This document shows positions 1-64,000 of a DNA stretch of 64,000 bases, in pieces. The notes under the pieces are model-generated. The model made no database searches. It was given only the letters and a program-made list of their open reading frames with translations, and was not told where the DNA came from. Every line of letters starts with the position of its first letter. Positions within the stretch are counted from its first letter, which is position 1. The translations under genes were made by a program, and so were the position numbers. Origin of the DNA: Comamonadaceae bacterium. Lineage in GTDB: Bacteria; Pseudomonadota; Gammaproteobacteria; Burkholderiales; Burkholderiaceae_C. The stretch spans positions 1 through 64,000 of the forward strand of contig JAJTEW010000010.1 of NCBI GenBank assembly GCA_021299875.1. The letters are read 5' to 3'.

Positions 1-215
1 CGGGCTTGCTGCAATACATCGTGAGCTTTCGCAACCACAACGAGTTTCATGAGCAATGCGTGGAACGCATCTTCATGGACATCTGGACGCGCTGCAAACC
101 CACCACCCTGACGGTGTACGCCCGCTACACCCGGCGCGGCGGGCTGGACATCAACCCCTGGCGTACCAGTGCACCGGGCAAGTTGCCGCCCAATGTGCGC
201 ACGGCGCGGCAATAA
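1..215 (+). CDS. queF: NADPH-dependent 7-cyano-7-deazaguanine reductase (QueF), C-terminal end only
   Basis: Only the last 70 or so codons are in the window; the gene begins upstream and stops at TAA 213-215. QueF reduces preQ0 to preQ1 in queuosine synthesis in the cytoplasm. The frame shows the family's C-terminal signature: [18 protein letters not shown], then [16 protein letters not shown]. The QueF family is known to share these blocks, with the histidine and glutamate residues lining the substrate pocket. The ending is intact, with a short extra tail after the RGGLDINP block. The next gene converges on it from the other strand. Identification is confident, but nothing can be said about the missing N-terminal part. 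Confidence 0.93.
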
Positions 216-439
216 AACAGGTCGCTGGGCGTTCTCTTTTTACGCCGCAAATCCTTCCTGCAGCGTGGTCAGCGCGGCCGTCTACGTCTTGGCGGACACG
301 GCGTCCAGCCGCTTGACTAATCGTTCTTTGTCAACCTCCGAAGCTGATCCAACACAATTAAGCCCTTGGTTCCAGCATGGGTGACAGGCATCAGTTCTGA
401 AGTTTTGCTCAATTTGTCTTTTGACGCATTTGAGGCGGC

Positions 440-1269
440 TCAGCGGCCCACCCCTTCGAGCACATTCACCGTGTTCCCCCCCCCCCACCTCGGCCACGGC
501 GTAACCCCCTTCAAAGGTCAGCACCGTGGGCAGCCCGAGTTGAGCGATGGCGCGGCCCACTTGCAGGTAATCGGCCGAGCGCAGTTTAAAACCCGAGATC
601 GGGTCACCCTCAAACGTGTCCAGCCCCAGCGGCACCACCAGCGCTTGTGGTGCAAAGTCGCTCACCGCTTGCAAGGCGGTTTGCAGCGCAACTCACCAAA
701 CCTCAAACCCTGTGCCGCGTGGCAGCGGCAAGTTCAGGTTGAAGCCTTCTCCCGCCGCATGGCCGCGCTCGTCGGCATGGCCCAAAAAGAAGGGGTATTC
801 GGTGCGCGGGTCGCCGTGGATGGAGGCGGTGAACACATCGCTGCGCTCGTAAAAACAAGTTTGCGTGCCGTTGCCATGGTGGTAGTCCACATCCAGGACG
901 GCTATGCGCGCCAGCCCACCGTCGCGCAAAGTTGAGCGGCGGCACATCGGTGCGAAAGCCGTACCTGGCGGCCAGCGGCCAAACCGAGGGCAGGGCGTCC
1001 ACCGACGCATTGGCCGGGTCCAGTGCGACCCAGTCGCTCTAGGCGCGGGCCAAAAAGTCCAGATAGTCGGCGCTGTGCACTGGGTGCAAAGCGTCATCTA
1101 AGGGCAAGTTGGTTGCAGGCACATGCAAACTGCCCACAGGCCGCCGCGCCAGTTCGTCCAACACATGTTGCAAGCGCTCCGGCACTTCATGGCAATCGAC
1201 CATGCGGCCGCGAAACATTTCTTGGCGGCCTGCGTGTTGGGCGTGGTGCGTGTTGTGGAAGATTTTCAT
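440..1269 (-). pseudogene. histone deacetylase / acetylpolyamine amidohydrolase-like gene, decayed
   Basis: Reading leftward from ATG 1269, the start (MKIFHNTHHAQHAGRQEMF) and later blocks (VLDVDYHHGNGTQ, PLGLDTFEGDP, TFEGGYAVAEVG) are those of the zinc-dependent class II HDAC-like family. The gene is broken in several ways. An in-frame TAG follows FLARA near 1040. Around 930-945 the frame jumps and roughly 75-90 residues are missing, including the block that carries the RPPGHH catalytic histidines. An in-frame TGA follows GTGFEVW at 693-695. A run of 11 G then shifts the frame; with 10 G the reading would continue as NTVNVLEGVGR and stop at 440-442. It lies 9 bases after the crotonase gene on the same strand, so it was probably the last gene of that operon. 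No active deacetylase can be made. Confidence 0.88.
476..486. repeat. homopolymer run of 11 C (11 G in the sense of the decayed HDAC-like gene)
   Basis: Eleven consecutive C on the plus strand fall in the C-terminal part of the HDAC-like pseudogene. The run length sets the reading frame: ten would restore the natural ending, eleven breaks it. It could be slippage during decay, a phase-variable tract in the past, or a sequencing error. Confidence 0.9.
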
Positions 1270-1278
1270 TTCAAAGCA

Positions 1279-2127
1279 TCAACCAAACTCTCGAAACCCT
1301 TTGAGCGGGGGCAGCGGCGCAAACTTGGCCTCGCGTTTTTGTTGCAGGGCGCTGATGGCTTCGCGCACATTCGCGTTGCTCCAGATGGCGCCTTGCAGCC
1401 AGCCCATGTGGCGCAGGCTGTCTTCGGTGCTGTGGTCGCGGGCGTAGTGCAGCACTTGCTTGGTGCCCCAAATGGCCACGGGCGGTTTGCTGGCGATCTC
1501 TTTGGCCGCTTGCAGGGCGGCAGCCACGGTGGCTTCGTGGGTGGGCAGCACCTCGTTCACCAGTCCGTGGGTCAGCGCTTGGTCGGCGCCCAGGCGCCTG
1601 CCGGTGTAAGCCAGTTCTTTGACCAGCGCCATGGGCAGCAGCTTGGGCAGGCGCTGCAGCGTGCCCACGTCGGCCACCATGCCGATGTTGATTTCTTGGA
1701 TGCAGAAGAACGCATCGGCCGAGGCGTAGCGCATGCAGCAGGCGGTGACCATGTCCACCGCGCCGCCAATGCAGCCGCCCTGGATGGCCGCGATGACCGG
1801 GATGCGCAGTTCTTCGAGCAGGGTGAAGGTGTGCTGCATGTCGGTCAGCAGGTCGTACACGGCTGAGCGGCCTTCGGCGCTGCTGTCGTCCATTTGGATG
1901 GCGCTGCCAAAGGTCTGCAGGTCCATGCCCGCGCTGAAGTGTTTGCCCGTGCTCGAGATCACCAGCGCACGGGCGGTGCCCGCTTTGTGGATGTCTGTCA
2001 GCACCTCGTGCAGCTCGCGCCAAAAAGTGGGGTGCATGGTGTTCATCGCCTCGGGGCGGTTCAGCACCAAGTGGGCGATGTGATTTTCAGTCGAGAGGGA
2101 AAAGCAGCTGAGTTTGTCCATGGTCAT
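1279..2127 (-). CDS. crotonase-family enzyme, delta(3,5)-delta(2,4)-dienoyl-CoA isomerase-like
   Basis: 282 residues of the enoyl-CoA hydratase/isomerase superfamily. The N-terminal half has LVLNRPEAMNTMHPTFW and the oxyanion-hole segment GKHFSAGMDL; the core has AIQGGCIGGAVDMVTACC followed by CIQEINIGMVADVGTLQRL. Dienoyl-CoA isomerases (ECH1 type) use three acidic residues in this stretch, and all three appear to be present (the D of GAVDM, the E of IQEIN, the D of VADVG). This favours that activity over plain hydratase. The role would be beta-oxidation of unsaturated fatty acids with odd-positioned double bonds. The start (ATG 2127, or ATG 2121) lies inside the 3' end of dinB, a 41-base overlap, and has no clear Shine-Dalgarno, so translation is probably coupled. 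The decayed HDAC-like gene follows after 9 bases. Confidence 0.82.
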   Translation of the reverse strand: MTMDKLSCFSLSTENHIAHLVLNRPEAMNTMHPTFWRELHEVLTDIHKAGTARALVISSTGKHFSAGMDLQTFGSAIQMDDSSAEGRSAVYDLLTDMQHTFTLLEELRIPVIAAIQGGCIGGAVDMVTACCMRYASADAFFCIQEINIGMVADVGTLQRLPKLLPMALVKELAYTGRRLGADQALTHGLVNEVLPTHEATVAAALQAAKEIASKPPVAIWGTKQVLHYARDHSTEDSLRHMGWLQGAIWSNANVREAISALQQKREAKFAPLPPLKGFREFG

Positions 2128-3361
2128 TCACTTGAGGAGGGTCTTGATCGGGTGGTTCACTGTAAGCGGCGATGGGGGGCTGGGCTGTCCCGGCTTTGAC
2201 CAAGGAGCCCACCCGCACACCCAGCAGCCTTATGCGGCGTGACAGGTCCACGCGTTTGAGGCACTGGCCTGCGATTTGCCGGATTTGTTTGGCATCGGCG
2301 GTGTATTCGGCCAGGGTCTGGTCACGCGTCACGGCCTGGAAGTTGTCGTAGCGCAGTTTGATGCCGATGGTTTTGCCTTCGTAGCCTTTGCGATGCAGAT
2401 CGGTCGCCACCTGCTGGCACAGCCGGGTGAAGACGGCCCCGAGTTCTTCGCGGTCGCGCACGGCGTGCAGGTCGCGCTCAAAGGTGGTTTCACGGCTCAT
2501 GCTGACGGGTTCGCTCTCGGTTTCTACCGGGCGGTCGTCGCGTCCCCATGACGCCTCGTGCAGCCAGGCGCCGTAGCTTTTGCCAAAGTTTTCCACCAGC
2601 CAGTGCTGTTCGCGTGCGGCCAGGTCGCCGATGGTGTGGATGCCAAAGCCCTTGAGCTTTTCATCGGCCTTGGGGCCCACGCCGTTGATCTTGCGGCAGG
2701 CCAGCGGCCAGATCAGGGTTTGCAGGTCAGCCTCGTGCACGACCGAGATACCGTTGGGTTTGTGGAACTCGCTGGCCATTTTGGCGATGAGTTTGTTGGG
2801 CGCGACGCCCACCGAGCAGGTCAGGCCTGTGGCCTCAAAAATGCTTTTTTGGATCAAGCGCGCCAGCACGCGTCCGCCTTCGCGCTGGCCGCCGGGCACG
2901 TCGGTGAAGTCGATGTACACCTCGTCCACGCCACGGTCTTGCATGACGGGGGCGATGTCGGTGATGATGCTTTTGAAGGTGCGCGAGAAATGTCGATAGC
3001 GGTCAAAGTCAACAGGCAACAGAATGGCTTGCGGGCAGAGCTTGGCGGCCTTCATCAGGCCCATGGCCGAGCCGATGCCGAACTGCCGCGCCGCATAGGT
3101 GGCGGTGGTGATCACGCCGCGCCCGGTGTAGCCCTCGATGCACGGAAAAAAATCGACGGGAATGCGTTCCAACCGCTCGACAAAGCTGTCTTCGGTCCAC
3201 TCGCCATCGGGGTAGGCCGCTTGCAGCTTGCCCAGCAGGTCGTCTTCTTTGCGCCTGCCGCCTCCAATGACCACCGGCAAGCCCTTGAGCTGCGGGTAGC
3301 GCAGCAACTCGCAGGACGCGTAAAACGCGTCCATGTCGAGGTGGGCAATGCGCCGTGGCAA
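2087..3361 (-). CDS. dinB: DNA polymerase IV (Y-family translesion polymerase)
   Basis: About 424 residues. The catalytic palm motif RIAHLDMDAFYASCELL opens the protein, the second acidic motif appears as GVDEVYIDFTDV, and the thumb/HhH region (INGVGPKADEKLKGFGI) and little-finger domain follow. The tail TQLLFPLD looks like a beta-clamp-binding peptide. The start is taken as TTG 3361, five bases after the lldD stop, with GAAGG ten bases upstream; an in-frame start at 3436 would lie deep inside lldD. An insert of about 40 residues (rich in acidic and aromatic residues) separates VVIGGG from ITTATYAARQFG compared with E. coli DinB, and the usual SIDE motif reads GVDE. Both may be lineage features. 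The end overlaps the crotonase gene. Confidence 0.9.
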   Translation of the reverse strand: MPRRIAHLDMDAFYASCELLRYPQLKGLPVVIGGGRRKEDDLLGKLQAAYPDGEWTEDSFVERLERIPVDFFPCIEGYTGRGVITTATYAARQFGIGSAMGLMKAAKLCPQAILLPVDFDRYRHFSRTFKSIITDIAPVMQDRGVDEVYIDFTDVPGGQREGGRVLARLIQKSIFEATGLTCSVGVAPNKLIAKMASEFHKPNGISVVHEADLQTLIWPLACRKINGVGPKADEKLKGFGIHTIGDLAAREQHWLVENFGKSYGAWLHEASWGRDDRPVETESEPVSMSRETTFERDLHAVRDREELGAVFTRLCQQVATDLHRKGYEGKTIGIKLRYDNFQAVTRDQTLAEYTADAKQIRQIAGQCLKRVDLSRRIRLLGVRVGSLVKAGTAQPPIAAYSEPPDQDPPQVNDHGQTQLLFPLD

Positions 3362-3366
3362 AGCGG

Positions 3367-4521
3367 TCAGGCCTTCGGATAGGTGCCCGGCAACAAGATG
3401 TTGGTGTTGACATTCTGGATGTCGGTATGGCCGCAAAAGGCCATGGTGATGTCCAGCTCTTTGTGGATGATTTGCAGGGCCTTGGTCACGCCTGCTTCAC
3501 CCATGGCGCCCAGGCCGTAGGCCATGGCGCGGCCGATCATGGTGCCTTTGGCGCCCAGCGCCCAGGCCTTGAGCACGTCTTGGCCGCTGCGGATGCCGCC
3601 GTCCATCCAGACTTCGATCTGGTCGCCTACAGCCGCCACTATTGATGGCAGGGCTTCGATGCTGCTGGGCGCGCCGTCGAGTTGGCGGCCGCCGTGGTTG
3701 CTGACCACAATCGCGTCAGCGCCGCTGGCCACGGCCAACTTGGCGTCTTCCACGTCCATGATGCCCTTGAGGATCAACTTGCCGCCCCATTGTTTTTTGA
3801 CCCAGGCGATGTCTTCCCAATTCAGGGTTGGGTCAAACTGCTCGTTGGTCCACGAGGCGAGTGACTTCATGTTGCTCACCGCCTTGACGTGGCCGACCAA
3901 GTTGCCAAAGGTGTGGCGGCGGGTAGCAGCCATGCCTAAGCACCAGCGCGGCTTGGTCATCAGGTTGATGATGTTGGCCAAAGTGGGGCGGGGTGGCGCG
4001 GTCAGGCCGTTTTTGAGGTCTTTGTGGCGCTGGCCGATGACTTGCAAATCGAGTGTGAGCACCATGGCGCTGACGTTGGCGGCCTTGCAGCGGTCAATCA
4101 TGCGGGCCATGGCCTCGCGGTCGCGCATCATGTACAGCTGGAACCAAAAGGGCGCTTGGGTGTGGGCCGCGATGTCTTCAATCGAGCAGATGCTCATGGT
4201 GGACAGCGTGAAGGGGATGCCGAACTTTTTGGCGGCCATGGCGGCGTGCATTTCGCCATCGGCATGTTGCATGCCGGTCAGCCCCACAGGGGCGATGCAC
4301 ACGGGCATTTTGGTGTCGATGCCCACCATCTGGGTGGCGGTGCTGCGGTTCTCCATGTTGACCGCCACGCGCTGGCGCAGTTTGATCTTTTGAAAGTCGT
4401 CTTCGTTGGCGCGGTAGGTGCCCTCGGTCCAGGAGCCGCTGTCGGCGTAGTCATAAAACATGCGCGGCACGCGCTTTTCGGCCAAAACGCGCAGGTCTTC
4501 AATGGTGGTGATCACGGGCAT
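3367..4521 (-). CDS. lldD: FMN-dependent alpha-hydroxy-acid oxidising enzyme (L-lactate dehydrogenase LldD type)
   Basis: 384 residues of the FMN-dependent (S)-2-hydroxyacid dehydrogenase family. Visible family blocks are PRMFYDYADSGSWTE at the N-terminus, APVGLTGM, PFTLSTMS, FWFQLY, and the FMN/catalytic segment IVVSNHGGRQLDGAPSS, whose His is the active-site base and whose Arg binds the carboxylate. DGGIRSGQDVLKA and GRAMAYG complete the phosphate-binding site. Start ATG 4521 is preferred over ATG 4545 because GGAGAC sits just upstream. The enzyme oxidises a 2-hydroxyacid to the 2-oxoacid and passes electrons to quinone or oxygen. It lies 118 bases downstream of udh in the uronate run, so a hydroxyacid other than lactate is possible; specificity cannot be read from sequence. 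Confidence 0.85.
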   Translation of the reverse strand: MPVITTIEDLRVLAEKRVPRMFYDYADSGSWTEGTYRANEDDFQKIKLRQRVAVNMENRSTATQMVGIDTKMPVCIAPVGLTGMQHADGEMHAAMAAKKFGIPFTLSTMSICSIEDIAAHTQAPFWFQLYMMRDREAMARMIDRCKAANVSAMVLTLDLQVIGQRHKDLKNGLTAPPRPTLANIINLMTKPRWCLGMAATRRHTFGNLVGHVKAVSNMKSLASWTNEQFDPTLNWEDIAWVKKQWGGKLILKGIMDVEDAKLAVASGADAIVVSNHGGRQLDGAPSSIEALPSIVAAVGDQIEVWMDGGIRSGQDVLKAWALGAKGTMIGRAMAYGLGAMGEAGVTKALQIIHKELDITMAFCGHTDIQNVNTNILLPGTYPKA

Positions 4522-4639
4522 GGGTTGTCTCCGGCAGTGGGGCAAGCGATTTTAGAAAGTCGCCCATGGTAGCCGCAGGCCTTGCCGGGCGCTGTGAAAC
4601 TTGGGACAGCCCGTTTGAAATTTCTTGTGGGCCGTGAAT

Positions 4640-5461
4640 TCAGCCGTGGGGCGTTGCCTTGACGAATGCGCCGCCTTGGTAAATGGCGGCCGGGTCTTGC
4701 TTGTCGATGGTTTGTTGACGGGCTTCAACGGTCGGGCGGAACACGTCGGACGAATCCAGCGGGCGGTAACCGATGTGTTTGGCGTGCGTGTTGTCCCACC
4801 AGGTGGTCTGGTTGTCCGACATGCCGTAGATGATGCTGTGGCCCACGATGGGGGCGGTGAGCGCGGCCACCACCAGGCGCTCCAGGTCGTCAAAGCTCAG
4901 CCAGGTGGCCAGCATGCGGCGGTCTTTGGGTTCGGCAAACGAAGAGCCGATGCGCAGGCTCACGGTCTCGATGCCCCAGCGGTCCCAGTAAAGTTGGGCC
5001 AGGTCTTCGCCAAATGCTTTGGACAGGCCATAAAAGCCGTCGGGCTTGGGTGGCATGCGGGTGTTGACGACCTCGTCTTGCCGGTAAAAACCGGTCACAT
5101 GGTTGGAACTGGCGAACACGATGCGCTTGACCCCTTTCAGGCGAACGGCCTCGTACAGGTTGACCATGCCCACGATGTTGCCGGCCAAAATCGGGTCCCA
5201 AGGCTGTTCGGTCGAGACGCCGCCCATGTGCACCACGGCGCTCACGCCGTCGAGCAAGGCCATCATCTGGTCTTTGTCTTCCAGGGAGGCGAGTTGGACT
5301 TCCTCTCCGGCCGTTGCAGGGGCCAAATCGCGGCGGTGGCTCACGCGCAGGACATCGCAATAGGCTTTCAGGCGAGGACGCAACACTTGCCCCAAGTTGC
5401 CGCCAGCGCCCGTGAGCAACAAGCGGGGAAATTGGATGGCGGAGGCGGGGGTGGTCAGCAT
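4640..5461 (-). CDS. udh: NAD-dependent uronate dehydrogenase
   Basis: 273 residues of the extended short-chain dehydrogenase family. LLLTGAGGNLGQVLRP forms the NAD-binding glycine motif. The catalytic Ser-Tyr-Lys is found in ASSNHVTGFYRQDE and FYGLSKAFGEDLAQLYW. IGSSFAEPKDRRMLATWLS and YGMSDNQTTWWDN closely resemble bacterial uronate dehydrogenases. Udh oxidises D-glucuronate or D-galacturonate at C1 to the aldarolactone, the first step of the oxidative uronate pathway. The start ATG 5461 has AGGACA nine bases upstream and lies 14 bases after garL, indicating co-transcription with gudD-garR-garL. Confidence 0.9.
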   Translation of the reverse strand: MLTTPASAIQFPRLLLTGAGGNLGQVLRPRLKAYCDVLRVSHRRDLAPATAGEEVQLASLEDKDQMMALLDGVSAVVHMGGVSTEQPWDPILAGNIVGMVNLYEAVRLKGVKRIVFASSNHVTGFYRQDEVVNTRMPPKPDGFYGLSKAFGEDLAQLYWDRWGIETVSLRIGSSFAEPKDRRMLATWLSFDDLERLVVAALTAPIVGHSIIYGMSDNQTTWWDNTHAKHIGYRPLDSSDVFRPTVEARQQTIDKQDPAAIYQGGAFVKATPHG

Positions 5462-5475
5462 GTCTTGTGTCCTGT

Positions 5476-6240
5476 TCAGGATTTGAAACGGCCAGCCAAA
5501 GCGGTAGCGCTGTCGCGCAGCACGTTTTGGTCGGCACCCACGGCCACAAACAGGCAGCCTTGGTCCACATAGTGTTTGGCCAGGGCTTCGTCGCCGGTCA
5601 AGATGCCCGCAGCTTTGCCGCAGGCCTTGATGCGGGCAATCGATTCGTCAATGACTTTCAGAACATCCGGGTGTTTCGGGTTGCCCAGGTGTCCAAGCGC
5701 TGCCGACAAGTCGCCGGGGCCGATGAACACGCCGTCTACCCCGTCTACATTGGCAATGGCTTCTATGTTTTGCAGGCCCAAAACGGTTTCGACCTGAAGC
5801 AAAACACAAATCTCGTCGCTGCTTTTCTGAGCATAGCCTTTGACGCGGCCATAGTGGCTGGCGCGTGGCGCACCTGCATAACCGCGTACGCCGTGGGGCG
5901 GGTAACGGGTGTAGGACACGGCCTGCAGGGCTTCTTCCTCGGTCTGGATGTAGGGCACCAACAGGGTTTGCACGCCCACATCGAGCAAGCGCTTGAAGGT
6001 CACCATGTCGTTCCATGGCGGGCGCACGATGGCAGTGGTGGGGCTGCCTTTCATGGCTTGCAATTGCGCCACGATTTCCGTCAAGTCGTTGGGCGAGTGC
6101 TCCATGTCGAGCAACAGCCAGTCAAAGTTGCAATGCGCCAGGATCTCGGTGCTGATGTTGCTGCACAGGTGTGACCACAGGCCGATCTGCTTTTGACCGG
6201 ATTGGATGGCGTGTTTGAAATGGTTGATGGGCATGTCCAT
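5476..6240 (-). CDS. garL: HpcH/HpaI-family aldolase, 5-keto-4-deoxy-D-glucarate aldolase (GarL type)
   Basis: 254 residues, a class II metal-dependent aldolase of the HpaI family. FDWLLLDMEHSPND carries the catalytic His; LLQVETVLG and FIGPGDLSAALGHLG carry the Glu and Asp metal ligands. TRYPPHGVRG is typical of GarL and its relatives. GarL splits 5-keto-4-deoxyglucarate into pyruvate and tartronate semialdehyde. Placement between udh and garR, with gudD in the same run and garD in the divergent operon, supports this substrate over the 4-hydroxy-2-oxoheptanedioate substrate of HpaI. Start ATG 6240 has AGAGAG nine bases upstream; a second in-frame ATG follows two codons later. Confidence 0.85.
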   Translation of the reverse strand: MDMPINHFKHAIQSGQKQIGLWSHLCSNISTEILAHCNFDWLLLDMEHSPNDLTEIVAQLQAMKGSPTTAIVRPPWNDMVTFKRLLDVGVQTLLVPYIQTEEEALQAVSYTRYPPHGVRGYAGAPRASHYGRVKGYAQKSSDEICVLLQVETVLGLQNIEAIANVDGVDGVFIGPGDLSAALGHLGNPKHPDVLKVIDESIARIKACGKAAGILTGDEALAKHYVDQGCLFVAVGADQNVLRDSATALAGRFKS

Positions 6241-6273
6241 GGTGTTTGTCTCTCTTGATGAAGGGCAGGTGGT

Positions 6274-7158
6274 TCAGTTGTCTGCAATTTGGAAATTGGC
6301 AGCGATTTCTAGCGCACGCACGATGCCCGAGTGGTCCCAGCTCGCGCCGCCGTGCGCCACGCAACTGTTCATCAGTTGCTGCGCGTTGGCCGTGTTGGGC
6401 AGGCTCAGGCCCATGGCCTTGGCGCCTTCCAGCGCCAGGTTCAGGTCTTTCTGGTGCAGCTCGATGCGAAACCCCGGGGTGAAGGTGCGCTTGATCATGC
6501 GCTCGCCATGCAACTCCAGAATGCGGCTGGTGGCCAAGCCGCCCATCAGGGCTTGGCGAACTTTGGCAGGGTCGGCACCGGCTTTGGCAGCAAACAGCAA
6601 GGCCTCGCCAACGGCCTCGATGTTGAGGGCCACGATGATCTGGTTGGCCACTTTGCAGGTCTGGCCGCTGCCGTTGTCACCGATCAGGGTGATGTTTTTG
6701 CCCATCAAAGCGAACAGGGGTTGCACTTGGTTGAAAGTCGCCTCGCTGCCACCGACCATGATGGTCAGGCTGGCTGCTTTGGCGCCCACTTCGCCGCCGG
6801 ACACCGGAGCGTCCAGATACTCGCAACCCAGTGCGTTGATCTTGGCTGCGAAGGCCTTGGTGGCGATGGGCGAGATGGAGCTCATGTCCACCACCGTTTT
6901 GCCTGCGCTCAAGCCTTTGGCCACACCCTGATTGCCAAACAGCACGTCTTGCACATGCGGGGTGTCGGGCACCATGGTGAAAATGATGTTGGCTTTTTGT
7001 GCAACTTCGGCCGGGCTGGCGCAGGCTTTAGCGCCCTGTTCGAGCACGGCAGCAGGCACGCCGCTGCGCGAAAAAGCAAAGACTTCGTGGCCGCCCGCGA
7101 GCAGGTGCCCGGCCATGGGCACGCCCATGATGCCCAAGCCGATGAATCCGAGTTTCAT
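6274..7158 (-). CDS. garR: 2-hydroxy-3-oxopropionate (tartronate semialdehyde) reductase
   Basis: 294 residues of the beta-hydroxyacid dehydrogenase family. GFIGLGIMGVPMAGHLL is the Rossmann NAD(P)-binding motif, DAPVSGGEVGAKAASLTIMV the substrate-binding segment, and GQTCKVANQ carries the catalytic Lys and Asn. Length and motifs fit GarR/GlxR, which reduce tartronate semialdehyde to D-glycerate. It follows gudD by 31 bases and precedes garL by 33 bases, so it would consume the aldolase product directly. AAAGGAA just before ATG 7158 is a good ribosome-binding site. No glycerate kinase is seen in the window. Confidence 0.9.
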   Translation of the reverse strand: MKLGFIGLGIMGVPMAGHLLAGGHEVFAFSRSGVPAAVLEQGAKACASPAEVAQKANIIFTMVPDTPHVQDVLFGNQGVAKGLSAGKTVVDMSSISPIATKAFAAKINALGCEYLDAPVSGGEVGAKAASLTIMVGGSEATFNQVQPLFALMGKNITLIGDNGSGQTCKVANQIIVALNIEAVGEALLFAAKAGADPAKVRQALMGGLATSRILELHGERMIKRTFTPGFRIELHQKDLNLALEGAKAMGLSLPNTANAQQLMNSCVAHGGASWDHSGIVRALEIAANFQIADN

Positions 7159-7189
7159 GTTTTTCCTTTGAGTTGAATGGCCCGGGTGC

Positions 7190-8524
7190 TCAGCGCACCA
7201 TGCAAGGCATCTTGTGGTTGAACTTCCAGCCGGGGATCAGGTACTGCATGGCGATGGCATCGTTGCGTGCGCCCAGACCGTGTTGCTGGTAAAGCTGATT
7301 GGCTTTCATCACCGCGTCCATGTCGACCTCGATGCCCAAGCCGGGCTTGGCGGGCACATCCACATAGCCATCCCGGATTTGCAGCGGGTCTTGGGTCAGG
7401 AACTGGCCGTCTTGCCAGATCCAGTGCGTGTCAATGGCCGTGACTTTGCCCGGTGCTGCCGCAGCACATTGGGTGAACATGGCCAGCGAAATGTCAAAGT
7501 GGTTGTTGGAGTGCGAACCCCAGGTCAGGTCGTACATCTGGCAAAGCTGCGCCACACGCACCGAGCCTTGCAGCGTCCAAAAATGCGGGTCGGCCAGCGG
7601 AATGTCGACCGACTGCAGTTGGATGCTGTGGGCCATCTCGCGCCAGTCGGTGGCCACCATGTTGGTGGCGGTGAGCAAGCCCGTGGCACGGCGGAATTCA
7701 GCCATGACCTCGCGGCCCGAGAACACGCCTTCTGAACCGCAAGGGTCTTCGGCATAAGCCATGGTGCTGCGGTGGTCGCGCAAGAGGCGAACGGCGTCTT
7801 TGAGCAGCCAGCCGCCGTTGGGGTCGAGCGTGATGCGGGCCTTCGGAAAGCGCTCGTGCAGCGCCACCACCGCCTCGACCTCTTCTTCGCCGCGCAGCAC
7901 GCCGCCCTTGAGTTTGAAGTCCTGAAAGCCATAGCGGGCCTGCGCGGCTTCCGCCAAGCGCACCACGGCTTCGGCGGTCATGGCTTTTTCGTGGCGCAGA
8001 CGCAGCCAGTCGTCGGCCTGGTTGGGCTCACTGCGGTAGGCCAGGTCGGTCTGTTGGCGGTCACCCACATAGAACAGATAGCCCAGCATTTGCACGCGGC
8101 TGCGTTGTTGCCCATCGCCCAAAAGTGCGCAAACCGGCACGTTCAGGTGTTGGCCCAACAAATCCAGCAAAGCCGATTCGACCGCGGTGACGGCATGGAT
8201 GGTGGTGCGCAGGTCAAAGGTCTGGTTGCCCCGGCCGCCGCTGTCGCGGTCGGCAAACTGCTGACGCATGGTGTTGAGCACGCTGTTGTAATTGCCAATG
8301 GCTTGCCCTTCGATCAGGGGGCGGGCGTCTTCGAGGGTTTGGCGGATTTTTTCGCCACCGGGCACTTCGCCCAGGCCTGTGTGGCCCGATGAGTCGGTCA
8401 GGATGACGATGTTGCGGGTGAAAAAAGGACCGTGCGCGCCGCTGAGGTTCATCAGCATGCCGTCGTGGCCCGCCACGGGGATCACCTGCATGCGGGTGAT
8501 GTTGGGGGTGTGTTGGGGTGTCAT
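7190..8524 (-). CDS. gudD: glucarate dehydratase
   Basis: 444 residues, almost exactly the length of E. coli GudD and collinear with it, from [18 protein letters not shown] to [18 protein letters not shown]. It is an enolase-superfamily enzyme: the KxK acid/base pair is in FKLKGG, the metal ligands in [17 protein letters not shown] and [10 protein letters not shown], and the catalytic His in GSHSNNHFD. It dehydrates D-glucarate to 5-keto-4-deoxyglucarate, the GarL substrate. ATG 8524 is chosen because a regulator-like site lies at 8551-8561; an upstream in-frame ATG at 8551 would put that site in the coding region. It is the first gene of the leftward operon, 88 bases after the GntR gene. Confidence 0.95.
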
Positions 8525-8550
8525 GGTGTTGGGCTTCAAGTCAATAGACA

Positions 8551-8561
8551 TCGTACAACAT
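8551..8561. promoter_or_regulatory. candidate GntR/FadR-family operator upstream of gudD
   Basis: TCGTACAACAT matches ten of eleven positions of the FadR-subfamily consensus TNGTNNNACNA. It lies between gudD and the regulator gene and resembles the better site at 9397-9407 (shared core GTAC). It could be the operator for the leftward operon. Confidence 0.45.
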
Positions 8562-8612
8562 GCCGGTGCATTCTCCATTGGGGAAAACGTGGGTGCTTTG
8601 CGGCTCGCGGAT

Positions 8613-9344
8613 TCAAATCGGGCTGTCGGGGTCGCTTTTGCGCAGACGTTCACGGCTGTTGGCCAGATGGGTGCGCATGGCGGCTCTGGCGGCTTCAACG
8701 TCCTGTTCGGCAATGGCGTTGTAGATGCTTTCATGTTCCTGGTTCACGCGCCGCAGGTAGTTTTGTCGCTCCGGGTCCGTGGTCAGGATGCTGCTGATGC
8801 GGGCGCGGGGAATAACGCCTGCCCCCAGAGAATGCATCAGGTCGACAAAGTGGTGGTTTTGGGTGGCCCGTGCAATTTCCTGATGAAACTGGTGGTCAGC
8901 AATCACGGCGTCGCGGCCTTCTTCTAGGGCATTGTTGAATGCCTGAAGTGCCAATTTCAATTCAGATAAATTTTCGGGCGTGCGACGCACAGCTGCCAAA
9001 GCGGCGGCTTCGGTTTCCACGCTGATGCGGAATTCGAGCAGGGCAATGACCTCTCGCAGCGTGCCCATGTGCTCAGGACTGATTCGGAAAGACGGGTGTT
9101 CACTTTTGGGTAGGACAAAGGTGCCAATGCCATGGCGGGTGTCGACCCAACCCGAGGCTTGCAGCCGCGAAATCGCTTCGCGCACCACAGTGCGGCTCAC
9201 GCCAAAGTCTTTCATGATGGCCGCTTCGGTTGGCAGTTTGTCACCAGCGCTGAGTCGACCGCTGCGGATTTGCTCGGTCATGGCCTGGACCAGTTTGACG
9301 GCAAGGCCGCCAGGTTTTTTCAATGAAATGGTGGAGGCATCCAT
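8613..9344 (-). CDS. GntR-family transcriptional regulator, FadR/FCD type
   Basis: 243 residues. An N-terminal winged helix (residues about 12-80, with [21 protein letters not shown] as the recognition region) precedes an all-helical FCD ligand-binding domain; [11 protein letters not shown] supplies metal-binding Asp and His residues. FCD regulators commonly sense organic or sugar acids and repress catabolic genes. The gene sits between the leftward gudD run and the divergent TRAP-garD operon, with candidate operators on both sides. The simplest reading is a repressor of the whole uronate locus that is relieved by a uronate or aldarate. The effector cannot be deduced from the sequence. Confidence 0.88.
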
Positions 9345-9396
9345 GGGTAATCCCTAGCTGTCTGAATGTCGAAGCTCGACGATAATTAGGTTTGAA

Positions 9397-9407
9397 TTGT
9401 ACGACAA
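9397..9407. promoter_or_regulatory. GntR/FadR-family operator in the divergent promoter region
   Basis: TTGTACGACAA fits the FadR-subfamily consensus TNGTNNNACNA at every fixed position and is nearly palindromic. It lies in the 136-base gap between the divergent GntR gene and the TRAP dctP gene, so one bound dimer could control both the regulator and the transporter operon. Confidence 0.65.
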
Positions 9408-9480
9408 CTGATGACTTGATGCTGAGTTTTCAATGTTTCAGTAGGTGTCAATTTCTTTCAACTTTTCAAAGGAGACAGCC

Positions 9481-10464
9481 ATGAACCTTCGCAGAAACCT
9501 GCTTTCCTCAGCGGCCGCCGCAGTGCTGGCCATGACCGTGGTCCCTGCAGCTTCGGCACAAACCGTACTGAAAGCCTCGGACGTCCACCCTGCTGGTTAT
9601 CCCAACGTGGTGGCGGTTGAAAACATGGGTAAAAAGCTTGAAGCCGCCACCAATGGTCGATTCAAGCTGCAAATGTTCCCCGGGGGTGTTCTGGGTTCTG
9701 AGAAAGAAGTGGTGGAGCAAACCCAGATCGGTGCGATTCAAATCGCCCGCATTTCATTGGGCATTCTGGGGCCAGTGGTCCCCGATGTGAACGTGTTCAA
9801 CATGCCATTTGTGTTCCGTGACGAGGCGCACATGCGCGCTGTCATTGACGGTCCGGTGGGCAAGGAAATCTTGGACAAGATCACCAGCAGCCCTGCGCGT
9901 TTGGTCGCTTTGGGTTGGATGGACAGTGGTTCGCGCAGCCTCTACACCAAAAAGGAAATCAAGTCCCCCGCTGACTTGAAGGGCCTGAAAATTCGCGTGA
10001 TGGGCAACCCCTTGTTTGTGGACACCATGAACGCCATGGGCGGTAACGGTATCACCATGGGACACAACGACACCTACAGCGCCTTGCAAACCGGTGTGGT
10101 CGATGGCGCTGAAAATAACCCCCCCACCTTGTTCACGGCCAATCACTATTCGACGGGTGTGAAGTTCTACACCCAGACCACCCACTTGATCATCCCTGAG
10201 ATTTTTGTGATGTCCAAAGTCGCCTGGGATCGGATGAGCCGAGACGACCAAGCCAGCTTGATGAAATTTTCGCGTGAAGCCCAAATGGAGCAACGCGCCT
10301 TGTGGGACAAGAGCGTGGCCGAATACAGCACCAAGCTTCAGGCGGCTGGTATTCAGTTCAAGACGGTGGACAAAAAACCCTTCTATGACGCCACAGCGCC
10401 TGTCCGGGCCAAATATGGCAGCCAATACGCCGAGTTAATCAAGCGAATCGAAGCCGTCAAGTGA
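9481..10464 (+). CDS. TRAP transporter periplasmic solute-binding protein (DctP family)
   Basis: 327 residues with a Sec signal peptide (basic start MNLRRN, hydrophobic Ala/Val core, cleavage around ASAQ). LKASDVHPAGYPNVVAVENM, MPFVFRD, LKGLKIRVMGNPLF and GVVDGAENNPPTLF are typical DctP-family blocks; the conserved Arg that binds the substrate carboxylate is in the KIRV segment. It captures an organic acid in the periplasm and delivers it to the QM membrane pair that follows. Start ATG 9481 has AAAGGAGA upstream. It is the first gene of the rightward uronate operon; by context the substrate is probably a hexuronate or aldarate. Confidence 0.9.
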   Translation: MNLRRNLLSSAAAAVLAMTVVPAASAQTVLKASDVHPAGYPNVVAVENMGKKLEAATNGRFKLQMFPGGVLGSEKEVVEQTQIGAIQIARISLGILGPVVPDVNVFNMPFVFRDEAHMRAVIDGPVGKEILDKITSSPARLVALGWMDSGSRSLYTKKEIKSPADLKGLKIRVMGNPLFVDTMNAMGGNGITMGHNDTYSALQTGVVDGAENNPPTLFTANHYSTGVKFYTQTTHLIIPEIFVMSKVAWDRMSRDDQASLMKFSREAQMEQRALWDKSVAEYSTKLQAAGIQFKTVDKKPFYDATAPVRAKYGSQYAELIKRIEAVK

Positions 10465-10564
10465 TTGCACGTCGGTCACGACGGATTTGCTGTTGGTGAA
10501 CGGGACAGGGCTGGCCCTGTCCTGATGGTTTGGATCCCTCCTAATCTCCCAGGGAGCTTTGCTC

Positions 10565-11083
10565 ATGTTGCGCTTGTTTGATCGCCTGTATCTGGTGTGC
10601 ATCTGGATATCGGGCATCTCGATTTTTGTCATGAGCCTCATCATCCCTTGGGGGGTGTTTGCACGTTACGTGCTGGGCACGGGTTCCAGTTGGCCTGAGC
10701 CTGTGGCCGTGCTGTTGATGGTGACATTCACCTTCATGGGGGCTGCGGCCAGTTACCGGGCCGGAGCGCACATTGCGGTGGGCATGCTGACCGATCATTT
10801 GCCCCAACCGCTGCAAAAAAAATGTGCCACCCTTGTCCATTTCCTGATGGCCGGCATCTGTATTTTTGTCATCGTTTGGGGCAGCAAACTGTCCCTGCAA
10901 ACCATGGGGCAGACCTTGGCTGATTTGCCCTGGATGGCGGTGGGCTGGACGTACATGCCGCTGCCCTTGGGGGCGTTGTTGACCTTGGTGTTTGTGGTCG
11001 AGGTTTTGTTTTGGGGCCCTGCACACCAACGCGCCGTGGTGGTTTTTGACCATGAAGGTCCTGCATCGGTGGAGGCGGTCTGA
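10565..11083 (+). CDS. TRAP transporter small membrane subunit (DctQ family)
   Basis: 172 residues with four hydrophobic segments (about 15-37, 50-68, 90-110 and 130-150), the usual plan of DctQ. FARYVLGTGSSWPEPVAVLLM resembles the family's conserved second helix, which contains a W-E pair. The small subunit pairs with DctM to form the sodium-driven permease. Start ATG 10565 follows AGGGAG. The gene lies 100 bases after dctP and 2 bases before dctM. Confidence 0.85.
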   Translation: MLRLFDRLYLVCIWISGISIFVMSLIIPWGVFARYVLGTGSSWPEPVAVLLMVTFTFMGAAASYRAGAHIAVGMLTDHLPQPLQKKCATLVHFLMAGICIFVIVWGSKLSLQTMGQTLADLPWMAVGWTYMPLPLGALLTLVFVVEVLFWGPAHQRAVVVFDHEGPASVEAV

Positions 11084-11085
11084 TC

Positions 11086-12369
11086 ATGGATGCATTGGTT
11101 CTGATTGGCAGTTTTATCGTGTTGATGTTGCTGGGCATGCCTGTGGCTTATGCCCTGGGTCTGGCGGCCTTACTGGGCGCTTTGTGGATCGATTTGCCCT
11201 TGGATGCGGTGATGATTCAAATGGCCAGTGGCGTCAATAAATTTTCCTTGTTGGCCATCCCGTGTTTTGTGCTGGCTGGGGCCATCATGGCCGAGGGCGG
11301 CATGTCGCGGCGCCTGGTGGCGTTTGCCGGTGTGTTGATCGGTTTTGTGCGTGGCGGCTTGTCGCTGGTCAATATTTTGGCCTCCACTTTTTTTGGAGCC
11401 ATTTCAGGCTCGTCGGTGGCGGATACCGCTTCGATTGGCTCTGTTCTGATTCCCGAGATGGAAAAAAAAGGCTACCCCCGACCTTTTTCGACCGCCGTGA
11501 CGGTGAGTGGCTCGGTACAGGCCATCCTGATTCCACCCAGTCACAACGCTGTCATTTACTCCATGGCTGCGGGCGGCTCGGTGTCGGTGGCAGCGCTGTT
11601 CATGGCCGGGGTGTTTCCCGGTTTGCTGCTTGGTTTGAGCTTGGCGGTGTATTGCTTGTATGTGGCACGCAAAGAAAACTACCCCAAAGGCAGGGTCATT
11701 CCCCTGAAAGAGGCGCTCAAGATTTGTGCTGACGCCATGTGGGGGCTGGCCACCATGGGCATCATCTTGGGCGGCATCTTGAGTGGCGTGTTCACGGCCA
11801 CCGAATCGGCATCGATCGCTGTGGTGTGGGCCTTTTTTGTGACCATGTTCATTTACCGTGATTACAAGTGGAAAGACTTGCCCAAACTGATGCACCGCAC
11901 GGTCAAGACCGTCACGATTGTGATGATCCTCATCGGGTTTGCCGCGAGTTTCGGTTACATCATGACTTTGATGCAGATTCCACTGAAGATCACGGCGGTA
12001 TTCACCGCCATGAGCAGCGAACCGTGGGTGATTTTGTTGTGCATCAACATCATGCTGCTGGCGCTCGGTACCTTGATGGACATGGCGCCCCTGATCCTGA
12101 TCCTCACCCCGATCTTGTTGCCTGTCATCAAAACCATCGGGGTGGACCCGGTTCACTTTGGCATGATCATGATGGTCAACCTGGGCATTGGTCTGATCAC
12201 GCCGCCAGTGGGTGCCGTGCTTTTTGTCGGTAGCGCTGTGGCCAAGCTCAAGATCGAGCAAGTGGTCAAGGCCATGAAACCGTTCTTTGTGATCTTGTTG
12301 TTCGTGCTGATGCTGGTCACCTATGTGCCGCAAATTTCACTGTGGCTGCCCCGCAGCATGGGCTTGTAA
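11086..12369 (+). CDS. TRAP transporter large membrane permease (DctM family)
   Basis: 427 residues, very hydrophobic with about a dozen membrane segments. GAISGSSVADTASIGSVLIP is the DctM signature and PPSHNAVIYSMA and ITPPVGAVLFV the characteristic re-entrant regions. It catalyses sodium-coupled uptake of the acid delivered by DctP. Start ATG 11086 is two bases after the dctQ stop, so translation is coupled. Confidence 0.92.
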   Translation: MDALVLIGSFIVLMLLGMPVAYALGLAALLGALWIDLPLDAVMIQMASGVNKFSLLAIPCFVLAGAIMAEGGMSRRLVAFAGVLIGFVRGGLSLVNILASTFFGAISGSSVADTASIGSVLIPEMEKKGYPRPFSTAVTVSGSVQAILIPPSHNAVIYSMAAGGSVSVAALFMAGVFPGLLLGLSLAVYCLYVARKENYPKGRVIPLKEALKICADAMWGLATMGIILGGILSGVFTATESASIAVVWAFFVTMFIYRDYKWKDLPKLMHRTVKTVTIVMILIGFAASFGYIMTLMQIPLKITAVFTAMSSEPWVILLCINIMLLALGTLMDMAPLILILTPILLPVIKTIGVDPVHFGMIMMVNLGIGLITPPVGAVLFVGSAVAKLKIEQVVKAMKPFFVILLFVLMLVTYVPQISLWLPRSMGL

Positions 12370-12377
12370 CAGCAGCC

Positions 12378-13379
12378 ATGGCATTGCCGACGGTCCTTGT
12401 CACCCATCCTCGCCAGCGCTTGCAAACCTATTTTGGTGAGCAGGCGCTGACCGATTTGCATCAGGTCGCCCGCGTCAAACTCAACCCGGATGACCACGAC
12501 TGGTCGACTGCCGAGCTGATTGAAGCGGCCCAGGGCTGTGCGGTGTTGATTGCGTATCGCCAGACGGTGCTGGATACCAATTTCTTTGCGGCGGTGCCGG
12601 GCTTGCTGGCGACGGTTCGTTGTGCGGTTGACATTCGCACCATCGATGTGGCGGCGGCCAGCCGTGAAGGCGTGCTGGTCACGCGTGCCAGTCCCGGGTT
12701 TGGTCCGTCGGTGGCCGAATGGGTGATGGGCGTCATGATCGATCTGAGCCGCCACATCACGGCGGCTTCGCTGGCTTATCGGCAAGGCCAGACGGTGGAG
12801 CCTCGCATGGGGCTTGAGCTGCGTGGTGCCTGTCTGGGCATCATTGGGTATGGCGAAATTGGCCGTCATGTGGCGCGATTGGCTCAGGCCTTTGGCATGC
12901 GGGTGTGTGTCCATGACCCTTATGTGACCCCGCAAGACCGGACTTTGCAGTCGCTGGGTTTGCGTGAACTGATGGCTTGTGCAGACCATGTGGTGTGCCT
13001 GGCCCCGGCGTCTGCTGAAACAGAAAAATTGATCAATGCCCAAACCTTGTCATGGATGAAAAACACCGCGTTTTTCATCAACGCATCTCGCGGTCAACTG
13101 GTCGACGAACAGGCTTTGTTGCACGCCTTGGACCATGGTTGGTTGGCCGGAGCCGCGCTCGATGTGGGACTTGCCGCAGATCAGATGCCCTCGCCCGAGC
13201 TGGCGCGGCATCCCCGGGTGGTCGCCACGCCCCATGTGGGTGGGTTGACACCACCCGCCATGGCCCATCAGGCACTTGAAACCGTGGTGCAAACCGCAGC
13301 CATTTTGCAAGGACGAATGCCCCATGGCGCGGTCAACCCAGACCATGCCCAACGTTTGCTGGATCGGGCGACGCGATGA
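12378..13379 (+). CDS. D-isomer 2-hydroxyacid dehydrogenase family protein with altered active site
   Basis: 333 residues. IIGYGEIGRHVARLAQAFGM is the NAD-binding motif. The catalytic Arg is R238 in NASRGQLVDE and the His is H286 in ATPHVGG. The usual catalytic Glu lies about 29 residues after the Arg in the DVFExEP segment; here the segment reads LDVGLAADQMP and only Asp268 is near. The fold is certain, but the reaction may differ from ordinary D-hydroxyacid oxidation. ATG 12378 begins eight bases after dctM, and the end overlaps the next gene by four bases, so it is part of the uronate operon. It may reduce a ketoacid intermediate or recycle a side product. Confidence 0.8.
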   Translation: MALPTVLVTHPRQRLQTYFGEQALTDLHQVARVKLNPDDHDWSTAELIEAAQGCAVLIAYRQTVLDTNFFAAVPGLLATVRCAVDIRTIDVAAASREGVLVTRASPGFGPSVAEWVMGVMIDLSRHITAASLAYRQGQTVEPRMGLELRGACLGIIGYGEIGRHVARLAQAFGMRVCVHDPYVTPQDRTLQSLGLRELMACADHVVCLAPASAETEKLINAQTLSWMKNTAFFINASRGQLVDEQALLHALDHGWLAGAALDVGLAADQMPSPELARHPRVVATPHVGGLTPPAMAHQALETVVQTAAILQGRMPHGAVNPDHAQRLLDRATR

Positions 13380-14206
13380 CGGCACTGTCATTTGTTGTTC
13401 CCCCGGGGGCGTGCGACTGCCACATCCACGCTTATGACGCGGCCTACCCCTTGGCTTCCACTGCAACTTTCAAACCGCCACATGCACCCATCAGCGACTA
13501 TGTCCAGGTGATGGCGGCGCTGAATTTGAGGCGTGTCGTTGTGGTGCAGCCCACGGGCTATGGTTTTGACAACCGCTGCACCTTGGCTGCTGTGGCCAGC
13601 CTGCGTGGTCGCGCCCGCGGTGTCGTCATGGTGCCGGTGCAGGTCACCGAATTCGAGTTAGAGGCTTTGCATGACGCAGGGGTGCGTGGTGTTCGCATGA
13701 TGATGTTCCCGGGCGGGCTGTTGGGTTGGGACGCTGTGGCCCCCATGGCAGACAGGGTGCGGCATAGGGGTTGGCATTTGAATGTGCAGTTCAATGGCTG
13801 CGACTTTGTACAACGCCTGCCGCTTTTGCAAAGCCTGAACGTCCCTCTGGCGATTGATCACACGGGTAAATTTCTGGTCCCCCCTTCTGGCACAGACGAC
13901 CCGGCATTTCAGGCCCTGTGCCGTTTGCTGGACACGGGCCGCGTCTGGGTCAAGCTGTCTGCGCCTTATGAGACTTCGCGCCAGGGTGCGCCGCAGTACG
14001 ATGATGTGGGCTGTCTGGCACGTTATCTGGCCACCCATTACCCCGAACGCTGCTTGTGGGCGAGCAATTGGCCTCACCCCAACCAGGACCCCTTGCCATC
14101 CAATGCCGCCTTGCTGAACCTGTTGACCACCTGGGTAGCGCGCCCTGCAGACTTGCAACGCATTTTGGTGGACAACCCGGCGCAGTTGTACGGCTTTGAT
14201 GTTTGA
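13376..14206 (+). CDS. amidohydrolase (COG3618), probable aldarolactone isomerase or lactonase
   Basis: 276 residues of the amidohydrolase superfamily branch that includes 2-pyrone-4,6-dicarboxylate lactonase and D-galactarolactone isomerase. CDCHIHAYD carries the HxH motif, VVVVQPTGYGFDN and AIDHTGKF follow, and the C-terminal block reads LWASNWPHPNQ. Many relatives have Asp where this has Asn (SNWPHP). The ATGA overlap with the preceding gene means coupled translation. Beside udh, garD and gudD, the most economical role is interconversion or opening of the galactaro- or glucarolactone made by Udh. This is inferred from family and context; pyrone lactonase activity is not excluded. Confidence 0.72.
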   Translation: MTALSFVVPPGACDCHIHAYDAAYPLASTATFKPPHAPISDYVQVMAALNLRRVVVVQPTGYGFDNRCTLAAVASLRGRARGVVMVPVQVTEFELEALHDAGVRGVRMMMFPGGLLGWDAVAPMADRVRHRGWHLNVQFNGCDFVQRLPLLQSLNVPLAIDHTGKFLVPPSGTDDPAFQALCRLLDTGRVWVKLSAPYETSRQGAPQYDDVGCLARYLATHYPERCLWASNWPHPNQDPLPSNAALLNLLTTWVARPADLQRILVDNPAQLYGFDV

Positions 14207-14253
14207 TGGCTCAGGCACGCAAGTTTTGATTCATACTCAGGAAATTTGACCCC

Positions 14254-15249
14254 ATGGCTCATGTGTATGTTGCCAACGCAGACAGCGGTGATATCTCGGT
14301 GCTTCACTGGACGGTACAGGGTGAGCTGCGCCTGCAAAGCACGCTGAATCTGGGTGGCAACCTGATGCCCATGGCCCTCAGTCCTTCACGGCGCATGCTT
14401 TATGTGGCGCGGCGCAGCGATCCGATGGCGTTGGTGAGTTTGGCCATTGATCCGCAAAGTGGTGATCTGAAGCGGGTGGGTGAGTCGGCTTTGCCTGCCA
14501 GCATGGCCTATATAGGCACCGACAACACCGGACAATTTTTGTTGGCTGCGTCATACCCAGGGCATCAGCTCACGGTGAGCCCGATGGCATTGGATGGCAC
14601 GGTGGGCGCAGTGCAGCAGGTGGTGCCCACGGGCCCCAATGCCCACGCCATCTTGGCTTCGCCTTGTAACGCATTTGTCTTGGCCACCAGTTTGGGCAGT
14701 GGTGAGCTCATGGTCTATGCGTTCAATGCCGAGACAGGCCACCTGAGCCTGGCATCGACATGGCATGCGCGCGCCGGTGCCGGGCCTCGACATATTCGCT
14801 TTGCCCCCTCGGGCCGATTTGTCTATGTGTTCAATGAACTGGATGGCACGGTGGACGTCCTGGCCTGGGACGCCCAGCATGGCCGCTTGGAGGGTGTTCA
14901 AACCCGCGTGAACACATTGCCGCCGGGCTTTGCGGGCAAGCCTTGGGCGGCCGATTTGCACCTCACGCCCGATGGTGGTCACCTGTACACCAGTGAGCGC
15001 ACATCCAGCACATTGGCGCATTTGACGGTGGATGCCAGCACTGGCCAATTGAGTTTGCAAGGACACACGGCGGTTGAAACCCAGCCGCGAGGCTTTGCCA
15101 TTGACCCCGCTGGTCGGTATTTGCTGGTGGTGGGGCAGTTGTCGCACCATTTGAGCTGTTTTGCCATTCAGCAGGACACGGGTGATCTGCGCATGCAGCA
15201 ACGCATTCCTGTGGGCCAAGGCCCCAATTGGGTGGAGATCTTGGCATGA
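14254..15249 (+). CDS. beta-propeller lactonase (6-phosphogluconolactonase/YbhE family)
   Basis: 331 residues arranged as repeated blades of about 45 residues ([62 protein letters not shown]). This is the seven-bladed lactonase family whose founder hydrolyses 6-phosphogluconolactone and whose relatives act on other sugar lactones. There is no signal peptide, so it is cytoplasmic. It sits between the amidohydrolase and garD and overlaps garD by four bases, which points to an aldarolactone as the real substrate. A housekeeping Pgl role is the alternative. Confidence 0.78.
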
Positions 15250-16832
15250 GTGCTTCCCGTTCTTTGCTAATGCCTCGCGTGGTGCGCATGCACCCCGCAG
15301 ACAACGTGGCGATCGTGCTCAACGATGGTGGTTTGGCGGCGGGCACCGTTATGCCTGCAGGTGTGGCCGAGGGGCTGGTCTTGCGCGACAAAGTGCCGCA
15401 GGGTCACAAGGTGGCCTTGGTGGATCTGGCCCAAGGACAGGCTGTGATGCGCTACAACGTGCCGGTGGGCTATGCGCGGCAAGACATTCCCGCAGGCAGT
15501 TGGGTGCATGAACGTTTGCTCGACATTCCGTCAGCGCGCGCTCTGCAGGGCCTGCCCATGGCCACCGTGCAGCCTGCGCCGCAAGACCCGTTGGATGGCT
15601 TCACCTTTGAGGGCTTTGTGAATGCCGATGGCTCGGTCGGCACCCGCAACTTGCTGGCGCTGACGACCACGGTGCAATGTGTGGCGGGCGTGGTCAAGAT
15701 CGCGGTGGAGCGGATTGAGCGCGAGTTGTTGCCCCTGTTTCCGAATGTGGACGGTGTGGTGGGCCTTGAGCACAGCTATGGCTGCGGCGTGGCGATTGAC
15801 GCACCGGGTGCTGAGATCCCGATCCGCACTTTGCGCCACATCAGCCTGAACCCCAACTTTGGCGGCGAGGTGATGGTGGTGAGCCTGGGCTGCGAAAAGT
15901 TGCAGCCCGAGCGTTTGCTGCCACCGGGCAGTTTCCCGATTCACGATGGGCGAGAGAAAGACCAAGGGCCGGACCTGGTTTGCCTACAAGACGATGTGCA
16001 TGTGGGCTTCATGTCCATGGCCGATCACATCGTGCAAAGCGCACGGCCGCACCTCGAGCGCTTGAACGCTCGCCGTCGTCAGACGGTGCCCGCCAGCGCT
16101 TTGGTGGTGGGGGTGCAGTGTGGCGGCAGCGATGCGTTTTCGGGTGTGACTGCCAACCCGGCCGTGGGTTTCATGGCCGATCTGATCGTGCGCGCCGGCG
16201 GCACCGTGATGTTTTCTGAAAACACCGAAGTGCGCGATGCGGTCGAGCAACTCACCAGCCGTGCGGCCACGTCCCAAGTCGCCGAAGACATTGTTCGCGA
16301 GCTGGGTTGGTACGACCAGTATTTGGAACGCGGCCGCGTGGACCGCACCGCCAACACCACACCGGGCAACAAGGCAGGCGGTTTGTCCAACATCGCCGAA
16401 AAAGCCATGGGCTCGATCATCAAGAGCGGCAGCTCGGCCATCGCCAGCGTGCTGGCGCCGGGCGACAAGCTCCAACCCGATCAAAAAGGCTTGGTTTTTG
16501 CCGCCACGCCCGCGAGCGATTTCATTTGCGGTACGCTGCAATTGGCGGCCGGCATGAACCTGCATGTGTTCACCACCGGGCGCGGCACGCCATATGGCCT
16601 GCAGGCCTGCCCCGTGCTCAAGGTGGCCACGCGCACCGACCTGGCCCGCCGCTGGCACGACCTGATGGACATGAACGCTGGCCGCATTGCCGATGGTGAG
16701 ATCACCATCGAAGAAGCCGGTTGGGAACTGTTTCGCATGCTGCTGGATGTGGCCAGCGGGCGCAAAACCTGGGCCGAGCATTGGAAGCTGCACAACGCAT
16801 TGGTGCTGTTCAATCCGGCCCCCATCACCTAA
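15246..16832 (+). CDS. garD: galactarate dehydratase
   Basis: 528 residues, collinear with E. coli GarD. An N-terminal SAF-like domain (residues about 15-95; [22 protein letters not shown]) is followed by the UxaA/GarD catalytic region with [65 protein letters not shown] and [11 protein letters not shown]. The conserved cysteines bind the metal. It dehydrates galactarate to 5-keto-4-deoxyglucarate, joining the GudD route before GarL. ATG 15246 overlaps the lactonase stop; a start at 15228 would overlap it further and is less likely. Confidence 0.93.
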
Positions 16833-16854
16833 GACATCAACCAAGGAGACCTCC

Positions 16855-17850
16855 ATGACCCAGCGTCGACATTTTCTACAAACCTCTGTGGCTTGCGCTG
16901 CTGGCCTGATGGCCCCAGCGGCCTTCAGCCAAGCGGCGCCTTGGCCGTCCAAGCCGATCAATTATTTGGTGGCTTTTCCAGCGGGCGGGACGACCGACAT
17001 CCTGGCGCGATTGGTTTCGCAAAAATTAGGTCCTGCGCTGGGGACCACCTTGGTGATTGAAAACAGAGGCGGTGCTGGCGGCAGTGTGGGTTCTGAAGTG
17101 GCAGCCCGCGCCCCAGCAGATGGCCACCATTTGCTGGGCGGCACCATCAGCTCGCACGCGATCAATGTGAGCCTGTACCCCAAGCTGGGCTATGACCCGA
17201 TCAAGTCCTTCACGCCGGTTTATCTGTATGGCACCAACCCCGTGGTGCTGGTGGTGGCCGCCAACAGCCCCTACAAAACGCTGCGTGATTTGATGACGGC
17301 GGCCAAGGCCAATCCGGGCAAGCTGACGGGGGCATCTGCGGGCAACGGCACTTCGCAGCATTTGGCACAAGAGTTGTTGGCGTTCAGAGGCGATGTGAAA
17401 TTCACGCATGTCCCCTACAAAGGCAGTGCGCCCGCGATCCAGGATGTGATGGCCGGACAAGTGGACTTCATGTTCGACACCACGGTGGTGGCGGGGGCCC
17501 ACATCCAAAGCGGCAAGCTGCGGGCACTGGCGGTGACTTCATCGAGACGCCTGACGGACGCTTTCACCGATGTCCCGACGGTGGCCGAATTGGGATGGCC
17601 CGGAACGCAAGGTTTTGAAGTGGTGTCCTGGCAAGCCTTGTTCGCGCCAGCGGGCACGCCCAAAGCCATTGTGGACAGGTTGCACGGCGAGATCCTCAAG
17701 ATCATTCAATCCGCCGAGATGCAAGAACGCATCAAGGGCTTGGGCATGCAGCCTTCGGTCATGACGCCTGAGCAAGTGCTGAGTTTTCAGAGGGCCGAAA
17801 TCGACAAATGGGCCCAAGTCATCAAAGCCGCCAACATCAAACTGGAGTGA
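16855..17850 (+). CDS. Bug-family (TctC-like) periplasmic solute-binding protein
   Basis: 331 residues. It begins with MTQRRHFLQTSVACAAGLMA, which is Tat-like (RRHFLQ), then shows the Bug-family blocks INYLVAFPAGGTTDILARL, VIENRGGAGGSVGSE, FTHVPYKGSAPAIQDVMAGQ and LFAPAGTPKAIVDRL. Bug proteins bind carboxylates or small polar solutes and are greatly expanded in Burkholderiales, often without their own TctAB permease, as here. Start ATG 16855 has AAGGAGAC upstream and is 22 bases after garD. The ligand may be a uronate or aldarate, by context only. Confidence 0.87.
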   Translation: MTQRRHFLQTSVACAAGLMAPAAFSQAAPWPSKPINYLVAFPAGGTTDILARLVSQKLGPALGTTLVIENRGGAGGSVGSEVAARAPADGHHLLGGTISSHAINVSLYPKLGYDPIKSFTPVYLYGTNPVVLVVAANSPYKTLRDLMTAAKANPGKLTGASAGNGTSQHLAQELLAFRGDVKFTHVPYKGSAPAIQDVMAGQVDFMFDTTVVAGAHIQSGKLRALAVTSSRRLTDAFTDVPTVAELGWPGTQGFEVVSWQALFAPAGTPKAIVDRLHGEILKIIQSAEMQERIKGLGMQPSVMTPEQVLSFQRAEIDKWAQVIKAANIKLE

Positions 17851-17855
17851 ACACC

Positions 17856-18842
17856 ATGAACCTGTCAAAAAACACTTTTGCAGCCTTAGGGGCCTGCCTT
17901 TTATGGACATTCGGGTCTGCGGTGCACGCGCAAACTGCCGCAGCCGCTTACCCTAACAAGCCCATCAAAATTGTGGTGCCGTTTCCAGCAGGTGGTACCT
18001 CGGATGTGTTGGCCCGTCTTTTTGGCCAAAAAATCACCGAAAGCTGGGGGCAAGCTGTGGTGGTGGAAAACCGCCCGGGCTCCAGTGGCAATCTGGGCGC
18101 TGATCTGGTCGCCAAATCTCCCGCTGACGGCTATACCCTGGTGCTGATGGACGTGGGCAATCTGGTCATCAGCCCGGCCTTGTTCAAGTTGCCATTCAAT
18201 GTCGAGAAAGACTTTGCGCCAGTGGCCATGGTGGCTTACTCGCCCCATTTGCTGGCGGTCAGCACCAAAGTGCCGGCCAACACGCCTGCCGAATTGGTCG
18301 CTTATGCCAAAAGCCAAAAGGGCAAGCTCAACTACGCGGTGGCTGCAGGCATGGGCAGCGCATCGCACTTGGCGGGCGTCACGTATGCCCAGCGCCATGG
18401 CATTGAGTGGGGCTATGTGCCGTACAAAGGGGGCGCCCAAGCCATCACCGATTTGATTGGCGGTCAAGTCGATGTCATGTTCAATGGCATGGTGGCCACC
18501 TATCCGCATGTCAAGGCGGGCAAGATCAAATTGATCGCGGTGTCAGGCCTCAAGCGCAACCCGCAAATGCCCGACACCCCCACGGTGTCTGAGTCTCTGC
18601 CGGGATTTTTGACGGGCAGTTTCCAGGGGCTTTTGGCTCCCGCAGGCACGCCTAAAGCGGTGATTGACAAATTGCACGCCGAAATCCAGCGCATCGCAGC
18701 CATCCCTGACATCAAAGAGCGTTTGACCACTTTGGGCGCCGAGCCCTCAGCCATGACGCCCGATCAATTTGCGCAATGGATGCGCGCAGAGATTCCGGCC
18801 ATGGCCAAAATTGTGAAAGACGAAAAGATCACGGTGGAGTGA
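17856..18842 (+). CDS. second Bug-family (TctC-like) periplasmic solute-binding protein
   Basis: 328 residues with a Sec signal peptide ending near VHAQ. It carries the same family blocks as its neighbour: IKIVVPFPAGGTSDVLARLF, VVENRPGSSGNLGADLVAK, GYVPYKGGAQAITDLIGGQ and LLAPAGTPKAVIDKL. The two are diverged tandem paralogues rather than a recent duplication. It begins five bases after the first and ends the operon just before a hairpin. No cognate TctA or TctB gene is in the window. Confidence 0.87.
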   Translation: MNLSKNTFAALGACLLWTFGSAVHAQTAAAAYPNKPIKIVVPFPAGGTSDVLARLFGQKITESWGQAVVVENRPGSSGNLGADLVAKSPADGYTLVLMDVGNLVISPALFKLPFNVEKDFAPVAMVAYSPHLLAVSTKVPANTPAELVAYAKSQKGKLNYAVAAGMGSASHLAGVTYAQRHGIEWGYVPYKGGAQAITDLIGGQVDVMFNGMVATYPHVKAGKIKLIAVSGLKRNPQMPDTPTVSESLPGFLTGSFQGLLAPAGTPKAVIDKLHAEIQRIAAIPDIKERLTTLGAEPSAMTPDQFAQWMRAEIPAMAKIVKDEKITVE

Positions 18843-18852
18843 TCTCTGACTC

Positions 18853-18900
18853 AAACCCCATGACGGGCTCCAGGGCTTGTTATGGGGTTTTGTGCTTTTT
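18853..18900 (+). terminator. probable Rho-independent terminator of the uronate operon
   Basis: AAACCCCAT (18853-18861) pairs with ATGGGGTTT (18882-18890) around a 20-base loop, followed by TGTGCTTTTT. It begins 10 bases after the second Bug gene. The long loop makes it weaker than a canonical terminator. Confidence 0.6.
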
Positions 18901-18911
18901 AAAGCAGGGCT

Positions 18912-19415
18912 TTAACTGCAACTCACGCTGCCGCAGCCTGACATCGTCACATTTTGGATGGCCGAGGGGTCGGCCAGGGTTTCGGTCACGCTGTCAAAAC
19001 CCACCGACTTCAGGTGCGCGGCCAGGCCAGCGTCCATGCTGGCGGCATGGCCTGGAAACCATTCGATCAAGGCTTCGGCCATGCGGGTGATGATGTGTTT
19101 GTCGGTGTCCAAATAGTGGGCCTCGACCACACGCATGGTTTCCAAAATGGTGGCGTGGTGTTCGGCATGGCAGTTGTCGGCCGAAAACCCGGTGGCCAGC
19201 ATCCAGCGCTCTTCTTGGGCAAAGTGTTCCACGGTGTGCTTCAAAAACGCCTTGTAAACCGGCAGTTGGTCCTCTTCGGGCGTGGCCAAGATTTGATTCA
19301 CCATGGCCATGAACTCATGGTGTGTGTCGTCCATGCGGGCGTCGCCCGTGTTGAGCGAATCGGTCCAGAGCATGGGGCTAGAAATGGTGGCGGTGTCGGC
19401 AGCAATTTGGGACAT
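18912..19415 (-). CDS. hemerythrin-domain protein
   Basis: 167 residues from ATG 19415. The di-iron ligands of a hemerythrin four-helix bundle are visible: His in MDDTHHEF, HFAQE (HxxxE), HAEHH (HxxxH) and HAASMD (HxxxxD). Such proteins bind O2 or sense oxygen or iron. The tail after the domain is Ser/Cys-rich (MSGCGSVSCS) and could bind metal or form disulfides. A longer product from ATG 19535 is possible because GAGGATGAGAGG precedes that codon; the extra 40 residues resemble no known domain. It is monocistronic and converges on the Bug operon. Confidence 0.85.
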   Translation of the reverse strand: MSQIAADTATISSPMLWTDSLNTGDARMDDTHHEFMAMVNQILATPEEDQLPVYKAFLKHTVEHFAQEERWMLATGFSADNCHAEHHATILETMRVVEAHYLDTDKHIITRMAEALIEWFPGHAASMDAGLAAHLKSVGFDSVTETLADPSAIQNVTMSGCGSVSCS

Positions 19416-19586
19416 GGCGTTGGCGGTGCAGTTGGCTAAATGAGTTTCGGGATTATCGCGCCAGCGTGGCAAGCTGGGTGCGGCTGGGTCTGCGCCCGCA
19501 ACGGCCCACTGGCGATCAGGGTTTGCAAAAGCCATTAACCTCTCATCCTCGTTCAAACCCAACACCCACCAAGCCCCAACGCGCCC

Positions 19587-20603
19587 ATGGATTCCGTCAC
19601 ACAAGTACTTTTAGGCGCCTCGATTGGCGTGGCCGTCATGGGGCGGCGCACCGCGCTTTGGAAGTCGGCCTTGTGGGGCGGTGTGGCGGGCCTGCTGCCC
19701 GATCTGGATGTGCTGCTGGACCACGGCGACCCGATCTTGAACATGGTCCGCCACCGCGCAGAAAGCCATGCCCTGCTCTTGCTCACGCTGTTTGCGTTTC
19801 CGATGGCCTGGGGGGTGAGCCGCATCCACAACCAAGCCCGCTTGTATGGCCGTTGGTGGTGGGCGCTGATGCTGGCGTTGGTCACGCACCCTTTGCTGGA
19901 CTTGATGACCATTTACGGCACGCAGGTGTTCCAGCCTTTCAGCGATGAGGCCTATGGCCTGGGCAGCATGTTCATCATCGACCCGGTGTATTCACTGCCC
20001 TTGCTGCTCGGGGTCGCGGCTGCTTTGCGTGTCAAAACTGTGGGCAGGGCTTTGAGTATCAATGGCTGGGCGCTGGCTTTCAGCACCGTTTATTTGGCGT
20101 GGAGTGCGCTGGCGCAATGGGGCGTGACGCAACACGCCCGCCAATCCTTGCAGGCCCAAGGCTTGCCCAGCCAGCAGCTCTTGGTCACACCTGCGCCCTT
20201 GAGCACTTGGGTCTGGCGCGTGGTGGCGATCGATGGCGAGCGCTTTCATGAAGGTTTTTACGCCCTGATGGACGGTGGCCGGGCCATGCGCTTTGTGGCC
20301 CACGAGCGGGGTACGGCCTTGGCCGCGCAAAACGCCGACCACCCCCAGTTGCAGCGGTTGGCGCGGTTCACCGACGGGTTTTACAAGGTGGCTGACGCCA
20401 ACGGGCGCTTGGTGGTCACCGACTTGCGTATGGGCCAGGAGCCCGCCTATGTGTTTTCTTTTGACATTGGCCCATCGCTGCAAGCTGGCCAGACCCATCC
20501 TGTGGCGCAGCAGCAAAGCCGCCGCATGGACGTGGGGGCTGGTTTGTCATGGCTGGGGCAGCGGATGTTGGGGCGGGACGTGCCGCCGCCGCTTGGGCCT
20601 TAA
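19587..20603 (+). CDS. membrane-bound metal-dependent hydrolase, YdjM/DUF457 family
   Basis: 338 residues. The N-terminal half contains MDSVTQVLLGASIGVAVMG, GVAGLLPDLDVLL, RHRAESHALLL and ALVTHPLLDLMTIYGTQVFQP, the Asp/His pattern of the inner-membrane DUF457 hydrolases, with several membrane helices. The C-terminal half (about 200-338) is soluble and less conserved. The biological substrate of the family is unknown; E. coli YdjM is SOS-linked. The stop overlaps the convergent PPOX gene by four bases. Confidence 0.8.
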   Translation: MDSVTQVLLGASIGVAVMGRRTALWKSALWGGVAGLLPDLDVLLDHGDPILNMVRHRAESHALLLLTLFAFPMAWGVSRIHNQARLYGRWWWALMLALVTHPLLDLMTIYGTQVFQPFSDEAYGLGSMFIIDPVYSLPLLLGVAAALRVKTVGRALSINGWALAFSTVYLAWSALAQWGVTQHARQSLQAQGLPSQQLLVTPAPLSTWVWRVVAIDGERFHEGFYALMDGGRAMRFVAHERGTALAAQNADHPQLQRLARFTDGFYKVADANGRLVVTDLRMGQEPAYVFSFDIGPSLQAGQTHPVAQQQSRRMDVGAGLSWLGQRMLGRDVPPPLGP

Positions 20604-21226
20604 AGCGTTTGCCGGTAGCGCGCCATTAACTGGTCGTGGGTTTCAGCTTCGATCTCTTCGCCTTTGAAGGCTTTGATCTGGTCACGCAGTATCTCCGTCA
20701 TGTTGGGCATCTGCGCACGGTCGATCTGGCGAGAGGCATCCCACAATTGCGAACGCATGAAAGCCTTGGCGCAGTGCAAATACACCGACTCCACCGTCAC
20801 GCGAATCACCAGCACGGGCGCACGGCGCGCATCGGCGCACAGCGCCAGATCGGCCGGGTCAGTGGACAACACGGCGCGGCCATTGACGCGCAAGGTCTCG
20901 TCAAAGCCCGGCACCATGAACAACAAGCCTAGGCGCCCGGTGGCGATGATGTTCTCCAGCGTGTCCAGCCGGTTGTTACCTGGTGCATCGGGCAGCAGCA
21001 AAGTGTGCGCGTTGGGCACCTTGACAAAGCCCGGCTCGCCCCCGCGCGGCGAAGCGTCCATGTGCCCACCCGCATCGCTGCTGGCCAGCACCACAAATGG
21101 CGACAAGCCAACGAAGCGCGTGGCATGCGCGTCGAGCGCAGGGATTTCTTTTTTGAGCGCGCGCTCACGGGCGGGGCCGTAGAGGTCGCGCAGGGCTTCT
21201 AGGGTGGTGATGTGAGGGGACTGCAT
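20600..21226 (-). CDS. PPOX-class FMN flavoprotein (MSMEG_1061-like)
   Basis: 208 residues resembling the pyridoxamine 5'-phosphate oxidase split-barrel fold. FVVLASSDAGGHMDASPRGG, LLLPDAPGNNRLDTLENI and GLLFMVPGFDETLRVNGRA are the FMN-binding blocks of this subfamily. Substrates are unknown; relatives use FMN or F420 for reductions. ATG 21226 is used because the earlier in-frame start would overlap the end of the neighbouring XRE gene. It follows that gene on the same strand by eight bases. Confidence 0.82.
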   Translation of the reverse strand: MQSPHITTLEALRDLYGPARERALKKEIPALDAHATRFVGLSPFVVLASSDAGGHMDASPRGGEPGFVKVPNAHTLLLPDAPGNNRLDTLENIIATGRLGLLFMVPGFDETLRVNGRAVLSTDPADLALCADARRAPVLVIRVTVESVYLHCAKAFMRSQLWDASRQIDRAQMPNMTEILRDQIKAFKGEEIEAETHDQLMARYRQTL

Positions 21227-21234
21227 GGGGGGCT

Positions 21235-21543
21235 TCAAACCATTTGAATAACCAGCTTCTTGCCGCAAGCCTGAGCGTATTTCCGCAAAGTGGCAAAAGA
21301 GGGGGAATGCTTCTCGCTGCGCAAAGAGGCCTCCAGGCGCGACACCGCTGAAACCGTGGTGCCCATGCGAGTGGCCACTTCGGCTTGGGTCAGGCCTGCG
21401 GCTTGACGTGCTTCCAGCATGGCATGCAGTGCGGTGTATTCCTCTTCCAGTTCGTCAAACGCCTTTTGCACGCCGGGCTTGGCCAGCAGAGCTTTGCGAA
21501 AAGCCGCGTCGTGCGGCACGGGTTTGCAGCCAGTTTCAGCCAT
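21235..21543 (-). CDS. XRE-family DNA-binding protein, HigA-type antitoxin without an adjacent toxin
   Basis: 102 residues. Residues about 45-95 form a helix-turn-helix (AGLTQAEVATRMGTTVSAVS). The preceding segment, AFRKALLAKPGVQKAFDELE, is often seen in antitoxins paired with RelE/HigB toxins. No RelE-like gene lies on either side; upstream is the HepT-MntA pair, 38 bases away on the same strand. It may be an orphan left by loss of its toxin, or a regulator recruited by the neighbouring module. Confidence 0.82.
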   Translation of the reverse strand: MAETGCKPVPHDAAFRKALLAKPGVQKAFDELEEEYTALHAMLEARQAAGLTQAEVATRMGTTVSAVSRLEASLRSEKHSPSFATLRKYAQACGKKLVIQMV

Positions 21544-21581
21544 GTTGCACCTCCTTCAGTTTCGAAAAACCCGACCCAGGC

Positions 21582-21938
21582 TTACTCAAGAACGATGGAA
21601 TCGAGCTGAACTTTGAGTGTGGGCAGATCGTTTTGCAAAGTTTGCCAAACAATGCCCAAGTCCACAGTGAAATAACCATGTGCCAAGGCGTTGCGCATTT
21701 CATAGGCAAAACCCCAAGGTATTTCAGTGTGATGTGTTGCAAATTCTGGGTGATGTCTGGTCATGTTGTTGCACGCTTCACCAATGATTTCCAGGTTGCG
21801 AATGACCGCATCACATGTCTTTTGATCGGCCATGAAGCTGTCGATCGTCATGTTGGACGTGTAGTCGTGAATGCGGTCAATGGCCTGCGAAATATGACCC
21901 AAATAATCGGTCACCCGCTGTGGGTGCGTGCGGCTCAT
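21582..21938 (-). CDS. hepT: HepT-like HEPN toxin (DUF86)
   Basis: 118 residues, all-helical. The HEPN RNase motif is complete: R82-NALA-H87-G-Y89 fits RX4HXY, where Arg and His form the nuclease site and Tyr is the residue AMPylated by MntA in characterised pairs. The start overlaps the end of mntA by four bases, the usual antitoxin-first order and coupling. The product is expected to cleave cellular RNA unless modified. Confidence 0.9.
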   Translation of the reverse strand: MSRTHPQRVTDYLGHISQAIDRIHDYTSNMTIDSFMADQKTCDAVIRNLEIIGEACNNMTRHHPEFATHHTEIPWGFAYEMRNALAHGYFTVDLGIVWQTLQNDLPTLKVQLDSIVLE

Positions 21939-22225
21939 ACCGCCTTGGCCTCGCGAAGCACATGCTCGCGGAAACTGACGGGCAGGCTGTTGGGGGTGAG
22001 CACATCGACTTCCATGTGCAACAGTTGCTTGAGCTCAAAACGAATGGCACCAATGTCCAGCAGTGTGGTTTGGGCGGTGGGCTCGACCAGCAAATCCAGA
22101 TCGCTGTCGTCGGTATCGTCGCCATGCAAGGCAGAGCCGAACACGCGCACATCACTCATGTGGTGACGCAGCGCAATTTCGCGGATCTGAGCGCGGTGGA
22201 GTGAAAGTGCTTCGGAAGGTCGCAT
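21935..22225 (-). CDS. mntA: MntA-like nucleotidyltransferase antitoxin
   Basis: 96 residues of the minimal nucleotidyltransferase fold. G30-S31 followed by ten residues and D42-L-D44 matches GSX10DXD. MntA transfers AMP to the Tyr of HepT to silence it. It is the first gene of the module and is transcribed leftward. The downstream XRE gene could add DNA-level regulation, but that is only proximity. Confidence 0.9.
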   Translation of the reverse strand: MRPSEALSLHRAQIREIALRHHMSDVRVFGSALHGDDTDDSDLDLLVEPTAQTTLLDIGAIRFELKQLLHMEVDVLTPNSLPVSFREHVLREAKAV

Positions 22226-22277
22226 GGGGCGTAGTTTAAAGCGATTGACCAGCGCTGCCCACCCTGAGGGTGATGAC

Positions 22278-22817
22278 TTAAAACCCCGACCCCGGCTCCT
22301 TCAAAAACGCCAGCTCCTCGGGCGTGGACTCGCGGCCGAGGATGGCGTTGCGGTGGGGGTAGCGGCCAAAGCGCTCGATGATGGCTTGGTGGCGCTGCTC
22401 AAAGCGCAGGGTGTCTTCCATGCCCGGCTGCGCAAACAGGAGGGCGGCTTGGCTGTGCACCAGGGCGGACTCGCTGTGCATATAGGGCATGTAGGCAAAG
22501 CTGCGCTGCGCCAAGGGCAGGCTGCGGTCTTGCCCACTGGCCACCAGCTCTTGCGCCAGCGCCAAGGCCAGCGCGTCTTGCGCAAAGGCTTGGGGGGTGC
22601 CCCTGTACACGTTGCGCGAGAACTGGTCGAGCACCAAGACCTCGGCCAAACGCCCCTCGGGCGTGGCGCGCCAGGCAAACAACTCACACCGCGCTGCCGC
22701 TTCCAGCGTGGTCCCGAAGCGGGTGCGAATGGCTTCGTCCAAGGCGGCGTCTTTGGCGTAGTGCTGCTTGGGGCTGAGTTCGGTGAACCAGAAGTGGAGG
22801 GTGTCGACCGGTCTCAT
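22278..22817 (-). CDS. DUF924 family protein
   Basis: 179 residues. LHFWFTEL near the start, LVLDQFSRNVYRGTPQAFAQD, PLAQRSFAYMPYMHSES and GRYPHRNAILGRESTPEE define DUF924, a helical family found in proteobacteria and plants whose function is not established. The start ATG 22817 forms an ATGA overlap with the glnS stop, so it is translationally coupled to glutaminyl-tRNA synthetase. Confidence 0.85.
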   Translation of the reverse strand: MRPVDTLHFWFTELSPKQHYAKDAALDEAIRTRFGTTLEAAARCELFAWRATPEGRLAEVLVLDQFSRNVYRGTPQAFAQDALALALAQELVASGQDRSLPLAQRSFAYMPYMHSESALVHSQAALLFAQPGMEDTLRFEQRHQAIIERFGRYPHRNAILGRESTPEELAFLKEPGSGF

Positions 22818-24640
22818 TTGCCCCAACTGTCTTTCAATCCCGTGACGCGGTTGAACACCGGTTGGGAGCCTGCCACGTGGTCCGCCCGATCGGCCACAAA
22901 ATACCCAAACCGCTCAAACTGAACCTTCTGATCCGGCTGCGCTGCCGCCAGCGAGGGCTCGACGTAGGCGGTGACGACGGTGAGGCTGTTGGGGTTCAAG
23001 CTCTGCAAGAAGTCTTTGCCGCCTGCGTCGGGGTGGGCTTCTGAGAACAGGCGGTCGTACAGGCGCACTTCGGCTGGCACGCCGTCGGCCACGCTCACCC
23101 AGGTGATGGCCGCTTTGGCTTTGACGCTGTCGGCGCCGGGGGTGCCGCTCTTGGTGCCGGGGATCACTTTGGCGTGCACCTCGGTCACGTTGCCCGCCGC
23201 GTCGCGTGCGCAGCCGGTGCACTCGATGACGTAACCGCCTTTGAGGCGCACGACGTTGCCCGGGAACAGGCGTTTGTAGCCTTTGGGCCGCACTTCTTCA
23301 AAGTCTTCGCGTTCGATCCAGACTTCTTTGCCGATCTTGAAGGTGCGGTCGGCAGGGGGCGTTTGGCCCTCGGCCACTGCGCTGTGGGGCAGGGCGGGTT
23401 GGCTGCAATCTTCTGTGTGGGCGTCCAAGCCAAACACCTCGGCCCAGTTGCTCAGCACGAGTTTGACGGGGTCGAGCACGGCCATGCCGCGGTGGGCTTT
23501 GTTTTCTAGGTCTTCGCGCAGGCAACCCTCAAGCGTGCTGTAGTCGATCCAGCTGTCGCTTTTGGTCACGCCAATGCGGTCGGCAAACAGGCGCAGGCTC
23601 TCAGGCGTGTAGCCCCGGCGGCGCAGGCCGACTATTGTCGGCATGCGCGGGTCGTCCCAGCCGCTGACTTTGCTTTCATTGACCAGTTGCGCCAGCTTGC
23701 GTTTGCTGGTGATCACATAGGTCAGGTTCAGGCGGGCAAATTCGTATTGTTTGGGGCTGGGCGCGGCCAGCAACTTGCACTCGCAAAGGCGCTCCATCAG
23801 CCAGTCGTAAAACGGGCGCTGGTCTTCAAACTCCAGCGTGCAGATGCTGTGGGTGATTTGCTCCAGCGCGTCTTCGATGGGATGGGCAAAGGTGTACATC
23901 GGGTAGATGCACCAGGTGTCGCCCGTGTGGTGGTGGGTGGCGCGGCGGATGCGGTAAATCGCCGGGTCGCGCAGGTTGATGTTGGGCGAGGCCATGTCGA
24001 TCTTGGCGCGCAGCACGGCGGCGCCGTCATCGAGCTTACCGTCGCGCATCTCCCGGAATCGCGCCAGGTTTTCTGCCACGGTGCGGCTGCGGAACGGGCT
24101 GTCTACGCCGGGCTTGCCAAAATCGCCCCGGTTGGCGCGCATGTCCTCGGCACTTTGCTCGTCCACATAGGCGTGGCCGGCTTCAATCAGGGCTTCAGCG
24201 GCGTGGTACATGAAGTCGAAGTAGTCGCTGGCCTGATAGGGTGCGGCAGAGCCTGCGGCTTGCCCCATTTGTGCCCAGTCAAAACCGAGCCATTTCACGG
24301 CGTCGATGATGCTGTTGACGTATTCGGTGTCTTCTTTTTCGGGGTTGGTGTCGTCAAAGCGCAGGTGGCACACACCGCCGTACTCTTGCGCCAGCCCGAA
24401 ATTGATGCAGATGCTTTTGGCGTGGCCCACATGCAGGTAGCCGTTGGGTTCGGGCGGAAAGCGGGTGCGAATCTTGGCCGGGTCGGGCGCGCCCGCAGCG
24501 TGGTGCGCGGCGTCACCGGGGCTGCCGGCCCAGCGGCGGCTGGCGTAGGTGCCTTGCTCCAGGTCTTTCTCGATGATCTGGCGAAGGAAGTTGCTGACTT
24601 TGGGGTCAGCTTCAGGGACTTTGTCGGTGGGGGAGGTCAT
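22814..24640 (-). CDS. glnS: glutaminyl-tRNA synthetase
   Basis: 608 residues, class I. The HIGH motif appears as PPEPNGYLHVGHAKSI and the KMSKS loop as VITSKRKLAQLV followed by GWDDPRMPT. The N-terminal half holds the Rossmann and acceptor-binding domains (LRFDDTNPEKED), and the C-terminal half the two anticodon-binding beta barrels (VWIEREDFEEV, GYVIECTGC). ATG 24640 is chosen over an upstream start at 24697 because the intervening peptide is unlike the family. It charges tRNA-Gln directly, so this genome need not depend on the Gat pathway. Confidence 0.95.
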   Translation of the reverse strand: MTSPTDKVPEADPKVSNFLRQIIEKDLEQGTYASRRWAGSPGDAAHHAAGAPDPAKIRTRFPPEPNGYLHVGHAKSICINFGLAQEYGGVCHLRFDDTNPEKEDTEYVNSIIDAVKWLGFDWAQMGQAAGSAAPYQASDYFDFMYHAAEALIEAGHAYVDEQSAEDMRANRGDFGKPGVDSPFRSRTVAENLARFREMRDGKLDDGAAVLRAKIDMASPNINLRDPAIYRIRRATHHHTGDTWCIYPMYTFAHPIEDALEQITHSICTLEFEDQRPFYDWLMERLCECKLLAAPSPKQYEFARLNLTYVITSKRKLAQLVNESKVSGWDDPRMPTIVGLRRRGYTPESLRLFADRIGVTKSDSWIDYSTLEGCLREDLENKAHRGMAVLDPVKLVLSNWAEVFGLDAHTEDCSQPALPHSAVAEGQTPPADRTFKIGKEVWIEREDFEEVRPKGYKRLFPGNVVRLKGGYVIECTGCARDAAGNVTEVHAKVIPGTKSGTPGADSVKAKAAITWVSVADGVPAEVRLYDRLFSEAHPDAGGKDFLQSLNPNSLTVVTAYVEPSLAAAQPDQKVQFERFGYFVADRADHVAGSQPVFNRVTGLKDSWGK

Positions 24641-24731
24641 AGCGCTTGATTTTAGGGGCTGGCGCGCTACGGTTGACGGGAAGCTTAGTACGGTCAATAA
24701 GAATCAATTGCCGCCATCAAAAAAGCTGAAA

Positions 24732-25406
24732 TCAACGACCCGTTGAGGTCCCTTGGTTGAATTGGGGTGATCTTGGACCATACAGTAGACCCTGTGGACT
24801 GCCCGCTTTCAGTAAGCGTTGGCTGGTCAGCCCAGCGATGGGGTGACTTTGGTCAGTAATGCTGCCAGCGATCTGTTTGACAATGGCCGTGATCAACATA
24901 CCTGCCAAGCCACCTTGTTGCTGGTTTTGTTGTTCGGCTGTACTGGCGGTAGCGCTGCCTGTCCAAAGTACCTTGTCAGTGCGAAGGTCAACCAAGCGTG
25001 CATCTGCAGTCACCGTGGTGTGACTGTCTATAACCCTGTAGACCGTACCGTAACGGGTTATGGTGATGAAAAGCACGGCGTCAGCCCCAAAAATCTCACG
25101 TAATTTGGGACTGGGGATGTTGTGGGCATCATTGGCTTGGGTCACGCCGTTTTCTTTCAGGGTTTCGTCAACCAGTGTGACTGGGATGACGTAGTAACCC
25201 GATTCGGCCAAGGGTTGGGTCACTTGGGCCAGCATGCTGTAGGTTGCCCTGACTTCCGGCGTTCTGTTAACAGGAGGAAGTACCAGAATGGATCTGGGGT
25301 TACTGAGTTTGAATTCGGTGTAGTCAAAGGAAGCAGGTGCTGTAGCACAACCGCCCAATACGACCAGGGTCAGGCTCGCCGCCAGAATCTTGAAAAAAGA
25401 GGTCAT
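24732..25406 (-). CDS. DUF799 lipoprotein (GNA1162 family)
   Basis: 224 residues. The signal peptide ends in the lipobox VVLGGC (C20). ILVLPPVNRTPEVRATYSML, YYVIPVTLVDETLKENG, IFGADAVLFITITRYG and ARLVDLRTDKVLWTGSA are the signature of the GNA1162 family first noted in Neisseria, a TolB-N-like fold. It closes a three-gene operon of lipoproteins. The precise role is unknown; an envelope assembly or export role is suggested by the CsgG-like partner. Confidence 0.85.
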   Translation of the reverse strand: MTSFFKILAASLTLVVLGGCATAPASFDYTEFKLSNPRSILVLPPVNRTPEVRATYSMLAQVTQPLAESGYYVIPVTLVDETLKENGVTQANDAHNIPSPKLREIFGADAVLFITITRYGTVYRVIDSHTTVTADARLVDLRTDKVLWTGSATASTAEQQNQQQGGLAGMLITAIVKQIAGSITDQSHPIAGLTSQRLLKAGSPQGLLYGPRSPQFNQGTSTGR

Positions 25407-25420
25407 GAAATGGCTGGAGC

Positions 25421-25816
25421 TTATTTAGTTTGAAAATTGCGAAGCAAGAAATCTACGAAAGTTTGAGACTCAGGAAATTGCTGTTTCTCTGCTTCCAAGT
25501 GTTGCTTAAACTTTGCCAAGTCCCCTTGTTTGCCATAAAGCAAACCCATATGAGCTTGATAGCCAGGGGGGAGCTGAGCACCCGCAGAACGAATTTTTTG
25601 AAGGTCCTCTTCCATCTTGGCAGCTTGGATCTGGGGACTTTCGCGATCTCCTCGAAAGAAGGTGTCCAGGTTTTTTTCAAAGCCATTCCAACCGTATAGG
25701 GATGGGGGGGCTTTGTTGGCGCATGCGCTCAAAGTCAAGGCAATACCGATTGCCAACAGAGTTTGAAGTCTGGGGGGGTTGCGGTAGGGTTTGAGATGGT
25801 TCATGAATGCGCTCAT
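25421..25816 (-). CDS. DUF4810 lipoprotein
   Basis: 131 residues from ATG 25816, which overlaps the CsgG-like stop (ATGA); ATG 25804 is the alternative. The lipobox is ALTLSAC (C32). PSLYGWNGFEKNLDTFFRG, LPPGYQAHMGLLYGKQGD and FPESQTFVDFLLRNF are typical of DUF4810, a small periplasmic helical domain always found beside CsgG-like and DUF799 genes in the examples I know. The function is not established. Confidence 0.83.
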   Translation of the reverse strand: MSAFMNHLKPYRNPPRLQTLLAIGIALTLSACANKAPPSLYGWNGFEKNLDTFFRGDRESPQIQAAKMEEDLQKIRSAGAQLPPGYQAHMGLLYGKQGDLAKFKQHLEAEKQQFPESQTFVDFLLRNFQTK

Positions 25817-26475
25817 TTCAAGGGACGCCAAGCACCGCTCTCAATGCCAGTGACCAGATTATTCACCGCATCGCGGATGGCCAGATCCAGCACTTTGCCG
25901 TTGAGGGTGGAGTCGTAACCTGCAGTGCTGCCAAAGCCAATCACCTCACGCTCGGAGAGGCTGTATTCACCGGCCCCTTGGATCGAATACACGACTTCGG
26001 ATGTCAGGATGTTGACGATATTGAGGTTGACTTTGGCATAGGCCACCTGCGTCTTGCCACGGCCCAAAATGCCAAACAATTGTTTGTCGCCAACGTCTTT
26101 GCGCCCAAACTCAGTCACATCACCAGTGATCACGTAATCAGCACCTTTGATGTTTTGTGTTTGCTTTTTGAACTCGGCCTCTTGTTTGATTTCAGACATC
26201 ACATTTCGCTCAAGAACACTGAAGCGTTGAGATTGCTGCAAGTGGGTTGTCAAAATGGTTTGTGCCTGGCTGCCCATTCGGTCTTCGTTATTTGAGAAGA
26301 CACCCCGCATGAAGGAAGAGCGGTTGTTGAACTTGCCGATGGAGACAGGAACTCGGGGTTCTGAGCTGGGGCGTGCAGCGGACTCAACCTTTTGAATGGG
26401 CATGGTTCGAGAGGCTTCTTGAACGCATGCACTGAGAGTTAGGATGGCTAAGGAGGCGAGTAAGAGTTTTTTCAT
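25813..26475 (-). CDS. CsgG/HfaB-family outer-membrane lipoprotein
   Basis: 220 residues with lipobox TLSAC (C17). VPVSIGKFNNRSS, TTHLQQSQRFSVLERN, GADYVITGDVTEFG and YSIQGAGEYSLSEREVIGFG match CsgG relatives, which assemble ring-shaped outer-membrane channels in curli secretion (CsgG) or holdfast attachment (HfaB). No curlin-like genes are in the window. It heads the operon with DUF4810 and DUF799. ATG 26475 is used. The upstream leader is extremely AT-rich. Confidence 0.85.
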   Translation of the reverse strand: MKKLLLASLAILTLSACVQEASRTMPIQKVESAARPSSEPRVPVSIGKFNNRSSFMRGVFSNNEDRMGSQAQTILTTHLQQSQRFSVLERNVMSEIKQEAEFKKQTQNIKGADYVITGDVTEFGRKDVGDKQLFGILGRGKTQVAYAKVNLNIVNILTSEVVYSIQGAGEYSLSEREVIGFGSTAGYDSTLNGKVLDLAIRDAVNNLVTGIESGAWRPLK

Positions 26476-26555
26476 CGTGTAGATCAATAAATTTTAGTTA
26501 TTATATTTTAATTTTTTAAAAAATGGCCAATAAATTTTTAAAAATATAAAAAAAT
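26476..26555 (-). promoter_or_regulatory. AT-rich leader and promoter region of the CsgG-DUF4810-DUF799 operon
   Basis: About 85 to 90 percent A+T in an otherwise GC-rich window. Reading leftward it contains TATAAT at 26505-26500, about 25 bases before the start codon, and the palindromic stretch ATTTTTTAAAAAAT. No good -35 is seen at the right distance. Curved AT-rich DNA like this is a typical target of H-NS/MvaT-type silencers. Confidence 0.5.
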
Positions 26556-27074
26556 CTATGGATGACGTATTCGCAGCACCATCTCGTCGCGGCGGATTTC
26601 CACGTCAAAGTGTTTGAGGAAGGCTTGGCCCAGCAGGGCCTGTTCGGGTTGAAGTCCGATCAGCCCCACAGTAACGCTGGTGTCGTTGTGTACCAAGTGC
26701 CCCGCCCGCACAGGCACGCTGCGCACCAGCTGGCCGAGGCGCTGGCCGTTGGCAGTGTGCAAGGTGATGCTTTGGCCCGCAGGCAGCCCGGCCTGAGTGG
26801 CCAGTGCCTGACTCACGCTGACGTGGCTGGCGCCGGTGTCCACCAAAAACGTGACGGGTTGGCGGTTGACTTCGCCCTCCACATGAAAATGCCCGTCGCG
26901 CTGGCGCGGAATGACCAGATCGCCCGAGCTGAGCGCATAGGGCTTGAGGCTGGCTTGGCGCTTGTGTTCCATGCGATCAAACACCAGGTACAACACCCCC
27001 GCCACGGCCAGCCACACGGCTGCGATGGCGAAGGCGCCAAGGCGGGCGGTTGTATGGATTGAGGGCAGGGGCAT
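26556..27074 (-). CDS. membrane-anchored retropepsin-like aspartyl protease (TIGR02281 type)
   Basis: 172 residues. One N-terminal membrane helix (about 12-32) anchors a periplasmic domain. FLVDTGASHVS (Asp79) is the single-lobe aspartyl protease motif, followed by LLGQAFLKHFDVEIR, the second conserved block of the clan AA family. Such proteins should dimerise to form an active site. Substrates are unknown. It is on the same strand and upstream of the lipoprotein operon, separated by the AT-rich leader. Confidence 0.85.
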   Translation of the reverse strand: MPLPSIHTTARLGAFAIAAVWLAVAGVLYLVFDRMEHKRQASLKPYALSSGDLVIPRQRDGHFHVEGEVNRQPVTFLVDTGASHVSVSQALATQAGLPAGQSITLHTANGQRLGQLVRSVPVRAGHLVHNDTSVTVGLIGLQPEQALLGQAFLKHFDVEIRRDEMVLRIRHP

Positions 27075-27220
27075 GACAGGCAATATAGCGGCACCGCTGC
27101 AATGGGCGGCGAAGCCGCTCCGGTCACAAGGACAAACCACCTACCGACCTCTTGGCCAAGCACCCCCTTCAACTGGGGCAGCACAAAGACGATAATCCCC
27201 CCAGTTTTAGAGGAACACCT

Positions 27221-28045
27221 GTGGATTTGATGCTGTTGCTGAAAGCCGCCGTGATGGGCGTGGTCGAGGGTTTGACCGAGTTCTTGCCGATCTCGTCCAC
27301 CGGGCATTTGATTTTGGCCGGGGCTTTGCTGGGCTTTGACGACGCCAAGGCCAAGGTGTTCGACATCGCCATTCAGACCGGGGCCATCCTGGCCGTGATC
27401 ATTGTGTATTGGCAAAAAATCAGCACCACAGTGCGGGCCTTGCCGCACAGCGCCGATGCCCAGCGTTTTGCCTTGAACGTGTTCATCGCCTTTGTGCCTG
27501 CTGTCATTTTGGGCTTGCTGTTTGGCAAGGCCATCAAGGCCAATTTGTTCACGCCCGAGGTGGTGGCCACCAGTTTCATCATTGGCGGTTTCATCATCTT
27601 GTGGGCTGAGCGCAGACAGGCCCGAGCGGTGCACATTGCCGAGGTGGAAAACATGCGCTGGCAAGACGCCCTGAAGGTGGGTTTGGTGCAGTGCCTGGCG
27701 ATGATTCCGGGCACCAGCCGCAGCGGCGCGACCATCATTGGCGGCATGCTGCTGGGCATGTCGCGAAAGGCGGCAACTGACTTCTCGTTTTACTTGGCGA
27801 TTCCCACACTGATCGGCGCGGGCGCATACAGCCTGTACAAAGACCGCGCCTTGCTGAGCATGGCCGACGCGCCGATGTTTGCGGTGGGCTTGGTGTTTTC
27901 GTTCTTGAGCGCTTGGGTGTGTGTGCGGTGGTTGCTCAAGTTCATCTCGACCCACAGTTTCGAGGTGTTCGCCTGGTACCGGATCGTGTTCGGTCTGGTG
28001 GTGCTGGGCACGAGTTACTTTGGGCTGGTGAGCTGGGCGGCTTGA
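27221..28045 (+). CDS. uppP: undecaprenyl-diphosphatase
   Basis: 274 residues with about eight membrane helices. [17 protein letters not shown] carries the Glu and Ser of the active site and [15 protein letters not shown] the Arg/Ser block of the BacA/UppP family. The enzyme recycles undecaprenyl pyrophosphate for peptidoglycan synthesis, and overexpression gives bacitracin resistance. GTG 27221 with AGAGGAA upstream is preferred; ATG 27230 is three codons in. Confidence 0.95.
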
Positions 28046-28072
28046 TCGGTCTTGTTTTTCACAGACCCCTGC

Positions 28073-29296
28073 ATGTCTGACACCCTGTCCGCCTCTTTTC
28101 GCCGTCTGGCTTGGTCCAATTTGCTGGCCCAATCGGCCGAGCAGCTGAGCCTGGCCGCTGTGCCCATTGTGGCGGTGCTGTTGCTGAAAGCCGGGCCCGG
28201 TGAAATTGGTTTGCTGGCCGCCATCCAATCGTTGCCGTTTTTGCTGCTGTCCATGCCGCTGGGCCTGCTGGCCGACCGCACTTCGCGCACGCGCTTGATG
28301 GCCTTGGCCGAGACGTTGCGGGCCTTGGCTTTGTTGTTGTTGCTGGCGCTGATCGTCACGGGGAATGTGTCGATTGCGGCTTTGGCCGTCATTGGTTTCA
28401 TCGCGGCGGTGGGCACGGTGGCCTTCAGTGTGGCGGCGCCTTCGCTGGTGCCTGCTTTGGTGCAGGTCGATGGTCTGGCGCAAGCCAATGGCCGGCTGGA
28501 GCTGGCACGCAGCGCGGCCTTTGCAGCAGGCCCGGCTTTGGCAGGTGCTTTGATCGCGTGGACCGGGGCGTCTGCGGCCTTTGTGCTGTCGGGCATGTTG
28601 TCGGTGGCGGCGGTGTTGTGCTTGCGTGGCATTGCTGAACCTGCGCGTGCTCCCATGCCTGCACGCCACCCTTTGCTGGAGTTGCAAGACGGTGCCAAGT
28701 GGGTGTGGCAGAGCGATTTGCTCAGGCCCATGATGTTTTGCGCCATCGCTTGGAACATTTCTTGGTTCATGCTGCAAGCGGCCTATGTGCCCTATGCCAT
28801 CCACGACTTGGGGCTGGATGCGAGTGGCGTGGGCGTGACGCTGGCTTTGTATGGCGTAGGCATGATCGTGGGCGCATTGCTGGCGCCGCGTGTGGTGCGC
28901 GCGCTGCCGTTTGGGCAGGCGATTTTGCTGGGGCCTTACTTCTCGGTGCTGGCGGCGGTCACCATGGCGCTGACCTTGTTTTGGCCGCATGGCTGGTTGG
29001 CGGCCTTGTCTTACTTTTTCTTTGGGGCGGGGCCGATCATCTGGACCATCACCTCGACCACCCTGCGCCAGACAGTGACGCCTGCGGCCATGATCGGGCG
29101 GGTCACGTCGATCAACATCGTGGTCAGCACAGGCGCACGCCCGCTGGGTGCGGCGCTGGGTGGTGTGGTGGGGGTGAGCTTTCCGGTGTCAGTCAGCCTG
29201 TGGTGCGTGGTGTTGGGCTTTGGCTTGCAGGCCATCATCATCAGCGCGTCCAAGATCAGGACGCTCAAGCGCTTGCCTGAACCCTTGACCGATTAA
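28073..29296 (+). CDS. MFS transporter (EntS/MFS_3-like)
   Basis: 407 residues with twelve predicted membrane helices. SMPLGLLADRTSRTRLM is the loop 2-3 motif of the major facilitator superfamily; the overall pattern (NLLAQSAEQLSLAAVPIVAV, FGAGPIIWTITSTTLRQ, GRVTSINIVVSTGARPLGAAL) fits the MFS_3 exporters of drugs or siderophores. It begins 27 bases after uppP and is followed after 26 bases by a SnoaL-like gene. The substrate is not predictable. Confidence 0.82.
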   Translation: MSDTLSASFRRLAWSNLLAQSAEQLSLAAVPIVAVLLLKAGPGEIGLLAAIQSLPFLLLSMPLGLLADRTSRTRLMALAETLRALALLLLLALIVTGNVSIAALAVIGFIAAVGTVAFSVAAPSLVPALVQVDGLAQANGRLELARSAAFAAGPALAGALIAWTGASAAFVLSGMLSVAAVLCLRGIAEPARAPMPARHPLLELQDGAKWVWQSDLLRPMMFCAIAWNISWFMLQAAYVPYAIHDLGLDASGVGVTLALYGVGMIVGALLAPRVVRALPFGQAILLGPYFSVLAAVTMALTLFWPHGWLAALSYFFFGAGPIIWTITSTTLRQTVTPAAMIGRVTSINIVVSTGARPLGAALGGVVGVSFPVSVSLWCVVLGFGLQAIIISASKIRTLKRLPEPLTD

Positions 29297-29322
29297 AGTC
29301 AGTACCGATAGGAGACAACACC

Positions 29323-29820
29323 ATGCAACAAGCCGCGTTTGAAGAATTGTTGAAGCGGTTTTCAGCCGCTGCCGAAGCGGGCGATGGCGAGGCCTTTGCG
29401 CAGTGCTTCACGGCCGATGGCATTTACCACGACTACATCTACGGCGACCACACGGGCCGCGCCGACATCGCCCACATGATGAACGACTTGTTTCACCGCG
29501 ATGCCGGGCCGGATTACCGCTGGGAGATGTTCGAGCCCGTGTGCAATGGGCAGGTGGCCTATGCGAGGTCTTTGTCGAGCTTCACCTCGAAGGTGCCCGA
29601 GTTTGCGGGGCGGCAGGTGGTGATCGACGGCATCAGCCGCTTTGCGCTGCGAGACGGGCTGATTTGCGATTACAGTGAATCGGTCAATGGCGGCGTGGCC
29701 ATGGTGCAGCTGGGGGTGGCTGCGCCGCGCCTGGAAAAAGTGCTCAAACGCTGGAGTCAGCAATTGCTGGACCAGCCCGCGACGCAAGCGTTTTTGGCCC
29801 GTGGCAAGCGCACGGTGTGA
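29323..29820 (+). CDS. SnoaL/NTF2-like domain protein
   Basis: 165 residues with an NTF2-like cone fold: LLKRFSAAAEAGDGEAFAQC, FTADGIYHDYIYGDHTGRAD and FEPVCNGQVAYARSLSSF are the usual helix-strand blocks. Members act as isomerases, hydratases or binding proteins. ATG 29323 has AGGAGA upstream. It lies in a tight operon between the MFS transporter and a crotonase, suggesting a shared catabolic task. Confidence 0.78.
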   Translation: MQQAAFEELLKRFSAAAEAGDGEAFAQCFTADGIYHDYIYGDHTGRADIAHMMNDLFHRDAGPDYRWEMFEPVCNGQVAYARSLSSFTSKVPEFAGRQVVIDGISRFALRDGLICDYSESVNGGVAMVQLGVAAPRLEKVLKRWSQQLLDQPATQAFLARGKRTV

Positions 29821-29851
29821 GTTGTTCCATGCTTCTTTGAAAGGCCAAGCC

Positions 29852-30664
29852 ATGAGTTACCAAGACATCCTCTACAACGTCGAACACCGCATCGCGACCA
29901 TCACCTTGAACCGGCCGGACAAGCTCAACGCCTGGACCCACGTCATGGAGCGCGAGGTGCGCCAGGCCATGGACGCCGCCGCCGCAGACGAGGGTGTGCG
30001 CGCCATCGTGCTCACGGGTGCGGGGCGGGGTTTTTGCGCAGGGGCCGACATGGATTTGCTCAAGGGTCTGGACCCGAGCGACATCACCGCGACCACGTGG
30101 ACAAAACCTTTCGATGTGAACCAGCGGCTGGATTACCAGACGCGTTACGGGTTTTACCCGGCGATCCCCAAGCCGGTGATCGGCATGCTGAACGGCGCAA
30201 CCGCAGGCATTGGGCTGGTGCACGCCTTGTATTGCGACATCCGATTCGCGGCCGACAACGCGGTGTTCACCACCGCGTTTTCAAGGCGCGGCTTGATTGC
30301 CGAGCATGGCCTGAGCTGGATGCTGCCCCGCATGGTAGGCCACGCCCATGCGATGGACTTGCTGCTGTCGGCCCGCAAAGTGCTGGCTCCCGAGGCGCAG
30401 GCCATGGGCCTGGTGAACAAGGTGTTTGCACCCGAGGCTTTGGCCGCAGCCACTTACGCCTATGTGCGTGACTTGGTGGACAACGTGTCGCCCCGTTCGA
30501 TGGCAGTCATCAAGCGCCAGCAGTACGACGCGCCGTTCCAGACGCTGGCCGAAAACAACCGCCAGGCCAACGTGGAGATGGCCCTCAGTTTTGCGAGTGA
30601 TGACTTTCGCGAAGGCGTGGCGCATTTCATGGAGAAACGCGCACCACAATTCACGGGCAACTGA
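29852..30664 (+). CDS. enoyl-CoA hydratase/isomerase family protein
   Basis: 270 residues. TITLNRPDKLNAWTHVM, GRGFCAGADMDLL (oxyanion hole) and MLNGATAGIGLVHALYCDI mark the crotonase fold; FSRRGLIAEHGLSWMLPR contains the Glu that hydratases use as base, while the first hydratase Glu position carries Gly or Ile. This fits the relaxed subgroup common in Burkholderiales degradation clusters. It starts 31 bases after the SnoaL-like gene. The CoA substrate is unknown. Confidence 0.83.
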   Translation: MSYQDILYNVEHRIATITLNRPDKLNAWTHVMEREVRQAMDAAAADEGVRAIVLTGAGRGFCAGADMDLLKGLDPSDITATTWTKPFDVNQRLDYQTRYGFYPAIPKPVIGMLNGATAGIGLVHALYCDIRFAADNAVFTTAFSRRGLIAEHGLSWMLPRMVGHAHAMDLLLSARKVLAPEAQAMGLVNKVFAPEALAAATYAYVRDLVDNVSPRSMAVIKRQQYDAPFQTLAENNRQANVEMALSFASDDFREGVAHFMEKRAPQFTGN

Positions 30665-30743
30665 GGCTCAGGGGAAGCCACAGGGGTCGACACGGCCAAG
30701 CAGCCGTTTGTGCATGTTCATAAAAGGGTGCAACCCATGGGCT

Positions 30744-31544
30744 TCAGGCGCCCATATTGCGCAGCGAGGCTTCAATCGCTGCGGCGGTGGCGATGGGTTT
30801 TTCCATGGGGAACAGGTGTGAGCCGTCGAGCATCATCAAGCGGCCTTTGACCACTTGGTGGGTCAGCTCTGCTCCGGCTTGGCGCATTTCGGCCGAGTGC
30901 GTGCCGCCGATGAAAGCGGCAGGGCATTTGAGGGGTTTGCGCTTGAGCAGGCTGTCGAGTTTGTGCGGCAGGCTGTTGTAAATGGCGGTTTCCACTTCGC
31001 GGTCAAAGCTCAAGACGCGTTGCCCGTTTTCTTCATGGGTGCCGAACTCGATGTAGTCGCGCAAGACCTGCGGGTCCCAGCGCACAAAGGACTTTTTGTG
31101 CTGAAAATTCTCGAGTGCAGCTTGGGCATCGGGCCAGTGGTTGCGCCGTTTTTGGCTGATGCGCCCAGGTGACAGGGCGCCGATCAGCGGCGTGCGTTTG
31201 GCCAAGCCCAGCGTGGTGGCCCGCCAGCCGCCCAGCACCGGAGAGTCGATCAGGAGAACGCCGCGCGCCAGCTCGGGGTGGCGGGCGGCACACATGAGGC
31301 TCAGGATGCCGCCCAGCGAGTGGCCGACCAGGAATGCGGGTTCTCCGTCGCCTTGCAGCGCCTTGGCAAAGTCGGCCAGTTGCTGCACCAAGTGGGGCCA
31401 GTTGTTGGTGACGGGGTATTGCGGGTCATGCCCAAATTTTTCGATGGCATCGACTTGAAAGCCGCGTTGGCGCAGGCTGTCAAAAATCACGCTGTAAGTG
31501 CTGGCCGGAAAGCTGTTGCCGTGCGAGAAGATGATGCGCGCCAT
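30744..31544 (-). CDS. alpha/beta hydrolase
   Basis: 266 residues. IIFSHGNSFPASTYSVIFDSL is the oxyanion-loop strand, FLVGHSLGGILSLMCAA contains the nucleophile elbow (Ser in GHSLGG), and GSHLFPMEKP carries the catalytic His. Its start (ATG 31544) shares one base with the stop of the Anbu gene (TGATG), so it is translated with the proteasome-like peptidase. The substrate is unknown. Confidence 0.85.
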   Translation of the reverse strand: MARIIFSHGNSFPASTYSVIFDSLRQRGFQVDAIEKFGHDPQYPVTNNWPHLVQQLADFAKALQGDGEPAFLVGHSLGGILSLMCAARHPELARGVLLIDSPVLGGWRATTLGLAKRTPLIGALSPGRISQKRRNHWPDAQAALENFQHKKSFVRWDPQVLRDYIEFGTHEENGQRVLSFDREVETAIYNSLPHKLDSLLKRKPLKCPAAFIGGTHSAEMRQAGAELTHQVVKGRLMMLDGSHLFPMEKPIATAAAIEASLRNMGA

Positions 31545-32371
31545 CAGATCAGTTTCTCTTCGGGGGTGGTGATCTTCTTGAGCAAGGCATTGCGCTGGGC
31601 GGGCACCATGAGGGGGATGTTGGTTGCGCCGCCGTTCCACATGGGGTCTTCGATGCTGTCGAACATCTGGCGCAGCTTGTCGCCCCAGCTCGTGCGCAGC
31701 ATTTTGAAATACGGGTTGTGCTCGTCGATGCACATGATGCGGTCGGTGTGCAAGCTGCCGGCTGGGTAGACCACCATGTCCAGCGGCAGGCCCACCGACA
31801 GGTTGGATTTAAGGGTGGAGTCCATCGACACCAAGGCGCATTTGGCCGCTTCGTCCAGTGGGGTGTTGGGGGTGATCACGCGGTCGAGCACGGGTTTGCC
31901 GTATTTCGATTCGCCAATCTGGAAGTAGGGCGTTTCGTCGGTGGCTTCGATGAAGTTGCCCGGTGAATAGACCTGGAACAGGCGCATGCCTTCGCCGCCG
32001 ATTTGGCCGCCAAAAATCATGGACACGTTGAACTCGACACCCGAGGCACGCAACGCTGCGGCATCGCGCTCGTACACGCGGCGCACGGCCGCGCCCAGCA
32101 CGCGGGTGGCGTCGAACATGCTTTTGGCGTTCCAGATGGTCAGGGGTTCGTCTTGGCCGGGCTCGACCAGTTTTTCGATCTGCAGCACTTCGCGCACCGA
32201 CTGCGAAATGCTCAGGTTGCCCGCCGACAGCAAGGTCATGAAGCGGTCGCCTGCTTTTTCATAGACGATCATTTTGCGGAAGGTGCTGATCTGGTCCAGG
32301 CCCGCGTTGGTGCGGGAGTCGGACAAAAACACCAGTCCGGCGCGGGTTTTGACTGCAACGCAATAGGTCAT
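31544..32371 (-). CDS. Anbu-type proteasome-like peptidase
   Basis: 275 residues of the ancestral beta-subunit family. After the initiator Met the sequence begins TYCVAVKTRAG; Thr2, Asp18 and Lys33 occupy the positions of the proteasomal catalytic triad (Thr1, Asp17, Lys33). The N-terminal Thr nucleophile would be exposed by removal of Met. Anbu assembles into rings or open helices in the cytoplasm. In many genomes it sits with an ATP-grasp protein, an alpha-E protein and a transglutaminase; here the partner is an alpha/beta hydrolase and mutS lies upstream, 11 bases away. Confidence 0.88.
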   Translation of the reverse strand: MTYCVAVKTRAGLVFLSDSRTNAGLDQISTFRKMIVYEKAGDRFMTLLSAGNLSISQSVREVLQIEKLVEPGQDEPLTIWNAKSMFDATRVLGAAVRRVYERDAAALRASGVEFNVSMIFGGQIGGEGMRLFQVYSPGNFIEATDETPYFQIGESKYGKPVLDRVITPNTPLDEAAKCALVSMDSTLKSNLSVGLPLDMVVYPAGSLHTDRIMCIDEHNPYFKMLRTSWGDKLRQMFDSIEDPMWNGGATNIPLMVPAQRNALLKKITTPEEKLI

Positions 32372-32382
32372 GAATGGGCTCT

Positions 32383-35043
32383 TTAATGTTTGGGCAGCAG
32401 GCGCTGCAGGGCATAGAGGGCGTCCAGCGCTTCGCGAGGGCTCAAGGCGTCGGGGTTGATTTGGGCCAGCGCCACTTCGATGGGGCTGGGACCTGTGGCT
32501 TCGGACTCGGGCGGGGCGGCGAACAGGTCCACCTGCTGGCGGCTTTCGGTGGCCCCGGCTTCCAAAGCGCTCAGCGCGTGGCGGGCGTGGTTGAGGACAG
32601 CCGCAGGCATGCCAGCCAGTCGTGCCACTTGCACGCCATAACTCTTGTTGGCGGGGCCGGCTTGCAACTCGTGCAAGAACACAATCGACGCCCCCGATTC
32701 GGCGGCGCTCACATGCATGTTGACAGCCGCCGTGTGCGTGGCCGGGAACTCGGTCAGCTCAAAGTAGTGCGTGGCAAACAGGGCAAAGGCCTGCGTTTTG
32801 TTGTGCAGGTGGGTGGCGATGCCGCTGGCCAAGGCCAAGCCGTCAAAGGTGGAGGTGCCACGCCCGATTTCGTCCATCAGGACCAGGCTGTGCGGCGTGG
32901 CGCTGTGCAAGATTTGCGCGGCTTCGGTCATCTCCAGCATGAAGGTGGATTGTGCGTTGGCCAGGTCGTCGGCTGCACCGATGCGGGTGTGGATGGCGTC
33001 AATCGGCCCCAGGCGGCAGCGGCTGGCGGGCACATGGCTGCCGATGCTGGCCAAAAGCACGATGAGTGCCACCTGGCGCATGTAGGTCGATTTGCCGCCC
33101 ATGTTGGGGCCGGTGATGATTTGCAATCTCTGCTTGGGGCCCATCAGCGTGTCGTTGGCGATGAAGCTGGCCCCCGACATCTGGGCCAACCGGGCCTCGA
33201 CCACCGGATGACGGCCCTGACGAATTTCGATGCAAGGCTCTTTGGTGAACTCGGGGGCGCACCAATGGAGCGTGAGCGAGCGCTCGGTCAGGGCGCACAG
33301 CACATCGAGCGAAGCCATGGCCTGCGCCAGTTCGGTGAGCGCGGGCACAAAGGGCTGTAATTGGTCGAGCAGGCCTTCGTACAGCCACCTCTCACGGACC
33401 AGGGCGCGTTCTTGCGCCGACAGGGCTTTGTCTTCAAAGGTTTTGAGCTCGGGCGTGATGAAACGCTCGGCGTTTTTCAGGGTCTGGCGGCGGCGGTAGT
33501 CGTCGGGCACTTTGTCCAGTTGCCCTTGCGTGACCTCGATGTAAAAGCCGTGCACCTTGTTGAACTGCACCCGCAGGTTGGCAATGCCGGTGCGCTCTTT
33601 TTCGCGGGTTTCCAAGTCGAGCAAGAAGGCATCGCAGTGGGTCTGGATGCCGCGCAGCTCGTCCAACTCGGCGTCCAGGCCGTCTGCGATCACACCGCCG
33701 TCTCGCACCAAGGCCGAGGGCTCTTCGAGCAAGGCCATTTGCAGAAGTTCGGCGCAATGGGTGGGGGGCGAGAGCCAGCGGGCCATGCCGGCCAGCAAGG
33801 TTCCGGGCTCGGAGTTCAAGGCCTGCAGTTGCGTGGACAGTGAGGCCGCACGCGCCAGTGCATGGCGCAGGGCCACCAGTTCGCGCGGACGCACCTGGCG
33901 CAGCGCCGTGCGGGCGGTGATGCGTTCCACGTCGCTCGCGCCTTTGAGTTGTTCGCGCAGGTTGCTCCAAGCACCCGATCCACTGTCGCCGCGCAAAATA
34001 GCTTGAGCTTGCAGGCGTTCGATGGCGGTTTGACGGTCGCGCGGCGGGCTGAGCAGCCAGCTTTTGAGCAGGCGGCTGCCCATGCCGGTCATGCAGGTGT
34101 CAAGCAGAGCAAACAGCGTGGGTGAATCCGAAGCGCTTTCGCCGCGCAGGGTTTGCGTCAGCTCCAGGTTGCGGCGGGTGCTGGCGGGCAGGTCAATGAG
34201 TGCATCTGAGCGCTGCACCTGCACCCGCTGCACATGGGGCAGGCTGCGGCCCTGGGTGTGTTCGGCATAGGTGAGGAGGGCCGCTGCGGCGGCATGCGCG
34301 TCGGCCAGGGTATCGGCGCTCCAGGCGGCGAGCGACGCGGCCTGCAACTGACCGAGCAGTTTGCGTTGGCCCAGGCCGGTGTCAAATTGAAAATCCGGCC
34401 GCAGGGCCAGTGACCAGTTGCCCCGGCCTGCGGTTTTGAGGCTGCGCAGTTTTTGCTCAAAGGTCGGTGTCATGCCCGCGCTGGCCAGCAGCTCGCTGGG
34501 GGCGATGCGGTCGATCCAGTCGGCCAACTCGTCCTGTGCGCATTCCGCCAGGTGCACCACGCCTTGGGTGACGCTCAGCCACGCCAAGCCGCAGCGGTTT
34601 TTACCCGCTTGGTGCACAGCCAGCAAGATGGCTTCGCTTTTGTCGGAGAGCAGCTCGGCGTCGGTCAGGGTGCCGGGGGTGACCACGCGCACCACTTTGC
34701 GCTCGACCGGACCTTTGGATGTGGCCACATCGCCCACTTGTTCGCAAATGGCCACCGACTCGCCCAGCTTGATCAAGCGGGCCAAATAGGTTTCCATCGA
34801 ATGAAAAGGCACACCGGCCATCATGACCGGTTGCCCGGCCGATTGGCCTCGGCGCGTGAGGGTGATGTCGAGCAGGCCTGCGGCTTTTTCGGCATCGCCA
34901 AAGAACAACTCGTAAAAGTCGCCCATGCGGTAGAACACCAACGTGTCTGGAAACTCCGCCTTGATGCCCAGGTACTGGGCCATCATGGGCGTGTGGCCAG
35001 CGTAGTCAGCGGGGCTGGGGGCTTGGAGCATGTCGTTGGGCAT
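32383..35043 (-). CDS. mutS: DNA mismatch repair protein MutS
   Basis: 886 residues. The mismatch-reading motif is in [20 protein letters not shown] (Phe-Tyr-Glu). The core domains follow, and the ATPase has Walker [14 protein letters not shown], Walker [17 protein letters not shown] and [13 protein letters not shown]. The C-terminal part ends with a dimer region [19 protein letters not shown] 35043 is used; ATG 35031 is also possible, and neither has a strong ribosome-binding site. It recognises mismatches and works with MutL. Confidence 0.97.
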
Positions 35044-35163
35044 CAAGAACGGAGCTGACTTGCGTCAAAGTCACCGGATTCGGGAGTGGGTTTGTAAGGC
35101 TAGGATTGATTTTAGTGGGAGTGAGGTGCGGGCTTCTTTACAATCGTGGCAACGAAACTCCCA

Positions 35164-35179
35164 GGGCTCCAATGAGCCC
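35164..35179 (+). other. small hairpin just before the CorC/HlyC start codon
   Basis: GGGCTC (35164-35169) and GAGCCC (35174-35179) form a six-pair GC stem with a CAAT loop, ending five bases before ATG 35185. It occupies the place of a ribosome-binding site and no AGGAGG-like sequence is seen. TACAAT near 35140 may be the -10 of the promoter. Confidence 0.5.
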
Positions 35180-35184
35180 CTTGT

Positions 35185-36516
35185 ATGGAAATAGCGATAC
35201 TTTTTGCCCTCATCTGCTTGAACGGCTTGTTTGCCATGTCTGAGATTGCACTGGTCACAGCCAGAAAAGCCAGACTTCAGAAGTTGATTGATGAGGGCGA
35301 CAGCGGCGCCGCAGCAGCTGTCAAACTGGGCGAAGACCCCACCCGTTTTTTGTCCACCATTCAGATCGGCATCACCTCCATCGGCGTTTTGAACGGTATC
35401 GTGGGTGAGGCCGCACTGGCAGAGCCCTTGTCGCAGTGGCTGGTGAGCTTGGGTGTTCCTCAGGCTTACGCCAGTTTTGGTGCCACCGCCTTGGTGGTTT
35501 TGACCATCACTTATTTCTCGATCGTGGTGGGCGAGTTGGTGCCCAAGCGCATCGGCCAGTCTTATCCCGAAACCTTTGCCCGATTGGTGGCACGGCCCAT
35601 CAATCTGCTGGCGCTGGCCACCAAACCGTTTGTGATTTTGTTGTCGGCTTCCACCCGCGCCTTGTTGCGCCTGATGGGCGTGAAAGAGACCAAGGGCACG
35701 CCTGTGACCGAGGAAGAAATCCACGCCATGCTGGTCGAAGGCACTTCGGCCGGCGTGATCGAGTCGCACGAGCACACCATGGTGCGCAACGTGTTCCGAC
35801 TGGACGACCGCCAGATCGGTTCGCTCATGGTGCCGCGTGCGGACATTGTGTGTCTGGATGTGGACGACTCGTTTGAAGAGAGCTTGCGCCTGATCGAAGA
35901 CTCAGACCACGCCCGTTTTCCGGTGGTGCAAGGCGGCATTGAAAACATCCTGGGTGTGATCAACGCCCGCCAGTGGTTAGCACGGGCACTGAAAGACCCA
36001 GCGCAGCCTCAGTCCTTGCGTCAGCAGAGTTTGCAAGCGCCTTTGTATGTGCCCGAGACCATCACAGGCATGGAGTTGCTGGACAATTTCAGACTGTCCG
36101 ATGTGCACATGGCCTTTGTGATCGACGAGTACGGCGAGGTGCAGGGCATCATCACGCTGCAAGACCTGATCGAGGCGATTACAGGCGAGTTCCAGCCGCG
36201 TGACCCTGAAACATCCTGGGCGGTGCAACGAGACGATGGCAGTTGGCTGCTCGATGGCCACATTCCCGTGCCCGAGCTGAAAGACCGACTGGGTCTTGAA
36301 GAGGTGCCGGAGGAAGAGCGCGGGCGCTACCACACGCTCAGCGGCATGATCATGCTGCTGACGGGTACCCTGCCCAAGGTGGCCGACTCGGTGGTGTGGG
36401 AGGGTTGGAAGCTGGAGATTGTGGACATGGACGGCCGCGCCATTGACAAGGTTTTGGCAGTTCGCTTGCCCCCCAATTTGGACGATGGCGATCACCCGCT
36501 GGATTTGATCCACTGA
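35185..36516 (+). CDS. CorC/HlyC family protein (DUF21-CBS-CorC transporter-associated)
   Basis: 443 residues. An N-terminal DUF21/CNNM membrane domain (LFALICLNGLFAMSEIALVT, STIQIGITSIGVLNGIVGE, VGELVPKRI) is followed by a CBS pair (about 200-330; IGSLMVPRADIVCLDVDDS, FVIDEYGEVQGIITLQDL) and a C-terminal CorC_HlyC domain. The family is implicated in magnesium/cobalt transport or membrane homeostasis rather than haemolysis. It is monocistronic, between mutS (divergent) and a strong terminator. Confidence 0.87.
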   Translation: MEIAILFALICLNGLFAMSEIALVTARKARLQKLIDEGDSGAAAAVKLGEDPTRFLSTIQIGITSIGVLNGIVGEAALAEPLSQWLVSLGVPQAYASFGATALVVLTITYFSIVVGELVPKRIGQSYPETFARLVARPINLLALATKPFVILLSASTRALLRLMGVKETKGTPVTEEEIHAMLVEGTSAGVIESHEHTMVRNVFRLDDRQIGSLMVPRADIVCLDVDDSFEESLRLIEDSDHARFPVVQGGIENILGVINARQWLARALKDPAQPQSLRQQSLQAPLYVPETITGMELLDNFRLSDVHMAFVIDEYGEVQGIITLQDLIEAITGEFQPRDPETSWAVQRDDGSWLLDGHIPVPELKDRLGLEEVPEEERGRYHTLSGMIMLLTGTLPKVADSVVWEGWKLEIVDMDGRAIDKVLAVRLPPNLDDGDHPLDLIH

Positions 36517-36545
36517 TTGAGAACCACTGAGGGCCTTTCAGGCGC

Positions 36546-36577
36546 AAAAAAGCACCCGAAGACGGGTGCTTTTTTTT
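36546..36577. terminator. bidirectional Rho-independent terminator
   Basis: AGCACCCG (36551-36558) and CGGGTGCT (36563-36570) form a perfect stem around AAGA, flanked by an A run before and a T run after. It can serve both the CorC/HlyC gene and the convergent inositol monophosphatase gene. Confidence 0.92.
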
Positions 36578-36599
36578 GGGCTGTTGTGCTTTTGGGGTT

Positions 36600-37547
36600 T
36601 TAGAAAGGCGCGTCCTTGCGATCTTCACCGACCTCTGTGCCTTCGCTGCTGGCTTCAACATTCGGGTGGTCTGTGTCCGATGTGCGCTCTCGGTTGAGGT
36701 TGTCGACCGCAGTGCGCACTGCGGCTTTATCGCCCGCGCTGGCAAATTTGCTGTACCGACCCAAAATGCTGACCAGTTGGCCGTAAATGCGAGGCGCACC
36801 GGCCAGGCATTCTTTTTGTTCCAGAAAGTCGGACTCGCCCGTGAAGTTGCCGATCAGGCCACCCGCTTCGGTGACCAGGAGTGAGCCTGCAGCCACGTCC
36901 CATGGGGACAGGCCGGTTTCAAAGAAACCGTCGGTGAAGCCTGCCGCCACATAGGCCAAATCCAGGGCCGCTGCACCCGGGCGACGCAGCCCTGCGGTGC
37001 GCTGCATCACGTCGCCCATCATGCGCAGGTACTGGTTGAAGTTGTCGCCCTTGCGGAAAGGGAAACCTGTGGAAATGATGCATTCCTCCATCCGAATGCG
37101 TTTGCTGACGCGCAGGCGGCGGTCGTTCATGAACGCACCACGGCCTTTGGTGGCGGTGAACAGGTCGTTGCGTGTGGGGTCGTAAATGACGGCTTGTTCG
37201 ATCTTGCCGCGCACTTGCAGCGCAATGCTCACGCAGTAAACAGGAAAGCCGTGGATGAAGTTGGTCGTGCCGTCCAGGGGGTCAATGATCCAGATGTGGT
37301 CAGAGGCCGCGTTGCCATGCTCGGTGCCCGATTCTTCGGCCAAGATGCCGTGGTCGGGGTAGGCGGTCAGCAAGGTCTCGATGATGATTTTTTCGCTGGC
37401 GTGGTCAACTTCGGTCACAAAGTCGTTGACCTGCTTTTGTGAAATCCGGACCGCTTCCACGTCAAGGGCAGCGCGGTTGATGATGGCGCCAGCGGCGCGC
37501 GCAGCCTTGATGGCCACATTGAGCATGGGGTGGAGATTGGACGACAT
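36600..37547 (-). CDS. suhB: inositol monophosphatase family protein (SuhB type)
   Basis: 315 residues. [29 protein letters not shown] and [19 protein letters not shown] supply the three metal-binding and catalytic blocks of the IMPase family. The length exceeds the usual 265-270 because of an acidic, Ser/Thr-rich tail of about 50 residues ([15 protein letters not shown]). SuhB also acts in ribosome biogenesis and antitermination in E. coli. ATG 37547 is used. The gene is divergent from trmJ. Confidence 0.88.
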
Positions 37548-37695
37548 GAATTGTGTGAAGAACTGAACTGGCCCACGCACGATCGCGGTGGCGAAGCGGT
37601 CATTTTCTCATGAAAAGCCAGGGTGCCCGTCGTTTTGGCGTCATGAGCCGGGTGCGCTGGTCCATGGCCAGCTTGCGAGCATGGACAATCGGGGC

Positions 37696-38439
37696 ATGCA
37701 AACGCGATTCATCCTGATAGAAACCAGCCATGCCGGTAATGTGGGCGCCGCCGCTCGGGCACTGAAAGTCATGGGCTTTGACGAGTTGGTCTTGGTGGCG
37801 CCGCGCTGGCCCAATGTGCTGCGCAAAGAAGAAACCATTCAACGCGCCAGCGGCGCTAACGACGTGCTGGCCAAGGCCCGCGTGGTCGATACGCTCGAAC
37901 AAGCCTTGGATGGTGTGACCCATCTGTGTGCCACGGCCATGACGCCGCGTGACTTTGGCCCGCCCACCCGTTCGCCTCGCGAACACTTTGCAGAACTGAC
38001 CCAACCCGGAGCATCCGCACAAAGCGTGGCTTTTTTGTTCGGATCTGAGCGTTTTGGCATGAAAAACGAGGACGTTTACCGCTGCCATGTGGCATTGTCT
38101 ATCCCCACCCATCCGCAGTTTGGGTCGCTCAATTTGGGCTCGGCCATACAGGTCATCGCTTACGACTGGCGTTTGGCGCTGGGAGGCTTCCCCGTGCAAG
38201 ACGCGGTACCGCCCGCAGATCAAGCCGATGCGCAACAAGTGGCGGGCATGCTCAGCCATTGGGAAAAGGCGCTGACCGAGATTGGCTTTCTGGACCCGGT
38301 TGCGCCCAAAAAGCTCATGCCCCGTCTGAACCAACTTTTCAACCGCGCAGACCTCAGTCCGGAGGAAATCCATATCTTGCGCGGGGTGGCCAAAGCCATG
38401 ATTCAAGCAGCTGACGCAAACAAACAAGTCAAGCGATAG
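37696..38439 (+). CDS. trmJ: tRNA (cytidine/uridine-2'-O-)-methyltransferase TrmJ
   Basis: 247 residues of the SPOUT class. [21 protein letters not shown] opens the protein and [20 protein letters not shown] and [16 protein letters not shown] form the trefoil knot that binds S-adenosylmethionine. TrmJ methylates position 32 of several tRNAs. ATG 37696 is the family-consistent start. cysE follows after 11 bases, a common gene order in Burkholderiales. Confidence 0.9.
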
Positions 38440-38450
38440 ACTCGGGGCCT

Positions 38451-39218
38451 ATGTTTTCTCGCCTTCGCTCCGACATCCAATGCATTCTTGACCGTGACCC
38501 AGCGGCACGCACCGCTTGGGAGGTGCTGACTTGCTACCCCGGCTTGCATGCTTTGGTGCTGCACCGCCGAGCCCACTGGTGCTGGAACCACGGTTTCAAG
38601 TGGCTGGGTCGTTTCATTTCACACCTCTCGCGCGGCTTGACTGGCATCGAAATTCACCCCGGGGCCAAGATCGGCGAGCGCGTGTTTTTTGACCATGCCA
38701 TGGGCGTGGTGGTGGGTGAGACGGCTGAGATCGGTGATGGTTGCACCATTTACCAAGGCGTGACCTTAGGCGGCACCTCGCTTTACAAAGGAGCCAAACG
38801 TCACCCCACATTGGGCAAAGATGTGGTGGTCAGTGCCGGGGCCAAGGTGTTGGGCGGCTTTGAGGTGGGCGATGGGGCCAAGATTGGCAGCAACGCCGTG
38901 GTGATCAAGCCCGTACCGGCTGGGGCCACGGCAGTGGGCATTCCGGCTCGCATCATTCCTTCCAAACAAGATGAGAGCGCCGATGTGTCGGGAACCGATC
39001 GCAAGTTCAGCGCTTATGGCATCACCCAAGACGACGACCCGGTCAGTCAGGCTTTGCGGGGTCTGATCGACAACGCGGCTGGCCAGGAGCAACAGATCTC
39101 GATGATCTGGAAAGCCCTAGAGGCGTTGTGTGCACAGCAACAGATCCCCGTCCCGGGTGTGGGTGCTGCCCGTGAAACTTTTGAAGCCGACAAGTTCAAT
39201 CAGCTGGTGGGCAAATAA
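38451..39218 (+). CDS. cysE: serine O-acetyltransferase
   Basis: 255 residues. A helical N-terminal part is followed by left-handed beta-helix hexapeptide repeats ([53 protein letters not shown]). [17 protein letters not shown] includes the catalytic His/Asp. The enzyme makes O-acetylserine for cysteine synthesis. The protein has a long tail (about 180-255) beyond the core. It converges on dnaG with a three-base gap. Confidence 0.94.
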
Positions 39219-39221
39219 GCC

Positions 39222-41321
39222 TCAGTCTGATGAGACCAAAGCCGCTGCGGCCTTGAGTTCGCGCCAGCGTTTGTCGAGACTGCTGTAACGCGCCAGTGCA
39301 TCGGGGTCTGCACCGGCCTGGTGTTGGGCCAGGGCTTCGTTCTTGAGCTGTTGCAAGTGATCCACCATCAGCATGTTGAGCAGTCTGCGCAGCTCTAGGC
39401 GGGCTTCTTGCACATCGGGCGGAGTGGCTTCTTCGCTGCCGGCCGCAATGTTCATTTTGTCTTGCGCTACCCATCGTATGGCTTCTTCGGCAAACGGCTG
39501 GCCCAGCATCTGCTCGCGCAAAGTGGACCACCCCAAGGCCCCCTGTTCGTGAAATTGCGATTCGAGCCAGGCAAACAAAGGGCCGTGTGGCGCAGGCAGA
39601 GCACACAGCATGGCATGGTCTTCGCCGCCCATCGTTTCCCACAACGCCATATTGCCCAGCAGAACCCGCGCGGCATGGTCAGCCCGGCTGGCGGGCACGG
39701 TGCGTGGGCCGGTGTACACAGGCGCTGGTTCGCGCTTGTACTTGCCGTTGATCAACCTACCGCCCGGTGTCCAGTTGGGGTTTTTGCGGGGCCAGTGGTT
39801 GGCGCCTGCGTTGTAGGTGTTGTCAAAGGTGGGCGCGCTTGGGGTAAAACCGCTATCGCTGGCCCAACCGGGTGGGGCGCCATACCGGGGCTCAAATGGA
39901 TGATCGCTATCCCCAGCAGGATTGGCCGCACGGCTGAAGGCGGCATGGGTGGCCACAGGGGAAGCCGGGGCGGCGCCAGCGCCTGGCCCACGGGCTGAGG
40001 GCGCATAGCGTTGGTCTGTGGCGGCTTGCTGGGCCCAGAGCTTTTCGAGGCTTGTCGTTTCCAGTTGAATGAGTTGCGCCAACTCTGACAGCAGTTGTTG
40101 CTTGAGTGCACCATCGGGCAGCAATTGCCACAAGGGCCGGGCTTGGCTGGAGAGGCGGGCGCGGCCTTCGGCGCTTTGCAGGTCGCAATCGGCGCTGGCC
40201 GCTTCAATCAAAAAGCGCGACAGCGGCATGGCTTGTTTGATCTGCTCGGCAAAAGCCTCTTGGCCAAATTCACGCACGTAGCTGTCGGGGTCGTGCTCTG
40301 CGGGCAAAAACAAAAACTTGATGCTGCGCACATCGGTGGCGTAGGGCAGGGCCCCGTCGAGCGCCTTGCGTGCAGCGCGGCGGCCTGCGCCGTCGCCGTC
40401 GAAGCTGAAAACGACCGAGTCGGTGAAGCGGAACAGCTTTTGCACATGGTCGGGCGTGCAAGCTGTGCCCAGCGTGGCCACCGCGTTGGCAAAGCCCAGT
40501 TGCGCCAGGGCCACCACGTCCATGTAGCCTTCGGTCACCAGCACATAGCCAGCGCTGTGCAGGGCTTCGCGCGCTTCGTACAAGCCATAGAGCTCCCGGC
40601 CTTTGTGAAAAACAGGGGTTTCGGGCGAGTTCAGGTATTTGGGCGTGCCCGAGCCGATCACCCGCCCGCCAAAGCCGATGCACTCGCCTTTGATGTTGCG
40701 GATCGGGAACATGATGCGGTCGCGAAAACGGTCATACCGTTTGTCGTCTTCTTCGTTGACGATCACCAGACCCGATTCGGCCAACAACGGGTCGTCGTAT
40801 TGAGGAAAGATGCTGGCCAGACTGCGCCAGCCCTCGGGCGCATAGCCCAGGCCAAAGCGCTTGGCGATCTGGCCAGACAGGCCTCGTGCTTTGAGGTAGT
40901 CGATGGCATGCGGTGTGATCTTGAGCTGGTCGCGGTAGGCCTCGCCTGCTTTTTCGAGCACATCACTCAGGCTGTCTTGCTTGGCTTTTGCGGCGGCAGC
41001 GCGGGCGCGGTCTTCGGGCGACTGCTGCTCTTCAGGCACCTGCATGCCGGTTTGCTGGGCCAGGTCTTTCACGGCTTCGATGAAGGTCATGCCCGCGTGT
41101 TCCATCAAAAAGCCGATGGCATTGCCGTTCTTGCCGCAACCAAAGCAGTGGAAAAACTGCTTGGTGGGGCTGACGCTGAAGCTGGGGGATTTTTCGCCAT
41201 GGAACGGGCACAAGCCCATGAAGTTGACGCCACCTTTCTTGAGCTGCACGTACTTGCCCACGATGTCGACCACGTCGACGCGGGACAACAGCTCTTGGAT
41301 GAAAGACTGGGGGATGGCCAT
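39222..41321 (-). CDS. dnaG: DNA primase
   Basis: 699 residues. The CHC2 zinc finger is C38, H41, C59 and C62 (CPFHGEKSPSF, FFHCFGCGKNG). The TOPRIM core shows VLVTEGYMDVVALAQLG and FSFDGDGAGRRAA. A Pro/Ala/Gly-rich linker (about 455-545) precedes the C-terminal DnaB-interacting domain, making it somewhat longer than E. coli DnaG. ATG 41321 is used. The usual rpsU and rpoD neighbours are absent on the visible side. Confidence 0.96.
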   Translation of the reverse strand: MAIPQSFIQELLSRVDVVDIVGKYVQLKKGGVNFMGLCPFHGEKSPSFSVSPTKQFFHCFGCGKNGNAIGFLMEHAGMTFIEAVKDLAQQTGMQVPEEQQSPEDRARAAAAKAKQDSLSDVLEKAGEAYRDQLKITPHAIDYLKARGLSGQIAKRFGLGYAPEGWRSLASIFPQYDDPLLAESGLVIVNEEDDKRYDRFRDRIMFPIRNIKGECIGFGGRVIGSGTPKYLNSPETPVFHKGRELYGLYEAREALHSAGYVLVTEGYMDVVALAQLGFANAVATLGTACTPDHVQKLFRFTDSVVFSFDGDGAGRRAARKALDGALPYATDVRSIKFLFLPAEHDPDSYVREFGQEAFAEQIKQAMPLSRFLIEAASADCDLQSAEGRARLSSQARPLWQLLPDGALKQQLLSELAQLIQLETTSLEKLWAQQAATDQRYAPSARGPGAGAAPASPVATHAAFSRAANPAGDSDHPFEPRYGAPPGWASDSGFTPSAPTFDNTYNAGANHWPRKNPNWTPGGRLINGKYKREPAPVYTGPRTVPASRADHAARVLLGNMALWETMGGEDHAMLCALPAPHGPLFAWLESQFHEQGALGWSTLREQMLGQPFAEEAIRWVAQDKMNIAAGSEEATPPDVQEARLELRRLLNMLMVDHLQQLKNEALAQHQAGADPDALARYSSLDKRWRELKAAAALVSSD

Positions 41322-41445
41322 TTGTCTATTTTCGCCGATAAGAAGGATCGGTTTGACACGGTTTCGGGGCAAACCAGCATGGCTTTCAGCACCAGCTCAG
41401 GCAAACTCTGGATTATTCAAACGTCAGACGCAACAGGACTTTTTC

Positions 41446-43104
41446 ATGACCGATACCAAAGTGAGCATCTTTGACCAAGACTTGCCCCAGGCCCCCGCCA
41501 ACCATGCGCCCATATCACCGCTGAGTTTCATCGAGCGCACGGCCGAGGTTTACCCCCAGCGCTTGGCCATTGTGCACGGCGATTTGCGCCAGGACTGGGG
41601 CACGACCTACCGCCGCTGTCGCCAGCTGGCCAGTGCCCTCACGCAGGCAGGCATCGGCAAAAACGACACGGTGGCCGTGATGTTGCCCAACACCCCACCC
41701 ATGGTGGAGGCGCACTTTGGCATTCCCATGGCCGGGGCGGTGCTCAACGCCCTGAACACCCGGCTGGACCCAGAAACAGTGGCCTTCATGCTCGACCACG
41801 GCGAGGCCAAGGCGGTGATCGTGGACCCAGAATTTGCGGGGGTGATGAAAAAAGCATTGGCGCTGCGCCAGTCCTCACGGCCCATGTTGGTGATTGACGT
41901 GGAAGACGCGCTGTACGCCGGCCCCACCGAAAAATTGGGCCCCATCACTTACGAAACCTTTGTGGCCAGCGGTGACGCCAATTTTGCCTGGAACCTGCCC
42001 GCCAACGAGTGGGACGCGATTGCGCTGAACTACACCAGTGGCACCACGGGCAACCCCAAAGGCGTGGTCTACCACCACCGGGGTGCGGCGACGAATGCGA
42101 TCTCGAACATTCTGGAATGGGACATGCCCAAGCACGCAGCTTACTTGTGGACGCTGCCCATGTTTCACTGCAACGGCTGGTGCTTTCCGTGGACAGTGGC
42201 GGCGCGTGCGGGCGTGAACGTGTGTTTGCGCAAGGTGGATGCGCAGGCCATGTTCGACGCCATGCGCGACCACGGCGTCACGCATTACTGCGGTGCGCCG
42301 ATCGTGCACGGCCTGTTGGTCAATGCCCCGGCGGCCATGAAGTTGGGTGTTCCCGCAGGCATCAAAGCCATGGTGGCGGGTGCTGCGCCGCCGGCCTCGA
42401 TGATCGAGGGCATGGAGCAAATGGGCTTTGACTTGACCCATGTGTACGGCCTGACCGAGGTTTATGGACCCGCCACGGTGTGCCCCAAGCACCCCGAGTG
42501 GGATGCGCTGGACATTGGCGAGCGCGCCCGGCTGAACGCTCGCCAGGGCGTGCGTTACCACTTGCAGCGCGATGTGCGGGTGCTCAACCCCGAAACCATG
42601 CAGCCTGTGCCGCAAGACGGCGAGACCATGGGCGAGATCATGTTCAAGGGCAACATCACCATGAAGGGTTACCTCAAGAACCCCAAGGCCACGCAAGAGG
42701 CCTTTGCGGGCGGCTGGTTCCACAGTGGAGACTTGGCGGTGCAGTACCCTGATGGGTACTTCAAAATCAAGGACCGCAGCAAAGACATCATCATCTCGGG
42801 CGGCGAGAACATTTCATCGATCGAGGTGGAAGACGTGCTGTACCGCCATCCTGCTGTGCTGGCGGCGGCTGTGGTCGCCAAGCCCGATGCGCGCTGGGGC
42901 GAAACGCCGTGTGCCTTTGTGGAGCTCAAGGCCGATGCCCAGGTCACGGCGGAGCAGATCGTGGCGCATTGCAAGCAGCACCTGGCGGGCTTCAAGGTGC
43001 CGCGTGCGGTGGTGTTTGGCGAGTTGCCCAAGACCAGCACGGGCAAGATTCAGAAGTTTGAGTTGCGCAAGCAGGCCGGGTCGGCTTCGGCGATTGACAT
43101 CTGA
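41446..43104 (+). CDS. acyl-CoA synthetase (AMP-binding, medium/long-chain type)
   Basis: 552 residues of the adenylate-forming family. LNYTSGTTGNPKGVVYHHRG is the phosphate-binding loop, HVYGLTEVYGPATV the adenine-binding motif, GWFHSGDLAVQYPDGYFKIKD the hinge, and KTSTGKIQKFELR carries the catalytic Lys. Subfamily features (TLPMFHCNGWCFPW) point to the fatty acid or aryl/alkyl acid ligases related to 3-methylmercaptopropionyl-CoA ligase (DmdB-like). ATG 41446 is used. It is divergent from dnaG. Confidence 0.87.
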   Translation: MTDTKVSIFDQDLPQAPANHAPISPLSFIERTAEVYPQRLAIVHGDLRQDWGTTYRRCRQLASALTQAGIGKNDTVAVMLPNTPPMVEAHFGIPMAGAVLNALNTRLDPETVAFMLDHGEAKAVIVDPEFAGVMKKALALRQSSRPMLVIDVEDALYAGPTEKLGPITYETFVASGDANFAWNLPANEWDAIALNYTSGTTGNPKGVVYHHRGAATNAISNILEWDMPKHAAYLWTLPMFHCNGWCFPWTVAARAGVNVCLRKVDAQAMFDAMRDHGVTHYCGAPIVHGLLVNAPAAMKLGVPAGIKAMVAGAAPPASMIEGMEQMGFDLTHVYGLTEVYGPATVCPKHPEWDALDIGERARLNARQGVRYHLQRDVRVLNPETMQPVPQDGETMGEIMFKGNITMKGYLKNPKATQEAFAGGWFHSGDLAVQYPDGYFKIKDRSKDIIISGGENISSIEVEDVLYRHPAVLAAAVVAKPDARWGETPCAFVELKADAQVTAEQIVAHCKQHLAGFKVPRAVVFGELPKTSTGKIQKFELRKQAGSASAIDI

Positions 43105-43116
43105 TCTTCGCAGCGC

Positions 43117-43665
43117 TCAGGCAATGTCGAACGCGTGCGTGCCAAACTGGCCCGCACGGCGGTCGGCAAAGTAGTGCTCCAGCGTTTCCTTGACGGTGCG
43201 AAAAGCCAATTCGTCCCAGGGAATTTCGTCTTCTTTGAAGAGCCGCGCTTCCATGGTTTCGTGGCCGGGGTCGAACACATCACTGGTCAAGCGCGCCCGG
43301 TAATACAAATGCACTTGGCCCACGCGTGGCACGCTCATCACAGTCAGCAAGTCTTCCATAATGAACTGCGCCCCGGCTTCTTCGATCGTCTCGCGGGCAG
43401 CGCCCTCTGAGGTGGATTCGCCCAACTCCATGAAGCCTGCGGGCAAGGTCCACTTGCCTTTGCGCGGCTCGATGTTGCGCTTGCACAGCAGTACCTGGTC
43501 GCCCCAGTGGGGTATGGTGCCCACCACGTTCAGGGGGTTTTCGTAGTGCACCGTGTTGCAGGCCGTGCATATTGCCCGCAGCTTGGTGTCACCGTCATCG
43601 GGAAGGCGACGAGCCACCAGAGCGCCGCATTGGCGGCAATGGCGAATGGTGCGGTCAAACATCAT
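43117..43665 (-). CDS. Nudix hydrolase with N-terminal zinc ribbon
   Basis: 182 residues. CRQCG and CTACN near the start make a four-Cys zinc ribbon, and the Nudix box is complete (GFMELGESTSEGAARETIEE). The arrangement resembles NudC-like and ADP-ribose/NADH pyrophosphatases of the COG1051 type. It hydrolyses a nucleoside diphosphate derivative. ATG 43665 or ATG 43662 starts it. It converges on the acyl-CoA synthetase. Confidence 0.87.
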   Translation of the reverse strand: MMFDRTIRHCRQCGALVARRLPDDGDTKLRAICTACNTVHYENPLNVVGTIPHWGDQVLLCKRNIEPRKGKWTLPAGFMELGESTSEGAARETIEEAGAQFIMEDLLTVMSVPRVGQVHLYYRARLTSDVFDPGHETMEARLFKEDEIPWDELAFRTVKETLEHYFADRRAGQFGTHAFDIA

Positions 43666-43725
43666 GGCAAGGGGCAATCAAAGAAATGATCTAGGGGGTA
43701 AGTTCAAGTCTAACCAATTCTTTGA

Positions 43726-43760
43726 AAAAAAAAGCCCCAAGCTTTCTTGCTTTGGGGCTG
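43726..43760 (-). terminator. Rho-independent terminator of the second TRAP operon
   Basis: In the leftward direction AGCCCCAA (43760-43753) and TTGGGGCT (43741-43734) pair and are followed by an unbroken T run of about nine. It lies 21 bases after the dctM-type stop. Confidence 0.88.
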
Positions 43761-43780
43761 CGTTCAAGTGAGGTTTGACA

Positions 43781-45097
43781 TCAGGTCAGGTATTGGATCA
43801 AAAACAAAGAAATTCCCGGGAAAAAGAGCAGCAACAACGTGCGCAGGGTGTCACTGATCAGGAACGGCATGACGCCCTTGTAACTCTCGCTCAAGGGCAC
43901 ATCTTTGGCCATACCGTTGACCACATAAACATTCAAACCCACTGGCGGTGCCAACATGCCAAAACCAACGGTCATGAGGACCATGATGCCAAACCAGATG
44001 GCGGTGTGTTCTGGCGTCATGCCGAAGTCAAGCTTCATGATGATGGGGAAAAAGATCGGGATGGTCAGCAGCAACATGGACAACTCGTCCATGACGGCGC
44101 CCAAGACCACATACAGCAGCAAGATGCCTGAAACCACCAACAGGGGAGCCAAATTCATGGACACCACCAACTCGGCCAAATGGCCGGGTACTTGCGTCCG
44201 CGCCAAAGCAGCATTCATCACATCCGCGCCCATGAAAATCAGGAAAATCATGGCGGTACTGAGCGCAGTGGCATGAAAGCAATGCAAAAATTTGGACCAA
44301 GTTAACTCGCGCTTCAAAAGCGCAGCCAGAAACGTGGAGGCAGCACCCACGGCGGCACCTTCTGTGGGGGTGAACAAGCCACCATAAATACCGCCAAAGA
44401 CGACCACAAAAATCATGGCGATGGGCAAGATGCCTTGCAGAGACTGAAAGGTGAGTTTTTCCCGCTCTTCTTGGTCGGGCGCTTGGCCCGGCACCAGTCG
44501 CACATAAATCGCAATGGCGATCATGTAGCCCACCATGGCGATGATCCCAGGCAGCATGGCTGCGGCAAACAATTTGGCGATGTTTTGCTGCGTCAAGATG
44601 GCATAAATCACCAACGGCACAGACGGTGGAATCAAGATACCGAGGGTGCCACCAGCGGCCAAAGTGCCAGTAGATAAACGGCCCGAGTAGCCGTGGCGTT
44701 TCATTTCGGGCAAAGCCACGCCCGTGATGGTGGCTGCGGTGGCCACTGACGAGCCACAAATGGCACCAAAAGCGCCGCTGGCCAAAACAGCGCCCATGGC
44801 CAATCCACCTTTGAAACGCCCCATGACCGCTGCAGCAAATTGAAACAATGATTTGCTGATGCCGCCTTGTGTTGCAAAGTGCCCCATCAAAATAAACAGG
44901 GGAATCACCGACAAATCGTAGTTAGCCAATCGCGCGAAAGCGAGGTTGTTCAAAAAGTTCAGAAAGGGTGTGAAGCCCGTTTGCAAAACAAAGCCGGCCG
45001 TCCCCGCCAAGAACATGGCACCTGCAATGGGCACACGGATCACCATCAGGCACAGCATGATGGCGAAAATCATCAACGCCAAAGTAATGGGTGTCAT
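43781..45097 (-). CDS. TRAP transporter large membrane permease (DctM family), second system
   Basis: 438 residues, strongly hydrophobic. GAFGAICGSSVATAATITGV is the DctM signature and GILIPPSVPLVIYAILT and MLAPPVGLNVYVVN are the re-entrant substrate-site segments. ATG 45097 overlaps the dctQ-type stop by four bases. It belongs to an operon with a separate FAH-family enzyme upstream, so the imported acid probably differs from that of the uronate TRAP. Confidence 0.92.
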   Translation of the reverse strand: MTPITLALMIFAIMLCLMVIRVPIAGAMFLAGTAGFVLQTGFTPFLNFLNNLAFARLANYDLSVIPLFILMGHFATQGGISKSLFQFAAAVMGRFKGGLAMGAVLASGAFGAICGSSVATAATITGVALPEMKRHGYSGRLSTGTLAAGGTLGILIPPSVPLVIYAILTQQNIAKLFAAAMLPGIIAMVGYMIAIAIYVRLVPGQAPDQEEREKLTFQSLQGILPIAMIFVVVFGGIYGGLFTPTEGAAVGAASTFLAALLKRELTWSKFLHCFHATALSTAMIFLIFMGADVMNAALARTQVPGHLAELVVSMNLAPLLVVSGILLLYVVLGAVMDELSMLLLTIPIFFPIIMKLDFGMTPEHTAIWFGIMVLMTVGFGMLAPPVGLNVYVVNGMAKDVPLSESYKGVMPFLISDTLRTLLLLFFPGISLFLIQYLT

Positions 45098-45582
45098 GAC
45101 ACGGCCCTGTGATGTTGAGCAGATTGAGTGGCTTGCGATGCCGCAATCAGCGCGGTGATGCCAAAAGGAATACACATGCTGGTGAAAACAATCCAATCAG
45201 GAAAGCCCAAGAGCATGGATGCCCCCATGGTCTCTTTCGCATTGATGGCGGCCAAGCCGCAGCGCCAAGACAACAAAGAAAAAATCACAGTCATCAAGGC
45301 ATCACCTAATCGGTCCAAACGAAATAAGGTGGATTCCGTGCACTTGGCAGTGAAGAAGTCAACGATGATGTTTTCCCTTCTGAGCTGACACAGCGGCATG
45401 AACAAAGCAATGGCCGCGCCAGCGCCTACCCCGGTCAATTCAAAGTCGCCAATGAGCGCCGACCCCAAGACGTTGCGACCAAACAGGCTGTAGCAGGTCA
45501 TGAGCATGACGCCAGTCAGCACAAGCCCTCCCAGTAGGCTGCACATCAAGGCGATTCGCTCCAGGGTTTTAGAAAACATCAT
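45094..45582 (-). CDS. TRAP transporter small membrane subunit (DctQ family), second system
   Basis: 162 residues with four membrane segments. MTCYSLFGRNVLGSALIGDFE and LRRENIIVDFFTAK are DctQ-like. It forms the permease with the overlapping DctM gene. A hairpin terminator separates it from the binding-protein gene upstream. ATG 45582 and ATG 45579 are both possible starts. Confidence 0.86.
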   Translation of the reverse strand: MMFSKTLERIALMCSLLGGLVLTGVMLMTCYSLFGRNVLGSALIGDFELTGVGAGAAIALFMPLCQLRRENIIVDFFTAKCTESTLFRLDRLGDALMTVIFSLLSWRCGLAAINAKETMGASMLLGFPDWIVFTSMCIPFGITALIAASQATQSAQHHRAVS

Positions 45583-45662
45583 GGTGAAGTCAAAGTTCGC
45601 AGGTGTTTTGGTGCATGACCATTGGAAATAAAAATGGTATCAGACGGCAATTGAGCAGCCAC

Positions 45663-45696
45663 AAAAAAAGAGCAGGAGGGGTGCCTGCTCTTTTTT
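45663..45696. terminator. intra-operon hairpin terminator between dctP and dctQM
   Basis: AAAAAGAGCAGG (45665-45676) pairs with CCTGCTCTTTTT around a seven-base loop, with A and T runs making it functional in both directions. It lies just after the dctP stop and before dctQ, so it should reduce transcription of the membrane subunits relative to the binding protein. Confidence 0.88.
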
Positions 45697-45711
45697 ATGC
45701 GGGACAGGTGC

Positions 45712-46743
45712 TTACTTGGTGTACTGCTTGATCAAATCAGTAGCACTTTGCAACATGCCTTTGCCATCCATGCCTTTGCTGGTCATGTCTGCCACCCAAG
45801 CGTCATCCAACGAGTCGGTCGCTTTCTTCCATTTTTCAAGCTCGGCCTTGGGAATGATGCTGATCTTTTGGTTAGCGCTGGCTTCAAAAACTTTTTTACC
45901 AACAGCATCGTGACCCGACTGTGTTTTGCCCATGAAGGCGGACAGTTCACGTCCCGAATTTTTGTCAATCACCGCTTTCAGATCGGCTGGCAAAGAGTCG
46001 TATTTGGCCTTGTTCATGGGCATCACAAACACAGTGGTGTACAAGGCGTTGTAGCTGCGGTCGGTTTCAGCCGTGAAGTTGGTCAACTCGTTGACTTTCA
46101 GGCTGGGCGCCACTTCGTAAGGAATCACAGCACCGTCGATGACGCCTTTGGACAAAGCTTCAGGCACTTGAGGCACGGGCATCGAAACGGGCGTGGCACC
46201 CATCAGGGCCAGCATACGGCTCGACTGTCGAGTCGGGGCGCGAACTTTCATGCCTTTCAAGTCTGCCATTTGTGTCACCGGTTTCGCCTTGGTGTAAATG
46301 TTGCCTGGGCCATGCACGTGAATGGCGAGCATCTTCACATCCTTGAAGTCGTCTTGGGCAAACTTTTGCGCATAGTCCCAAGCTGCACGGCTGGTGGCCT
46401 CGGCATTGGTCATCATGAAGGGCAATTCGAACACTTCCAATTTGGCCAAACGGGGGGTGTGAATTTGCAAAGTCCAAGCCACATCCACCACACCGTCGCG
46501 GGTCTGCTCATAAAGCTGAACCGGAGTTCCACCCAACTGCATGGCTGGGAAAATATCGCACTTCAGTCGGTCTTTGGAATCGCGAGCGATGTTTCTGCAC
46601 CAATCGCCCAGCATGGTGGTGTGCTGAATGGTTTGGGGGCCTAAAAAGTGGTGCACTTTGAGCGTGATGGTTTGGGCGTTGGCGCCCAGAGTTGTGGCTG
46701 CCAATGCCGCAGCCAGGGTAGTTAATTTCAAAATCTGACGCAT
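45712..46743 (-). CDS. TRAP transporter periplasmic solute-binding protein (DctP family), second system
   Basis: 343 residues with a Sec signal peptide cleaved near GANAQ. LKVHHFLGPQTIQHTTML, VFELPFMMTNAEATSRAAWD, LKGMKVRAPTRQSSRML and KGVIDGAVIPYEVAPSLKV are DctP-family blocks; the Arg in KVRAPTR should bind the carboxylate. The sequence is distant from the first DctP in the window. It lies 214 bases downstream of the FAH-family gene, in a gap that probably holds its own AT-rich promoter. Confidence 0.9.
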   Translation of the reverse strand: MRQILKLTTLAAALAATTLGANAQTITLKVHHFLGPQTIQHTTMLGDWCRNIARDSKDRLKCDIFPAMQLGGTPVQLYEQTRDGVVDVAWTLQIHTPRLAKLEVFELPFMMTNAEATSRAAWDYAQKFAQDDFKDVKMLAIHVHGPGNIYTKAKPVTQMADLKGMKVRAPTRQSSRMLALMGATPVSMPVPQVPEALSKGVIDGAVIPYEVAPSLKVNELTNFTAETDRSYNALYTTVFVMPMNKAKYDSLPADLKAVIDKNSGRELSAFMGKTQSGHDAVGKKVFEASANQKISIIPKAELEKWKKATDSLDDAWVADMTSKGMDGKGMLQSATDLIKQYTK

Positions 46744-46957
46744 GGTTAAAACTCCGGTGTTGAATGAAAGAAGATGACAACGTCACTTTGGTGCTTAAAA
46801 ACAATCAAAGCTGTCACGTTGGGCAACCTGGAAACCCTAAAACATGAATTATGTTGCAAGTTTTACGCTGCAAGTATAGGGTTAACACCCATAAATTTTG
46901 GATGCAAGCATTTTTATTCATGTGTTGGAAGGACTGTGTATCTGCTGTTTTTGGGGT

Positions 46958-47653
46958 TCAGACGATACTGACCTTTAAGGGCGTCAGGCCTGCGACCGAA
47001 CCGACCAAGACATCGCCCTTGACCACAGCAGCGACGCCCTCTGGGGTTCCGGTGTAAATCAAATCACCGGCTTGCAGTTCCCAAGCAGCGGACAGGTGCT
47101 CGATGGTTTCGGCCACGTTCCAAATGAGCTTGGAGATGGTGCTGCGCTGGCGGTCAGCGCCATTGACTTGCAGGCTGATTTCGGCGTTGTTGATGTCGTT
47201 TGTTTGGCCAATCGGTGTGATGGGGCCAATGGGGCCTGAGTGGTCAAATGCTTTGCCAATGCACCAAGGGCGACCTTGCTTTTTCATCTCGTTTTGCAGA
47301 TCGCGGCGCGTCATGTCCAAGCCCACGGCGTAACCGTAAATGTGCTGGATCGAGTCGGCGGCCGAGATGTTGCGACCGCCTTTGCCAATGGCCACCACCA
47401 GTTCGATCTCGTGGTGCAGGTTCTGGGTCAAGCTCGGGTAGGGCATGGTGCCGGTCTGGCCAGCTTCAACCACCACCAGGCTGTCGGTGGGCTTGAGGAA
47501 AAAGAAAGGCGGCTCCCGGCCGGTAAAGCCCATCTCTTTGGCGTGCTCTTCATAATTACGTCCAACACAGTAAATGCGGTGAACCGGAAAACGCTCCGGT
47601 TGGCCTAAAACAGGGACAGAAACAACGGGCGAGGGTGGAAACACAAAACTCAT
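46958..47653 (-). CDS. fumarylacetoacetate hydrolase family protein
   Basis: 231 residues. [17 protein letters not shown] is the typical opening, [17 protein letters not shown] carries the metal-binding Glu residues, and [20 protein letters not shown] and [15 protein letters not shown] follow. The family includes 2-keto acid hydrolases, hydratases and decarboxylases; the short length and motif fit acylpyruvase or maleylpyruvate-hydrolase-like members. It is transcribed toward the TRAP genes and is divergent from a MarR regulator. Confidence 0.85.
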
Positions 47654-47661
47654 GACGTGCC

Positions 47662-47701
47662 TTCAAAAAATGGAGATTTGATGTTAATCCGAACTTTTGA
47701 A
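47662..47701. promoter_or_regulatory. candidate MarR-regulated divergent promoter with an inverted repeat
   Basis: The 80-base gap between the FAH-family gene and marR contains TTCAAAA (47662-47668) and TTTTGAA (47695-47701) as an inverted repeat separated by 26 bases. MarR proteins often act on such divergent gaps, but the arms are simple and AT-rich, so this is weak evidence. Confidence 0.3.
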
Positions 47702-47733
47702 ACACAACAGCCCCCAAGTCACCACGGTAACTT

Positions 47734-48177
47734 ATGAACCCAGTCAAAAGTATCGATCTTCAGGCCACCCCCGGACATTTGATTCGTCGCGCCCAACAAA
47801 TTGCGGTGTCCATTTTTTCCGAACAACTGACCAGTGCCGACATCACGCCGGTTCAGTTTGCGATCTTGAACGCCTTGCTCGAAAGCCCAGGCATCGACCA
47901 AGTGAGTTTGGCCAAGCGCGTGGCATTTGACCCGGCCACATCAGGATCTGTCATCGGACGCCTGGAGGCCAAAGGCTGGGTGGTGCGACAAGCCGATCCC
48001 AACGATCGCAGGCGAAAGCTATTGGTCGTCACCAATTCGGGTGTTCATGCGCTTGGCCAAGTTCAAGAGGATGTGGCTCGCATTCAAGAAAAAATTCTGA
48101 GCCCATTGACCTCAAGCGAGCAAAGCCAATTTGTGCATCTTTTGTCGCGCTTGGTGCAAGGTCACCAAGCGGAATGA
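47734..48177 (+). CDS. MarR-family transcriptional regulator
   Basis: 147 residues with a winged helix: ITPVQFAILNALLESPGIDQ, LAKRVAFDPATSGSVIGRLE and the wing DPNDRRRKLLVVT. MarR dimers usually repress neighbouring genes and respond to small aromatic or organic acids. The divergent FAH-TRAP operon is the obvious target, which would make this a self-contained uptake and degradation unit. Confidence 0.88.
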   Translation: MNPVKSIDLQATPGHLIRRAQQIAVSIFSEQLTSADITPVQFAILNALLESPGIDQVSLAKRVAFDPATSGSVIGRLEAKGWVVRQADPNDRRRKLLVVTNSGVHALGQVQEDVARIQEKILSPLTSSEQSQFVHLLSRLVQGHQAE

Positions 48178-48185
48178 TGACCCCC

Positions 48186-48488
48186 TCAAGCTGAAGCGTA
48201 GGTCAGCTCAAAATGCTCTACATGAGGGGGCGACGCGAAAAATGGGCCAACGATGGCACGCCATTCGGTAAAAAGAGCTGACTCGCGAAAGCCCACGGTG
48301 TGGTCTTCCAAGTTGTCCCAAAAGATTTGAAGCACAAAACGTTCGGGGTTCTCAATGCAACGGTTGACTTTGGCACCCCGATAGCCCTTGGCTTTGCAGG
48401 CCACGGTGCTCAGGCCCAGTTCGATGGCTTTTTCAAACGCGGCTTGTTGGCCGGGGTGGATGCGCAAGTCAGCGAGTTCTAGGATCAT
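48186..48488 (-). CDS. antibiotic biosynthesis monooxygenase (ABM) domain protein
   Basis: 100 residues with the ferredoxin-like ABM fold: MILELADLRIHPGQQAAFEK, GYRGAKVNRCIENPERFVLQ and HTVGFRESALFTEWRAIVGP. Small ABM proteins act as cofactor-free monooxygenases or heme-handling proteins. ATG 48488 is chosen because the longer frame has an unrelated N-terminus. It converges on marR with eight bases between. Confidence 0.8.
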   Translation of the reverse strand: MILELADLRIHPGQQAAFEKAIELGLSTVACKAKGYRGAKVNRCIENPERFVLQIFWDNLEDHTVGFRESALFTEWRAIVGPFFASPPHVEHFELTYASA

Positions 48489-48596
48489 GGAAGCTCCAGC
48501 TAAAGAGCGAACCTTACCGCAAATTCTTTTCAAAAACCTTTGAGAAATCAGGCCTCGTGTCATCCATTTGACATCTCACTGACTCAGAATGCCGCG

Positions 48597-49163
48597 ATGC
48601 ATTTCAGCACCGCGCACATCCTTGGTCTTTACCAGCAAGCCGCTCACCGCATTCATTCGGGGGAGCGTGTCACCCATTTGGCACACGCCTGGCAGTGTGG
48701 TCGCTTGGCTGAGAAGTCCGGCGCCAGTTTGAAATTACAACTGGCCAGTTGGTTGCATGATATTGGCCATTTGTGGGCGCAACAAAGTGCGCTGACGACG
48801 GATCCGGCTGTCAAGGGTCATGCCGCTTTGGGTTCGAGGCTTTTAGAGCCTTTGTTTGGTTTAGGCGTTTCTGAGCCTGTGCGCCTGCATGTGTTGGCCA
48901 AACGTTACTTGGTCACCACCCGTGACAGTTACGTACGAAAACTGTCGCCACAAAGCTTGCGAAGTTTGACTCACCAAGGCGGCGTCTTGAATGAGGGCGA
49001 ATGTTCTGATTTTGAGCGTCAGGCATTCTTTGCCGAGGCCATTCAGCTCAGGATATGGGACGACTTGGGCCAAAAAGACGGTTGGTTTGAGATCTCGATT
49101 CAAGACGCGCTCGACCAGCTGGACGGTTTGATGCAATCGGTCGCAGCCCAGTGCGTCACTTAA
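48597..49163 (+). CDS. HD-domain protein related to PhnZ-type oxygenases or phosphohydrolases
   Basis: 188 residues. GERVTHLAHAWQCGRLAEKSG and LASWLHDIGHLWAQQ contain the HD metal ligands (His30, then His-Asp in LHDIGH). The arrangement resembles the HD proteins associated with phosphonate breakdown, where PhnZ also uses a Tyr and a Glu just before the first His; here Glu23 is kept but the Tyr position is His20. No phosphonate genes are adjacent, though the next genes belong to phosphate metabolism. Hydrolase or oxygenase activity cannot be decided. Confidence 0.7.
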   Translation: MHFSTAHILGLYQQAAHRIHSGERVTHLAHAWQCGRLAEKSGASLKLQLASWLHDIGHLWAQQSALTTDPAVKGHAALGSRLLEPLFGLGVSEPVRLHVLAKRYLVTTRDSYVRKLSPQSLRSLTHQGGVLNEGECSDFERQAFFAEAIQLRIWDDLGQKDGWFEISIQDALDQLDGLMQSVAAQCVT

Positions 49164-49192
49164 TTTTCACGCAAAAGACATTTTCTTGACAC
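49164..49192 (+). promoter_or_regulatory. Pho-box-like triple direct repeat upstream of the OlsB-like gene
   Basis: TTTTCAC, AAGACAT and TTGACAC recur at an exact 11-base period (49164, 49175, 49186), the spacing of PhoB half-sites (consensus CTGTCAT plus four bases). The last repeat doubles as a possible -35; TCTTAT at 49211 is a weak -10. The match is weaker than for ppk, phoX and pstS. Confidence 0.5.
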
Positions 49193-49237
49193 GTTCGCCA
49201 CGCACCATCGTCTTATTGATGACAAGGAGCGTGTGCC

Positions 49238-50083
49238 ATGAAAGAGATTCCCAACCCCACTTTTGATTTGTCGCCGGTCCAGTTGCCCAGGGGGTCGCTT
49301 CATCCAAGATCAAATCAAGTCCAAACTGACTTCTTGCCTCGCAGCGTGCAAAGCACCATTCAGGTCTGTTGGGCGCAACATCAAGACGAAGTTCGTGAAG
49401 CGCAGCGCTTGAGGTATTCGGTATTCGCCAACGAGTTGGGTGCGCGTTTGCCCAAGACCATCGAGGGCCACGACATCGACCTGTTCGATGACTATTGCGA
49501 GCACCTGTTGGTGCGCGATACGGCCACGGGACAAGTGATTGGTACTTATCGGGTGTTGACCCCGGTCCAAGCCAAGCGAGCGGGCAGCACCTACAGCGAT
49601 ACCGAATTTGACCTGACCCGTTTGCGTGGCATGCGCAACCGCATGGTCGAGTTGGGCCGCAGTTGTGTGCATGTTGACCACCGCCATGGTGGGGTGATCA
49701 TGGCCTTGTGGGGTGCTTTGTTTGAATTCATGGACCGCAACCGCCTGGACACCATGATCGGCTGTGCCAGCATTCCCATGTTGCACAACGGCGTCGTCAG
49801 CGGCGATGTGGCCGCCAGCATTTGGCACCAATTGCGTCAAAACCACCTGGCTGATATCCAATTCCATGTGCGCCCCCGTTTGGCGCTGCCCGTCGAGCAG
49901 CTGGACCACCACCTGTCGATAGAGCCGCCTGCCCTCATCAAGGGTTACCTGCGATTGGGTGCAAAAGTGCTGGGCGCCCCCGCTTGGGATCCAGACTTCA
50001 ACACCGCCGATTTGCCCATGATGATGCGCATTGCTGAATTGCCAGCACGCTATAAAAAACACTTTGCATCAGCTTCCCAATGA
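49238..50083 (+). CDS. OlsB-like N-acyltransferase (GNAT fold; ornithine lipid synthesis candidate)
   Basis: 281 residues. QRLRYSVFANELGARL, IGTYRVLTP and especially VELGRSCVHVDHRHGGVIMA with LDTMIGCASIPM match the OlsB/autoinducer-synthase-like acyltransferases that transfer a 3-hydroxyacyl chain to ornithine. Ornithine lipids replace phospholipids during phosphate starvation in many bacteria, and a Pho-box-like repeat precedes the gene and ppk1 follows, which fits. No OlsA-like gene is in the window. GGAG lies just upstream of ATG 49238. Confidence 0.66.
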   Translation: MKEIPNPTFDLSPVQLPRGSLHPRSNQVQTDFLPRSVQSTIQVCWAQHQDEVREAQRLRYSVFANELGARLPKTIEGHDIDLFDDYCEHLLVRDTATGQVIGTYRVLTPVQAKRAGSTYSDTEFDLTRLRGMRNRMVELGRSCVHVDHRHGGVIMALWGALFEFMDRNRLDTMIGCASIPMLHNGVVSGDVAASIWHQLRQNHLADIQFHVRPRLALPVEQLDHHLSIEPPALIKGYLRLGAKVLGAPAWDPDFNTADLPMMMRIAELPARYKKHFASASQ

Positions 50084-50201
50084 CTGCACCAGCAGGCCCA
50101 CACTTGTAACCATAGCTTGGCGCGTTCTGAAACCCTGCTTTTACTCAAAATTTACCAGTCACGTTCACAATGTGTGAGTTGCCACACACTGCCTCACAGA
50201 T

Positions 50202-50235
50202 TTGTCATCAAACTGACACGTTGAATTTTTAAAAT
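50202..50235 (+). promoter_or_regulatory. Pho box and -10 element of the ppk1 promoter
   Basis: TTGTCAT-CAAA-CTGACAC (50202-50219) is a 7+4+7 PhoB site close to CTGTCAT-N4-CTGTCAC. TAAAAT (50230-50235) follows after exactly ten bases, the standard position of the -10 in PhoB-activated promoters. The start codon lies 24 bases further on. Confidence 0.78.
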
Positions 50236-50258
50236 GTTTTGAAGTTCACGAGACAAAC

Positions 50259-52331
50259 ATGGCCAACTCCACCAAACTGCCCATCCCAGATGTGCTTCCA
50301 CCTGGTTTGCTGAATCGGGACTTGAGCATATTGGCCTTCAACGAGCGGGTGCTCGATTGGGCACACCGGCCCGAAGTGCCTGTGCTTGAGCGCTTGCGTT
50401 ATTTGTGCATCGTGTCGTCCAATGTGGACGAATTCTTTGAAGTGCGGGCCGAGCCCCATGTGATGGGCTGTTTGCAAGACCTGAAGTCTGGCCCCTACAC
50501 ACCCCAAAGCCTGCAAGAAATTGCTGACAAAACCAACGCCATGGTGGCTCGGCAATACGCTTTGTACAACGACGATTTGTTGCCAGCCCTTGAGCGCAAG
50601 GGATACCGCATCTTGTCACACGGCGAACGCAACGCTGAACAGCGCCAATGGGTGCGCAATTACTTTCACCGTGAGGTGCAGCCCTTGTTGGTGCCTGTGA
50701 GTCTGGACCCTGCGCACCCGTTTCCCCAGGTCGCCAACAAATCCTTGAACTTCATCGTTCAGTTGTCGGGCAAAGACGCCTTTGGTCGGTCCAACGAAAT
50801 CGCCATTGTCAAAGTCCCTCGTGTTTTGTCACGATTGATTCCATTGCCTGCGAACGTCTGTGGCAGCAGTACAGCTTATGTGTTGTTGTCCAGCGTGATC
50901 CGTGCGCATTTGTCGGAATTGTTTCCGGGGCGTGAGGTCGGACAGTTCTCTCAGTTCAGGGTCACACGCCACTCAGAATTGGCAGTCGACGAGGACGAAA
51001 TAGCCAATTTGCGCATGGCGCTGCGCCAAGGCTTGCAGCACCGCAATTACGGTCAAGCGGTTCGGCTCGAAGTGTCTGCCAATTGCGCCCCGCGTTTGGC
51101 TGAGTTTTTGCGCAAAGAATTCCGACTGCCCGAAGCCGCTGTTTTCCGGGTCAATGGCCCCGTCAATTTGGTTCGCCTGATGCAGTTGATTGACTTGGTC
51201 AATGCGCCTGAGTTGCTTTTTCCGCCTTACAAAGCCAGCTTTCCGGCCCAACTGCCTCAACACGGCTCGGTGTTTGCCCGGCTCAAACAGGGGGATGTGA
51301 TGATCCATCAACCCTTTGAGACCTTTGATGGGGTCTTGTCCTTTTTGAGAGAGGCAGTCCAAGACCCCAATGTCTTGGCCATCAAGCAAACCATCTACCG
51401 TGCGGGCAGTGACACGACCATGATGGATTTATTGCGTGAAGCGGTTCGAAAAGGGAAAGAAGTCACTGCGGTGGTGGAACTCAAAGCCCGCTTTGACGAA
51501 GAAGCCAACATCAATTGGGCAGAACAACTCGAAGCCATTGGGGCCCAGGTGGTGTATGGCATCGTGGGGCTCAAGACCCATGCCAAGATGCTTTTGATCA
51601 CACGCCGCGAGGGTCGCTCATTGCGCCGCTACGGTCATTTGTCCACCGGCAACTACAACCGCCGAACGGCAGCGCTTTACACCGACATCAGCTATTTGAC
51701 GGCCGATGCTGCCATCACTTATGACATGGACCAACTGTTTGGCCATTTGGCCAGCCAGAGTCGTTTGCCCAAAATGAAACGCCTGTTGGTGGCGCCCTTT
51801 CATTTGCACGCCGACATGCTGTCACGCATCAAGGCCGTTGGACAGGCCGCAGCGCGCGGCGCTTTTGCCCGCATCGTCATCAAAATGAACGCATTGACCG
51901 ATGTGCCTTTGATTGAAGCTTTACTGGATGCGGGTCAAAAGGGCGCCAAGATCGATCTGATTGTGCGCGGTGCTTGCATGCTGCCTGCTGGGGTGGTGGG
52001 CATGAGCGAAAACATCCAAGTCCGCTCGGTGATCGGACGGTTCTTGGAGCACTCCCGTGTGTTTTATTTTTGCGCCGATCAAGATGAGTCGCTCTACCTG
52101 TCCAGCGCAGATTGGATGAGTCGCAATATGACGCGCCGCATTGAGCTGGCTTGGCCGGTTCAAGATCCTGCATTGCGCCAAAGAATCATTGACGAATGCC
52201 TGATTGCCTATCTGCACGATGCACGCGATGCTTGGGATTTGTCCTCAGACGGGAAGTACCACCGCGTGGGGTTGACCGTACCCGGTCCTGGCGCTCAACA
52301 AGCCTTGATGCAGCGCTACAGCGCCAACTAA
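50259..52331 (+). CDS. ppk1: polyphosphate kinase 1
   Basis: 690 residues. The N-terminal domain opens with LLNRDLSILAFNERVLDWA; the phospholipase-D-like catalytic core has VYGIVGLKTHAKMLLITRRE, whose His is the phosphorylated residue, and VIGRFLEHSRVFYF with the second catalytic His. The enzyme makes inorganic polyphosphate reversibly from ATP. It is preceded by a strong Pho box and followed after 18 bases by sixA. Confidence 0.96.
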   Translation: MANSTKLPIPDVLPPGLLNRDLSILAFNERVLDWAHRPEVPVLERLRYLCIVSSNVDEFFEVRAEPHVMGCLQDLKSGPYTPQSLQEIADKTNAMVARQYALYNDDLLPALERKGYRILSHGERNAEQRQWVRNYFHREVQPLLVPVSLDPAHPFPQVANKSLNFIVQLSGKDAFGRSNEIAIVKVPRVLSRLIPLPANVCGSSTAYVLLSSVIRAHLSELFPGREVGQFSQFRVTRHSELAVDEDEIANLRMALRQGLQHRNYGQAVRLEVSANCAPRLAEFLRKEFRLPEAAVFRVNGPVNLVRLMQLIDLVNAPELLFPPYKASFPAQLPQHGSVFARLKQGDVMIHQPFETFDGVLSFLREAVQDPNVLAIKQTIYRAGSDTTMMDLLREAVRKGKEVTAVVELKARFDEEANINWAEQLEAIGAQVVYGIVGLKTHAKMLLITRREGRSLRRYGHLSTGNYNRRTAALYTDISYLTADAAITYDMDQLFGHLASQSRLPKMKRLLVAPFHLHADMLSRIKAVGQAAARGAFARIVIKMNALTDVPLIEALLDAGQKGAKIDLIVRGACMLPAGVVGMSENIQVRSVIGRFLEHSRVFYFCADQDESLYLSSADWMSRNMTRRIELAWPVQDPALRQRIIDECLIAYLHDARDAWDLSSDGKYHRVGLTVPGPGAQQALMQRYSAN

Positions 52332-52349
52332 AAGCCCGGGTTAACCAAC

Positions 52350-52811
52350 ATGGACTTGATCATTTGGCGACATGCCGAGGCTCACGAAGCCGAACCTGGT
52401 GAAGAGGACATGCTCAGGTCCTTGACGTCTCGTGGCCGCAAGCAGGCCGATCGCATGTCGGTTTGGCTGGACACGCAGTTGCCCCAGGGTACCCGTATTT
52501 TGAGCAGCCCTGCCGTCAGGGCCGAGCAAACCGTGCTGGCCTTGAAGCGCAAGTACAAAGTGCGAGACGCCTTGTCACCTGGGGCATCGGTGCAGGATAT
52601 TCTGGAAACTTCAGGTTGGCCCGATGCCAAGTATCCCGTGCTGTTGGTGGGCCATCAGCCAGCATTGGGTGGTGTTGTGGCGAAATTGCTGGGCATGCCC
52701 GAAGAGGCGTGCGCCATTCGCAAAGGGGCGGTCTGGTGGTTGCGCCACCGTCACCGCGACGGCCAGGGTCAGACCGTGCTGATGTCAGTGACTTGCGCCG
52801 AGATGGTTTGA
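52350..52811 (+). CDS. sixA: phosphohistidine phosphatase SixA
   Basis: 153 residues of the histidine phosphatase superfamily. DLIIWRHAEAHEAEPGEED carries the RHG-type (RHAE) active site and VLLVGHQPALGGVVAKLLG the second catalytic His. SixA removes phosphate from phosphohistidine, for example on PTS-Ntr proteins. It is co-transcribed with ppk1. Confidence 0.9.
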   Translation: MDLIIWRHAEAHEAEPGEEDMLRSLTSRGRKQADRMSVWLDTQLPQGTRILSSPAVRAEQTVLALKRKYKVRDALSPGASVQDILETSGWPDAKYPVLLVGHQPALGGVVAKLLGMPEEACAIRKGAVWWLRHRHRDGQGQTVLMSVTCAEMV

Positions 52812-52817
52812 GGCCCG

Positions 52818-53273
52818 TCAGGCCTTGGAAGGTCTGCCGGTCTTGATGATGGGCACGTTGCCAAGTGCTTTTTTGAAAGGCGCGTCGGTCATCGTGCTCA
52901 GGGCTTGCAGGCCTGCCCGAATCAGTTCGCTCTTTTTGACTTCAACGCCCAGCGCCATGGCGCGTTTTTTCATGTCTGCAATTTGCAGCAACTCGGTTTT
53001 GGGCAGTGTGAAGCTGTCACGCACCACTTTGACCTTTTTTTCCTTGGCCGGCTTGGTGGGTGCAGCGCTTGTTTTAAGCGGAACAGTTGGGGCTTGGGAC
53101 ACTGAGGTTTTACCAACAGGGGCAGCCGGTTTGGCCGGGGTCTTGGCGATGGGCTTAGCCGGTGGCTTGGGCGCAACTTTCACGGCTTTGGGGGCGGCCG
53201 CAGGCTTGGTGCTTGGCGCGGTTTGGGTGACAGGGCGCTTTTTTGCTGCCGTGTTTGAGCGTGTTTGGGCCAT
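52818..53273 (-). CDS. Lys/Pro/Ala-rich protein with C-terminal DNA-binding-like domain
   Basis: 151 residues. Residues about 1-85 are low-complexity Ala/Lys/Pro repeats like AlgP or histone H1 tails. Residues about 88-150 (RDSFTLPKTELLQIADMKKR, LGVEVKKSELIRAGLQALS) look like a ribbon-helix-helix fold: a short strand followed by two helices. It is probably a nucleoid-associated or regulatory protein. ATG 53273 has AAGGT nine bases upstream. A perfect inverted repeat covers its promoter, suggesting self-regulation. I do not recognise a named family. Confidence 0.68.
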   Translation of the reverse strand: MAQTRSNTAAKKRPVTQTAPSTKPAAAPKAVKVAPKPPAKPIAKTPAKPAAPVGKTSVSQAPTVPLKTSAAPTKPAKEKKVKVVRDSFTLPKTELLQIADMKKRAMALGVEVKKSELIRAGLQALSTMTDAPFKKALGNVPIIKTGRPSKA

Positions 53274-53291
53274 GGTGTGCATACCTTGAAA

Positions 53292-53320
53292 TTAACGGTG
53301 CATACAGTTTATACCGTTAA
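53292..53320 (-). promoter_or_regulatory. inverted-repeat operator over the promoter of the Lys/Pro/Ala-rich gene
   Basis: TTAACGGT (53292-53299) and ACCGTTAA (53313-53320) are perfect eight-base arms with a 13-base spacer. In the leftward direction the spacer begins with TATAAA, a -10 candidate, so a protein bound to the repeat would block the promoter. Confidence 0.6.
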
Positions 53321-53340
53321 AAATCGATTGACAAGCACAC

Positions 53341-53363
53341 TGACCCTGCTGTTTTCAGGGTCA
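53341..53363. other. hairpin between ppx and the Lys/Pro/Ala-rich gene
   Basis: TGACCCTG (53341-53348) and CAGGGTCA (53356-53363) pair around a seven-base loop. It lies just after the ppx stop, but no T run follows in the leftward direction, so it may be an mRNA-end stabiliser rather than a terminator. Confidence 0.5.
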
Positions 53364-53378
53364 AGTGTGATCCAGCAC

Positions 53379-54881
53379 TCAGTCCAGCTGCACCCCAAAG
53401 GCCCAGTCTGTTTTTTGCCAAGCCGATTTTTCTTCGCGCAACAAATGGGCGGACTGTGGCCAGAGTTCTGCCCATTCGGCACTGATGTTCACTTGGGCAG
53501 TTTGGCGTGCGGCATTGCACTCAAATTGCAAGCCAGACAAATCGGGGTCGCGCCGCGCGTGGCAAAGGATGACGGCCAAGCGCAAGGCCATCAGTTGTCG
53601 CACAAAAGTGCTGTCTTCCAGCTCCGATTCAAGTTTGCGCAATTTGCCACGGTGACCCAGCACCAGTTGGCTTAACCGGTGCAACTCGTCCAATGTAAAG
53701 CCGGTCAGGTCGGTGTTGTCCAAAATGTAAGCGCCATGCTTGTGGTAATCGCTGTGCGCAATGCGCATGCCCACCTCATGCACTTGGCAAGCCCAGTGCA
53801 ATTTTTTGAACAAGCGCAGGCGATTGCCATCCATCTCGGTATCCGTTTTGGCCAGCAACGACGTCAAAACCATTTGAGCCGTTTTAGACACACGATCGGC
53901 TTGCAATTTGTCGACGCCAAAACGTTGCGCCAGTGAGTCAACCATTGAAGAGCGCACATCGTGCGTGCCCTCACGGTCAATCAAGTCGTACAAGGCCCCG
54001 TGCCGGAGAGCACCTTGGGCCGCATGCATTTCGTTGATTTGCAACAAGTCAAACACCGCTTGTAAAACGGCCAAACCCCCACCAATGACGGGTCTTCGAT
54101 CTTCTTTAACGCCCTCCAAGCGCAGGTTGTCCATTTTTTGGGCTTTGATCAAACGCTCTTTGAGCCAAGCCAAACCATCACGCGTGACTTGTCCTTCGGG
54201 CCAGTCTGCGGCGCTCAGGATGTCTGCCACGGCACCCACGGTGCCGGATGAGCCATAACAGCGGTCCCATTGGTCTTTGCTGAACAAGATTTGGGCTTCG
54301 TCCAAAACCGCTTTGGCGCCAATCTCTGCAGCCTTGAAAGCCGAGGCCGTCCAGAGACCATCCGGAAAATACTTCATGGACCAAGCCACACTGCCAACCC
54401 GGTAAGACTCCAGGGTGCTGGCGGTTTCGTGCTGACCCAAAATCATCTCGGTGGAGCGCCCACCGATATCGACCACCAAGCGGCGCTCAGCAGATTGAGG
54501 CAACAGGTGGGACACCCCCAAGTAAATCAAGCGGGCCTCTTCTCGGCCGGCAATGACTTCAATGGGGAAACCCAATATTTGTTTGGCCTTGGCCAGAAAC
54601 ACATCCCGGTTGCGGGCTTCGCGCAAGGTTTGTGTGGCCACTGCACGCACCTGGCTGGCTTTGAAGCCGGCGATGCGTTCGCCAAAGCGGGCCAGGCATT
54701 CCCAGCCGCGCTCCATGGCCTCCAGCGTCAGGTTCCGGTCGGCATCCAAACCGTTGCCTTGGCGCACGGTTTCTTTGATGTACTCCACTCGGCGCAGCTG
54801 GCCCAGGTCCATTTGCCCAATTTCAAGGCGAAAGCTGTTGGAGCCCAAGTCAATGGCCGCGTAGAGGGAGCGTGTTTGCAT
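53379..54881 (-). CDS. ppx: exopolyphosphatase / Ppx-GppA phosphatase
   Basis: 500 residues of the sugar-kinase/Hsp70 actin-like superfamily. AAIDLGSNSFRLEIGQ and LVVDIGGRSTEMILG are the two phosphate-binding loops, and CYGSSGTVGAVADIL and GGGLAVLQAVFDLL the adenosine motifs. The C-terminal HD-like half (VHEVGMRIAHSDYHKHG) is present. It degrades polyphosphate or pppGpp. Transcribed leftward with a Pho-box promoter of its own, it opposes ppk1, which lies nearby on the other strand. Confidence 0.93.
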   Translation of the reverse strand: MQTRSLYAAIDLGSNSFRLEIGQMDLGQLRRVEYIKETVRQGNGLDADRNLTLEAMERGWECLARFGERIAGFKASQVRAVATQTLREARNRDVFLAKAKQILGFPIEVIAGREEARLIYLGVSHLLPQSAERRLVVDIGGRSTEMILGQHETASTLESYRVGSVAWSMKYFPDGLWTASAFKAAEIGAKAVLDEAQILFSKDQWDRCYGSSGTVGAVADILSAADWPEGQVTRDGLAWLKERLIKAQKMDNLRLEGVKEDRRPVIGGGLAVLQAVFDLLQINEMHAAQGALRHGALYDLIDREGTHDVRSSMVDSLAQRFGVDKLQADRVSKTAQMVLTSLLAKTDTEMDGNRLRLFKKLHWACQVHEVGMRIAHSDYHKHGAYILDNTDLTGFTLDELHRLSQLVLGHRGKLRKLESELEDSTFVRQLMALRLAVILCHARRDPDLSGLQFECNAARQTAQVNISAEWAELWPQSAHLLREEKSAWQKTDWAFGVQLD

Positions 54882-54914
54882 GAAAAAAAGCCATCGCAGG
54901 GAAACAAGGTGCAG

Positions 54915-54948
54915 ATTATGTGACGGAAGAATGAAAGTTTGATGAAGG
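54915..54948 (-). promoter_or_regulatory. Pho box and -10 element of the ppx promoter
   Basis: In the leftward direction CCTTCAT, CTTTCAT and CCGTCAC recur every 11 bases (54948, 54937, 54926). The first two form a 7+4+7 Pho box, and CATAAT (54920-54915) follows after ten bases as the -10. The start codon is about 33 bases further. Confidence 0.68.
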
Positions 54949-54984
54949 GCCAGTCAAAGTTTCCCGTGGGGTCGTCTTTCATCT

Positions 54985-55344
54985 TCAGCAGCGGGCTGGT
55001 TCGCAAGCCAAATTGAGCAAGTCGCCGCACGGCACGCCCTGGCAGCAATGGGCGGTCAAAAAGTCCATCAGGCTTTGCATGGCGCTCAGGTCGGCGCGGT
55101 AGCGCAAAAACCGGCCTTCGCGTTGCACACTGACCAAGGCGGCGTGGTGCAATTCTTTGAGGTGAAAAGACAAGGTGTTGGCGGGAATGTCGAGTGCTGC
55201 AGACAATTGCCCCGGTTGCACGCCTTCTGGGCCTGCACCCACGATGGCGCGGAAAACTTTCAGCCGTGAACTCTGCGCCAAAGCCGCCAAGGCCTTGATG
55301 GCCACGTCCTCGTCCATGACGCTGAACAAAGACACTGGATTCAT
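54985..55344 (-). CDS. arsR: ArsR-family arsenic-responsive repressor
   Basis: 119 residues, a winged-helix repressor (LAALAQSSRLKVFRAIVGAG, IPANTLSFHLKELHHAALV). The C-terminus has Cys100, Cys101 and Cys106 (HCCQGVPC) plus Cys114 and Cys119, resembling ArsR types in which a C-terminal Cys-Cys pair and a third Cys bind As(III). ATG 55344 overlaps the arsJ stop by four bases. It is the last gene of the operon and probably represses the operon promoter upstream of the GAPDH gene. Confidence 0.9.
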   Translation of the reverse strand: MNPVSLFSVMDEDVAIKALAALAQSSRLKVFRAIVGAGPEGVQPGQLSAALDIPANTLSFHLKELHHAALVSVQREGRFLRYRADLSAMQSLMDFLTAHCCQGVPCGDLLNLACEPARC

Positions 55345-56537
55345 GGCGCCACCTTTTCTGAAGCGTTGTGTGTCAGCAAGCCCATGGGCAAGCGCAGCGT
55401 GGCCAGCCAGCACACGGCCAGCATCAACGCCGAGCCCAGCAGCGCGTACAACAAGCCGCCCCATTGGTACAACACGCCCGACAACAAAGTCCCCATGAAA
55501 CGGCCCAACGCATTGGCTGCGTAGTAAAAACCCACGTCTTCGGCCGCTTTTTCTGAGCCTGCATAGGCCAGCACCAAATAACTGTGCACCGAGGAGTTGA
55601 TGGCAAAGGCAAAGCCAAACAGGCTCAAGCCACCCACCACCCACCATTGCAGCTGTGGCGCTTGCAGCCACACGGCTGCCGCAATGCCCAAAGGAATGAG
55701 CGTGAGCACAGCGGACCACCAACGCGCTGCGGGTACTTCGTGGCTCAGGCCATCGGCACTGCGGCGAACCAGCTGCGGGGCCAGCGCTTGCACCAGGCCA
55801 TAGCCAATGGTCCAGGCCGCCAAAAAGCCGCCCACCATGGTGAAGGTCCAGCCCACCGAATACAAAAACACCGGCACGCCCACCACAAACCACACATCGC
55901 GTGCACCGAACAAGGCCACGCGGGCGGCGGCCAAAGCGTTGATGCCCGAGTTTTTGGCGAACAGCTCACGCGCGGAACCCGAGGCCTTGCTCTTGCCCAT
56001 CATCGGCGGCAAGCTGATGACCACACCGATCAACACCACGGCCAGCACTGCAGCCATGGCCCACAGCGAGCCCTGAAAGCCCAGTGTCTCGGTGAACCAA
56101 GCCACCCATTTGAACAATTGGCCATTGCCTGTGTCTTTGGCTTGCGCTTGTGTGATCTTGATGGCCGATTTGCTGGCAGTTTTGGTCAGGTCCTTGGCCA
56201 CACCGCACACCCCTTGCGCCAGCACCACCCAAGCCACCGACATGGCCGCTGTCCAGTCTGGCTGCAGGGCCGAGAGCAGACCAAAGCCGATGATCTGCGT
56301 GACCAAGCCCACGGTGAGCATGCGGGCAATGCCAAAGCGCGTGGCCAGCCAGCCGCCGATCAGGTTGGCCAACACGCCCGCGCCCTCGTAGAGCAAGAAC
56401 AAAAAGGCCAGCGTGAACGGCGAGTAACCCAGTTTGTAAAAGTGCAGCAGCACCAACATGCGCAAAGCGCCATCGGTCAGGGTGAAGCCCCAATACGCCG
56501 CTGTGACGATGCCGTAGTTGCGTTCAGCGGCATTCAT
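55341..56537 (-). CDS. arsJ: organoarsenical efflux MFS transporter ArsJ
   Basis: 398 residues with about twelve membrane helices. YGIVTAAYWGFTLTDGALRM and LLHFYKLGYSPFTLAFLFLL with LYEGAGVLANLIGGW are the signature of ArsJ. In characterised systems ArsJ exports 1-arseno-3-phosphoglycerate made by the adjacent GAPDH, which then falls apart outside to release arsenate. The start lies one base after the GAPDH stop and the end overlaps arsR, so all three genes are one unit. Confidence 0.92.
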   Translation of the reverse strand: MNAAERNYGIVTAAYWGFTLTDGALRMLVLLHFYKLGYSPFTLAFLFLLYEGAGVLANLIGGWLATRFGIARMLTVGLVTQIIGFGLLSALQPDWTAAMSVAWVVLAQGVCGVAKDLTKTASKSAIKITQAQAKDTGNGQLFKWVAWFTETLGFQGSLWAMAAVLAVVLIGVVISLPPMMGKSKASGSARELFAKNSGINALAAARVALFGARDVWFVVGVPVFLYSVGWTFTMVGGFLAAWTIGYGLVQALAPQLVRRSADGLSHEVPAARWWSAVLTLIPLGIAAAVWLQAPQLQWWVVGGLSLFGFAFAINSSVHSYLVLAYAGSEKAAEDVGFYYAANALGRFMGTLLSGVLYQWGGLLYALLGSALMLAVCWLATLRLPMGLLTHNASEKVAP

Positions 56538-56538
56538 C

Positions 56539-57582
56539 TCAGATGCCGACTTCGTTCATGTGGCAGGCCAAATCGACCATGCGGCAGGCGTAGCCCATCT
56601 CGTTGTCATACCAAGCATAAATTTTGAGCAGCGTGCCATCGGTGACCATCGTCGACAACGCGTCCACGATCGCGCTGCGCGTGTCGCGGGCATAGTCCAC
56701 GCTCACCAAGGGACGCTCCTCGTAGCCCAAAATGCCCGCCAGCGGGCCTTGGGCGGCCGCGGCAAACAAAACGTTGACCTCTTCGGCGCTGGTTTCGCGC
56801 TGCATTTCAAACACGCAGTCGGTCAGCGACGCGTTGAGCACCGGGGCACGCACGGCGTGACCGTTGAGCTTGCCCTTGAGTTCGGGGTAAATCAGCGCAA
56901 TCGCGGTGGCACTGCCGGTGGTGGTGGGGGCCAGGCTGACCATGGCGCTGCGGGCGCGGCGCAGGTCCTTGTGCGGCGCGTCCACCACCAGGTTGGTGTT
57001 GGTCGGGTCATGGATGGTGGTGATCTGGCCGTGCTTGATGCCAATGGCTTCGTGCACCACTTTGACCACCGGGGCCAGGCAGTTGGTGGTGCACGACGCG
57101 GCCGTGACGATGCGGTCTTTGGCCGGGTTGTACAGCGTGTGGTTGATGCCCACCACGATGTTCAGCACATCGCCCACCTTGATGGGCGCAGCCACGATCA
57201 CGCGCTTGGCGCCCCGGTCCAGGTGGCCCTGAAGGGTCTCGGGCGTCAAAAATTTACCGGTGCATTCCAGCACCACATCCACGCCCAAGTCGCCCCATGG
57301 GATGTCGGCCGGGTTGGCGTGCGAAGAAAATGAGAGTGTGCGCTCACCAATGCGGATTTCGCTGTCGCCTTGCGCCTCAATGCGCTCGCGCCACTTGCCC
57401 TGCACGCTGTCAAAAGCCAGCAAATGCGCGGTGGCCGCTGCGCCGCCTTTGAGCTCGTTCAGGTGCACCACCTGCAGGCGGTTGCCTGCGCGGGGGTCGT
57501 CGGACTGGCGCTCGGCAGCGCCCAGGGCCGCACGCAAGGCCAAACGGCCGATGCGGCCCATCCCGTTGATTCCGACTTTCAT
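56539..57582 (-). CDS. gap: glyceraldehyde-3-phosphate dehydrogenase of the arsenate-resistance (ArsJ) operon
   Basis: 347 residues. [18 protein letters not shown] is the NAD-binding start, [16 protein letters not shown] holds the nucleophile Cys164 and [11 protein letters not shown] the catalytic His191. All catalytic residues are present. GAPDHs in ArsJ operons use arsenate in place of phosphate to form 1-arseno-3-phosphoglycerate for export. Direct linkage to arsJ and arsR identifies this as the dedicated copy; it is not in a glycolytic cluster. Confidence 0.9.
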
Positions 57583-57616
57583 GGCGATTCCTTTTCTTTA
57601 ATTCGATGACTATGGA

Positions 57617-57650
57617 ATTGTGACTTGTCATTGTGTCAACTGAATGACAT
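57617..57650 (-). promoter_or_regulatory. Pho-box-like repeat overlapping an inverted repeat in the gap-arsJ-arsR promoter
   Basis: In the leftward direction ATGTCAT-TCAG-TTGACAC (57650-57633) is a 7+4+7 repeat like the Pho boxes nearby, with CACAAT (57622-57617) ten bases on as a weak -10. The same DNA contains TGTCATT (57626-57632) and AATGACA (57643-57649) as an inverted repeat over the TTGACA, which could be the ArsR operator. Both readings are possible, and both could be true. Confidence 0.5.
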
Positions 57651-57774
57651 AAAACCGATTCAAGCTCAGTGGTATCAGGGTCGGGCTTGACACACACTTT
57701 CCAAATTGCAGGTGGGCATGAAGTGGCGTTTTCCTTGAACGATGAAAATCAGCGCTAAGGCTGCATGTCCCGAA

Positions 57775-58824
57775 TCAATCCGCAGGGGCCAAGACCACCT
57801 CGATCGCGTACTGTGTCGGAAGCGGTCCAGTTTGCTGAACCCGCAGCGTCATGGCCCCTTCACCCAGTTGAGACTTGGGTATATTGGCCAACACATTACG
57901 CCCCAATTGACGGGCCCCCATGTGGCCATAGACCCACATGCGCGAGACATCCTCGCCTGCATCAAACACCGTGTTGCGTTGCAAAGCATAAGAGGCCATG
58001 GCTTCTTGCGATTCATACTGGACCAACTTGATCGACAGCACCTTTTGTCCTCTAGGGATGTCCCAACGCACATAGTCGGCATCGCCGCGCACCACCTCGC
58101 CATGGATCAAATAGGTCTGCAAGCCCGGCGTCAAAATGCTGGGCTGCAATGGGTTACCTGATGCTTCATGGGCCATCAGGCTTGGGTTTTGCAGGTCAAA
58201 GGCTTGGGCTCCAGAAGCGTTGCCAGCCAAGTCCACTTGGCGCAACCAAATGCGGCTCAAGCTGTTGCCCAAAATGCCCAGCGCGGTGCATTGACCGACC
58301 GCCCATGAGTGCTGTTCATCCAGCGAATACTCCCAGCGCGCACCAGGTTCAATGCCCGAGAGTTTCAAGCTGAGGGTCACCCCTTCGGTTTGGTCGGCGA
58401 CACCCAAAGCCGCAGGTGCCGTCGTGTCTAAAACACAGTTGACGCGCACGATCTCAGACCTGTTGCCTGCGTCATCGCGCGCTCGCACCCAAATCATTTT
58501 GGCGCCGTCGCCCGTGACTTCAAAAGAGGAGCCTATGCCCCGCGTCCAGGTGGCGCCTTGGTCCAATGAAAACTCCCAGTCCATGCCAGGACTGTCCACT
58601 GCCCACAAACCGTTGCGCGTGACGCCGTCGCTCACACTCAGGCCTGTATCGTTGAATGACAAAACTGGGGCTTTGAGGATGACTGCGCCCAACATTGGAA
58701 GAGGTCTTGGGCTTAATCCAGCTGGGGATGCTTTTTCGATGCCAGAGCCTGCGCAAGCGGTCAAACAAGTCACCACGGTCAGCGCGATGGCAGGCCGCGA
58801 AAAAAAATAGTTGTCAAACCACAT
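57775..58824 (-). CDS. lipoprotein with repeated Ig-like domains, function unknown
   Basis: 349 residues. The signal peptide ends at the lipobox CLTAC (C24). Two copies of an Ig-like unit can be seen: WEFSLDQGATWTRG with WVRARDDAGNRSE, and WEYSLDEQHSWAVG with WLRQVDLAGNASG. The last third (VRWDIPRGQKVLSIKLVQYE) looks like a separate beta domain. ATG 58824 is chosen because AGAAG sits eight bases upstream. It is divergent from phoX and shares its promoter region. I do not recognise a named family. Confidence 0.72.
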   Translation of the reverse strand: MWFDNYFFSRPAIALTVVTCLTACAGSGIEKASPAGLSPRPLPMLGAVILKAPVLSFNDTGLSVSDGVTRNGLWAVDSPGMDWEFSLDQGATWTRGIGSSFEVTGDGAKMIWVRARDDAGNRSEIVRVNCVLDTTAPAALGVADQTEGVTLSLKLSGIEPGARWEYSLDEQHSWAVGQCTALGILGNSLSRIWLRQVDLAGNASGAQAFDLQNPSLMAHEASGNPLQPSILTPGLQTYLIHGEVVRGDADYVRWDIPRGQKVLSIKLVQYESQEAMASYALQRNTVFDAGEDVSRMWVYGHMGARQLGRNVLANIPKSQLGEGAMTLRVQQTGPLPTQYAIEVVLAPAD

Positions 58825-58911
58825 GGGCATCACTTCTTGAATGGACAAAGTTCATTGATACACACCCATGTGTCAAAAAAATGAAACTCAAAAACATTGC
58901 ATTTCGTCAAG

Positions 58912-58946
58912 GTGTCATACAACGGTCACATCCGTTGTCCAAGATA
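58912..58946 (+). promoter_or_regulatory. Pho box of the phoX promoter
   Basis: GTGTCAT-ACAA-CGGTCAC (58912-58929) is a 7+4+7 site close to the PhoB consensus. AAGATA (58941-58946) follows after 11 bases as a -10 candidate, with the start codon 38 bases further. Confidence 0.7.
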
Positions 58947-58983
58947 GATTTTCTTTCAGCCCCCAACTCGATGGAATCATCAC

Positions 58984-61209
58984 ATGTCACACCACGACCA
59001 CGACCCCATTTTCAACACCTCTGACAACGCCCATTTTCAAGACGTGCTGGCCCAATCCCTGCAAAACCCTGCTCGTCGCGGCTTGCTGCGCGGTGGCTTG
59101 GGCTTGGCTGGCTTGGCCATGCTGCCCGGTTGCGCGACCCTGACTTCGGACATGGCCGCTGTGCCCAAGGCCTTGGGCTTTCCTTCTGTCGGCAAGAGCT
59201 TGCTCGACAACGTGATGTTGCCGCCGGGTTACCAGTACAGCGTGTTGCATGCCACCGGCGATGCCCTGGATGCATCCTTGGCCGCCTATTCGAACAAAGG
59301 CACAGAAGCGGACGACTGGTCCCGCCGCATTGGCGATCACCACGATGGCATGGACATTTACTACATCGACGCCAAGGGCAAGTACTCTGAAAAAGACACG
59401 GGCCGCGCCGTGCTGTGTGTGAACCACGAGAGCTCAGCCGACGCGCACTTCATGCACCCCAATGGCCAGACCTCCAACCGCGTCAGCGGCAAAAAATTCA
59501 CACAATTTGGCGACTGGGACTTGGGTGTACGCCCTGAGCTTGAAGTGCTCAAAGAGATCAACCACCATGGCGTTTCGGTGGTCGAGATCGTCAAGACGCC
59601 TCAGGGCTGGCGCGTCAAGCAAGACTCGCCGCTCAACCGCCGCATCACGGCGCAAACCCCTGTGCGCATCAGCGGTCCTCGCGGCCACATTGAGGCCATT
59701 CGCAGTTTCATGGTCACCCGCTGGGATGCAGCAGGCGGCATGGCGCGTGGCACGCTGAACAACTGTGGCCATGGCAAAACCCCTTGGGGCACCTATTTGG
59801 GTTGCGAAGAAAACTGGGCTTTTTATTTCCAGACCACAGGTGCGGGTGCGGCTTTGCCCGCCAATGAAGTGGCCTCGCGCAGGCGTTACGGCGTGCCGGC
59901 TGCGGCACCCGCTGCGGGTGCGACCCGCGCGCCCAGTCAGGGCTGGCATACCGTCTCGGCCACCGACGACCGTTTCGCCCGCTGGAACTTGGCGGCCACT
60001 GGTGCCAATGCTGAGCGCGATTTCCGCAACGAAGCCAACACCTTTGGCTACAACGTCGAGATCGATCCCTTGGATCCCAACTCCACGCCGGTCAAACGCG
60101 TGTCCATGGGCCGCTTCGCCCACGAGGCGGCGGTGTGCAGCTTGCCTGTGGCGGGTCAGCCGCTGGCGTTCTACATGGGCTGTGATGCCCGCAACGAATA
60201 CATCTACAAGTTCGTGTCTACGGCCGTGTGGGATCCGCGCGATGTGGGTGGCGGCCTGTTGGCCGGTGACAAGTACTTGAGTGAGGGCAAGCTGTATGTC
60301 GCCCGTTTCGATGCCACAGGCCAGGGTGAGTGGTTGGAGCTGACCATCGCCGATCCACGCATTGCCAACCACAGCGCCTACAAGTTTGCCAACCAGGCCG
60401 ATGTGTTCATCAACGCGCGGTGGGCGGCAGACGCTGTGGGCGCGACCAAAATGGACCGTCCGGAGTGGGGCGCGGTGAACTACCGCAATGGCGAGGTGTA
60501 TTTCGCCTTGACCAACAACAATGCAGCCAACCGTACACCCTCTAAAACCGATCCTGCCAATCCTCGTGCCTACATGGATCTGGACGGCGTCAAAGGAACG
60601 GGTAACCCGCACGGTCACATCATCCGCTTCAAAGAGCCAGGCCACCAAGCCACAGCCAAGACCTTTGCCTGGGACATCTTTTTGTTTGGCGCAGAAGAAG
60701 ACTCGGGCGACGCGAACCTGTCGGGCCTGACCGCCAAGAATTCGTTCTCTTCGCCCGACGGCCTGTGGTTCAGCAAGGCCACCGGCATTTGCTGGATCCA
60801 AACGGATGATGGCGCTTTCACCGACGAGACCAACTGCATGATGTTGGCCGCCATTCCGGGCCAGGTGGGAGACGGCGGCAAAGTGACCGTGAAAAACAAG
60901 ATGATGGTGGGTGGTGCAGAGCAAAACGGCACCCAAGAAACTTTCATGGGAGCGGCCTTGGGCGAGGCCAAGTTGCGCCGTTTCCTGGTGGCACCCCAAG
61001 GTGCAGAAGTCACCGGGATCACCGAGACGCCAGACGGCCGTACCTTGTTCGTCAACATCCAGCACCCTGGCGAATTGTCCAAACCGTTGGCTTCAGGCGC
61101 GGCGCCCCAAAGCCAGTGGCCTGGCAATGCCGGCTATGGTCCTCAAGGCCGCCCACGTTCGGCCACCATTGTCATCACCCGAGCGGATGGTGGTGTGATC
61201 GGCCTGTAA
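58984..61209 (+). CDS. phoX: PhoX-type alkaline phosphatase
   Basis: 741 residues. A Tat signal (RR31-32 in PARRGLLRGGLGLAGLAM) runs into a possible lipobox LPGC (C50), so the protein is exported folded and may be lipid-anchored. AVLCVNHESSADAHFMHP, GTLNNCGHGKTPWGTYLGCE and NGTQETFMGAAL are conserved in PhoX (DUF839), a calcium- and iron-dependent phosphomonoesterase. It releases phosphate from organic esters outside the cytoplasm. Pho-box control and a strong terminator mark it as a single-gene unit. Confidence 0.92.
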   Translation: MSHHDHDPIFNTSDNAHFQDVLAQSLQNPARRGLLRGGLGLAGLAMLPGCATLTSDMAAVPKALGFPSVGKSLLDNVMLPPGYQYSVLHATGDALDASLAAYSNKGTEADDWSRRIGDHHDGMDIYYIDAKGKYSEKDTGRAVLCVNHESSADAHFMHPNGQTSNRVSGKKFTQFGDWDLGVRPELEVLKEINHHGVSVVEIVKTPQGWRVKQDSPLNRRITAQTPVRISGPRGHIEAIRSFMVTRWDAAGGMARGTLNNCGHGKTPWGTYLGCEENWAFYFQTTGAGAALPANEVASRRRYGVPAAAPAAGATRAPSQGWHTVSATDDRFARWNLAATGANAERDFRNEANTFGYNVEIDPLDPNSTPVKRVSMGRFAHEAAVCSLPVAGQPLAFYMGCDARNEYIYKFVSTAVWDPRDVGGGLLAGDKYLSEGKLYVARFDATGQGEWLELTIADPRIANHSAYKFANQADVFINARWAADAVGATKMDRPEWGAVNYRNGEVYFALTNNNAANRTPSKTDPANPRAYMDLDGVKGTGNPHGHIIRFKEPGHQATAKTFAWDIFLFGAEEDSGDANLSGLTAKNSFSSPDGLWFSKATGICWIQTDDGAFTDETNCMMLAAIPGQVGDGGKVTVKNKMMVGGAEQNGTQETFMGAALGEAKLRRFLVAPQGAEVTGITETPDGRTLFVNIQHPGELSKPLASGAAPQSQWPGNAGYGPQGRPRSATIVITRADGGVIGL

Positions 61210-61233
61210 GGTCTGACCATTGCGCAGCCCCTC

Positions 61234-61260
61234 AAGCCAGGTCTTCGGACCTGGCTTTTT
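61234..61260 (+). terminator. Rho-independent terminator of phoX
   Basis: AAGCCAGGTC (61234-61243) and GACCTGGCTT (61248-61257) form a perfect stem around a TTCG tetraloop, followed by a T run. Confidence 0.95.
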
Positions 61261-61280
61261 CATTCAGCTTGCAGGTGGTG

Positions 61281-61297
61281 CTTGACCGGTTGTCAAG
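61281..61297. promoter_or_regulatory. inverted repeat upstream of the PQQ-dependent sugar dehydrogenase gene
   Basis: CTTGAC (61281-61286) and GTCAAG (61292-61297) are perfect arms with a five-base spacer, 64 bases before the start codon. TTGAC could also be part of a -35. This is a candidate regulator site, but it is short. Confidence 0.35.
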
Positions 61298-61360
61298 GCT
61301 GCAATGCGCACAGGTGCCGTCTAAAATTTCCAGGTCATTCCATACTTTGAAAGAGGCGCC

Positions 61361-62536
61361 ATGGCCATGAAAGACAGAAAAAGATGGTTGGGCATGGCGT
61401 CCATGCTGTTGCAGTGTGTCGCTTGGGCCAGTGCACCCGAACCGATTCCCACACAGTCCAAAGACCTCTTGCGCAACGCGCCCTCACCCGTGGCGTTTCA
61501 GGTGCAAACCTTGGTCAAGGGCTTGAGCCACCCCTGGTCGCTGGCTTGGTTGCCGGGGGGTGACCTGCTGATCACCGAGCGCGAAGGGCGCTTGCGCCGA
61601 ATCAGCCGAGATTTTCAGTTGGACCCACGCCCGATAGAGGGCTTGCCCGCCGACATCGTGGTGGACGGGCAGGGCGGTTTGTTTGACGTGGCCGTGCACC
61701 CTGACCACGCCCGCAATGGCTGGATTTACCTGGCATACGCGCAGGCTTCCAAAGACGGTCCACGCGGCGCATCGGCCACCGCCTTGGTCAGGGCGCGCTT
61801 GCAGGGGCATCGGCTGGTGGAGCTGCAAAACCTGTTTGCCATGCGGCCAGCCTCGCGGGGTGGGCGACATTTGGGTGGGCGCATCGCTTTTGATCGTCAG
61901 GGCCATGTGTTTTTGACCTTGGGTGACCGGGGCGACGATGCCCGCGCCCAAAAGCCACGCGACCATGCCGGCTCGGTCATCCGCTTGCACGACGATGGCC
62001 GTGTGCCCACCAGCAACCCCTTTGTGCAACAAAGCCAGCAGATGCCCGAGGTGTTCAGCCGGGGCCACCGCAACATCCAAGGCGCGGCCATTCACCCGCA
62101 AACGGGCGAGTTGTGGACGCATGAGCACGGACCACAAGGCGGAGACGAGCTCAACATCGTTCGCAGCGGGCGCGACTTCGGCTGGCCCACCATCACCTAT
62201 GGGGTGAATTACGTGACGGGCACGCGCATCGGTGTGGGCACGCGCCAAGCGGGCATGACGCAGCCTTTGCATGTGTGGGTGCCCTCGATCGCGCCCTCAG
62301 GGCTGGCGTTTTACGAGGGCAATGCCTTTCCGGCCTGGCGGGGCAGCTTGCTGTTGGGGGCTTTGCGGGGGCAAAGCTTGGTGCGACTGGTGCTGGACGG
62401 TGAGAAAGTGGTGGCCGAGGAGCGCTTGCTGACGCAGCAGCTGGGGCGCATCCGGGATGTGCGTGTGGGCCCGGATGGTCTGGTTTACCTTTTGAATGAT
62501 TCACCCGACGGCGGTTTGTGGCGTTTGAAGCCCTGA
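61361..62536 (+). CDS. PQQ-dependent soluble sugar dehydrogenase (Asd/YliI family)
   Basis: 391 residues. A short N-terminal hydrophobic segment (about 9-24) should direct export. LSHPWSLAWLPGGDLLITER, GQGGLFDVAVHPDHARNGW, LGGRIAFDRQGHVFLTLGDR and SRGHRNIQGAAIHPQTGELW with THEHGPQGGDELN are the six-bladed propeller motifs of this family, whose members oxidise aldoses in the periplasm. Family members need PQQ, and no PQQ synthesis genes are seen here. GAAAGAGG precedes ATG 61361; ATG 61367 is close. Confidence 0.88.
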   Translation: MAMKDRKRWLGMASMLLQCVAWASAPEPIPTQSKDLLRNAPSPVAFQVQTLVKGLSHPWSLAWLPGGDLLITEREGRLRRISRDFQLDPRPIEGLPADIVVDGQGGLFDVAVHPDHARNGWIYLAYAQASKDGPRGASATALVRARLQGHRLVELQNLFAMRPASRGGRHLGGRIAFDRQGHVFLTLGDRGDDARAQKPRDHAGSVIRLHDDGRVPTSNPFVQQSQQMPEVFSRGHRNIQGAAIHPQTGELWTHEHGPQGGDELNIVRSGRDFGWPTITYGVNYVTGTRIGVGTRQAGMTQPLHVWVPSIAPSGLAFYEGNAFPAWRGSLLLGALRGQSLVRLVLDGEKVVAEERLLTQQLGRIRDVRVGPDGLVYLLNDSPDGGLWRLKP

Positions 62537-62649
62537 AAGCCCCGTGCGCTGGTTTTGACACAAATAAGCGCAATCCAAGGCTGCAAAGCTCAGGTTTTTG
62601 TCAGCAGGCCCTTCGAGTACCCATTTTTTGCCATTCACATCAAGGTTTT

Positions 62650-62683
62650 TTGACACAAACTTGTCACAATTGGCAATTAAAGT
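62650..62683 (+). promoter_or_regulatory. Pho box and -10 element of the pstS promoter
   Basis: TTGACAC-AAAC-TTGTCAC (62650-62667) is a strong 7+4+7 PhoB site, and TAAAGT (62678-62683) follows after ten bases as the -10. The leader to the start codon is about 60 bases. Confidence 0.8.
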
Positions 62684-62747
62684 CAGGTCAGTCATCAGCC
62701 ATTGGGTTGTTGATAAGAATTTTTTTGAACCTGCAACAGGAGCTGAA

Positions 62748-63770
62748 ATGCTGAAATTTAAATCCCTCGTGGCCGCCATCGGTCTGAGCGCTGTGGCTGC
62801 CACCACTTGGGCTGCCGACATCACCGGCGCAGGCGCGACATTCCCGTTCCCAATTTACGCCAAGTGGGCCGAAGCCTACAAAAAAGAGACTGGCGTGGGC
62901 TTGAACTACCAGTCGATTGGCTCTTCCGGTGGTATCCGTCAAATCCGCGCCAAGACCGTGGCTTTTGGTGCCACAGACGCGCCTGTCAGCGGTGCTGACC
63001 TGGACAAGGACGGCATGGTGCAGTTTCCTGCCATCATTGGTGGCACCGTGCCTGTGTTCAACCTGGACGGTTTTGGCAAGGGCGATCTGCGCGTGACCGG
63101 CCCCGTGTTGGCCGAAATGTTCATGGGCAAGATCAGCAAGTGGAACGACCCCAAGTTGGCCGCCTTGAACCCTGGCAAGCGCCTGCCTGACACCACCATC
63201 ACCGTGGTGCACCGCGCTGACGGCTCGGGCACCACCTTCAATTGGACCGACTACCTGGCAACTGTCAGTAAAGAGTGGATGGACACCGTGGGCCGTGGCG
63301 CCGCAGTCAAGTGGCCAGCCCCTACATCCGTGGGTGGCAAGGGCAACGAAGGTGTGGCTGCCAACGTGTCCCGCACCAAAGGCTCGATTGGTTACGTGGA
63401 ATACGCCTATGCCAAGAAAAACAACATCGCTGTGATGGCGCTGCAAAACAAAGCCGGCAACTATGTGATGCCTGACGACGAGACATTTGCTGCAGCAGCA
63501 GCCGGTGCCGACTGGTTCAGCGTGCCAGGTATGGGTCTGTCCATCGTGGACCAGCCAGGCGCCAAGTCTTACCCTGTCACCACAGCTTCGTTCATCTTGA
63601 TGTACAAGACGCCCGCCGACAAAGCCCAATCTGCAGAAGTGTTGAAGTTCTTTGACTGGTCTTTCAAGAATGGCAAGAAGATGGCGCTGGAATTGGAATA
63701 TGTGCCACTGCCTGATTCTTTGACCAATCAGATCCGCCAGCGTGTGTGGAACCAGATCAATACCAAGTGA
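62748..63770 (+). CDS. pstS: phosphate ABC transporter substrate-binding protein
   Basis: 340 residues with a Sec signal peptide cleaved near TWAAD. GAGATFPFPIYAKWAEAYKK, LNYQSIGSSGGIRQI, FGATDAPVSGADLDKDGMVQ and HRADGSGTTFNWTDYL are the phosphate-binding loops of PstS. It captures phosphate with high affinity, and arsenate with lower affinity, for the PstCAB permease. AGGAG precedes ATG 62748. A terminator-like hairpin separates it from pstC. Confidence 0.96.
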   Translation: MLKFKSLVAAIGLSAVAATTWAADITGAGATFPFPIYAKWAEAYKKETGVGLNYQSIGSSGGIRQIRAKTVAFGATDAPVSGADLDKDGMVQFPAIIGGTVPVFNLDGFGKGDLRVTGPVLAEMFMGKISKWNDPKLAALNPGKRLPDTTITVVHRADGSGTTFNWTDYLATVSKEWMDTVGRGAAVKWPAPTSVGGKGNEGVAANVSRTKGSIGYVEYAYAKKNNIAVMALQNKAGNYVMPDDETFAAAAAGADWFSVPGMGLSIVDQPGAKSYPVTTASFILMYKTPADKAQSAEVLKFFDWSFKNGKKMALELEYVPLPDSLTNQIRQRVWNQINTK

Positions 63771-63802
63771 TGGTTTGCAGGGTTGTTTGAACTGACCCTT
63801 GG

Positions 63803-63840
63803 CCACCGACGTTCTTGATGAATGTCGGTGGTTTATTTTT
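63803..63840 (+). terminator. hairpin terminator between pstS and pstC
   Basis: CCACCGAC (63803-63810) and GTCGGTGG (63824-63831) pair around a 13-base loop and are followed by TTTATTTTT. It should let only part of the transcription reach pstC. Confidence 0.85.
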
Positions 63841-63861
63841 CAGATCAGGTTCAATTTTTGT

Positions 63862-64000
63862 ATGTCTGCCGATAAGACCATGAACACCAACACATCCTCG
63901 ACTGCATCCGAAGCGCACAGTGCCAACATGGCAGCCGTTGCCAAGCGCCAGCGTCTTCAGGACGTTGTTTTTCACCGGACCACCCAGTCGTTTTCGCTTT
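63862..64000 (+). CDS. pstC: phosphate ABC transporter permease PstC, N-terminal start only
   Basis: The first 46 codons run off the window. The visible part, from ATG 63862 (in-frame ATG 63880 also possible), is a polar cytoplasmic N-terminus (AAVAKRQRLQDVVFHRTTQS) before the first membrane helix would begin. Position after pstS and the basic pre-helix segment support PstC; the diagnostic membrane part is not included. Confidence 0.8.
   Translation, partial: MSADKTMNTNTSSTASEAHSANMAAVAKRQRLQDVVFHRTTQSFSL

Follow-up and report, generated by a model that had tools for sequence, protein, structure and literature searches.

Arsenate enters cells through phosphate transporters, and the danger it poses should therefore be greatest when high-affinity phosphate uptake is switched on. 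One route of disposal relies on GapJ, which forms 1-arseno-3-phosphoglycerate, and on ArsJ, which exports this product. GAPDH-ArsJ arsenate efflux was reportedly described in Pseudomonas aeruginosa DK2 by Chen et al. in 2016. In Halomonas GFAJ-1, the same enzyme-permease pair lies in an island shared with a pst operon; the accessible part of the article does not use the term PhoB and describes no composite promoter (PMC5930303). The var operon of Vibrio cholerae also brings arsR, GAPDH and arsJ together, is As(V)-inducible and ArsR-repressed, and its resistance is independent of ArsC; it differs from the locus described here in that arsR comes first and an extra phosphatase gene is present, and PhoB is unmentioned in the available excerpts (PMC9601151).

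Cross-talk between PhoB and ArsR is already known elsewhere. Excerpts on Agrobacterium tumefaciens indicate that both regulators act in arsenic loci (PMC7965956, PMC3834237, PMC7533571, PMC4415409), and the available text reports that PhoB was shown to bind a Pho box at aioBA in Halomonas HAL1 (PMC4563254). The targets named in the accessible parts of these five sources are aio, phoB1 and pstS1, not gap-arsJ, and ArsR control in Agrobacterium is called phosphate-insensitive there (PMC7965956), unlike in the gate proposed below. In another phylum, cyanobacterial arsR-sphX/pstS-gap-arsJ clusters link gap-arsJ to a phosphate-binding protein (PMC9846622, PMC3610870, PMC4284471). The available portions of these three articles list log2 changes of up to 2.41 (gap) and 1.20 (arsJ) for P-limited Nodularia, where the authors found most arsenate-related genes to be without a clear response; they also state that Crocosphaera arsB is induced by phosphate starvation, and one of them infers co-regulation by arsenic (PMC4284471). 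The term 'pho box' has no occurrence in the accessible text of the two Nodularia articles. We found no composite PhoB/ArsR promoter of the kind described here in the literature searched.

An arsenate-export operon in a phosphate island

The window, i.e. the whole stretch of DNA analysed, is 64 kb long; its host is a freshwater bacterium. The ORF listing of the window contained a tight leftward gapdh-arsJ-arsR operon (54985-57582), in which a 1-bp gap separates gap from arsJ and arsJ overlaps arsR by 4 bp. Both proteins of the GAPDH-ArsJ module, encoded by adjacent genes, scored above their NCBIfam cut-offs. The ArsJ-associated glyceraldehyde-3-phosphate dehydrogenase GapJ (347 aa; 56539-57582, minus strand) matched NF033735 G3PDH_Arsen with 544.9 bits (cut-off 450), and the MFS permease ArsJ (398 aa; 55341-56537, minus strand) matched NF033734 MFS_ArsJ with 459.9 bits (cut-off 400). 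The ORFs and the family scores thus confirmed the tight leftward gap-arsJ-arsR operon of the preliminary description. The third gene encodes an ArsR repressor of 119 aa (54985-55344, minus strand) with a C-terminal CC-x4-C motif, the cysteines of which are retained in nearly all aligned relatives. Its best NCBIfam match, HTH_metalloreg, reached 51.8 bits, under the cut-off of 55, and its nearest solved structure was 6J05, an ArsR (E 1e-21).

The operon had been placed between ppx and phoX. It is indeed near phoX, with the small correction that an ORF of 357 aa (57775-58848, minus strand, the same strand as the operon) intervenes between gap and phoX; this ORF has an OmpL47-like domain scoring under the cut-off and an 11/12 Pho box at 58870-58886 (minus strand). 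The phoX-type phosphatase gene at 58984-61209 (plus strand), which we take to be phoX following the preliminary description, had no NCBIfam match and carries an 11/12 Pho box at 58913-58929. Further along, pstS (62754-63770, plus strand; NF008171, 385.7 bits, cut-off 339) has a 12/12 Pho box at 62651-62667, and phoB (TIGR02154, 333.3 bits, cut-off 296.2) lies at contig position 67297, 3.3 kb beyond the window.

A Pho box and an ArsR-operator-like repeat at the gap promoter

The Pho-box-like motif noted earlier, ATGTCAT-TCAG-TTGACAC, is present at 57633-57650 on the minus strand. Its two half-sites (TGTCAT-N5-TGACAC, 11-bp period; 57633-57649, minus strand) match at 12/12 positions and are conserved. 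The window held four 12/12 Pho sites, all at 48.5-62.7 kb, vs none in each of five shuffles, and 13 sites of at least 11/12, vs 1-5 in the shuffles. A pattern made of the box, 15 bp and TTC occurred once exactly in the genome and three further times with one mismatch, and its reversed-pattern control gave 0. A genome-wide Pho pattern with two mismatches was dropped as too loose, with 57 matches vs 8 in the reversed-pattern control.

Ten nucleotides after the Pho box stands a putative -10 element, CACAAT (57617-57622, minus strand), which is weak in the window (4/6 to TATAAT). It is overlapped by a 16-bp ArsR-operator-like inverted repeat, TTCCATAGTCATCGAA (57602-57617, minus strand), located exactly 15 bp past the Pho box and matching TTCAA-N6-TTGAA at 8/10 positions. 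Neither this repeat nor the in-frame gap of 18 residues in ArsJ (see below) figured in the preliminary description. A first inverted-repeat scan had returned TGTCATT..AATGACA, with arms within and just after the Pho half-sites, as a possible ArsR site; this candidate was rejected because what the relatives have in common is a different feature, the TTCAA-N6-TTGAA repeat, which lies farther downstream.

A logo built from 44 aligned promoters displayed the same order: a Pho box in the place of the -35 element, 10 nt, and a -10 overlapped by the repeat. Columns 27-32 read [AT]A[TC]A[AT]T, with A28 at 100% and A30 at 84%; T32 is also part of the repeat used to select the promoters. In E. coli phoA, 10 nt likewise separate the Pho box from the -10 (TATAGT). 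No ordinary -35/-10 promoter was found at gap by the promoter scan, which is weak evidence in keeping with an activator-dependent promoter; promoter and terminator scans were no richer than shuffles (1 vs a mean of 1.0, and 6 vs 6.2).

The composite element is conserved among related gap-arsJ promoters

GapJ matches at 172 loci provided 152 upstream stretches that could be used (mapped start, 100 or more bases upstream, GapJ identity above 50%, at least 120 bases); removal of near-identical ones left 135. These were grouped by GapJ identity, not by taxonomy, as nearest (at least 90%, n = 23), middle (78-90%, n = 62) and distant (below 78%, n = 50); the middle group is mostly Burkholderiales and includes two genomes of the window's own genus (L033 and L034) and some Thauera records. 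At class level, 77 genomes were above the ArsJ cut-off and 75 stretches were retrieved, leaving out the window's genome and one contig-end row.

The composite element, defined as a Pho box of at least 10/12 and a repeat of at least 8/10 at a spacing of 15, 26 or 30 bp, was present in 20/23 nearest, 42/62 middle and 0/50 distant promoters, and was found neither on the antisense strands nor in 20 shuffles of each set. Its absence from 3/23 nearest and 20/62 middle promoters was counted against the gate. Repeats of the middle group matched at 10/10 positions in 25/62 promoters and at no fewer than 9/10 in 37/62 (shuffle mean 0.7). The comparison across relatives, which the preliminary description had put forward as its refutation test, was run on 135 promoters and found the Pho box conserved at a fixed distance from the ArsR-operator-like repeat in the two nearer groups. 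The genes, both DNA elements, their spacing and this conservation are direct observations.

The two sites were paired at gap promoters. Of the 49 operator-like sites there with 9/10 or better, 31 lay exactly 15 or 26 bp from a Pho box scoring 11/12 or more, vs 0/133 of the operator-like sites elsewhere (0/118 in the gap and pstS loci, 0/15 in ACR3 loci); a Pho box at another distance was seen for 2 of the 118. Loci with arsR before gap on the same strand served as a control (8 valid loci; L092 was left out, its arsR start being off the contig). The repeat reached at least 8/10 in 7 of their arsR promoters (shuffle mean 0.56) and at least 9/10 in 4 (shuffle mean 0.02), and none of the eight had a Pho score above 9/12. 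Separate arsR promoters thus have the repeat without the Pho box, indicating that the Pho box goes with gap-arsJ and not with ArsR promoters generally.

These results bear on the view that ArsR does not act at the inverted repeat and that the operon simply tracks phosphate starvation. Such control by PhoB alone would agree with the modest 8/10 match of the window's repeat and with the distant group, in which the Pho box reached 11/12 or better in 9/50 promoters and the composite element was found in 0/50. We regard it as improbable, because the repeat sits at a fixed spacing over the -10 and a similar repeat occurs at 7/8 separate arsR promoters without a Pho box.

The first scorer tried was a Pho matrix derived from 49 pstS/phoX promoters (70 before near-duplicates were removed). 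It gave the gap box 6.9 bits, vs 16.7 for phoX and 27.1 for pstS (L131) of the window, and reached at least 14 bits in only 7/23 nearest, 12/62 middle and 3/50 distant gap promoters. The low scores are probably explained by the gap boxes being mostly TGTCAT-first and the pstS boxes TTGACA-first. As the matrix favours TTGACA-first boxes and scores gap boxes poorly, the half-site count was adopted; this choice was made after the sequences had been seen, which is a weakness, and the results of both scorers are reported. The half-site model also gave antisense-strand scores of 11/12 or higher for 14/23 nearest and 12/62 middle promoters, which was counted against the gate. The matrix score of the gap box could mean that ArsR is the only regulator, with the Pho-box-like repeat serving as an extended ArsR operator or arising by chance, and the ArsR control of A. 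tumefaciens 5A, stated to be phosphate-insensitive in the accessible part of PMC7965956, points the same way. The 12/12 half-sites vs 0 in shuffles, the complete lack of Pho boxes at 15 or 26 bp from the 133 operator-like sites elsewhere and the phoA-like spacing to the -10 make this reading quite unlikely.

Embedding in the phosphate island, part of the original proposal, holds here and is not essential. Among the middle-group composite loci with at least 12 kb covered, 21/32 contain none of four phosphate genes (above 40% identity), indicating that the composite element travels with the operon.

ArsJ of the window lacks 18 conserved residues

Alignment revealed that the ArsJ of the window is without 18 residues that are present in relatives after residue 149, the gap being in-frame. 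In structure models, the helix at 141-193 of a relative's ArsJ corresponded to 146-175 in the window's protein, with low confidence at 136-150, so that the helical stretch measured 53 vs 30 residues. Alignment and models both indicated a membrane region that is incomplete compared with relatives. The missing residues make arsenate export by this genome doubtful: ArsJ appears to have lost part of a helical region, and the final export step may fail here despite the retained promoter. The 'compact detoxification system' proposed previously is supported by the sequence as regards its dual control, whereas its export function in this genome is doubtful.

It is a possibility worth holding, if tentatively, that this strain's operon is in decay, its promoter being retained, with GapJ acting alone or the operon being neutral. 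The 18-residue gap and the shortened helix of the model would be expected of such a relic, whereas the reading frame, GapJ, ArsR and promoter have all been retained and the ArsJ gap could be an assembly error. Decay of the operon is compatible with the composite-promoter explanation.

A probable two-signal gate for arsenate disposal

We think it likely that the arsenate-export operon has a composite promoter, PhoB-activated and ArsR-repressed, that works as an AND gate. We infer the binding of each regulator, the logic and the physiology. Phosphorylated PhoB would occupy the Pho box, which would substitute for a -35 element, and ArsR would bind the inverted repeat covering the -10 and the start region. 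Transcription would peak in cells that are short of phosphate (PhoB on) and contain arsenic (ArsR off). The gate would couple arsenate disposal to Pst-mediated uptake, when arsenate entry is most likely; GapJ would form 1-arseno-3-phosphoglycerate and ArsJ would then export it. The dual PhoB/ArsR switch suggested by the preliminary description gained support from the conserved Pho box at a fixed distance from the repeat. Its notion of pre-emptive induction whenever uptake opens fared less well: the ArsR-like site overlaps the -10, PhoB alone should therefore not keep the promoter open in the presence of ArsR, and AND logic or a transient pulse would fit better. The 8/10 repeat, the 4/6 match of the -10 to TATAAT and the 6.9-bit matrix score of the window's promoter were counted against the gate.

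Since arsR is the last gene of a PhoB-dependent operon, ArsR may be scarce in phosphate-replete cells, and a pulse is possible. Starvation would then trigger a burst of GapJ, ArsJ and ArsR even without arsenic, after which ArsR would close the promoter unless arsenic is present, as in an incoherent feed-forward loop. The gene order favours such a pulse, and so do two observations on ArsR: with the ArsR protein as query, the genome gave only the self-match at E 0.001, and three other ArsR-family proteins that were inspected lack the CC motif. (A Pfam HTH_5 search had overlooked the window's own ArsR, and the search was redone with the protein.) We consider the pulse possible but rather doubtful, as basal ArsR may already repress from the outset, and none is expected in those relatives whose arsR has its own promoter. 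It refines the AND gate, the probabilities of the two overlapping, and retains part of the pre-emptive idea.

An ArsR of the CC-x4-C type should presumably sense As(III). The genome encodes one PF03960 protein, for which Spx/YffB-like families are a better fit than arsenate reductase, and a search of it for PF01451 gave no match. The lack of a clear arsenate reductase match beside an ArsR of a presumably As(III)-sensing type was counted against the composite gate.

Collectively, it is plausible, at a little under even confidence, that a portable PhoB-ArsR gate of fixed geometry operates in Burkholderiales and near relatives, where export would need both phosphate hunger and arsenic, with a pulse where arsR comes last. 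If so, a conserved two-signal promoter would explain how a costly pathway, which spends a glycolytic intermediate, is confined to the right moment. It would represent a compact natural two-input gate, and its sequence would serve as a signature of phosphate-dependent arsenic cycling in fresh waters that are poor in phosphate; phosphate-rich media would be predicted to mask arsenate export in these bacteria.

An arsenate-export operon within a candidate phosphate-starvation island

The genome carrying the operon (G000) comprises 3.13 Mb in 22 contigs and is 99.94% complete. ORFs encoding GapJ (56539-57582) and ArsJ (55341-56537; 398 aa), both transcribed leftward, scored above the curated NCBIfam cut-offs of their families. 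The product of the leftward ORF at 54985-55344, ArsR, did not reach the HTH_metalloreg cut-off (51.8 bits; cut-off 55); its closest structure was an ArsR (PDB 6J05; E 1e-21) and it contained a CC-x4-C motif. No second match to this protein was found in the genome at E 0.001, and the motif was absent from the three HTH_5 proteins read out of four found in the genome. The three genes leave no space between them for internal promoters.

The region between 48 and 64 kb looks like a phosphate-starvation island. Pho boxes were scored with a half-site model (TGWCAY-N5-TGWCAY, threshold at least 11/12). Full 12/12 matches were found at 50203 before ppk, at 57633 (minus strand) before gap, at 62651 before pstS and at 48558-48574 before a gene encoding an HD-domain protein (48597-49163); five shuffles of the window gave none. 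Boxes scoring 11/12 precede phoX (58913), a 357-aa ORF (58870, minus strand) and a gene at 49176-50083. The phoB gene lies at contig position 67297, and all 16 nearest loci (L043-L057 and L059) carried one or more of phoX, pstS, ppx and ppk. The HD protein shows a relationship to oxygenases that degrade phosphonates (166.6 bits for TIGR03276, below the cut-off of 214.6) and is possibly a Pho-controlled phosphonate enzyme. The product of 49176-50083 is related to ornithine-lipid acyltransferases (164 bits, below cut-off), which suggests phosphate-saving lipid replacement within the island.

The Pho box is conserved in gap promoters of close relatives

Gap upstream stretches were pooled from relatives' loci (152, or 135 once near-duplicates were removed) and grouped as nearest, middle or distant by GapJ identity to the window (at least 90%, 78-90% and below 78%). 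The preliminary description had called for a check of whether the Pho-box-like repeat is conserved; across the 135 promoters the box was kept in 19/23 nearest and 43/62 middle promoters, and was present in 9/50 distant ones (shuffle means 0.4, 0.2 and 0.2). Antisense strands also scored in 14, 12 and 2 promoters, respectively. In the nearest group these matches probably come from the divergent phoX, separated from gap in the window by the 357-aa ORF; in the other groups they probably arise because TGTCA and TGACA half-sites partly mirror each other. With a matrix trained on pstS and phoX promoters, 7/23, 12/62 and 3/50 gap promoters reached at least 14 bits (shuffle means 0.1, 0.1 and 0.0). 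The window's own gap box scored only 6.9 bits, indicating, together with its full half-site match, that it fits the general Pho consensus rather than the local pstS type.

An operator-like repeat lies at fixed distances from the Pho box

An inverted repeat, TTCAA-N6-TTGAA, common to the relatives, was found downstream of the Pho box. It scored at least 9/10 in 37/62 middle promoters (shuffle mean 0.7), 8/23 nearest (1.0) and 1/50 distant (0.4). Where both elements were strong (n = 36), most pairs (27) were 15 bp apart, with 4 at 26 bp and 5 at 30 bp. A composite element defined by these spacings (Pho at least 10/12, repeat at least 8/10) was present in 20/23 nearest, 42/62 middle and 0/50 distant promoters; it was absent from shuffles (20 per set) and antisense strands, a mildly optimistic comparison with shuffles since the spacings were taken from the same data. 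Free of this choice, the middle group peaked at 15 bp (38/62), with 6 promoters at 26 bp and at most 2 at any other spacing between 0 and 44. Scanning the genome for the window's pattern (box, 15 bases, TTC) returned one exact match and three more with one mismatch; the reversed control returned none. Nine distant loci (L227, L234, L263 and six more) carry a box scoring 11/12 or better but no composite, and Pho control of gap-arsJ may have more than one origin.

Of 49 operator-like sites (9/10 or better) at gap promoters, 31 had a Pho box scoring 11/12 or more precisely 15 or 26 bp away. This held for none of 118 such sites elsewhere in the gap and pstS loci analysed, two of which had a box at another distance, and for none of 15 in ACR3 loci. 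One of those two is the window's ppk promoter (50203-50245), where, 8 bp beyond the 12/12 box, there is a repeat resembling the operator (9/10 or better), probably by chance. In eight loci where arsR precedes gap on the same strand, seven arsR promoters had a repeat of at least 8/10 (shuffle mean 0.56) and none a Pho score above 9/12. The 30 ACR3 loci offered 12 arsR starts for examination: three had a repeat of at least 9/10, and one, at locus L179, scored 11/12 for Pho but lacked the repeat. These controls indicated that the repeat tracks ArsR promoters at varying strength, and the Pho box tracks gap-arsJ.

Middle-group composite loci with at least 12 kb of sequence numbered 32, and 21 of these had nothing more than 40% identical to PhoX, PstS, Ppk or Ppx of the window; in L065 and L096, both among the 21, there was a PhoX-like match at 36-37%. 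Judged by these gene neighbourhoods, the promoter goes with the operon more than with the island. The records of two metagenome bins from lakes that carry the operon (L063 and L087) are titled Bordetella parapertussis and are most likely misnamed.

Promoter geometry suggests a two-signal switch

A logo of 44 promoters placed the Pho box at 0-16, followed by ten weakly conserved bases, a -10 element, [AT]A[TC]A[AT]T, at 27-32 and the inverted repeat at 32-47. Within the -10, A28 (100%) and A30 (84%) do not depend on how the promoters were selected; T32 also belongs to the repeat. Similarly, E. coli phoA (MG1655 record) has a Pho box, ten bases and TATAGT. The logo and the phoA spacing suggest that the box stands where PhoB would replace the -35 element, with the repeat over the -10. 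PhoB would thus bind in place of the -35 element and ArsR would occupy the repeat covering the -10, a geometry from which we infer that the promoter is probably an AND gate for both regulators. Control by ArsR alone would accord with the low score of the window's box on the local pstS/phoX matrix, but is improbable, as it leaves two conserved elements at fixed phase unexplained; the same arrangement makes control by PhoB alone an equally unlikely account. The dual PhoB/ArsR switch of the preliminary description was thus borne out in substance, as a conserved two-element promoter; its suggestion that arsenate disposal is induced pre-emptively was not established. Because arsR closes the operon in the window, the two-signal reading also allows a transient burst as phosphate starvation sets in.

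ArsJ and other arsenic genes in this genome

Across 110 aligned ArsJ sequences (the window's, its copy L013 and a further 108, some of them near-duplicates), 18 columns following residue 149 were empty in the window's ArsJ (55341-56537) but occupied in over 90% of the others, and in all 43 relatives inspected; the reading frame is intact. AlphaFold2 models built on alignments of 29 sequences predicted, for the relative L043, a helical stretch at 141-193 whose length would allow two membrane passes (mean pLDDT 85.5); in the window's model the stretch shrinks to 146-175 and confidence is low at 136-150 (mean pLDDT 79.5). Given the missing residues and the shortened predicted helix, the function of ArsJ in this genome is doubtful. 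The gap may be either real or an assembly error, and relatives carry intact copies.

No ArsB was found at E 0.001, in a search that matched 6 of 14 control genomes and missed its E. coli. PF01451 had no match and ACR3 only a 35-bit one (cut-off 282.8). The single PF03960 protein fell just below the 121-bit cut-off of PRK10853, 'ArsC family reductase' (119 bits), passed as Spx/MgsR family (84.7 vs 75.05) and failed as arsenate reductase TIGR00014 (27.5 vs 106.05). For V. cholerae, the authors of PMC9601151 suggest that ArsR may sense As(V).

Discussion

Searches of an open-access library, which covers a minority of subscription papers, turned up no paper describing a gap-arsJ promoter under joint PhoB/ArsR control. 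Close known systems are Halomonas GFAJ-1 (PMC5930303) and the V. cholerae var operon (PMC9601151); ArsR/PhoB cross-talk is known in Agrobacterium (PMC7965956, PMC3834237, PMC7533571, PMC4415409), as is a Pho box at HAL1 aioBA (PMC4563254). In Nodularia under P limitation, published data show gap and arsJ up and most arsenate-related genes not (PMC9846622, PMC3610870). The module for detoxification is already known; what appears new is the conserved, probably two-signal promoter on it.
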